A stretch of 32,637 nt of DNA from Planctomycetota bacterium. GTDB lineage: Bacteria > Planctomycetota > UBA1135 > GCA-002686595. Below are positions 1 through 32,637 of this stretch, in pieces. A program made the translations under genes and the position numbers. Within the stretch, counting starts at the first letter, position 1, and each line of letters begins with the position of its first letter. Where the stretch lies: positions 3,546-36,182 of the forward strand of contig NYXZ01000013.1 of assembly GCA_002686595.1 (NCBI GenBank), given 5' to 3'. A model generated the notes under the pieces. It was not told the DNA's origin. It did no database searches and saw only the letters and a program-made list of their open reading frames with translations.

Positions 1-456
1 CCCCCGGGCTGGGGCAGCGAGACCTTCGCAGCCGCCCTAGAGTCATCTCCGGCCCGGGCGCGCATACAGTGGCTGCGCGCGACACCGGAAAACGAACTGG
101 CACGGCTCTACCGAAGAGCAGACCTGTTTTTTTTCGCGAGCCTGAATGAGGGCTTCGGCCTGCCCCCCCTGGAAGCCATGGCCTGCGGCACGCCGGTTGT
201 GACATCTTGCGTGACTTCCCTGCCTGAGGTTTGCGGCGCTGCCGCCGCCTTCGTGGAGCCGACGGATGTGGAACAGATGACCGACACCCTGCGCTCGGTG
301 TTGAAGGATCGGGAACAACTCGCAGACCTGGCCCGCCGCGGCCTGGAGCGCGCCGCCCGCTACACCTGGGAAGCCTGCGCCCGACGCACGCTGCGCGCCT
401 ATCAAGACGCCGCACGAGAATCCGCCGGGGAACCGAACCTCAAACGCTCCCTCTAG
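1..456 (+). CDS. GT4-family glycosyltransferase, C-terminal part (5' end outside window)
   Basis: The reading frame is open from the first base and ends with TAG at 454-456, so only the last 151 residues are present. It shows the C-terminal nucleotide-sugar binding half of a GT-B, GT4 family glycosyltransferase: the E-x7-E motif reads EGFGLPPLE and is followed by AMACGTPVVTS, then a short helical tail. In this family the two glutamates flank the bound sugar nucleotide. Donor and acceptor cannot be told from this fragment. Two further GT4 genes on the same strand (from 2156 and 3193) suggest the edge of a polysaccharide or glycoconjugate locus. The C-terminus converges on the lipoprotein gene ending at 509. 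Confidence 0.85.
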   Translation, partial: PPGWGSETFAAALESSPARARIQWLRATPENELARLYRRADLFFFASLNEGFGLPPLEAMACGTPVVTSCVTSLPEVCGAAAAFVEPTDVEQMTDTLRSVLKDREQLADLARRGLERAARYTWEACARRTLRAYQDAARESAGEPNLKRSL

Positions 457-508
457 TCAAACGGGGTGAACGAGCCAATGGGACGAATAGAGCTACTCAC
501 CCAGTGGT

Positions 509-1033
509 TCAAGGCCGCGAGATCCTAGGGGCCCACCACGCATCGTCGTAGACCGGCCGCTCGCCGCTTAGGCGTGCGCGGATATCCAGCAATCGACAGG
601 CGCGGGAGCCCCGCAGTTGGCCGCTGCTGTCGAAGACCAGTACCAGGCCATCGAGCTTGGCCCGACGGCGGGAGAAGTCCATGGAGGCGGAAACGGTCTC
701 CGCCAAGGGCAAACTGAGCGAGGCGCGCAAGTGCGTGTCCGCCCGCCAGCCGTACACCAAGGCGATGGCTTCGCGCTGCAAGGGAGCCACATGCAGGGGC
801 GCGCCGAGCCGAGCGAGGGCCTGGTGCAGGTCCATGAAGGGCAGGGCCGGGCCCGTCGCGTCTCGCTGGCCATCGTCGCCAGTTGCGTTGCCGGCGAGCA
901 GGATATCGATCTCCGGCAAGTCCGGCCGGCGCTCAAAGCGATCCCGCTCGATGGCCACGGCCAAGCAGGAGGACAACTGCAACAACCAGGCGCAGAGCAG
1001 AACCAGGCCCGTCTTTCTGAATAGGCCTTTCAC
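509..1033 (-). CDS. putative lipoprotein, unknown function
   Basis: A 174-residue protein with a basic N-terminus, a hydrophobic stretch (about residues 9-20) and the lipobox LSSC, which puts the lipidated cysteine at residue 23. The mature part has no motif I recognise. It is rich in Arg, Leu and Asp and ends near a Trp-Trp pair. It starts 9 bases after the stop of the lipoprotein gene at 1043-1411, so the two are very probably one transcript. Envelope localisation is inferred from the lipobox; the function is unknown. Confidence 0.75.
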   Translation of the reverse strand: MKGLFRKTGLVLLCAWLLQLSSCLAVAIERDRFERRPDLPEIDILLAGNATGDDGQRDATGPALPFMDLHQALARLGAPLHVAPLQREAIALVYGWRADTHLRASLSLPLAETVSASMDFSRRRAKLDGLVLVFDSSGQLRGSRACRLLDIRARLSGERPVYDDAWWAPRISRP

Positions 1034-1042
1034 ACCTTCTGC

Positions 1043-1411
1043 CTACTCCAGGCCCGGCAGGGAATACTCGGACCGCCCAGCGCCGAGAGTCACGCCCAGG
1101 TGCGTCATGATCTCGTTTTCATCGAAGAAGAGCCAGGTGCGGTCGGAGCGTGTGTCCGTGCCGTGCAAGAAAACAACCAGCAGGAACAGCCCCGTCTCCT
1201 TGGTGGAAGAGTGCTCATAGCGCCAGGCGCTGCGCCGGCCGAGCTGCACAACTTCCGCCGGAGCCCCAAGAGCCGCCACCACATCCCCGGCGGTGCTCGT
1301 GCCCGGCGTCAGCGAGGCAAACACCTCCCGGTCGAGTGGTTCGTTCACGGTCCCGTGGGCCATGAAACAGGCGGGGAGGACGAGCAGGATCAGAAGGGCA
1401 AGGGTACGCAT
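1043..1411 (-). CDS. small lipoprotein, SmpA/OmlA (BamE)-like fold possible
   Basis: A 122-residue protein with a type II signal peptide: a short basic start, a leucine-rich core and the lipobox LPAC, with the lipidated cysteine at residue 15. The mature part contains the pattern FASLTPGTSTAGDVVAALG, which resembles the start of SmpA/OmlA-type domains (a helix with a G-x(S/T)-x(3)-V-x(2)-LG pattern), then strands ending in a WLFF-DEN hairpin. Such domains occur in BamE and in many small envelope lipoproteins. Calling this one BamE would go beyond the evidence, because no BAM or Lol partner lies beside it. It is the first gene of a two-gene operon with the lipoprotein gene at 509-1033. Confidence 0.75.
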   Translation of the reverse strand: MRTLALLILLVLPACFMAHGTVNEPLDREVFASLTPGTSTAGDVVAALGAPAEVVQLGRRSAWRYEHSSTKETGLFLLVVFLHGTDTRSDRTWLFFDENEIMTHLGVTLGAGRSEYSLPGLE

Positions 1412-1595
1412 GGGGTTCTCGGCAGGGGGATGTAGGCCGCGGCTTTAGAAGTGTGTTATCGGACAAACTCCCGCCCATCCTGCCTCTGGTTTTGCCTGCC
1501 CGGACAGGGCATCGCGTATTCGGCCATGTGGGGCAGCTAAATGCCCTGCAGCCCTTGTCAACGGGCCAAGGATCAGCCCGACCTGCCGCCAATCC

Positions 1596-1699
1596 TTGAT
1601 AAAGTCCCGTCGCGAGGCGCAGCCATCGCCGCCCGCGCCGATGGCGTCAACGGTGTCAACGGCGAAGCCGTAGAAGGGAGTCTGTCAACGGGCTCCTAG
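1596..1699. repeat. dispersed repeat, copy A
   Basis: This segment matches 5644-5756 in blocks. The left block is TTGATAAA(G/C)TCCCGTCGCGAGGC, and the right blocks are GGCGAAGCC-x-TAG and TCAACGG-x-CTCCTAG. The right two blocks are 24 bases apart in both copies. The right end overlaps the stop codon of arsC (CTA on this strand at 1696-1698). The left terminal inverted repeat seen in copy B is degenerate here. The octamer GTCAACGG occurs at 1646, 1655 and 1684, and again outside the element at 1557. No protein is encoded in it. Confidence 0.7.
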
Positions 1700-2130
1700 A
1701 ACGGGGCGCCCTCCGCCAGCCAGGATTCCAACTTGCGCCGCAGGTCGGCGCAGACATTATCGAAGACGCGCGCCCGTTCCTCTCCGCTACCCTCGGCCCG
1801 GGCTGGATCGGGAAAGGGCCAGTGCAGGCGAGAGGTGGCGCCGCTCAGCACGGGACAAGCGGCCTCGGCGGCGGCGCAGACGCTGATGACGAGCTGTGGA
1901 GCGCAGCCACGCTCCAAGACCTCGGCCAGGGCTTTTGATCTCTGGCCAGAGATGTCGACCCCGGCTCGGGCCATGGCTTCCACGGCCATGGGATTGACGC
2001 CTGCGGGCCGCGTGCCGGCGGAGAGGGCAGTCAGGCGCTCACCGGCCAGGTGCCGCAGCCAGCCCTGCGCCATTTGGCTGCGACAGGAGTTGCCTGTACA
2101 CAGGAAGAGGATGCGGGGTCGATCCGTCAT
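1696..2130 (-). CDS. arsC: arsenate reductase, thioredoxin-coupled (low-molecular-weight phosphatase fold)
   Basis: A 144-residue protein counted from ATG at 2130. The frame is open 25 codons further, but the family begins directly with the ILFLCTGNSCRSQ phosphate-binding loop. Visible are the CX5R loop (C11 to R17), the resolving pair C85 and C92 (seven apart, as C82/C89 in the plasmid pI258 enzyme) and the general acid in FPDP (D108). Three redox cysteines mark it as an arsenate reductase rather than a protein tyrosine phosphatase. Arsenate is reduced to arsenite in the cytoplasm with thioredoxin as electron donor. No arsR, arsB or acr3 gene lies nearby, so efflux must be encoded elsewhere. 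It is divergent from the glycosyltransferase at 2156, with only 25 bases between the start codons. Confidence 0.88.
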   Translation of the reverse strand: MTDRPRILFLCTGNSCRSQMAQGWLRHLAGERLTALSAGTRPAGVNPMAVEAMARAGVDISGQRSKALAEVLERGCAPQLVISVCAAAEAACPVLSGATSRLHWPFPDPARAEGSGEERARVFDNVCADLRRKLESWLAEGAPF

Positions 2131-2155
2131 GGCCCAGCCAGGATACTTGTGGGCC

Positions 2156-3211
2156 ATGGACAAGACCATGCGAATCGGCTTTGACGTTTCACCGCTGACG
2201 CACAATCACCCCCCGGGTGTGCGGCGGGCGACGGCTGAGCTAGTGGCGGCTTTGGAACGCCGCGGACAATTGGAGGTCTGTCGCCTCACGCCGCAGCCCG
2301 GGGCCAACCTGCGGCGCTGGCGCCAGATCGAGTTGCCGCGTAGCGTAGCGCACCTCGGCCTCGCTGGAATTCATTCGCCGGTCTCCGCCTTTCCCCTGGC
2401 CGGGCCGGGATTGCGGGTGCAAACGGTGCACGAGTTGCCATGGAAACACGGTGTGTCCGAGAATGCCGATCTCGGACATCGCTGCTGGGCCTCCCTGGCA
2501 GGCCGGTTGGCCGCCGCCGTATGCGTGCCAACGGAACTAGTGGCCCGCGACCTGGGCCGCCCCCTGGCGAAGAACGGAGGCCGCCTACATGTGTGTCCCT
2601 GGGCAGCGGCGGACCCCTTCACCGCCCATGCTCCCCAGGGCACCTTTGACGAGGCCCAACTCGCTCGCCACCACTTGCCGGACACGCCCTTCGTCCTGGC
2701 ACCGGGAGCCGTGCGTGCCAAGAAGAACCTGGCCGCGACTCTGGCGGGCATGGCGGAACTAAAACGCCGCGGCGAAGATCGCTTGCAACTGGTTGTGACG
2801 GGGGAGGAGACAGCTTCACTGCGCCGGGATCTGGGCTTGGCGTCGCGCCTGGGAGTAGCCGGCGAAGTCAGCACACTGGGACATGTGACCGATCTGGAAC
2901 TGGCGGCCCTGATGCGCTTGGCCGCTGCGGTAGTGGTGCTCTCCACTTCCGAGGGCTTCGCCCTGCCGGCCTTGGAAGCCGCTGCCTGTGGCAGCCCGGT
3001 AGTCGCTAGCCTGGGCGGCGCGGCGGCGGAGGTCCTTGGCCCGCTGGCCATTACCGTCGAGCCCGCCAGCGGCGCAGCGGTGGCGGACGGCTTGAAACGG
3101 GCCTTGGCCGACTCCAGCAAACTACGCCCGGGTCTCGTCAAACGTGCGGCACTCTTCTCCTGGGACAAGACGGCTGCTACGGTCGAGGACATATGGCAGA
3201 GCTTGATTTAG
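2156..3211 (+). CDS. GT4-family glycosyltransferase
   Basis: A 351-residue protein from ATG 2156. A second ATG at 2168 is equally possible, and the open frame further upstream is only the reverse of arsC. The N-terminal half starts RIGFDVSPL and has the glycine-containing loop PPGVRRAT typical of GT-B acceptor domains. The C-terminal half has LAPGAVRAKKNL, where the family binds nucleotide phosphates through Arg and Lys, and the E-x7-E motif EGFALPALE followed by AAACGSPVVAS. It overlaps the next glycosyltransferase by 19 bases, so the two are translated as a pair. Substrates are unknown; mannosyl- or rhamnosyl-type transfer in an envelope glycan is a guess from family membership only. Confidence 0.87.
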   Translation: MDKTMRIGFDVSPLTHNHPPGVRRATAELVAALERRGQLEVCRLTPQPGANLRRWRQIELPRSVAHLGLAGIHSPVSAFPLAGPGLRVQTVHELPWKHGVSENADLGHRCWASLAGRLAAAVCVPTELVARDLGRPLAKNGGRLHVCPWAAADPFTAHAPQGTFDEAQLARHHLPDTPFVLAPGAVRAKKNLAATLAGMAELKRRGEDRLQLVVTGEETASLRRDLGLASRLGVAGEVSTLGHVTDLELAALMRLAAAVVVLSTSEGFALPALEAAACGSPVVASLGGAAAEVLGPLAITVEPASGAAVADGLKRALADSSKLRPGLVKRAALFSWDKTAATVEDIWQSLI

Positions 3212-4341
3212 ACACCGCCGGCCGCGCCCCACGCCTGCTCGTTTCAGGTCTGGTACTGGGCCAACCCGCCGGCGGCGTACGGCGCCACAATGCCCAACTC
3301 CTACCCCGCCTGGCCACGCGCCTGGCGGCGGCCGGCGGCGCATTGGCGGTCCTTGAGGGACGCGCGCCGATCCCCTTCCCCCTGCCTGACTGCGTGGAAC
3401 GTCTACGCTGTCGCGTGCCCGCCGGCCCCGTGCCCCTACGCGCCGCGGGCGAAGGTCCCGCCCTGCGCCGCGCCTTGGCCCGCGCCGCCGATGGCGGCCG
3501 GCCCTTTGACGCTGTGCACCTGGCGCACTTGCCCGTGCCCCGCAGCCTGGCGGTTCCCCGCACCCACACCATCCACGACCTCAGAGCCCTGGAAGGTGCT
3601 GACACTCCAGCCCACAGGAAGCGTGCCGCGCTGCCCATCCTGCACCGTGCATTGGGTGGGGCGGCCCAGGTTTTTACGGTCAGCGAGACCATGGCCAATC
3701 GCCTGCGCGAACTCTTCGACCTGCCCGCGAATCGGTTGACCGTGCTGCCCAACGGCACTGATCACCTACAGGTCAAGCCGCGCTCCGCCGGATCGCCAAC
3801 ACCATCTGAAACCGCAGGCTATCTGCTGCACATCGGCCACCTGGAGCCGCGCAAGAACCTGGGCCTCCTGCTGGAAGCCCTAGCCTGCGAGCCGTCCCTG
3901 CCGCCTCTTGTTCTGGCCGGAGCGGCCAAGGGGTCCGAGGGCGAGCGCCTGCAACAGTTGGCCCGCAAGCTGGGCGTGGCAGAGCGCGTCATCTTCCACG
4001 GCCCATTCGAGGAACGGGAACTACCTGATCTGTACGCCGCCGCGGGTTGCCTAGCTCTGCCCTCTCGACTCGAAGGCTTCGGCATTCCGGTGGCCGAAGC
4101 CCAGGCCGCCGGCGTGCCCGTGGCCGTGGCGCGCACGCCGGCGCTCTTGGAAGTAGCCGGGAGCGGTGTCCCCAGTTTCCCCGTGGACGACGGACAGGCC
4201 TGCGCCCAAGCCCTGGGCCGGGCCCTGGAAACTGAACGCGCCGTTTTGGATGCCGCGGGCGCCAGGGCCCTGGCGCGCACCTGGGATGGAGCGGCGGACA
4301 AGTGGTTCGCCGCCCTCAGGGGGCTCCGCGCAGGGTCTTGA
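3193..4341 (+). CDS. GT4-family glycosyltransferase
   Basis: A 382-residue GT-B glycosyltransferase whose ATG lies inside the end of the previous gene. The start is supported by the early loop GQPAGGVRRHNA, which matches GGVRR-type loops of the family. The C-terminal domain contains HIGHLEPRKNL (phosphate-binding Arg/Lys), LAGAAKG, and the E-x7-E motif EGFGIPVAE, then AQAAGVPVAVA. Its last 26 bases overlap the convergent FHA gene. It resembles its neighbour at 2156 in architecture, which suggests successive sugar additions in one pathway. Donor and acceptor are unknown. Confidence 0.88.
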   Translation: MAELDLDTAGRAPRLLVSGLVLGQPAGGVRRHNAQLLPRLATRLAAAGGALAVLEGRAPIPFPLPDCVERLRCRVPAGPVPLRAAGEGPALRRALARAADGGRPFDAVHLAHLPVPRSLAVPRTHTIHDLRALEGADTPAHRKRAALPILHRALGGAAQVFTVSETMANRLRELFDLPANRLTVLPNGTDHLQVKPRSAGSPTPSETAGYLLHIGHLEPRKNLGLLLEALACEPSLPPLVLAGAAKGSEGERLQQLARKLGVAERVIFHGPFEERELPDLYAAAGCLALPSRLEGFGIPVAEAQAAGVPVAVARTPALLEVAGSGVPSFPVDDGQACAQALGRALETERAVLDAAGARALARTWDGAADKWFAALRGLRAGS

Positions 4342-5116
4342 CCACGGCGAAGACCAGATAGCCCATGCCCGCTGCGGCGGCCACCACACCCAAACCCACC
4401 ACCAGCCGCACCCAGGCCGGATGTTGGGCCAGGTCCGAGCCCAGGAAACCCCGGCGGTCCGGCACTTGGCTGTATTGCAGAACTGGCCGACCGCCGCTGT
4501 TAGCGGGCGGCGGGCGCAAGCCGGCCCGGTCCCGGGCGCTGGCGGCGGGTTGGGTGCTGGCACCTGCCGGGGGCAGCGGCGCGGAAGCAGCCGGGGGCGA
4601 CGCGGACGACGCAGGACGCGCGGGGGCTGTGGGAGTTGTTGGAGATGGATCCGTAAACTCGCCCTCCAGAACGATTTCGTCCAGTTCGTCATCCAGGGGC
4701 CGCCCTGGCGGCGATGCGGGCAGTGGCGCGGGTTGGGGTGCGGGCGGCGCGGAGGGAAGCTGGCTCGAAGCCATGGTTTCCCGTGCCCCACGGACGGCCT
4801 CCCCCGCCGCCTGCTCTTCCAATACTTCGAGACGCACGCGCAGGCCGACATCGCCCAAGGTCACCTCCGTGCCGTTTTCCAAGGTCAAACGATCTACTCG
4901 GATATCATCATGCGTAAGTCCGTTTCGTGAACCGGCGTCCACCAGCACCCAAGCCTCACCTTCGCGCTCAAGACGGGCGTGGGTGCGACTGAGAGCATTT
5001 CCCTTGAGGCTCACGGAGCAGTTTTTGGCACGGCCCATGGTCCCCCCAACGGGACAGGTGAAGTCCCGCCCAACCTCGGGACCGGAGAGGACGAAGAAAC
5101 GGGGCCTGGTGTCCAT
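4316..5116 (-). CDS. FHA-domain protein with C-terminal membrane anchor
   Basis: A 266-residue protein. Residues 8-95 form an FHA domain with the canonical GR (28-29), SRTH (43-46) and NG (65-66) residues that recognise phosphothreonine peptides. Residues 100-230 are a Pro/Ala/Ser-rich, low-complexity linker. Residues 236-258 are a hydrophobic, Gly/Ala/Val-rich transmembrane helix close to the C-terminus. The FHA domain is therefore probably cytoplasmic and tethered by a tail anchor. FHA proteins usually read signals from Ser/Thr kinases, but no kinase gene is in the window. The start is divergent from the YgbA_NO gene, and an FNR-type box lies between them. The 3' end overlaps the glycosyltransferase gene by 26 bases. 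Confidence 0.85.
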   Translation of the reverse strand: MDTRPRFFVLSGPEVGRDFTCPVGGTMGRAKNCSVSLKGNALSRTHARLEREGEAWVLVDAGSRNGLTHDDIRVDRLTLENGTEVTLGDVGLRVRLEVLEEQAAGEAVRGARETMASSQLPSAPPAPQPAPLPASPPGRPLDDELDEIVLEGEFTDPSPTTPTAPARPASSASPPAASAPLPPAGASTQPAASARDRAGLRPPPANSGGRPVLQYSQVPDRRGFLGSDLAQHPAWVRLVVGLGVVAAAAGMGYLVFAVVKTLRGAP

Positions 5117-5162
5117 GGCCCCATGCTAGCCCAGCAGGGGCGGGGGTGAACAGTCCGGGTAA

Positions 5163-5176
5163 TTGACGGGGATCAA
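5163..5176. promoter_or_regulatory. FNR/DNR-type box upstream of the YgbA_NO gene
   Basis: TTGAC-GGGG-ATCAA matches the FNR/CRP-family consensus TTGAT-N4-ATCAA at 9 of 10 specified bases. Its centre is 5169.5. A -10-like TATTTT at 5199-5204 would start transcription near 5211, which would put the box at about -41.5, the class II activator position of FNR. FNR and the NO-responsive DNR/NnrR regulators share this box, so the sequence alone does not tell which binds. The box is also 47 bases upstream of the divergent FHA gene. Confidence 0.6.
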
Positions 5177-5227
5177 TGCCGCCCCCAAGTACATGGGCTA
5201 TTTTATTCCTCCATCGGAGCTATAAAG

Positions 5228-5635
5228 GTGCTAGCAGAACTCCTCAGGCGATCGCAGAAAGACAGCGCAACCAGTATGGACCGGGACTTGGCCAATGACC
5301 TCCGAACCCTCGCCCTGATGGTGGAGATCTGGTGCGAAGGCAACCACGCCCACCGGACGCGCATCAGCCGCACCGCGGGCATGCTGTCCGCCATTGGCTC
5401 GGACATGAAGCCCAAGTGCCTGTGTGATGAGTGCGCCGAGCTCCTGTCCTACGGTTCCATCCGTAGGCAGATGTGCCCCCACGAGGAAAAGCCACTTTGC
5501 AAGGAGTGCGAGACCCACTGCTATCGCGCCGGCTACCGAGAACAGATCCGGGAACTGATGCGCTATAGCGGCGTGGAGTTGCTCAAGCGCGGCCGCATCG
5601 ATTTGGTGTTGGCCCACAAGCTCGGGCTGGCCTAG
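5228..5635 (+). CDS. YgbA_NO (nitrous oxide-stimulated promoter) family protein
   Basis: A 135-residue, cysteine-rich protein. From residue 66 it shows the YgbA_NO family pattern: CDECAELLSY, a lone C83, then C91-x2-C94-x3-C98-Y, followed by a helix REQIRELMRYSG. The clustered cysteines look like a metal or Fe-S site, which is inference. In E. coli the relative ygbA belongs to the nitric-oxide-responsive NsrR regulon; the biochemical role is poorly defined. The GTG start at 5228 is chosen because GGAG lies 8 bases upstream; ATG at 5276 is the alternative. An FNR/DNR-type box sits about 50 bases upstream. The TAG stop lies inside the left terminal repeat of the dispersed element copy B. Confidence 0.85.
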   Translation: MLAELLRRSQKDSATSMDRDLANDLRTLALMVEIWCEGNHAHRTRISRTAGMLSAIGSDMKPKCLCDECAELLSYGSIRRQMCPHEEKPLCKECETHCYRAGYREQIRELMRYSGVELLKRGRIDLVLAHKLGLA

Positions 5636-5757
5636 GCAGTCCGTTGATAAACTCCCGTCGCGAGGCAAAGCCAACGGCGACGAGCCTGACGACGCCGCCG
5701 TCGTCGACGGCATCGATGGCGAAGCCCTAGTAGGTTTTTTCTCAACGGACTCCTAGG
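5631..5757. repeat. dispersed repeat, copy B, with terminal inverted repeats
   Basis: A 127-base element bounded by imperfect inverted repeats: CCTAGGcAGTCCGTTGA (5631-5647) on the left and TCAACGGACTCCTAGG (5742-5757) on the right, matching except for one extra base. The interior shares blocks with copy A at 1596-1699 and is 9 bases longer. Its left arm contains the stop codon of the YgbA_NO gene. A T6 run (5735-5740) sits just before the right arm. There is no coding potential. It resembles a MITE or an intergenic repeat that can also act as a terminator. Confidence 0.7.
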
Positions 5758-5773
5758 CGCTTGGTTTGAGATT

Positions 5774-5800
5774 GGCTCGGGCTTGAAAATGGCTCGGGCT
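5774..5800. repeat. short direct repeat in intergenic region
   Basis: GGCTCGGGCT occurs at 5774-5783 and again at 5791-5800, 17 bases apart, in a locally more A/T-rich spacer. It could be an operator pair or chance. Apart from this and the inverted repeat at 5920-6024, the spacer 5758-6052 shows an AT-rich CTATATATG at about 5849-5857 that may hold a promoter, and nothing else I can support. Confidence 0.3.
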
Positions 5801-5919
5801 GAATAACGGTTCCGCCATGGCGCCCGAAGGGACGCGAATACAATCGCCCTATATATGCGTCGGTTTTACGGCGACCCAGGCGGCCTCGGGACGGTCAGCA
5901 GGCAGTTCCCCTATTGGGT

Positions 5920-6024
5920 GGGTGGGGGTTTGGGATGGTCTGGCCTCTGACTGCGGCCTCGGGTGCCCGGCGCCCCGGACCCGCCCCAGGGACCACGCTC
6001 CCACACCAACCCAAACCCTCACCC
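5920..6024 (+). promoter_or_regulatory. long inverted repeat (leader hairpin) before the ABC operon
   Basis: Arms 5920-5943 and 6001-6024 are 24 bases each. Read as + strand RNA they give 21 Watson-Crick pairs, one G-U pair and two mismatches. The 57-base loop is very GC-rich and can fold further around 5960-5983. The right arm ends 28 bases before the ATG at 6053. No U-tract follows, so a simple intrinsic terminator is unlikely; an attenuator, RNA stability element or translation control is possible. The function is inference. Confidence 0.5.
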
Positions 6025-6052
6025 GTGAGTTCGCCCCGCTCCCCACCGTATC

Positions 6053-6931
6053 ATGTTCACCATGGCAACTCCGTCGGCACCGCCCCTCGCCATCGAGACC
6101 ACATCTCTCGGTCGGCACCATCTGACCCACCTCGGTCTGCGGCGGCACCAGGCCCTCGATGGAGTCTCCCTGCAGGTACCGGCCGGCTCCGTGTTGGGCC
6201 TGGTGGGTCCCAACGGGTCGGGCAAGTCGACGCTTCTGCGCCTGCTCGCCGGTGTGGACCAGCCCAAGAGCGGCGGCCTCTCGGTCCTGGGCGGCTCGCC
6301 CAATAGCGCCGCGATTCGGCGCCGCATTGGCTATCTGCCCGAGAACAATCCGTTCCCGGCGGAACTCTCGGCCCGGGCAGCTCTCACTCTCATGGGAGCC
6401 CTGGATGGATTGGGGCGGGAGCGCCTGCGAACAGATGGGCCGCGATTACTGGAGGAAGTCGGCCTGTCCGCGGCGGCGAGCCTGCCCCTCGGGCGCTTCT
6501 CCCGGGGCATGGGACGCCGCTTTGGGCTGGCCCAGGCATGGCTCGGAGAGCCGGATCTCCTGTTGCTTGACGAGGCCACGGCAGGCCTGGACGCGGAGGG
6601 TTTCGCGGTTTTGGAACGCCTGCTGGCCCGGGCCCAGGCTCGGGGGGCGACGGTTGTCATGGCCAGCCATCTCTTGAGCGACATCCTCGAACACTGTGAC
6701 CGGGTGGCGGTGCTGGTGGCCGGGCGCCTAGTCGCCACGGGCCAGACGGCTGAGATCCTGGGCACCGCAGGGCGCCGCCGGCTGGATGTGACCGGCCTCT
6801 GCGAGCGGGACCTTGCTGACCTGGACAACTGGTTGGCCGAGCGCGGCGGGCGCTTGGTGGGCCAGGGCCCAGCGGGCCGCCCCTTGGTGGACCTGTTCCA
6901 AGCAGCACCCGGGCCCACGGGGAAGCGCTGA
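6053..6931 (+). CDS. ABC transporter ATP-binding protein
   Basis: A 292-residue ATPase with Walker A GPNGSGKST (52-60), a signature-like FSRGMGRR (149-156, with G-M in place of G-G-Q), Walker B LLLLDEA (169-175), a D-loop and the switch histidine in ASH (H206). The CcmA/NosF/GldA-like arrangement and the C-terminal ~70-residue extension fit ABC-2 type systems, in which ATPase and permease are separate. ATG 6062 is an alternative start three codons in; no clear Shine-Dalgarno precedes either. The stop codon abuts the start of the permease gene. The cargo is unknown. Confidence 0.88.
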   Translation: MFTMATPSAPPLAIETTSLGRHHLTHLGLRRHQALDGVSLQVPAGSVLGLVGPNGSGKSTLLRLLAGVDQPKSGGLSVLGGSPNSAAIRRRIGYLPENNPFPAELSARAALTLMGALDGLGRERLRTDGPRLLEEVGLSAAASLPLGRFSRGMGRRFGLAQAWLGEPDLLLLDEATAGLDAEGFAVLERLLARAQARGATVVMASHLLSDILEHCDRVAVLVAGRLVATGQTAEILGTAGRRRLDVTGLCERDLADLDNWLAERGGRLVGQGPAGRPLVDLFQAAPGPTGKR

Positions 6932-8251
6932 ATGGTGCCGCGCCCACGCCTTCTCCCCCTGGTTGCCTTGGAGTTGCGGCGGACCCTGCCCGCGGTCCTG
7001 CTCATCCCGTTGTCCATATTGCTCCTGGCATTGGCCCTCGCCTCCGGTGGCGACACGCTCACTGGGCTTGATCCGGATCCCGCCATCCTGCGGGGCCAAA
7101 GCCGGTTGACCCTGTGGACCGCGGCTCTCGTGCTCATCGTTCCCGCGGCCATCGCCGGGGCCGCCCGGGCTGGGGCCGGCACCCATCGCGCCGCTGGAGG
7201 CGACGGGGACAGATCCTGGTTGCGTGCGCGGGCCACTGGTGGTGGCACCGTGGCCTTGGCCACCTGGACCGGCCAACTGTTGGCCCTGGCCCTCATCATG
7301 TTCGTCCCCTGGTTCGCCGGGGAACTGGGAGCAAGGCGGGCCAGCGCGACGGGCGCAACGGGTGCGACGGGTGCGACGGGCGCCGCCGATCAGCTGGCTC
7401 AGGCGTATCCCTCGGCCCCCACATTTCTCAGGGAAATCTCCGATCACCGCCCGTTTCCCCGTCAGTTGCTATCCGCAGGCAGCAGCTTCGAGATGCAAGT
7501 GGCGGGGGGCATCGCCGGGGACCAGTACCACCTGCGAGCAGCGCTCGTAGCCGCGGGTGGAAGTGGAGAACACGGGACACATGAGGACCTCGGTGGGCAC
7601 TTCCAGGATGCCCTGAACAGGGCCCAGCTTTTCGTCGCGAGCCAACGCCAAAACACACGGGGCGTTAGCGAGCGAGTTGCCCCGAGCGTCCCGCCACAAC
7701 ACTCCCCGGACTTGGCGGGGGATGTGCTCAGCACCACCGAAGTGCTCCTGACCGAGGCCGACACACTGGTCTGGTCCGCCCCACCAGGCTCCGGGCCGAT
7801 AACACTTACCATCACCAACCGGGGCCCGGCCACGGTGGTTATCGGCGGCCCCGCAGAACTCGGGGGCCGGGGCGAACTCAGCCACTGGCGCCCGGTGGAC
7901 ACGGACCTCTGCGGCCCCCCCATTCTTCTGCTGCTCTGGCTCATTGCCCTGGCACCGGTCCTGGCCCTGGCCCAGGGCCTGGGCTCCCGCATGAGTCCCG
8001 CCAGCGCAACTGTGCTACTTCTGTGCCTGGGCCTGGCCGCGGCCCTGACGTCCCCCACTGCCGGGGCAGGCGGCAGCGGATTCCTCCACGCCTGGTTCGC
8101 CCAAGTCCCCTTCCCCGGCGCGGACCTCCCGGCTGCCATGGCCATCTTGGGCAACGGTCACATCCCAGCTCCGCCCGGCCCCGCCGCCCTGGCCAGCTCC
8201 GCCCTTTGGACCCTGGCGGGCCTGCTGCTGGTCCTCGGGAGAAGGCCATGA
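6932..8251 (+). CDS. putative ABC transporter permease (membrane protein)
   Basis: A 439-residue membrane protein starting on the base after the ATPase stop. I see hydrophobic helices near residues 8-35, 56-78 and 98-125, then a long hydrophilic segment of about 190 residues, then three or four helices between residues 330 and 435. The amphipathic VALELRRT start is typical of ABC-2 permeases and precedes the first helix. The hydrophilic segment is probably extracytoplasmic and contains a (Ala-Thr-Gly)4 tract at residues 139-150. The permease role rests on operon position and topology; no family is firmly recognised. It overlaps the next gene by 4 bases (ATGA). Confidence 0.7.
   Translation: MVPRPRLLPLVALELRRTLPAVLLIPLSILLLALALASGGDTLTGLDPDPAILRGQSRLTLWTAALVLIVPAAIAGAARAGAGTHRAAGGDGDRSWLRARATGGGTVALATWTGQLLALALIMFVPWFAGELGARRASATGATGATGATGAADQLAQAYPSAPTFLREISDHRPFPRQLLSAGSSFEMQVAGGIAGDQYHLRAALVAAGGSGEHGTHEDLGGHFQDALNRAQLFVASQRQNTRGVSERVAPSVPPQHSPDLAGDVLSTTEVLLTEADTLVWSAPPGSGPITLTITNRGPATVVIGGPAELGGRGELSHWRPVDTDLCGPPILLLLWLIALAPVLALAQGLGSRMSPASATVLLLCLGLAAALTSPTAGAGGSGFLHAWFAQVPFPGADLPAAMAILGNGHIPAPPGPAALASSALWTLAGLLLVLGRRP
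7346..7381 (+). repeat. in-frame 9-bp tandem repeat, 4 units
   Basis: Four copies of GC(G/A)ACGGG(C/T) encode (Ala-Thr-Gly)4 just after the third predicted membrane helix of the permease-like protein. The unit is a multiple of three, so copy-number change would lengthen or shorten the linker without a frameshift. Confidence 0.8.
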
Positions 8252-8844
8252 GCCCGCGTCGCGCCCTCTGCTGGCTAGCCCTCTTCACACTGTGGTACCT
8301 GGCCCCCGGCCTGCCGGGCAGCGCCGCCCAGGCCGAGTTGCCCCTGATTCGGCGCCTGTGCGGGCCCCTGGCGGGGCTGGCAGCATCGGCCCAGTGGGTC
8401 CGGACAGATCTGGCCCTCGAGGCTGGCCGCGAGGACCTGGCCTGGACCCGGGCAGAGCTGGCCCTGGCACTGGATCCCACGGCCACCGACGGCTGGTACT
8501 ACCTGGCACGGCACCTGGCCTTGGACCGCTCCGCTGCTGACCGCTGCCCGGACGCAGCCCAGCGCGCCCACTGGTTCCGATTGGGCCTCTCGGTCCTCGA
8601 ACGGGGCGAAGCCCACGCCGGGCGTCCGGCGGAGTTGATCCTGGATCGCGGTCTCCTGCTGGCCTATCTGGGGTCCCTGCCGGAGGGCGAGATCCCCTGG
8701 CCCGGCGGCGCCGCCGGAGCCTGGGGTCAGGCGCGCCAGGCCTTCCAGCGGGCCGCGGAGCTGGGTCACCCCCAGGCCGCCGACCTGGCCCAGCGCGCCG
8801 GCGACATCATGGCCGAACTCGGCGCCGGAGCGCCTCCAGACTGA
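8248..8844 (+). CDS. exported helical-repeat (TPR/Sel1-like) protein
   Basis: A 198-residue protein starting at ATG 8248, overlapping the permease stop by ATGA, with GGAG/AAGG upstream. Residues 5-30 form a signal peptide or anchor ending GSAAQA. The rest is Ala/Leu-rich helix pairs (ALALDPTATDGWYYLARHLA, then WGQARQAFQRAAELGHPQAADLA) that look like TPR or Sel1-type repeats, which are usually protein-interaction surfaces. It probably acts with the ABC transporter on the outer face of the membrane. No catalytic motif is seen. Confidence 0.65.
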   Translation: MSPRRALCWLALFTLWYLAPGLPGSAAQAELPLIRRLCGPLAGLAASAQWVRTDLALEAGREDLAWTRAELALALDPTATDGWYYLARHLALDRSAADRCPDAAQRAHWFRLGLSVLERGEAHAGRPAELILDRGLLLAYLGSLPEGEIPWPGGAAGAWGQARQAFQRAAELGHPQAADLAQRAGDIMAELGAGAPPD

Positions 8845-8934
8845 ACGCCCAGCGGGCCCAGCGCCCCCAGGCCCAGGCCCCGATTGCCAAGTCCGGTGTG
8901 CGCCTTGGTGGCGGATTCGGGTTAGCATCAGACC

Positions 8935-9600
8935 GTGGGTTTTCTCTCCGGCGACTCCCTGGCGTGGGTTTTGGACCTTTTCGGCCGAGCCCATTACCTG
9001 GCTCCTTTTCTGGTGCTACTGGTCTGCGGCATCGGCCTGCCCCTGCCCGAGGAGATTCCCCTGGTGGGCTCCGGCATGCTCCTGTACCAGGGTGAAGTCA
9101 AGTTCATCCCCATCGTCCTGGTCTGCTCAACGGCCATTATTTTGGGGGATTCCCTGGTCTTTTGGCTCGGGCACCACTACGGAACGCGCATCCTGCGAGT
9201 TCGCTTGGTGGCACGCATCCTGCACGCGGAACGCATCGCCATCTTGGAGCGGCGCTTCCGCGAGCACGGCAACTGGGGCGTTTTCACCTGCCGCTTCCTG
9301 CCGGGCATTCGCGTGCCGGGCTATTTCCTGGCGGGCACCCTGGGCATGAGCTACCTACGCTTTCTGCTCCTCGATTTGGCTGGCGTGGTCATCTCAGTGC
9401 CCACTTCGATTTGGCTGGGGAAGGTCTTTGGGCGCACCATCGATGAGCTGCAGGGCCGCGTGGAGAGCCTGCACCAAATACTCGGCTTCGGCCTGGTCGT
9501 GATCGGGCTCTTGCTCTTCATGCGCTCCCGGGTCAGGGCCCGCGAACGCCAGGTTCAACGGGCCCTAGAACACCGGGGCGAAGGCGAGCAGCGCTCATAA
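8935..9600 (+). CDS. DedA-family membrane protein
   Basis: A 221-residue membrane protein from GTG 8935. It shows the DedA/SNARE-associated family pattern: [16 protein letters not shown] near residues 33-48 (family E/P-rich re-entrant segment), [13 protein letters not shown], and the arginine-glycine segment [23 protein letters not shown]. DedA relatives include flippases of undecaprenyl phosphate and other lipids, and they support membrane homeostasis. Which lipid this one handles cannot be read from the sequence. The 90 bases before it hold no clear terminator, so transcription may continue from the ABC operon. The C-terminus is a basic cytoplasmic tail. Confidence 0.88.
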
Positions 9601-9704
9601 CCTCGGCTCCACAAACACTTTACGCTACCGTCGGCCTGCTGGCACGAGGCCTGCCACCATCCCCGGGACAGGCTGGGCGGCTCCCTGCCGATGGGGCAAG
9701 CGAG

Positions 9705-9729
9705 CCTGGGGCGTCTTTTTCGTCCCAGG
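9705..9729. terminator. hairpin between dedA-like gene and pyrophosphatase gene
   Basis: CCTGGGGCG / CGTCCCAGG form a 9-pair stem (one G-U) with the 7-base loop TCTTTTT. No U-tract follows the stem, so it may be a Rho-assisted terminator or an RNA structural element. It lies about 100 bases after the DedA stop and before the putative hppA promoter. Confidence 0.4.
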
Positions 9730-9764
9730 GAAGCGCTTTCTCGGGACTCCTGGTCTGCCATGGA

Positions 9765-9792
9765 TTGACCTTGTGGCCAGACCCCGTATCCT
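9765..9792 (+). promoter_or_regulatory. putative sigma-70-type promoter of the pyrophosphatase gene
   Basis: TTGACC (9765-9770) and TATCCT (9787-9792) are separated by 16 bases and match the -35/-10 consensus at 5 and 4 of 6 bases. Transcription would start near 9799, giving a leader of about 110 bases that includes the C15 run. The call rests on consensus only. The rest of the 310-base gap 9601-9910 holds the hairpin at 9705-9729, an AT-rich patch (TTTTAATAAAA, 9846-9856) and the C15 run. Confidence 0.4.
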
Positions 9793-9890
9793 CTTTCGAT
9801 CAATTTCTCGCAGGGACAGCCCGCTGGCAGCGGGCAACCCCTTCCTTTTAATAAAACTGGCCTCGAGACAACGCCTCCGGCGCTGTTTGG

Positions 9891-9905
9891 CCCCCCCCCC
9901 CCCCC
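9891..9905 (+). repeat. homopolymeric C15 tract at the ribosome-binding position
   Basis: Fifteen consecutive C residues end 5 bases before the ATG at 9911, exactly where a Shine-Dalgarno sequence would be expected, and none is present. Such long G/C runs are prone to slipped-strand length changes, and also to sequencing error. Confidence 0.85.
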
Positions 9906-9910
9906 AGACG

Positions 9911-11986
<2,076 letters not shown>

Positions 11987-12048
11987 TTGCTATGCTGGAG
12001 GGGTAGGCGGCGGCCCCCTAAGGCCCGCGGCCGCCCCTCCCCCACACC

Positions 12049-12567
12049 CTGACCCGCACCCTCGCCATCGACACCAAGATCCTCGCCGCCGCCGCCGCCC
12101 AATTGGCCGATGCCAAAAAGGGCTGCGATATTCGCGCCTATGATGTGAGCGAACACATCCGGGTAGCGGACTATTTCCTCGTCATCACCGGCACCAGCCG
12201 CCCCCATGTGAAGGCCCTGCAAAACGAATTGCATGTGCGCCTGAAAGCCCTGGGGGAACAACCGATCACCGAGGGCGCCGCCCTGGGCTGGTGGATCTTG
12301 ATCGACTTCGGAGATGTGGTGGTCCACATCCTCCAGGAGGAGGCCCGGGAGTACTACGACCTGGACCATCTCTACGGCGAGTGCCCCCAACTCGACTGGC
12401 GCGCAATCGAGGTCGGTGAGATACCGGAGATTCCGCCCCGGGTGCGGGAACTCGAGTTCGCTGCGGAACTGGAGGCCACGGGAGATGTCCTGGAAACCGC
12501 GGATTCCGAACTGGATGCCGAAAGTGATTTGGAGTCGGGGCTGGAGAGCGAAGCGCTGGTCGAATGA
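12049..12567 (+). CDS. rsfS: ribosomal silencing factor RsfS
   Basis: RsfS (YbeB/Iojap) binds ribosomal protein uL14 and blocks subunit joining when growth slows. The core is clear: [32 protein letters not shown], then [30 protein letters not shown], as in all family members. Beyond it lies a ~55-residue acidic tail not found in short homologues. The start is unresolved. There is no in-frame ATG or GTG between the stop at 12004 and the core; TTG at 12103 would cut off the first family helix ([16 protein letters not shown]), so I place the start at CTG 12049, giving 172 residues. The stop overlaps the next start by ATGA. Confidence 0.85.
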
Positions 12568-13805
12568 TGACGGCGCTCCTTATGGGGCTGGTCCTGTTGC
12601 CGGGTGTTTCCGTTTCTCCCATGGCGGCCCCGCAAGCCGTCGTCCAAGAGGACAAGCCGGTATTTGATCGACTGGCCGCCGTGGAACGCGGCGTGGCGGC
12701 GCTGATTGAGATGCAGGAGAGTTTGGCCGGCGCTGAGCAGCTGAACGAATGGCCCTATGAGGGGGTCTACCGCGTGCGCGGGGACAAGGGGCGCGGCCGC
12801 ATCATCCCCCTCGGCTACCGCGTCGGTGGCACCGCCATCAGTGCCTGGGCCCTGTGCGCCGCTCCGGGCTGGAAGCGTGACAAGCCCCGCCGCGTCGCCG
12901 TCGAACGCGCCCTGGATTTCATCCTTGAACAGCTCGATGAACCAGGCCTGGCCGCCGATTTTGTCGGGGCCTACGATGTGCGCGGCTGGGGTCAGACCTA
13001 CGCCCTGAGCTTCCTGTGCCAGCTAAAGGCCCGCGACCTGGTTCCCCGCAAACAACGCCGGGCCGTGGACAAGGCCATCAGCTCCCTGGTGGAAACGCTC
13101 CAGCAGACGGAGATCACGGAGAGTGGCGGCTGGAACTACTCCCGACCGGGACGCGGAAAAGGGCCCTCGGACGCCTCCACCTTCATGACCGCCTCCGTGC
13201 TCCAGGCCCTCTTCTCCGCCGCCGAACTCGGTGAAACCCTGCAGCCAAAGGTCATCGCCCGGGCCCTCGCAACGCTGCGCGCCGCGCGCCTTTCCTCCGG
13301 CGCTTTTCAGTACGGCTCGGATCCGGACAACGCCACGGGCCGTGGCTTTGAGGCCGTGCCCGGCGCCATCGGACGCATGCCCATTTGCGAAGTGACACTG
13401 TTGCTCGCCGGCGAGGGTGACCAGAAACACCTGACGCTGGCGGTTGACGCATTTCTTGATGAGTGGCAAGCCCTGGAAGATCGCCGCGCCCAGGACGGCA
13501 CCCATGAACCGCCGTACATGGTTGCCCCCTATTACTTCTGCTACGCACACCTCTACGCCGCCCAGGCCATCGAAGGCTTACCCAAGGAACTGCGGGAGCA
13601 GTACCGCGAGCGGTTCCGCGCACGCCTCTTCAGCGTCATGGATACGGACGGCACCTGGAATGACCGGGTGTTCGAGCGCAGCGCGAATTTCGGCACTGCC
13701 ACCGCAATCCTGGCGCTTTTGCAGCCGGACCTGTCGTACCCAGCGGCCTGGGAGGCGCCGGCCCCGCCCCGGAAGAGAACAACTTCCGGGGGAGATGGGC
13801 GCTGA
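12564..13805 (+). CDS. secreted prenyltransferase/squalene-oxidase-repeat (alpha/alpha toroid) protein
   Basis: A 413-residue protein with a hydrophobic signal peptide (residues 1-22, ending SPMAA). The mature part alternates helix pairs with motifs such as [34 protein letters not shown] with a following [14 protein letters not shown], and [13 protein letters not shown]. These are typical of the terpene-cyclase-like alpha/alpha toroid family found in large numbers in some bacteria. The catalytic DxDD motif of squalene cyclases is absent, so it is unlikely to cyclise terpenes. A role in binding or assembly outside the inner membrane is inference. It is translationally coupled to rsfS. Confidence 0.75.
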
Positions 13806-13850
13806 GAGCGCTTTTCCTGACGGCCACGGTCAATCCTGCCGATAACTGGT

Positions 13851-15617
13851 GTGGGAACACGGTTCCCCAACACCATGAACTGGTTGACCTGGAGTGATGA
13901 GGCCTTTGCACAGGCGCGGGAGCAAAACCGCCCCCTGTTCCTGGTGATTGGCGCATCCTGGTGCCGCTGGTGCCGCGACTTGGAGCAAAAGGTGCTCAAT
14001 GATGAGCGCGTCAAGGACCTGCTGTCCGAGCGCTTCGTGTCAGTCAAGGTCGACAAGGATCGCCGCCCCGACCTCGACGCGCGCTACTCCCGGGGCGGTT
14101 GGCCCACGCTGGCCTGGTTGGACGACACCGGGGAACTGGTGGCTGCCGAGACCTATCTCGAAGCGGATGAACTGCTGGAGAAACTGACCACCATCGCGGA
14201 CTTCTACGCCGCCAACCGGGACACCATCCGCGAGGAACTGGCCGAGCGCGCCCAATCCGCCGCCGACGAGGCACAACGGGCCCGAGAATCCAAGATTGCT
14301 GGAGGGCCGGCCCTTTCCGAGGATGTGGCGCGCCATGTGGCGGAAACTGTCCTGGCCACGGCTGACAAGGTTCACGGGGGCTGGGGCAAGCAGCAGAAGT
14401 TCCCGCACCCCGAGGCCATCGACTTCGCTCTTATCCGCTGGTCGGAAACCGGGGATGGCGAGATGCTGAACATGGCCCTTTCAACCCTGCGCCACATGCA
14501 GGCAGGGGAAATTCACGATCGCACGGACGGGGGTTTTTACCGTTACGCGGGACGCGCCGACTGGAGCGTGCCGCACCATGAGAAGACCCTAGACGCCAAC
14601 GCCCAGTGTCTGTTCGTCTACCTCGACGCCTATCAGGCCACGGGCGAGCAGTCGTTCCGCGCAACGGCGGAAGGCATCATCGCCTGGATGGAGAGCACCC
14701 TGCGCGACCCCAAGACAGGTGCCTGGCGTGGCAGTCAAGACGCCGATCCTACCTACGCCCACCTCGCCAGTGCCGAGGAACGCCGCGAGCACGGGGCGCC
14801 TCCCTGCGACCCAACCATCTTCACCAACGGCAACGCCATGGGCATCTCCGCCTTTTTGAAGGCTGCCGTTGTCTTGGAAAGGGATCACCTGCGGGATCGC
14901 GCCTTGAATGTGCTCGACTTCCTGCTCGCTGAACTCCTGGATGAACGAATCGGCCTGCACCACTACTGGGACGGCACTTGCCAACTGCCCGGCCTGCTGA
15001 CCGACCAGGCCTACACGCTGCGCGCCCTGGTGGATGCCATGCAGTTCACGGGGGAAACCCGTTACCTCGAACCGGCACAACGCTTGGCTGAGATGACCAT
15101 CGAACGCCTGCAGTCCGCCGGCGGTGGCTTCTTCGACATTCCGCGCACACCGGGGGCCCAGGGAGGGCTGGCCCGTCGGGATCGCTCGATCCTCGAGAAC
15201 AGCACCATGGCCGAAGCACTGCTGCGTCTGTCCCACATGGCCTGGAATCCGGATTACGCCGAGAAGGCCCGGGAGACGGTTGAAGCATTCCTGCCCGAGT
15301 ACAAGCGCTACGGCCACTATGTGGCCAGCTACGCCCGGGCCGTGAACCTCTTCTTCCACGAACCTCTACATGTAACCGTCCTCGGCCGTCGCAGCGATCC
15401 CGCCACCAACGCCCTGGCCCGGGCTGCCCTTTCCCCCTATGTGGCCAGCCGCATCGTCCAGGTGCTGGATCCCCAGGAAGATGCTGCCCTGTGCAAACGC
15501 CGCGGCCTCTGCCTGCCGGAGCAAGCCCAGGCCCGCGCCTATGTACACCGCGGCCGCAAGAGCTACGCGGAGACATCCGATCCCGTGCGCCTGCCGGCTC
15601 TCATGGCGCGCACCTGA
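13851..15617 (+). CDS. YyaL/SSP411-like protein with DUF255 thioredoxin domain
   Basis: A 588-residue protein. Residues 8-125 form a thioredoxin fold with the active-site-like CRWC (C38 to C41), where most relatives have CHWC. From about residue 130 to 480 there is an (alpha/alpha)6 barrel like N-acylglucosamine 2-epimerases (motifs GGWGKQQKFPHPEAIDFAL, TDGGFYRYA, HHEKTLDANAQ, WRGSQDADPTY). The last 100 residues are another alpha/beta part. The biochemical role of the family is not settled. GTG 13851 gives the longest product; ATG 13875 (MNWLTW, matching the family DWYPW block) is a good alternative. There is no signal peptide. It lies 45 bases after the toroid gene and is probably co-transcribed. 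Confidence 0.85.
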   Translation: MGTRFPNTMNWLTWSDEAFAQAREQNRPLFLVIGASWCRWCRDLEQKVLNDERVKDLLSERFVSVKVDKDRRPDLDARYSRGGWPTLAWLDDTGELVAAETYLEADELLEKLTTIADFYAANRDTIREELAERAQSAADEAQRARESKIAGGPALSEDVARHVAETVLATADKVHGGWGKQQKFPHPEAIDFALIRWSETGDGEMLNMALSTLRHMQAGEIHDRTDGGFYRYAGRADWSVPHHEKTLDANAQCLFVYLDAYQATGEQSFRATAEGIIAWMESTLRDPKTGAWRGSQDADPTYAHLASAEERREHGAPPCDPTIFTNGNAMGISAFLKAAVVLERDHLRDRALNVLDFLLAELLDERIGLHHYWDGTCQLPGLLTDQAYTLRALVDAMQFTGETRYLEPAQRLAEMTIERLQSAGGGFFDIPRTPGAQGGLARRDRSILENSTMAEALLRLSHMAWNPDYAEKARETVEAFLPEYKRYGHYVASYARAVNLFFHEPLHVTVLGRRSDPATNALARAALSPYVASRIVQVLDPQEDAALCKRRGLCLPEQAQARAYVHRGRKSYAETSDPVRLPALMART

Positions 15618-15632
15618 GAAGCACGCTGAACT

Positions 15633-15655
15633 GGACCGCTGTGAGCTAGCGGTCC
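15633..15655. terminator. bidirectional terminator hairpin between convergent operons
   Basis: GGACCGCT (15633-15640) and AGCGGTCC (15648-15655) form a perfect 8-bp stem with a 7-base loop GTGAGCT. It sits between the YyaL-like stop (15617) and the exporter permease stop (15677), where both strands need termination. No U-tract is present on either side. Confidence 0.6.
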
Positions 15656-15676
15656 CTGCTCGCGTGATGGCACAAG

Positions 15677-16846
15677 CTAGCCGCGGCGCATGGCGGCGGT
15701 GGGGCTCAGACGAGCAGCGCGCCAGGCGGGCCAGGCGCCGCCAATCAGGCCCAGGGCCAAGGAGAAGGTCACGGCGGAAAGCAGGACCGAAGGCGTGACG
15801 CGGAAGGCGAAGGCCACTTCCGTGAAGGTTTGAAAGTTGGTCGTGCCGGTTTCCACTCCCGAGAGGAATGAGGCGAACAGACAACCGACCAGGCCTCCGC
15901 CTAATCCCAGCAGCAGGGACTCCAGCAGGAAACCGAGGAAGACGCCCAGGGGTCGATAGCCGAGGGCGCGCAGCACACCGATCTCGTGGGAGCGTGCGGC
16001 CAGGGCGGCCAGCATTGTATTGGTGGAAGTGAAGACAGCGCCGACACCCATGACAAGGGCCAAGAAACCGCCGAGGGCCGTCAGCACGATGGAGAGCATG
16101 GCGGTTTGAGATGAGAGGTACTCCGCCTCGCCCATGACCTTGGCCGGCGCCGTGGGATGATTCTCCAGGCGCTCCGCCAGGGCATCCAGATCCGTTCCTG
16201 GACGCAGTCGGGCCAGAATGCGGCTGGGGCTGCGGCGCTCCAGGGCCTGTCCCAAGCGATCCAAATCGCCCCAGATCTCCGAAGATGCTGGCCCGTCCGC
16301 ACTAAAGGACCCCACCACCCGGAAGGGTGTGGTGTTGAGCACAATCACATCCCCGGTTCTGCAGTTTTGGATGCGGCTTGTGAGACTGCTGCCCACGATG
16401 ACCTCGTCCGTGCCGAACTCGATTGTCCGCCCGCTGTCCATTACGAGGCCAGCGCCTCCTATGGCAAAACTCCCCGGCTGGACACCGCGAATGGGGACAT
16501 TGGTTTCGCCGCCCTCGACCTTGAACAAGCGCACGGCCAGAAAACTCTCCAGGGCTGCCAGGGGTTGGCCGTTTCCATCGACGGCGATCTCCTCCAGGGA
16601 TTTGATCAAGGCCTCCCCGCGCTCGCGGCTGAAGATACTGTCGCCTTCGTTGGTGGCGCCGGGGCGCATCATGACCGCCACATCCGGACGCCCACCTTCA
16701 GAGAAGAGCGTGGCAAAGCCCTGTTCCAAGGCCAACACACCGGCCAGCACTGCGACAGTCGCCCCCACTCCGAGGATCGTCAACGCCGTGGCGCCACGGC
16801 GTACATAGAGGCTTCGCAAATGATAGCGCAGGGGGATCTTCAGCAT
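15677..16846 (-). CDS. FtsX/MacB-type ABC exporter permease (second copy)
   Basis: A 389-residue protein with the MacB/LolC topology: an N-terminal helix (residues 17-40), a ~210-residue periplasmic domain (45-250), and three C-terminal helices (about 252-278, 303-328, 355-380). The coupling helix RSHEIGVLRALGYRP follows the second helix, as in FtsX-domain permeases. It shares its first base with the stop of the upstream permease gene (TGATG overlap), which implies coupled translation. Together with the other permease it probably forms a heterodimer. The substrate is unknown; lipoproteins, lipids or peptides are typical for this class. Confidence 0.87.
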   Translation of the reverse strand: MLKIPLRYHLRSLYVRRGATALTILGVGATVAVLAGVLALEQGFATLFSEGGRPDVAVMMRPGATNEGDSIFSRERGEALIKSLEEIAVDGNGQPLAALESFLAVRLFKVEGGETNVPIRGVQPGSFAIGGAGLVMDSGRTIEFGTDEVIVGSSLTSRIQNCRTGDVIVLNTTPFRVVGSFSADGPASSEIWGDLDRLGQALERRSPSRILARLRPGTDLDALAERLENHPTAPAKVMGEAEYLSSQTAMLSIVLTALGGFLALVMGVGAVFTSTNTMLAALAARSHEIGVLRALGYRPLGVFLGFLLESLLLGLGGGLVGCLFASFLSGVETGTTNFQTFTEVAFAFRVTPSVLLSAVTFSLALGLIGGAWPAWRAARLSPTAAMRRG

Positions 16847-18015
16847 CAGATTTCCGCTCGCAGGGATTCAACGCAGGAGGTGCGGCTCACCAAGTAGGCC
16901 GGAGCCAATCCGGAGACGACCCCCACCAAAAGCGCCAGTGATAGGCCGAAGGAAGCGGCCATAAGAGTTATTCCGTAGCCGGGAAACATATTGCCCAGGA
17001 CCGACAAGAGGGCAGGCTCAGCCACCAGGGCCAGCCCCACGCCCATGGCTCCCCCGACCAGGCCCAAGAACAAGCCCTGGGTCAACAACATGCCCGCCAC
17101 CTCCCGCGCCGTGAAACCCAGGGCTTTTAGGACACCGGCATCCCGCGTCTGCTCGCGCCCGGCCAGCAACATAGTGTTCAGCACCGCCAGCAAAATGGCC
17201 AGGAACACCCCGCCTCCAATGGAGTTCACGAAGAAGGGCACATTGCCAACCATTGAGACAAACTGGGCTTGAAACTCCGCCTCGCGGTTGGTCTGGACGC
17301 GCTGGGGACCGTTTTCAAAGAGGCCGTCCACATCCGCCATCACCGCCATCTCGTCCGCCCCGGGAGCCAACCGCAGGGTAAACACGCCCACGCCCTCCGG
17401 CCCGCCGGCGGCTCCTGCATCCTGGGCTTCCTGCACATACTCGTAGTGGAAGAACAGAGTTCCGTTGTCCACATTCGAGGTCGCCGAGTGGTAGATCCCC
17501 GCCACCTGGAAATCCCACGGCTCGCCATCTAGGCGCGGATAGAGGGCGCCAATAATGGGCACGGCATCGCCAACCTGCCAGCCATAGCGCCGCACAAGCC
17601 CGTCACCGATCAAGCAGCCGCGGCGATTTGCGATGAACTCCTCCTCGCTGCCCGACAGGAGTTCGATCTCGGGGTAGGTCGCCAGCAGATTCTCTGCATC
17701 AACGCCGAACTGGCCGAAGAAGTTTTTTGGATCCTGGTAGTAGCCCCCGAACCAGTTGAACTTCAGCACTTCCTCCACTCCGTCCACGGCGCGGATCTTC
17801 TCCTGGTAGGAGCGGGGCAGGGAGACGAACAGGCTGACGGCAGATTGCACGATCAGCCGGTTACTGGCCGCCTGGCGCACGCCCGCATCCAATGTGCTTA
17901 CCAGGGGGCGCAAAACAGTTATCAGAAACACCGCCGTGGCCACCGACCCGAGGGTCAGCAGCGTGCGCAGTCGATGGCGGAACAGATTCCGTCTGGCCAG
18001 GCGCAGGGGAATCAC
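16846..18015 (-). CDS. FtsX/MacB-type ABC exporter permease (first copy)
   Basis: A 389-residue protein with an N-terminal helix (about 15-38), a large periplasmic domain, and three C-terminal helices. The coupling segment REQTRDAGVLKALGFTAREV matches FtsX-domain permeases. It has the same length as the following permease, but the sequences differ, so it is a diverged partner rather than a recent duplicate. Its start overlaps the ATPase stop by 4 bases, and its stop overlaps the next start by one base. Confidence 0.87.
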   Translation of the reverse strand: MIPLRLARRNLFRHRLRTLLTLGSVATAVFLITVLRPLVSTLDAGVRQAASNRLIVQSAVSLFVSLPRSYQEKIRAVDGVEEVLKFNWFGGYYQDPKNFFGQFGVDAENLLATYPEIELLSGSEEEFIANRRGCLIGDGLVRRYGWQVGDAVPIIGALYPRLDGEPWDFQVAGIYHSATSNVDNGTLFFHYEYVQEAQDAGAAGGPEGVGVFTLRLAPGADEMAVMADVDGLFENGPQRVQTNREAEFQAQFVSMVGNVPFFVNSIGGGVFLAILLAVLNTMLLAGREQTRDAGVLKALGFTAREVAGMLLTQGLFLGLVGGAMGVGLALVAEPALLSVLGNMFPGYGITLMAASFGLSLALLVGVVSGLAPAYLVSRTSCVESLRAEI

Positions 18016-18710
18016 GACTTGATTGTCTCCGTCACGGTTTCCATGACGCCCTTGTCCAGGTGCAACACGCGGCCGGCGTGTTCCGCCGCGCGACCGTCGT
18101 GGGTCACCACCAAGATCGTCTTCTCCAACTCCCGGTTCAGCCGTTCCATGAGTTCCATCACGCTCTCGGCGCTGGCCCGGTCCAAGTCGCCGGTGGGCTC
18201 ATCAGCCAGGAGAACCGCCGGATCGCTGACGATCGCCCGGGCAATAGCCACGCGTTGTTCCTGGCCACCTGAAAGCTGGGCCGGGCGATGACTCGCCCGA
18301 TCCGCCAGGCCCACAAGTTCCAGGGCGTACTCCGCATGTTCGCGACGCTGTTTGCGTGAGAGGGGCGCCAGAACGAGGGGCAATTCCACATTCTCCAGGG
18401 CCGAGAGCACCGGGATCAGGTTGAAGCCCTGGAATACGAAGCCGACGCTGCGCGAACGCCAACGCGCCAGGGCGGACTCCGTGAGCCCGGATAACTCCTG
18501 GCCCGCCACCGCAATGCGCCCGGCATCGATGCGGTCGAGGCCACCCACAAGGTTAAGCAGAGTTGATTTGCCCGAGCCGGAAGGCCCCATGAGGGCCAAG
18601 AACTCGCCCGAGGCGACCTCGAGATCCAAGCCAGCGAGGACGCGCAGGCTTTCGCCTCCGCGGTGGTAGGTCTTGCTCACACCTTCGAGTCGTACAGCTG
18701 CTTCGGTCAT
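18012..18710 (-). CDS. LolD/MacB-type ABC exporter ATPase
   Basis: A 232-residue ATPase with Walker A GPSGSGKST (42-50), Q-loop in FVFQGFNLIP, signature LSGGQEQR (146-153), Walker B VLLADEP (166-172), D-loop GDLD and switch H204. This is the MacB/LolD (MJ0796) class that powers FtsX-type permeases by a mechanotransmission mechanism instead of moving cargo through the membrane. It follows the adaptor gene by 56 bases and overlaps the first permease gene, so adaptor, ATPase and two permeases form one operon. It was not named lolD because the system has an adaptor, which Lol systems lack. Confidence 0.92.
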   Translation of the reverse strand: MTEAAVRLEGVSKTYHRGGESLRVLAGLDLEVASGEFLALMGPSGSGKSTLLNLVGGLDRIDAGRIAVAGQELSGLTESALARWRSRSVGFVFQGFNLIPVLSALENVELPLVLAPLSRKQRREHAEYALELVGLADRASHRPAQLSGGQEQRVAIARAIVSDPAVLLADEPTGDLDRASAESVMELMERLNRELEKTILVVTHDGRAAEHAGRVLHLDKGVMETVTETIKS

Positions 18711-18766
18711 TTGATCACGCCTGGTTACGAATAATGGGTTTTTGGTTTCTGATCACGGCACCCGAT

Positions 18767-20092
18767 CTACTGCGCCTGGATGACACGTTCTCCGTCCGCC
18801 AAGCCCGCCGCCGGGGCCAGGACAACCGTTTCACCTTCTTCTAATCCTGCTTCAATCGCTGCCCGCCCGCCGCTCTCGCGCGCCACGACCACCCTGCGCC
18901 AGCGCACCCTGTCGCCCTCCAAGGAAAACACTCCGCGCTGGCCAGCGCGGCGTGTCAACGCCTCCGCGGGCACCAGCACCAAACCCTGGCCAGGGGAAGT
19001 TTCCGTGGGCTGGTCTGCGGTGTTGAAGACCACGCGCACGCCCATGTCCGGACGCAGGCGTTCATCCAACTGATCGAAAAGGACACGCCCCTCCACCGTG
19101 CCCTTGATGCGATCCGCCGTGGGCCAAATACGGCTGACGCTCCCCTTGTAGGGCTGCCCCGGCCAGGCGTCCAGATAGATGGTGGCCGACGCCCCCTGGG
19201 TCACGCGTTCCAGACTCGTCTCCGGCACATCCGCCTGCACTTCCAGCGACGCGAAATCCACCATGGTTACAACAGACCCACGAGCGTTGCTGCCGCCGGT
19301 GGAGTTGGGCGATACCACTTCCCCGACCTCCGCATCCTTCAGCACCACAACGCCGGTGAAGGGTGCCCGCAGGTATGTTTTTTCCAAGGTGGCGAGGGCC
19401 AGATCACGCGTGGCCCGGGCCGCCTCCACCTGGGCCAGGGCCTGGTCATGGGCTGCCGCGGCAGCCTCGGCCTCGGCTTCGATGACAGCCAGGCGGGATT
19501 GGGCAGCCCGCGCCTCGTCCCGCGCCGAATCCAAGGCGCTCTGGTTTTCGAAACCGCTCTCCACCAACTCCCCCACGCGCTCCAGGTCGGCCCGCGTCCG
19601 CTGCACATGGCTGGCGGCCTCGGCCACCGCCGCCTGGGATGCGCCCTGGCTTATCTCGGCCCGGCGCGCCGCCAGGTGCGAGGCGGATAGATCCGCCTCG
19701 GCCCGCCGCGAGGCCGCTTCATGTTCGCGCCAGTAAAGACGGGCCACCACATCCCCGGCGGACACCAGGGAACCTTCTTCCACATTGAGTTCGACAATGC
19801 GCCCGGGGGCGTCGGCGGAGAGCGCCGCCCGCGTGCGCGCCACGATGTAACCGTTGGCGGCGGCACCGGAGAGGGCGCCAGCGGCGGCGGGGTCGCGACG
19901 CACGGCCTTGGCAACTTCCACCGTCGGCAGGCGCAGTTGATCGGCAATGTCCAAGAGACGCGGGCCAAAGAGCCACAAACCGATCCCCAAAAAGGGCAGG
20001 CCCAATATCAAGCCCCAGGGCCTGGGACGGCGCGCGTTGTCGACCACCGGGGCGGGAGCCCCGCGTTTGATGCGCAACTTGTCGAGATCCAT
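18767..20092 (-). CDS. HlyD/MacA-type periplasmic adaptor (membrane fusion protein)
   Basis: A 441-residue protein anchored by one helix (residues 25-46). Then follow the first half of a lipoyl domain (APGRIVELNVEEGSLVSAGDVV, 93-114), a long helical hairpin rich in Ala, Arg and Glu (about 118-235), the second lipoyl half (LRAPFTGVVVLKDAEVGEVV), a beta-barrel and a membrane-proximal domain. It bridges the inner-membrane ABC exporter to an outer-membrane channel. No TolC-like gene is in the window, so the channel is encoded elsewhere or the system works without one. It starts 22 bases after the exonuclease stop and may share its promoter. Confidence 0.88.
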   Translation of the reverse strand: MDLDKLRIKRGAPAPVVDNARRPRPWGLILGLPFLGIGLWLFGPRLLDIADQLRLPTVEVAKAVRRDPAAAGALSGAAANGYIVARTRAALSADAPGRIVELNVEEGSLVSAGDVVARLYWREHEAASRRAEADLSASHLAARRAEISQGASQAAVAEAASHVQRTRADLERVGELVESGFENQSALDSARDEARAAQSRLAVIEAEAEAAAAAHDQALAQVEAARATRDLALATLEKTYLRAPFTGVVVLKDAEVGEVVSPNSTGGSNARGSVVTMVDFASLEVQADVPETSLERVTQGASATIYLDAWPGQPYKGSVSRIWPTADRIKGTVEGRVLFDQLDERLRPDMGVRVVFNTADQPTETSPGQGLVLVPAEALTRRAGQRGVFSLEGDRVRWRRVVVARESGGRAAIEAGLEEGETVVLAPAAGLADGERVIQAQ

Positions 20093-20114
20093 GGAGCGCC
20101 TGGGCCTAGGAGTC

Positions 20115-20843
20115 CTAGCGACCGCCCTTGAAGAGCGGGATCATGGTGTGCTCAAGCTTGCGGTAGAGTTCAGCCGTGGCGCGCACATCCCGCAGGCAGT
20201 ACTCGCCGATGTCATCGATGCGGCCCTCGCGATAGGCGCGCCCCACCTGGCTGCCATCGATGGAACCCTTGGGACTCTCCACATCGAAGCGGCGGCACCA
20301 GTAGTCGAGGGAGTAGTTGCTGCGGCTCGCCCCGTGAAAGGAGAAGATCTCCATCAGATCACAGTGTTCGGAGATGTCGAAGCGATAGGGCAGGAGGTTG
20401 CGCGAAGGCACCACACCGAGTTGGGCGGAACGAATGGTCATGATCGGACCGTCGTAACCGCGCCCGTTGTAACTCACCAAGCGCGAGCGCCTGCTGCCTG
20501 CGGAGATCTCCCAGAACTTCTCCAGGATCTCGCGCTCACTGCCGCGGTAGATCTTGGAACCAGGGACCGCACCCCAGTCATGGGTTTCGCCGTCGCCCTC
20601 GCCTTCGAGCAGCATCAGGCCCCGGTCTTCCTCCACCAACCACAGACCGATGGCGATGATCTTGCCGAGGCCGGGGAAGAGCGCCATGCGCTCCGGCAGA
20701 GCCTCGCGCGCTGCCTCGTCGCGCTCGCGGTTCAGCAGATAGCCGCGGGTGATCTCATCAACTTCCTCCCAGGGAGAGCCGGCCACCTCGATGTCGAAGG
20801 TGATCGTACTCACGGGAGACGGGGGCCGGGGGGCGAGTAGCAC
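20115..20843 (-). CDS. predicted 3'-5' exonuclease, PolB-like DEDDy family
   Basis: A 242-residue protein with the three exonuclease motifs: FDIE (16-19, D17 and E19), NGRGYD (126-131, D131) and YCLRD (Y215, D219). The tyrosine in motif III places it in the DEDDy group. It lacks polymerase domains, like the stand-alone PolB-type exonucleases of many bacteria. It should remove nucleotides from 3' ends of DNA with two metal ions. The start is GTG at 20843 or GTG at 20813; the second begins right before the first strand and is perhaps more natural. It is encoded just upstream of the exporter operon without an obvious functional link. Confidence 0.85.
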   Translation of the reverse strand: MLLAPRPPSPVSTITFDIEVAGSPWEEVDEITRGYLLNRERDEAAREALPERMALFPGLGKIIAIGLWLVEEDRGLMLLEGEGDGETHDWGAVPGSKIYRGSEREILEKFWEISAGSRRSRLVSYNGRGYDGPIMTIRSAQLGVVPSRNLLPYRFDISEHCDLMEIFSFHGASRSNYSLDYWCRRFDVESPKGSIDGSQVGRAYREGRIDDIGEYCLRDVRATAELYRKLEHTMIPLFKGGR

Positions 20844-20919
20844 ATGGCGCGCAGTCTACCCGCTTCCGGCCTGGCTTCCCACGCAAGGCCAGGAAGCAGC
20901 CCCCGGGAAGTAACCGATA

Positions 20920-20942
20920 AGCGCCTCGCCAGAGGCGGCGCT
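20920..20942 (-). terminator. hairpin downstream of the metalloprotease gene
   Basis: AGCGCC/GGCGCT pair around an inner GCC/GGC with a two-base bulge, directly after the protease stop (20954 on the minus strand). On the minus strand it is followed by TATCGGTTACTT, only weakly U-rich. It is a candidate terminator between the protease and exonuclease genes. Confidence 0.4.
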
Positions 20943-20953
20943 GGCGTTGGCTC

Positions 20954-23233
20954 CTAGGCTGCTTCTCGACCCGGTAGGGTGCTCCCGCCGCGGCGGGCCG
21001 CGAAGAGAAGGGCTGCCACAATCCAGGCCAGGCCCGAGAGGGCCGCCTGGCCGCCGCCCGGGCCGCTGTCGGGAATCACGGCGCCGCAGCCACCGCCGCC
21101 TCCACCGCCGCCCGTCGAGCCTTGGAACAAAAAGCCGCCGGCCATTACCGCGGCCTGGCCCGTGATGGCGTCAACAACCGCAACAGCCGCGAGGCCTGCT
21201 CCGTGGCTCGGGGTGGTGACCTCCAGGGTGCGTTCATCGATGACCGTGATGGAGGCCGCCGGCGTGCCCCCGGAGCCGGTGGTGGGGTCCACGCCGAAGA
21301 AGACCTGGGCATCCGCTGGCAAATCGAAGCCGAGCAACTCAATCACATCTCCGCCCTGGGACGAACCCTGGGCCGGAGTCACCTGGGCCAGCTGCGGATC
21401 GGGTTGGGCTGCGTAGACAAAAGCATTGGTGGCCACGGCCCCACCGGGGTTTTCAACTTCCAAGAGATAGGGCCCGCCCGGGGCTCCACCGTTGGTGGTG
21501 AAGACAAGGGTGGCTTCATCCACGACTGAGACGCTGCCCTGAAGCTGGCCGTCGATGCGCACCACGGCTCCGCTGGCGAAGTTGCTGCCCCGCAGGGTCA
21601 CCGCCGTGCCCCCGGTGGACTCGCCGCCAGAGGGGAAGACGCTGGTAACCGCCGGCAGCGCGGCGGAGGTGAAAATGTTGACCGCCCGCCCCTCCACACC
21701 GCTGGCATCGATCACGACCACATCCCAGGTGCCGGCGGCGGTGGCCGCGGTGGTCAACATGATCGTGCTATCGTCCAGCACCGTGCAGCCGCCAGCGCCC
21801 ATGGGAGCGCCGTCCACATAGAGTTGATCGCCGATAACGACGCGAGCTCCGGCGCGAAAGCCGCTGCCGTTGATCGAAAGAACCGTGCCGCCGCCGCTGT
21901 CGCCGCTGGTGGGGCTGATGCCCGAGACGCCTGGATCCGGCGGTGTGATTTCTAGGCCCGCCACCAAGGTGGAGCGTCCCCCGCCGGGTTTGGTCACGGT
22001 CAGGTCCACATGGCCGGGGGCTGAACCGCTGGGCGCGGATATCTCGAAGGTCACGCGAGAGGTCATCCAGCTGGTGACGGAGACACCCAAAGTCGGGTCG
22101 CTGGCGGTCAAGGTGGCGTCGGAACTGAGGCCGCTGCCGCGCACCATGAGAGATGTGGTGGCGCCGGCGATGACGCGCAGGGGATAGCGGTCGGAAGTGC
22201 GCCCGAGGGAGAGCATCACATCCCCGTTGACCGCCAGTGTGCCGAGATTCAGGGCCTGGCCGCTGGAAATGGTATGGCTGCCGAACTCCGTGGTGGCGAA
22301 GTCCGTCGCCACCGTATGGCCACTACCAAGGTTGGCAACGGTGACCGGGTTGTCGAGGGGCGTGGCGTAGATGTTGTAAGTGCCCGCATCCAAGCCGCTG
22401 ATGCGGAAGGCTCCCGCGCCATTCGCCAGGTCCGCTCCCGCGGTGCGTCCGGCGCTGTCCACGGCCACCACATGGGCGCCGGCCACGGAAGCGCCGCCGC
22501 TGTGCTCGATGCTGCCGCTCAGGCTGGCAAAGGTCCCCGATGGATAGGCATCGCGCAATCCGTGACCATCGTCTTGCGCCAGACTGCGGTGCAGGATGAC
22601 GGTGGGATCGACATAGGGGTACATGGTGGCACCGGCCCAACCGGTGTGATCCAAGCCCAGCAAGTGGCCGAGTTCATGGGCGCCCACATCCTCCACATCA
22701 AAGGCCCCAGCCTGCCCAGATGTTGTGAAGCTGAAGCCCTGGCCATTGAACAGGATGTCCGCGTCGGCGATGGTCCCGCTGGAATAGAACCAGACCGGCG
22801 TGATGGCCACGGTGCCTGACCCCTGGGGGAAGTAGTCGGAGTCGTTCGACTCGTCGAAGAGAATCAGGTGAATGTCATCGCTGGCCCAGTCCGTGCGCGC
22901 CATTTGAGACGAGTTGGTATTCTCGTTCAGGTTGGCCGCCGACCCGCTGACCTCGTTCCAGGAGCGGATCGCCGAGCGCAGGGCTGGCAGGTGCTCGCCA
23001 GCGGTCAGATTGTCCGAGCCGGTGGATTGGATGACAACGCTGATGTTGCCCGGACTAGACCAGCGCAAGGGGTTGCCGTTTGTGGGATGGATAAGGCGCA
23101 CATGAGCCAGGACGGCGGCGGCGGAGGCCAACAGGACTGCTCCGCCGGCCAATAAGCGACGGCCCCCCAGGCCAAGGGTCCGAGGCTGGCGCCCCCGCCA
23201 GCGGGCCGGGCCCGCCTTACCGGCGGACTTCAC
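20954..23233 (-). CDS. secreted matrixin-like zinc metalloprotease with TIG-like repeats and a C-terminal sorting-type tail
   Basis: A 759-residue exported protein. A basic N-terminus and hydrophobic helix (27-43) form the signal peptide. Residues 45-232 are a metzincin catalytic domain with the zinc motif HELGHLLGLDH (186-196) and a Met-turn at M204. Residues 235-300 look like a carboxypeptidase-regulatory beta-sandwich. Then come about four IPT/TIG-like modules (roughly 345-430, 435-525, 528-608, 612-705), with repeated G-G-T-x-V-x-(L/I)-x-G-(S/T) patterns. The tail has a Gly8 run, C716, a hydrophobic helix (730-746) and RR, resembling MYXO-CTERM/GlyGly-CTERM sorting signals. It overlaps the upstream gene by 4 bases. 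Confidence 0.87.
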   Translation of the reverse strand: MKSAGKAGPARWRGRQPRTLGLGGRRLLAGGAVLLASAAAVLAHVRLIHPTNGNPLRWSSPGNISVVIQSTGSDNLTAGEHLPALRSAIRSWNEVSGSAANLNENTNSSQMARTDWASDDIHLILFDESNDSDYFPQGSGTVAITPVWFYSSGTIADADILFNGQGFSFTTSGQAGAFDVEDVGAHELGHLLGLDHTGWAGATMYPYVDPTVILHRSLAQDDGHGLRDAYPSGTFASLSGSIEHSGGASVAGAHVVAVDSAGRTAGADLANGAGAFRISGLDAGTYNIYATPLDNPVTVANLGSGHTVATDFATTEFGSHTISSGQALNLGTLAVNGDVMLSLGRTSDRYPLRVIAGATTSLMVRGSGLSSDATLTASDPTLGVSVTSWMTSRVTFEISAPSGSAPGHVDLTVTKPGGGRSTLVAGLEITPPDPGVSGISPTSGDSGGGTVLSINGSGFRAGARVVIGDQLYVDGAPMGAGGCTVLDDSTIMLTTAATAAGTWDVVVIDASGVEGRAVNIFTSAALPAVTSVFPSGGESTGGTAVTLRGSNFASGAVVRIDGQLQGSVSVVDEATLVFTTNGGAPGGPYLLEVENPGGAVATNAFVYAAQPDPQLAQVTPAQGSSQGGDVIELLGFDLPADAQVFFGVDPTTGSGGTPAASITVIDERTLEVTTPSHGAGLAAVAVVDAITGQAAVMAGGFLFQGSTGGGGGGGGCGAVIPDSGPGGGQAALSGLAWIVAALLFAARRGGSTLPGREAA

Positions 23234-23841
23234 CGCCCTCTCCCCAATGCCGCCACGCGCTTGCGGTTGGCGGCGGCCTCGATGCGCCCCATGGTCTCGG
23301 CGTAGTCCAGGATGGACCGGGAGTCTGCTGACTGAACACGCCCGCTGCTCTGATCGACGAGCTGCAAGCTCCCCTGTTCGCGCACCAAAGTACGCGTGCC
23401 GTCCAGGCCGTGGTGCAGGGTGAAGCGTCCCTGGGCCAGGCCCACGGGCACCCGGAGCTCGCCCCGGCCGGCCTCGGTGAGCATCAGGACCAGTTCCTCG
23501 CCCGCTGCCAGGCGCGGCATGCCCGCCAGCATCAGGCCGCTCCCGTCCGGTAGCACCCCCCCGGGCAGGCGCAGGACACGGGTCCCTTCGTGCTGGCCCC
23601 AGAGGGTGCGGTCGACGGTCATGAGGTAGTCCGTCTCCAGGCGGCCGCTCGCCCCCATGACCGGCGTGGCGGAGAGCACGCGGCCCTCCAGAACGAGGTC
23701 TGAACGCTCCACGAGTTCCTCGATGTCGAGGCGCAGGGCGGTGCCGGCCCGCGGGCCCGACGCCGGGCCGAGCAGGCCCATGAAGAGCACGGTGGCAGCG
23801 GCCGCGGCCAGGGCGATGGTGAAGGTGCGGAGGAGGCTCAC
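23230..23841 (-). CDS. exported protein of unknown function, partner of the metalloprotease
   Basis: A 203-residue protein from GTG 23841; the frame is open to 23934 but residues before this GTG do not look like a signal peptide. The product starts with a signal peptide (SLLRTFTIALAAAAATVLFMG). The mature part begins DIEELVERSDLVLEGRV, then a strand-rich region with VDRTLWGQHEG, LRLPGGVLPDG and AGEELVLML. This resembles small beta-rich exported domains often encoded next to matrixin-like proteases; no catalytic residues stand out. The ATGA overlap with the protease implies coupled translation. It could be a chaperone, inhibitor or shared surface protein; this is inference. Confidence 0.65.
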   Translation of the reverse strand: MSLLRTFTIALAAAAATVLFMGLLGPASGPRAGTALRLDIEELVERSDLVLEGRVLSATPVMGASGRLETDYLMTVDRTLWGQHEGTRVLRLPGGVLPDGSGLMLAGMPRLAAGEELVLMLTEAGRGELRVPVGLAQGRFTLHHGLDGTRTLVREQGSLQLVDQSSGRVQSADSRSILDYAETMGRIEAAANRKRVAALGRGR

Positions 23842-23906
23842 GGTGGGCTGGTGCGGCGGCGGGAAGAAGCCGCTCGGGATGGGGGTCCAGGCATGACTAG
23901 ACCTAG

Positions 23907-23918
23907 TAATGCGCATTA
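23907..23918. promoter_or_regulatory. perfect 12-bp palindrome TAATGCGCATTA (candidate operator)
   Basis: It lies 65 bases upstream of the likely GTG start of the protease operon, in the spacer 23842-24165. The half-site CGCATTA recurs at 24078-24084 with an inverted ATGCG at 24068-24072, nearer the divergent small gene. The rest of this 324-base spacer is locally A/T-rich and shows no further gene that I can support. Confidence 0.4.
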
Positions 23919-24165
23919 ATGACCTCCGCCTCATCGGCGGCTGGAAGGCCCGTTCTTGAGCTCAGCGGCGGGATGTCGCTATTTCTATTTGAGCTTCCTT
24001 GGCCTCCCCGAGGGCCCGCCAAAGGGCCTGCCCGGCCGCGCTTTGGCCATGGACGGGTCAAAAAACGATGCGCCTATCGCATTACCGCCACAAAACCCCC
24101 TTATTAGGCCCTAGAACCCGCCTGTGGCCCGATTCCGGGCTAGTATTCAGGCGAGTACCAAACCC

Positions 24166-24471
24166 ATGAACCCCTCTCGATTACTTCGGAATATGTGCCT
24201 GCGCCACGGTGTGCCCCCGGCGGAGGTGCGCTCCCTGATCCCTGTTATCCAAAAGGCCCTGGATGCCCCGGCCTGGGTGCGGGACCGGATTCTGACCATC
24301 GTCGAGAGCAACCTGGCCGAACGCTCCTCCGGCCAGGCGGACGAGGAGGCCCTGGCTATGGACCTGGACCGTGAACTGCTCTACGCCGTGGCCGCCATGC
24401 TCCACGGTTGGGAGCCAGGCGACGGACTCGAAGACATCTACGGCGATCTGGAGGACCCTCCGGCGGCCTAG
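24166..24471 (+). CDS. small helical protein, unknown
   Basis: A 101-residue protein from ATG 24166; GTG 24124 would add 14 residues. It is almost fully helical, with two cores (LLRNMCLRHGVPPAEVRSLIP and WVRDRILTIVESNLAER) and an acidic end (DGLEDIYGDLEDPP). No signal peptide, membrane helix or known motif is seen. Codon composition matches its neighbours, which supports a real gene. It stands alone between the protease operon and the convergent PDZ gene. Confidence 0.6.
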   Translation: MNPSRLLRNMCLRHGVPPAEVRSLIPVIQKALDAPAWVRDRILTIVESNLAERSSGQADEEALAMDLDRELLYAVAAMLHGWEPGDGLEDIYGDLEDPPAA

Positions 24472-24477
24472 CGGGAG

Positions 24478-24494
24478 CTGCCCGCCCTGGGCAG
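24478..24494. terminator. hairpin after the small gene
   Basis: CTGCCC and GGGCAG pair in a 6-bp stem with a 5-base loop, starting 7 bases after the stop codon. There is no U-tract, so this is a weak terminator candidate between convergent genes. Confidence 0.3.
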
Positions 24495-24570
24495 GCCCCC
24501 ATCATCCGCCGGCGGCCCGAGCTGCCGGCGGCTCAACCACCGCGCCCGGCCGACGCGGTTTCAATCTCGG

Positions 24571-26634
24571 CTAGCGCTCTTCGAGGCGTTCGTGAAGCTC
24601 ACGCAGGCGGTGATGCAGCTCCTCGATGCGTTCCTCCAAATCGCGCGTGTTGTGCTCCATGCTCCCATGGAATTCCTCCATGCGTTGCTCGACCATTTCA
24701 TGCAGTCGGCCCATCCGTTCGCGGACACGCTCCATGAACTCCCGAGCGTGCTGCTCGATTTCCGCGCCCACATCGTCCCCATGTCCATCGCCCTCGCCGC
24801 CGCCATCATGACCACGATGCGCATCACGGTCGCGACCGCCATCCTGCCCGCGCCGGCCATCGCGCTGGCCCTCGCCACCATGCTCGCCGTGGCCATCGTG
24901 TTCGCGACCGCCATCGTGCTCGCGCCGGCCAGCAGGCCCGCCACGACCCTCATGCCCATGGCCTTCACCGTGACCGCCATGCCAGCCGTCACCGGGTCCA
25001 GCGCTTTCCCAGCCCAGGCCGATGCCACCATGGCCCCCGGGCACCATCAACCAGGCGCCAGCGGGACCGGCACCATCATCTACACCATGACGCGACCCGT
25101 GACGCGATCCATGACCCGAATCGTGACCCGACCCGTGATGCGAACCATGCTGTGAATCCTGGCCAGGCTCTCCGTGACACTTTGCATCCGAGCCGCCGTG
25201 GCCCTTTGCATCATGGCCGCCGTGGCCCTTTGCCCCATGGCCGCCGTGGCCCTTTGCGCCGTGGCCGCCGTGGCCCTTTGCGCCGTGGCCGCCGTGAAGG
25301 TCAGGCCCGCCCTCGCCATGGCAATCTTCCTTGGAGCCACGGGGACAATCGGCGCCGGAACCATCTTTGCAATGACTGCCGGGGCCGCCCTGGCCCAAGG
25401 GACAGCCATCAAAGCTGGGGCCTCCCATTCCGTGTCCGCCGGGTACAAATACTCCGCCAAATGACTCACCGGGCCCCATCTTGAACATGGGCCAGCCAGA
25501 GGGATGCCTGCCCTGCTTGGAATCAGGCCCAGAACCGTGCCCCTCGCCCTCTTGGCGGTTGACCCGCCATCTATCGCCGCGCCCCTGCCCCGCTTCCCGG
25601 GGTTCGCCGCCGAAGCGCATGACGCGCTTTTCAACATGTCGCTCGCCGCCGTCATCCTGCACCTCGACATGGATCTCCATCTGGCCGTTGATGCCATCGA
25701 GGTCGATGCCCAGGTCCCGCAGACCGTGCAGTTGCTTCAACTTGCCCAGACCCTCTCCGCCCTTCAGCTGCTTGAGCCACTGCAGGCCCTCAAGCCCTCC
25801 GAGATCAATGCCAAAGCTCTCCTCGTCATCACCCACTCCGAGGACATGCACTTCGATCTCCATCTCGCCGTCCTCGCCATCGGCGGCGTTGAGTTGGACC
25901 TTCATCTGCCGGGGGGCGCCTGCGTCCTCTTCCCCATCGTGATCTAGGGCTTCAAAGAACATGTTGGGCCCAATTCCGCGCGCGCTAGGCCCCGAGCCCT
26001 GCCGCTCCACCTCTTCCACCTCGCCCAGCTCATCCCGGGCCACGAGCTCGATCAACGTGTCCTTCATCCAACCGTCGCCGCGTTCGACGCGCACACGCAC
26101 TTCGCTGCCGGCCTCGCGCTCACTCACAAAGCCTATCAGTTCCTCGATGCTCTGGACCTTCTTCTTGCCCACGCGCCGAATGACATCCCCGGCCTTCAGG
26201 CCCGCACGGGCGGCCCCGCTGTTGCCGTAGACGCCCTCGATCAAAACGCCGTCCTCGGCCTCGCCGATCATCAGGCCCAGGTAACCGTGGTCAGAGTCAG
26301 CCTCATCTTCCTCGGCGTAGCCAATCTGGCTCAGGATGGCCGGCATCTCACCGCCGGACTCCCGGAAGAGAGCCTCTAGGTCAGCGTCTTTCAGATCATC
26401 GCTGTCGAGCACCAGGGTGCGAACCCGGCGCTTGCCGTCCTGGCCCTGGCTGGTGAGCCCGAAGCTGAGCTGGCCCGCCGGAGCGTTCTGACCGGCTTGG
26501 CCAGGCGCTACCGCAATACTGGCGAGCGCGGAGGACACCACAAGCTCAGGGGCCGCGGCCTGTTGCTGGCCTGCCTCGCAGCAAGGGTCCTGTGCAAAGG
26601 GAGAGAGGGAGAGAATGAGTGTGGCGCTGAACAT
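24571..26634 (-). CDS. PDZ-domain protein with His/Gly-rich repeat region and C-terminal coiled coil
   Basis: A 687-residue protein. The start at 26634 is well supported: AGGAGG lies 7 bases upstream (26642-26647). A short hydrophobic N-terminus may be a signal peptide. Residues 117-200 are a PDZ domain (YLGLMIG carboxylate-binding loop, then GNSGAARAGLKAGDVIRRVG). Residues 210-340 are acidic. Residues ~360-630 are extremely rich in Gly and His, with five 8-residue repeats of the type HGGHGAKG near 446-485 and further degenerate HG(S/G) and EHDGG units. The end (632-687) is a charged coiled coil. The His-rich part could bind metal ions; that is inference. No protease domain accompanies the PDZ, so it is not HtrA-like. 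Confidence 0.8.
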   Translation of the reverse strand: MFSATLILSLSPFAQDPCCEAGQQQAAAPELVVSSALASIAVAPGQAGQNAPAGQLSFGLTSQGQDGKRRVRTLVLDSDDLKDADLEALFRESGGEMPAILSQIGYAEEDEADSDHGYLGLMIGEAEDGVLIEGVYGNSGAARAGLKAGDVIRRVGKKKVQSIEELIGFVSEREAGSEVRVRVERGDGWMKDTLIELVARDELGEVEEVERQGSGPSARGIGPNMFFEALDHDGEEDAGAPRQMKVQLNAADGEDGEMEIEVHVLGVGDDEESFGIDLGGLEGLQWLKQLKGGEGLGKLKQLHGLRDLGIDLDGINGQMEIHVEVQDDGGERHVEKRVMRFGGEPREAGQGRGDRWRVNRQEGEGHGSGPDSKQGRHPSGWPMFKMGPGESFGGVFVPGGHGMGGPSFDGCPLGQGGPGSHCKDGSGADCPRGSKEDCHGEGGPDLHGGHGAKGHGGHGAKGHGGHGAKGHGGHDAKGHGGSDAKCHGEPGQDSQHGSHHGSGHDSGHGSRHGSRHGVDDGAGPAGAWLMVPGGHGGIGLGWESAGPGDGWHGGHGEGHGHEGRGGPAGRREHDGGREHDGHGEHGGEGQRDGRRGQDGGRDRDAHRGHDGGGEGDGHGDDVGAEIEQHAREFMERVRERMGRLHEMVEQRMEEFHGSMEHNTRDLEERIEELHHRLRELHERLEER
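25181..25300 (-). repeat. 24-bp tandem repeat, 5 units, inside the PDZ gene
   Basis: Five consecutive 24-base units begin at 25181, 25205, 25229, 25253 and 25277, each starting TTTGC on the + strand and ending near GCCGCCGTGGCCC. They encode HGGHGAKG-type octapeptides on the minus strand. The units are nearly identical at one end and more diverged at the other, as expected after recent slippage or unequal crossing over. Confidence 0.9.
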
Positions 26635-26673
26635 GGGCTAGCCTCCTGGCTGGGTTTGGGGTGTCGGGCTCCT

Positions 26674-26694
26674 ACGCGCCCGTACGGGGCGCGT
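26674..26694 (-). promoter_or_regulatory. hairpin or operator in the leader of the PDZ gene
   Basis: ACGCGCCC and GGGCGCGT are perfect 8-base inverted arms around a 5-base loop GTACG. The element lies 40-60 bases upstream of the start codon and upstream of the AGGAGG site. It may be a protein-binding site or an RNA hairpin. The remaining spacer 26695-26848 shows no gene. Confidence 0.45.
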
Positions 26695-26848
26695 TGGATT
26701 CGACTGCCCATATGTTAGCGAGCAGCGGGTGGGTGGGGCTGATTCCCTCCCGTGCACCCTGTACAAGTGCCATAACAATGAGTCCCAACCGCGCTCCGGC
26801 GGCGGCCCCCACCGGCGGCCCCATCCCCCGGGGGCATGAACCTACCGG

Positions 26849-26873
26849 CCCGGGCGGTCTAGACTCGCCCGGG
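26849..26873 (-). terminator. hairpin at the end of the bc-complex operon
   Basis: CCCGGGCG (26849-26856) and CGCCCGGG (26866-26873) form a perfect 8-bp stem; the 9-base loop contains TCTAGA. It starts 4 bases after the TAG of the cytochrome gene. There is no U-tract on the minus strand, so Rho or another factor may assist. Confidence 0.5.
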
Positions 26874-26877
26874 TGCC

Positions 26878-29800
26878 CTACTGAATGGCCGCCGGCCAGC
26901 GTTCCGGGTTGTAGAGCCAGTCCATGACGGCCTGGATCTGCTGCCCATTGTCCGAGTCCTGGTATTGCTCCTGGTACTGGGGCGGGTCCGAAATGAAGTT
27001 GTCCGGCATGGAGGTCCCGGGATAGACCAGGGCCGGGCTCCAGAGCCAGTCCAGAACCCAACCTTCCCGCAGGCGTTCGCGGGTGCGTTCAAGATTAGGC
27101 GCCCAGGAGAGGGGCGCATCGAGCTGGTCCGGGCCCTGGCTGCCGTGGAAGTGGCACTGGAAGCAGTTGACGCCGTCGACGGCCACCGCATGTCCGATGC
27201 TCTGGAAAGGCGTGCGGGCACCGCGCAGACTCGGGGCGCGGCGCTCCACGACCTCATAGGAATCCGAGACCGCCCCGGTCATGGTGAAGCCCTGACTCGC
27301 GCCCCAGGCTTCTAGCTTTTTGAAGTTGGCGGCGGTCTCCGGCTTGGCACCGGCTTCGATGGCCGCCACAACCCGCCGCGAGAGCCGCGCGCCCGCGGCC
27401 ACCTCATCCAGGTCCAACCCTTGACCGCCGGAGCTGCGGGTCCTCATGGCCGGCCAGGAGCGTTCGCCGGATGCGTCCAGGCCAAGGGCCAAGCGCATGG
27501 TACGGGCGTAGCGCGAGGGCCACTCTTCACGGGCTTTGTAGGCGAAGTAATCCGCCACAGCCTCGGCTTCCCCCGGGGCCCAGTTGAAAGCTGGCATGCG
27601 CACGCGGATTTGCTGGCGCAGAGCATCGGGGTCGCGCAGGAAGCCGTAGAACCAAGCCTTCTGCAGCTTCTGGCCTTCACCCAGCAGAACCGGCGGCGCG
27701 AATGTCCAGCGAACCTTGTCCAATGGCTCCTCGCCGTAGTAACGGAACTGGCCGTCCACATCCTGCACGGCGCCTTCGCCCTCGGGATCGGCGGTGACGC
27801 TGTACCAGGCATCGTCCTCGTCCTGCGCATCGCTGTCGAAGAGTTCCACGCCATTGAAATAGTAGTCGTTCACCAAGCGCACGAAGTCGCCTCCCCGCGG
27901 GGGGGTGACGCTGATGATGCTGTCAAGATCGGGGAAGAATGCCTGGCCAGGAGCGCCGATTTCAGGTGTCGGCTCCAGCAAGCGGAAGACAGGATTTCCG
28001 AGTTCCTCTTCCATCCAGTCTTCCCAGGATGCGATCTGCTCACGCAGGGAAGCAAGGCCGTCCATAGTTGGCGGCAGGACCTCATCCGGGAAGGGCATCA
28101 CCTCGCAACTCACATCCAGCTGGTCGCCCGCGGCATTGGTGAAGGCCAGACGGCCCGCATCGATGACATGGCAGCCCTCGCAGTTTTTCTGCCGGACGAC
28201 GCGCATGCCAAAGTCCATGGCTGCCTGGGGGGCGGCGGGTTTCATCTCCGCCCGCTGCACCTCGTCATTCACCAAACCACCCACGAAGGTGACCAAGCCC
28301 TCGATCTGTTCGTCGCTGAAGTTGAACCTGGGCATGCGCGCCTTCTCACGCGGGTTCTTGACCTTGCCGTGGTCGAAGCCGCGCGGGGCTGCTAGCTTGC
28401 GGGCCAGCCACCCCTCCCGGTAATGGTGATCCAAGGCCGGCCGGCCCGGCAGGCTCTCGCGATAGGACATGGCAAAATCCAGTAGGTCCACGGTCTTGGA
28501 GGCCCAGTTTGTGAGCTCCGTGCCGATGGGCATCATGCTTTCCATACCTTTGATCTCATGGCACGAGAAGCATCCTTGATGGCGCACCAGGGCGGCGCCG
28601 ACTTCCTTGGTCAGGTAGGCCGTGTCATTCCAGGGATGCTCCGGCACCTCTCCAGCCAAGCGCCGTTCGACTTCCGTCCGCCCACTCTTGCCCAGGTACC
28701 AGCGGGCCAACTCAGCCAGCGTTTCGCGCTCCACTGGACTCTGGAATTCATTCCAGCCCTCGGGCACATCCGTGAAGTAGCCGTCCGGGTCATCCGCCAT
28801 ATAGGCCACCACATCGGCGATGTCCTGGTCAGGCAGGCGCAGATTTGGCATACGTGTCTCTGCCCACCAAGCCGCGGGATCCTTGATCCATGCGAAAAGC
28901 CACTCGGGATTGGTCTTGGCCATAACGCCTCGCAGGTTTGGTCCCACATCGTTATTGCGCCCGTGAACCAGCGCCAGGTCCGCAACCTGCGGTTCCTCGT
29001 CGCCGAAGGGCGCCATGTTGTGACAGGCCAGGCAACCCGATAGCCGGAAGACCTCGCGCCCGCGCTCCGCATCTCCGGTCATGGGGATCGCCGGTAACTC
29101 CTGCTTGGGAGCGGCGCTGCGCAGGAAAGCGGCAACGGCCCCCACCATGGTTTCGTTCCACTCCTGGCCGAGGATGTCACGGCCCTCGCCGTAGCGGGAG
29201 ACCGTCACCACTTCATCGGGAGCGTAATTCTCCAAGTGAAAGAACTGGGGCATCCAAGTGCTGGGCCGGAAGCTCTCGGGATCGCTGATCCAGGCGTCGA
29301 GGAAACCGGGACGCACCTTGGTTTGGATGTTCAGCAGGGACGGTCCGGGCTTGCGCGCGGTTGGAAACCACTCGACCCTGTGGCAGGCGTAGCAGCCATA
29401 GCGCTCGAAAGTGCGGTATCCGGCGGTAACCGTCGGCGCATCGTCCGCGATCAGCTCCATGGAAGTAGTGTGGCACTGGACGCAAGCGGCTTCGGTGTTT
29501 TCGCTGGTCAACATCGGGTAGTCCCAATGGTGCTGCTTGTGCCAATGGTGCTCCTCTGACCACTCGGCCCGCTCAGCTTCGTCATCCGGTCGGTGATCAG
29601 AGCGCACGAAATCCACAGCTTCGCCGGACCCCCGGTGGCAGATGGTGCAGCCCACGTCCTTGTAGGGATGGGGAGACGCGGCCGTCATATACAGGTCCAA
29701 CCGCGGGTGCGTCGCGAGGGGCTGGGCTTCACCCTCAAAACCCGCCCGGTCATAGCCCATGTGGCAGGTGACACACATATCGATGCGCGTCTTCTTGGTG

Positions 29801-30552
29801 AAGTTGAGTTCGAAGGTCAGGTTGTCAAGCACCACCTTGCGCACCTTCAGATTGGGCTCGACAAAATCCAGCCCCGGCATGTCGCGCACCATGTTGGCCA
29901 CCTGGCCAGCCCCATCACTGGGCGCCAGCTGCTCCAGCTTGCTGGCGAGTTGGCGTAGGTCTTTCGTGCCAGACGACAGGGCCGTCTCCGCTGCGCTCAC
30001 CTCGCTGCGCAGTTGCTCGAGACGGGCCTGAGCTTCCAGGTACTCCGCCTGGGCAGCCGCACTGACCTTGGCCAGGTCAAACATCTCCTTCTCATCGGAG
30101 CGCAGCTCACGGCGCTCGCTGCCGTCGTCGGCGCTGCCCGCATTGATCTGCTCTAGCAGCTCTTCCTCGGTCACATAGCGTTCCCAACCAAAAAACGCCT
30201 TGGCGGTCTTGGCCTCCTGTTCCTTGGTATAGGCGATCTCCTTCAAGCCGTGAACTTCCGTCTCAAGCACGGCAAGCTCGGTGGAACTGGCGGCGAGTTG
30301 CTCGCGGGCCGCCGCCAGGGAAGCTTCCAAGTTGTTCTTTGCGCTCAGGAAGTCCTCGGTTTCCAGGCCCGCCAGGGCTTGCTCGGTCTTGGCGATATCC
30401 AAGGCCCGGAACTCCCGCTGATAGGGTTTCCAGGCGCGGTCCCAGTCATCGATGACCATCCAAACCGAGGTCACCAGGAACAAGATGCTGGACACCAGAA
30501 ACCAGGAGTTCAGCTTGGGGATTGAGTAATGCGTGTCGCCGCGGTCAGCCAT
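26878..30552 (-). CDS. octahaem cytochrome c subunit of a quinol-oxidising bc-type complex
   Basis: A 1224-residue protein. Residues 17-34 are a membrane anchor, followed by a long coiled coil (about 45-215). Eight CXXCH sites start at residues 260, 302, 357, 387, 507, 661, 791 and 1130. The first three lie close together in a His-rich stretch and look like bis-His haems. The later five are class I cytochrome c domains with candidate Met ligands in (R/W/S)MP motifs at M434, M568, M740, M986 and M1182. The seventh domain carries a ~180-residue insertion. The protein is periplasmic and should accept electrons from the Rieske/cytochrome b part encoded just upstream. No homologue can be named with certainty; the coiled-coil stalk and the size are unusual. 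Confidence 0.88.
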   Translation of the reverse strand: MADRGDTHYSIPKLNSWFLVSSILFLVTSVWMVIDDWDRAWKPYQREFRALDIAKTEQALAGLETEDFLSAKNNLEASLAAAREQLAASSTELAVLETEVHGLKEIAYTKEQEAKTAKAFFGWERYVTEEELLEQINAGSADDGSERRELRSDEKEMFDLAKVSAAAQAEYLEAQARLEQLRSEVSAAETALSSGTKDLRQLASKLEQLAPSDGAGQVANMVRDMPGLDFVEPNLKVRKVVLDNLTFELNFTKKTRIDMCVTCHMGYDRAGFEGEAQPLATHPRLDLYMTAASPHPYKDVGCTICHRGSGEAVDFVRSDHRPDDEAERAEWSEEHHWHKQHHWDYPMLTSENTEAACVQCHTTSMELIADDAPTVTAGYRTFERYGCYACHRVEWFPTARKPGPSLLNIQTKVRPGFLDAWISDPESFRPSTWMPQFFHLENYAPDEVVTVSRYGEGRDILGQEWNETMVGAVAAFLRSAAPKQELPAIPMTGDAERGREVFRLSGCLACHNMAPFGDEEPQVADLALVHGRNNDVGPNLRGVMAKTNPEWLFAWIKDPAAWWAETRMPNLRLPDQDIADVVAYMADDPDGYFTDVPEGWNEFQSPVERETLAELARWYLGKSGRTEVERRLAGEVPEHPWNDTAYLTKEVGAALVRHQGCFSCHEIKGMESMMPIGTELTNWASKTVDLLDFAMSYRESLPGRPALDHHYREGWLARKLAAPRGFDHGKVKNPREKARMPRFNFSDEQIEGLVTFVGGLVNDEVQRAEMKPAAPQAAMDFGMRVVRQKNCEGCHVIDAGRLAFTNAAGDQLDVSCEVMPFPDEVLPPTMDGLASLREQIASWEDWMEEELGNPVFRLLEPTPEIGAPGQAFFPDLDSIISVTPPRGGDFVRLVNDYYFNGVELFDSDAQDEDDAWYSVTADPEGEGAVQDVDGQFRYYGEEPLDKVRWTFAPPVLLGEGQKLQKAWFYGFLRDPDALRQQIRVRMPAFNWAPGEAEAVADYFAYKAREEWPSRYARTMRLALGLDASGERSWPAMRTRSSGGQGLDLDEVAAGARLSRRVVAAIEAGAKPETAANFKKLEAWGASQGFTMTGAVSDSYEVVERRAPSLRGARTPFQSIGHAVAVDGVNCFQCHFHGSQGPDQLDAPLSWAPNLERTRERLREGWVLDWLWSPALVYPGTSMPDNFISDPPQYQEQYQDSDNGQQIQAVMDWLYNPERWPAAIQ

Positions 30553-30598
30553 GATTCGGGGGGGAAGGAATCGTTCGGTCGCTCGGTTAGAAGGTCCG

Positions 30599-31681
30599 TC
30601 AGACGTTGAAGAAGTACTCCGGGATGCCGACGATGTACTTCAGGTTCAGCGTCCAGCGCATGACCATCTTGATCGGCACCAGGACGAACCACAGGAAGAG
30701 GTGCATCATCACGTTGTAGCGCTCGGGCCCCATTTCGGTGGCGATCTTGCGGAACAGCGTCTTGCCCAGGATTGGGGGCAGTATCACAAAGTAGGCGAAG
30801 AGGCTCGCCAGACCCGGTGCCTCCCGTAGCCAGATGTTCTCCGGCCGCGGTTGATCGAGCAGGTAGATCCAGAAGTACTCCGACAGATTCACATTGACCA
30901 TCGGCTCGAGTTTGTGTGGATCCCAATACTCGAAGGGGCCAAAGAAGGACCAGTTTGGTCCGCGCAGGAAGGTGCCCATGATGATCAGCGAACACCACAA
31001 CAGCAGGAAGCCCACCAGGAAGAAGTTGATGGCGAAGGGGCGCTCCTCATAAGTGTAGTAGCCATTGCCCTTGGGATTTTTGTCCAGATAAGGAATGGCG
31101 CACAACCCGACGATGATGAAGCTCGGCAGCAATACGCCCGCGATCCAGGGATCGAAGTAGACGAGCAGTTCCTGCAGGCCCAGGAAGTACCAGGGCGCCT
31201 TGGAGGGGTTCGGCGTCCGCGCCTGGGAGGCGGGTTCCTCGATGGGAGCTTCGATCTCGATACTCCAGGCGATCAGAAAGACCGTAAAGAGCACCATGCA
31301 GATCAGTTCGATGTAGACCAGATCCGGCCAGACATGGACCTTCTGCTTGGCGTATTGCCCCTCCAGGGTCGGCTCCCCGCGCTTGATCCGCTCGTCGTTC
31401 AGCACCGCCCGGCGCAAGAAAAGCCAGGTGAAGAACAACAGTGAGCCGATCATCATGATGATCGGGATGTTGTCAGGCTTGGTGACGATCCGGTTGAAGT
31501 TGGGGTCGTCCCAGGAAACCAGGAAGAACGCCACGATCAGCACACAGGTAATGGCGAACACCACTGGGTGGCTGGCCCACTTGCGGAAGCGGACCACCAA
31601 CAGGAGCAGCAGCGCTGTCCCAATGGAATAACGCGTCGGCTCCGACAACCAGTCAGCCAGGTCCTTGATGGAATCGATCAT
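30599..31681 (-). CDS. cytochrome b C-terminal (subunit IV-like) protein with extra membrane helices
   Basis: A 360-residue membrane protein. The central part resembles cytochrome b6f subunit IV or the C-terminal half of cytochrome b: NPSKAPWYFLGLQELLVYFDPW contains APWY (162-165) at the position of the quinol-site PEWY motif, followed by helices near 180-197 and 217-236. Three hydrophobic helices before it (about 19-31, 39-56, 72-90), another at 122-140, and two after it (290-305, 325-342) exceed the three of subunit IV. It sits 9 bases after the b6-like gene stop and 46 bases before the octahaem cytochrome. Glu of PEWY is replaced by Ala; this residue takes part in proton transfer in bc complexes. 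Confidence 0.87.
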   Translation of the reverse strand: MIDSIKDLADWLSEPTRYSIGTALLLLLVVRFRKWASHPVVFAITCVLIVAFFLVSWDDPNFNRIVTKPDNIPIIMMIGSLLFFTWLFLRRAVLNDERIKRGEPTLEGQYAKQKVHVWPDLVYIELICMVLFTVFLIAWSIEIEAPIEEPASQARTPNPSKAPWYFLGLQELLVYFDPWIAGVLLPSFIIVGLCAIPYLDKNPKGNGYYTYEERPFAINFFLVGFLLLWCSLIIMGTFLRGPNWSFFGPFEYWDPHKLEPMVNVNLSEYFWIYLLDQPRPENIWLREAPGLASLFAYFVILPPILGKTLFRKIATEMGPERYNVMMHLFLWFVLVPIKMVMRWTLNLKYIVGIPEYFFNV

Positions 31682-31690
31682 GGGCTAGAG

Positions 31691-32467
31691 CTACAGGGGG
31701 CCTGAGATGCCGCCGTCCTTACGCACACGCCAGAAATGAACCGCCATCAGCACGGCGGCGAATAATGGAAAGCCGACGCAATGCAGCACATAGAAGCGCA
31801 GCAGTGCGCCCTCGCCCACAAAGCGTCCCGCCAGGAGGGCGAAGCGGATGTCGTCCCCGGCGTGGATGAAGTCCAGGCCACCGAAGCTGACCAGGGCCGC
31901 CCCCGGCCCTTCGTGACCGATGAAGGGCGTGGCACGGGCCATGTTGGTGCCCACGGTAATGGCCCAGACGGCCAGTTGGTCCCAGGGCAAGAGGTAGCCG
32001 GTGAAGGACAACAGAAGCGTAATCACTAGCAGGATCACGCCGATGTTCCAGTTGAACTCGCGGGGCGGTTTATAGGAACCGGTCAGGAAGACGCGGTACA
32101 TGTGCAACCAGACGGTGATCACCATCAAGTGCGCCGCCCAACGGTGCATTTCGCGCATGACACCCAGGGGCACATGTTCTCGCAGGGCGAAGATGTCCTG
32201 ATAGGCCAGCTCCGCCGTCGGCCGGTAGTAGAACATGACGAGCAAGCCCGTGATGGTCTCCACCAGGAACAGGAAGAAGGTCAAGCCACCCATACACCAG
32301 GTGTAGGAGAGGTTGATACCGCTGCGGCGCACCTTCACCGGGTGCAGATGCAGGAAGAAGTTCGACAGGACTGCCAGGGTCCGGTTGCGTGGTGTATCCG
32401 GGTAACCGTGGCGGAAGATCGAACGCCAGATCTGGCTGGCGCGGATGTAGGCGAACAGTTTTTCCAT
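31691..32467 (-). CDS. cytochrome b6-like protein (diheme, with haem ci cysteine)
   Basis: A 258-residue membrane protein matching cytochrome b6 throughout, for example TGLLVMFYYRPT, LTGSYKPPREFNW and GYLLPWDQLAVWA. The haem ligands are H108/H122 and H229/H244. The second pair is 15 apart, as in b6f-type proteins, instead of 14 as in mitochondrial cytochrome b. C58 in YTWCMGG aligns with Cys35 of b6, which binds the extra haem ci covalently on the n-side, so a third haem is likely. The subunit oxidises quinol together with the subunit-IV-like and Rieske proteins. Upstream, GGCTCGGGG occurs three times (32470-32503) with no clear Shine-Dalgarno. Confidence 0.92.
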   Translation of the reverse strand: MEKLFAYIRASQIWRSIFRHGYPDTPRNRTLAVLSNFFLHLHPVKVRRSGINLSYTWCMGGLTFFLFLVETITGLLVMFYYRPTAELAYQDIFALREHVPLGVMREMHRWAAHLMVITVWLHMYRVFLTGSYKPPREFNWNIGVILLVITLLLSFTGYLLPWDQLAVWAITVGTNMARATPFIGHEGPGAALVSFGGLDFIHAGDDIRFALLAGRFVGEGALLRFYVLHCVGFPLFAAVLMAVHFWRVRKDGGISGPL

Positions 32468-32542
32468 GGGGCTCGGGGAGGCTCGGGGGGGAGAGGCTCG
32501 GGGCGGCGCGGAGCGCGGTCTAGGTCAGCTTGGGTGTGGCCA

Positions 32543-32637
32543 TCAGGCCGTGTAGGGCAGGAAGGCACCCTCCCAGGTCCACTGCCCCTTCTCTTCTTGG
32601 AACTTGGTGTTCTTGTCGATCAGCAGTTGGCCATCCT
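32543..32637 (-). CDS. probable Rieske iron-sulfur subunit, C-terminal end (partial)
   Basis: Only the last 31 residues are present; the gene runs off the window edge. The TGA is at 32543-32545 on the minus strand, and the peptide ends WTWEGAFLPYTA. The cluster-binding motifs are outside the window. The assignment rests mainly on position: in such operons the Rieske gene directly precedes cytochrome b. The segment DGQLLIDKNTKF also resembles the last strands of Rieske proteins. Another small bc-complex subunit remains possible. Confidence 0.5.
   Translation of the reverse strand, partial: DGQLLIDKNTKFQEEKGQWTWEGAFLPYTA

Follow-up and report, generated by a model that had tools for sequence, protein, structure and literature searches.

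The gene at positions 26878–30552 on the minus strand of the window (the whole stretch of planctomycete DNA analyzed here, 32,637 nt) encodes, from an ATG start codon, an octahaem cytochrome c subunit of 1224 aa, and it is the final gene in an operon that comprises, in this order, the genes for a Rieske protein, a cytochrome b6, a subunit IV and the octahaem protein. This operon probably encodes a menaquinol-oxidising b6-type complex III, distributed throughout the phylum Planctomycetota, that passes electrons via the eight haems to a cupredoxin and from there to an oxidase. One anammox version of the octahaem complex has been modelled before, whereas the probable cupredoxin partner is new.

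The octahaem subunit and its haem ligands

The eight CXXCH sites that had been predicted are indeed present, at residues 260, 302, 357, 387, 507, 661, 791 and 1130. Composition-preserving shuffles contained 0.004 such motifs on average and one at most, which rules out a chance origin, and full-length homologues with 45–56% identity rule out an artefactual or frameshifted reading frame. Hydropathy confirmed the predicted membrane anchor as the sole transmembrane (TM) segment (residues 16–34; 30451–30507). It is followed by a helical stalk (residues 42–209; 29926–30429) and by three haem sites with proposed bis-His ligation, CVTCH (haem 1, residues 260–264; 29761–29775), CTICH (haem 2, 302–306; 29635–29649) and CVQCH (haem 3, 357–361; 29470–29484). 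For the remaining five sites a Met is the proposed distal ligand: CYACH with Met434 (haem 4, 387–391; 29380–29394), CLACH with Met568 (haem 5, 507–511; 29020–29034), CFSCH with Met740 (haem 6, 661–665; 28558–28572), CEGCH with Met986, separated by a long insert (haem 7, 791–795; 28168–28182), and CFQCH with Met1182 (haem 8, 1130–1134; 27151–27165), all on the minus strand. Pfam models of class I cytochrome c domains match the C-terminal part of the protein, the N-terminal haem cluster gives weak matches of the c7/c3 type, and the cytochrome f family is not among the Pfam matches. An Rfam search returned no RNA element. A DNA-binding-like segment at residues ~1046–1090 appeared suggestive by eye and was dropped because it is poorly conserved.

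The comparison of the haem ligands covered 26 homologues, drawn from about 16 families of planctomycetes. Exactly eight CXXCH sites are present in all of them, and there is no variation in the five Met residues (M434, M568, M740, M986 and M1182, all followed by Pro in an MP motif) or in three additional His residues (H282, H295 and H320). Altogether, the eight haem sites and the eight distal ligands are invariant or nearly so; L110 aligns poorly at haem 1 and has a long insert after this haem, but the CXXCH motif is still present. The ligand invariance across the phylum thus supports the originally proposed series of three bis-His haems followed by five Met-ligated haems, the three additional histidines being candidate distal ligands of haems 1–3 as a set. 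In the genome collection, 38 contigs encode close homologues, full-length or partial, and almost all of these contigs are labelled Planctomycetota. With a profile of the trihaem region, matches at E ≤ 0.001 were obtained in 233 of the 392 Planctomycetota genomes; generic cytochromes may account for the weakest matches. By eye, PDZ-like inserts were seen in two octahaem proteins: the one in L095:8133-12299 lies between haems 5 and 6, and the one in L110:8224-12234 separates haem 1 from the His proposed as its ligand.

The helical stalk

An AlphaFold2 model of the octahaem protein was calculated from an alignment of 41 sequences and begins at residue 25 (protein number = model number + 24). It contains long helices at residues ~42–137, with short breaks, and at residues 145–209, that is, two helices with a break near residues 138–144 and not a single rod. 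The model thus supports a helical conformation for about 168 residues (~42–209) next to the anchor, where a coiled coil of ~170 residues had been predicted; the coiled coil itself is plausible but not proven. The stalk is rich in E, K, R, D, Q, A and L, and its heptad periodicity is modest in the window protein (z 1.9) and distinct in homologues (z up to 6). The distance from the anchor to the first haem is at least 188 residues in 25 of 26 diverse homologues, with L110 (84 residues) as the exception. The trihaem module (haems 1–3), modelled without cofactors, was predicted with low confidence (pLDDT about 30–50). A Foldseek search with the octahaem model returned only matches to unrelated coiled coils, none of them below E 0.05.

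In the published model of the homologue Kustd1485, long helices are wound around the complex and around its Rieske protein (PMC12954380). By analogy, the long helices of the window protein would most likely act as a brace that holds the c subunit against the Rieske protein and the core in the membrane, rather than as a mast. The same model makes it doubtful that the stalk lifts electrons to distant acceptors, as had been suggested.

The operon core

The subunit-IV-like gene (30599–31681, minus strand; 360 aa) and the cytochrome b6-like gene (31691–32467, minus strand; 258 aa) lie upstream of the octahaem gene and are co-directional with it. They are preceded by the last 30 codons and the stop codon of the Rieske gene (32543–32637, minus strand). 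The window ends with its contig, and 99 bases at this end recur exactly at the start of contig C119, which carries the remainder of this gene, the sole Rieske match in the genome. The same order of Rieske, cytochrome b, subunit IV and octahaem genes was found in relatives with enough sequence. The predicted location of the octahaem gene in a b6-type Rieske/cytochrome b operon was therefore borne out, and we judge the electron-transfer role assigned to the subunit to be right.

The next gene downstream of the octahaem gene (24571–26634, minus strand) encodes a PDZ-like protein of 687 aa with a long Gly/His-rich repeat region (GHGGHGAKGHGG...) and is possibly metal-binding. Further downstream lie a gene for a metalloprotease-like protein with the sequence HELGHLLGLDH (20954–23233) and one for a short secreted protein (23230–23934), both on the minus strand; genes resembling these two (clusters 8 and 10) occur near the octahaem operon in several relatives.

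The ligands of the core cofactors are strictly conserved in the 46 operons compared. The Rieske motifs CTHLGC and CPCHGSGF are invariant, and so are the four b-haem ligands of cytochrome b (His108, His122, His229 and His244), which show the 15-residue spacing of b6 types, and Cys58 for haem cn (46 of 46). The cytochrome b protein of the window matches PF00033 with E 1.8e-40. In subunit IV, the Qo motif KAPWY, in place of PEWY, is invariant, as is Glu125, which we take from motif comparison to occupy the position of chloroplast Phe40. Low-potential complexes of the menaquinone type are associated with ligation of haem cn by Glu (PMC12954380), and menaquinol is the presumed substrate of the planctomycete complex. 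Another invariant residue of cytochrome b, His40 (46 of 46, including operons without an NAD(P) oxidoreductase gene), is the equivalent of Kustd1481 His62, the proposed ligand of an extra b haem leading to the NAD(P) reductase (PMC12954380).

A cytochrome b with four b-haem His residues and a Rieske protein encoded in the same operon are the features of a bc-type complex, and the split into separate cytochrome b and subunit IV genes together with the haem cn Cys assigns it to the b6-type subclass. It does not belong to the b6f complexes proper, because the octahaem protein takes the place of cytochrome f.

Comparison with known complexes

The original prediction held that no complex with such an architecture had been described. 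However, the Rieske/cytochrome b complex Kustd1480–1485 of Kuenenia stuttgartiensis contains the same octahaem subunit, Kustd1485, with long helices (PMC12954380). It shares with the window the Rieske protein, a four-helix b6-like cytochrome b, an extended subunit IV and an octahaem cytochrome c with a TM anchor. A matching operon is present in L092–L094, three hydrazine-synthase-positive genomes from family f49. The cytochrome b of L092 has His62 and Arg266/Lys267, in the numbering given for Kustd1481, and a gene for an NAD(P)-oxidoreductase-like protein of 570 aa (567–571 aa in the three loci) lies between the cytochrome b and subunit IV genes. Such an oxidoreductase gene was found in no other locus examined, and in the window the two genes are separated by only 9 bases. 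The octahaem protein of L092 aligns with the window protein over the full length (26% identity; the profile match in hydrazine-synthase-positive genomes reached 482 bits). Therefore, the window protein is homologous to the described subunit, and the complex it belongs to has no NAD(P) module. Further differences are the size of the octahaem protein (1224 aa versus about 946 aa in the Kustd1485 type) and the number of predicted TM segments in subunit IV (7 versus 5, by the same method). The window genome has no hydrazine synthase match, and a haem-copper oxidase is present.

Other known systems are more distant. The second Kuenenia complex, Kuste4569–4574, likewise combines a b6-type core with a multihaem cytochrome c in place of cytochrome f, but it contains the hexahaem Kuste4573 and an additional octahaem enzyme similar to hydroxylamine oxidoreductase (HAO), Kuste4574, and its multihaem protein is described as having little similarity to Kustd1485 (PMC12954380). 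With cytochrome b6f the window complex shares the split cytochrome b and subunit IV, the haem cn Cys and a copper-protein acceptor (plastocyanin in b6f, proposed here for the window). It differs in the eight-haem CXXCH protein versus the monohaem cytochrome f, in KAPWY versus PEWY, and in the Glu at the Phe40 position. The actinobacterial bcc complex is an example of a multihaem c subunit, the dihaem QcrC, that can hand electrons directly to the oxidase; QcrC has two haems and another size, and the profile match to the window protein is weak and local. The nearest NCBIfam models for the two b subunits are ExtP (260 bits) and ExtQ (60 bits), cytochromes b of the selenite/tellurite Ext operon, with scores under the curated cut-offs of 290 and 150, and the octahaem protein has a weak local match to ExtS (22.7 bits; cut-off 100). 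Searches of openly licensed papers returned no phylum-wide or cupredoxin-linked description of the complex.

A probable cupredoxin partner and its linkage to oxidase genes

Clustering of the neighbouring genes revealed, in relatives, a gene that immediately follows the octahaem gene and encodes a secreted protein. This protein has the ligand set of a blue copper protein, a His (in HN) followed by Cys-x2-His-x2-Met, from which two ligands are missing in the divergent member L110. Pfam cupredoxin models match weakly, under their cut-offs, and among PDB entries a profile of the family matches blue copper proteins, including amicyanin. An AlphaFold2 model (pLDDT 92) retrieved amicyanin with Foldseek (E 1e-6; target TM-score about 0.7, also to plastocyanin), and pseudoazurin was matched as well. 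Predicted fold and ligands alike thus identify this protein as a type-1 copper cupredoxin of the amicyanin/plastocyanin fold.

A cupredoxin gene is adjacent to and co-directional with the octahaem gene in 46 of the 55 loci with enough room, although these loci are not independent, many being from close relatives. The genomes checked contain 0–7 cupredoxin copies, and we estimate that adjacency by chance would be expected at well below 1% per locus. No adjacent cupredoxin was found in the anammox loci L092–L094, nor in L103, L111, L050, L059 and L061. In six loci, from two well-separated groups of the tree (L034, L036, L040 and L060; L104 and L105), the cupredoxin forms a C-terminal extension of the octahaem protein, resulting in fusion proteins of 1554–1973 aa with a long acidic, proline-rich linker. 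In addition, CoxII and CoxI genes lie downstream in 7 of 20 diverse loci, and in six of these a dihaem cytochrome c gene is located between the cupredoxin and CoxII genes.

In the window genome, the sole cupredoxin gene is not beside the octahaem gene but at the edge of another contig, where CoxII, CoxI and a CoxIII-like gene follow it immediately; this CoxI is the only COX1 found. The genome is fragmented and 86% complete, so that other electron acceptors may be missing from the assembly. Taken together, the gene contexts make the cupredoxin the likely electron acceptor of the octahaem protein. They point to a nearby blue copper protein and a cytochrome oxidase instead of the distant periplasmic acceptors of the original prediction.

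Proposed electron pathway and alternatives

In the pathway that we infer, the octahaem protein would be the c-type subunit and the functional replacement for cytochrome f or c1. Quinol would be oxidised at a Qo site built by cytochrome b and subunit IV, the first electron passing to the b haems and haem cn, and the second to the Rieske cluster and on to one of the haems in the bis-His trihaem module close to the membrane. From there, it would travel along the five His/Met class I haems to the cupredoxin, separate or C-terminally fused, and then to a haem-copper cytochrome c oxidase. The direction of flow, like the potentials and distances of the haems, is presumed in this scheme. Bis-His haems usually have low potentials, and the entry step from the Rieske cluster may therefore be uphill, which counts against the mechanism.

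The leading alternative concerns the acceptor. The cupredoxin linkage might be structural or regulatory, serving copper handling for oxidase assembly, while a small cytochrome c accepts the electrons; the dihaem cytochrome c encoded in the six loci would suit this role, and in the window genome the cupredoxin adjoins CoxII, a place where copper-insertion proteins also occur. We regard this as rather doubtful, because the cupredoxin has been fused to the octahaem C-terminus twice and its ligand set is amicyanin/plastocyanin-like. Eight haems, about 168 helical residues and C-terminal class I cytochrome c domains could also form a long-range wire, in which the stalk lifts the haem chain off the membrane toward distant periplasmic or extracellular acceptors. 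However, the neighbours and fusions indicate a cupredoxin, either soluble or attached, and an oxidase in the membrane. In addition, the genes adjoining the octahaem gene included none for an outer-membrane conduit, and the helices wrap the core in the published homologue model (PMC12954380), so that such a wire appears unlikely.

The two remaining alternatives concern the chemistry of the complex. A complex that bifurcates electrons in order to reduce NAD(P)+, the role proposed for Kustd1480–1485 in anammox bacteria, would agree with the full-length homology of the octahaem protein to the anammox operon and with the invariant His40. With the oxidoreductase gene limited to the three f49 loci among those examined, and neither such a gene nor room for one between cytochrome b and subunit IV in the window, we consider this very unlikely for the window complex. 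The number of haems also superficially resembles that of octahaem HAO and nitrite reductases (ONR), and Kuenenia Kuste4574 (PMC12954380) provides a precedent for a bc complex that carries a multihaem redox enzyme of nitrite or hydroxylamine type. But the invariant distal His and Met residues of the window family are as numerous as the haems, so that no open catalytic site is evident, the Pfam matches are to class I cytochrome c domains and weakly to c7/c3 and not to HAO, and the trihaem profile has no PDB match to octahaem enzymes. On the basis of this ligand set and these family matches the catalytic HAO-type enzyme was rejected, its probability being close to negligible.

The preferred reading is thus the electron pathway from menaquinol to the cupredoxin. 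In its fullest form it states that the phylum has a b6-type menaquinol complex in which an octahaem protein with three bis-His and five His/Met haems replaces cytochrome f, with a dedicated and sometimes fused cupredoxin leading toward the haem-copper oxidase, a non-photosynthetic counterpart of b6f and plastocyanin of which the NAD(P)H-linked version of anammox bacteria is one branch. We hold the arguments for and against this broad statement to be evenly balanced.

Outside of anammox bacteria, the middle part of the respiratory chain of Planctomycetota is poorly described. According to the anammox study, it is not clear why so many c haems are needed (PMC12954380). The same subunit, with the same eight haems and the same ligands, is found across the phylum, also where hydrazine synthase or the NAD(P) module is missing from the genome, and thus anammox chemistry alone cannot explain the haem chain. 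The His of the extra b haem is invariant even where the oxidoreductase gene is absent, which bears on the proposal of NAD(P)H production. The recurrent cupredoxin, fused in two lineages, offers a concrete candidate acceptor, one that is accessible to experiments in cultivable species.
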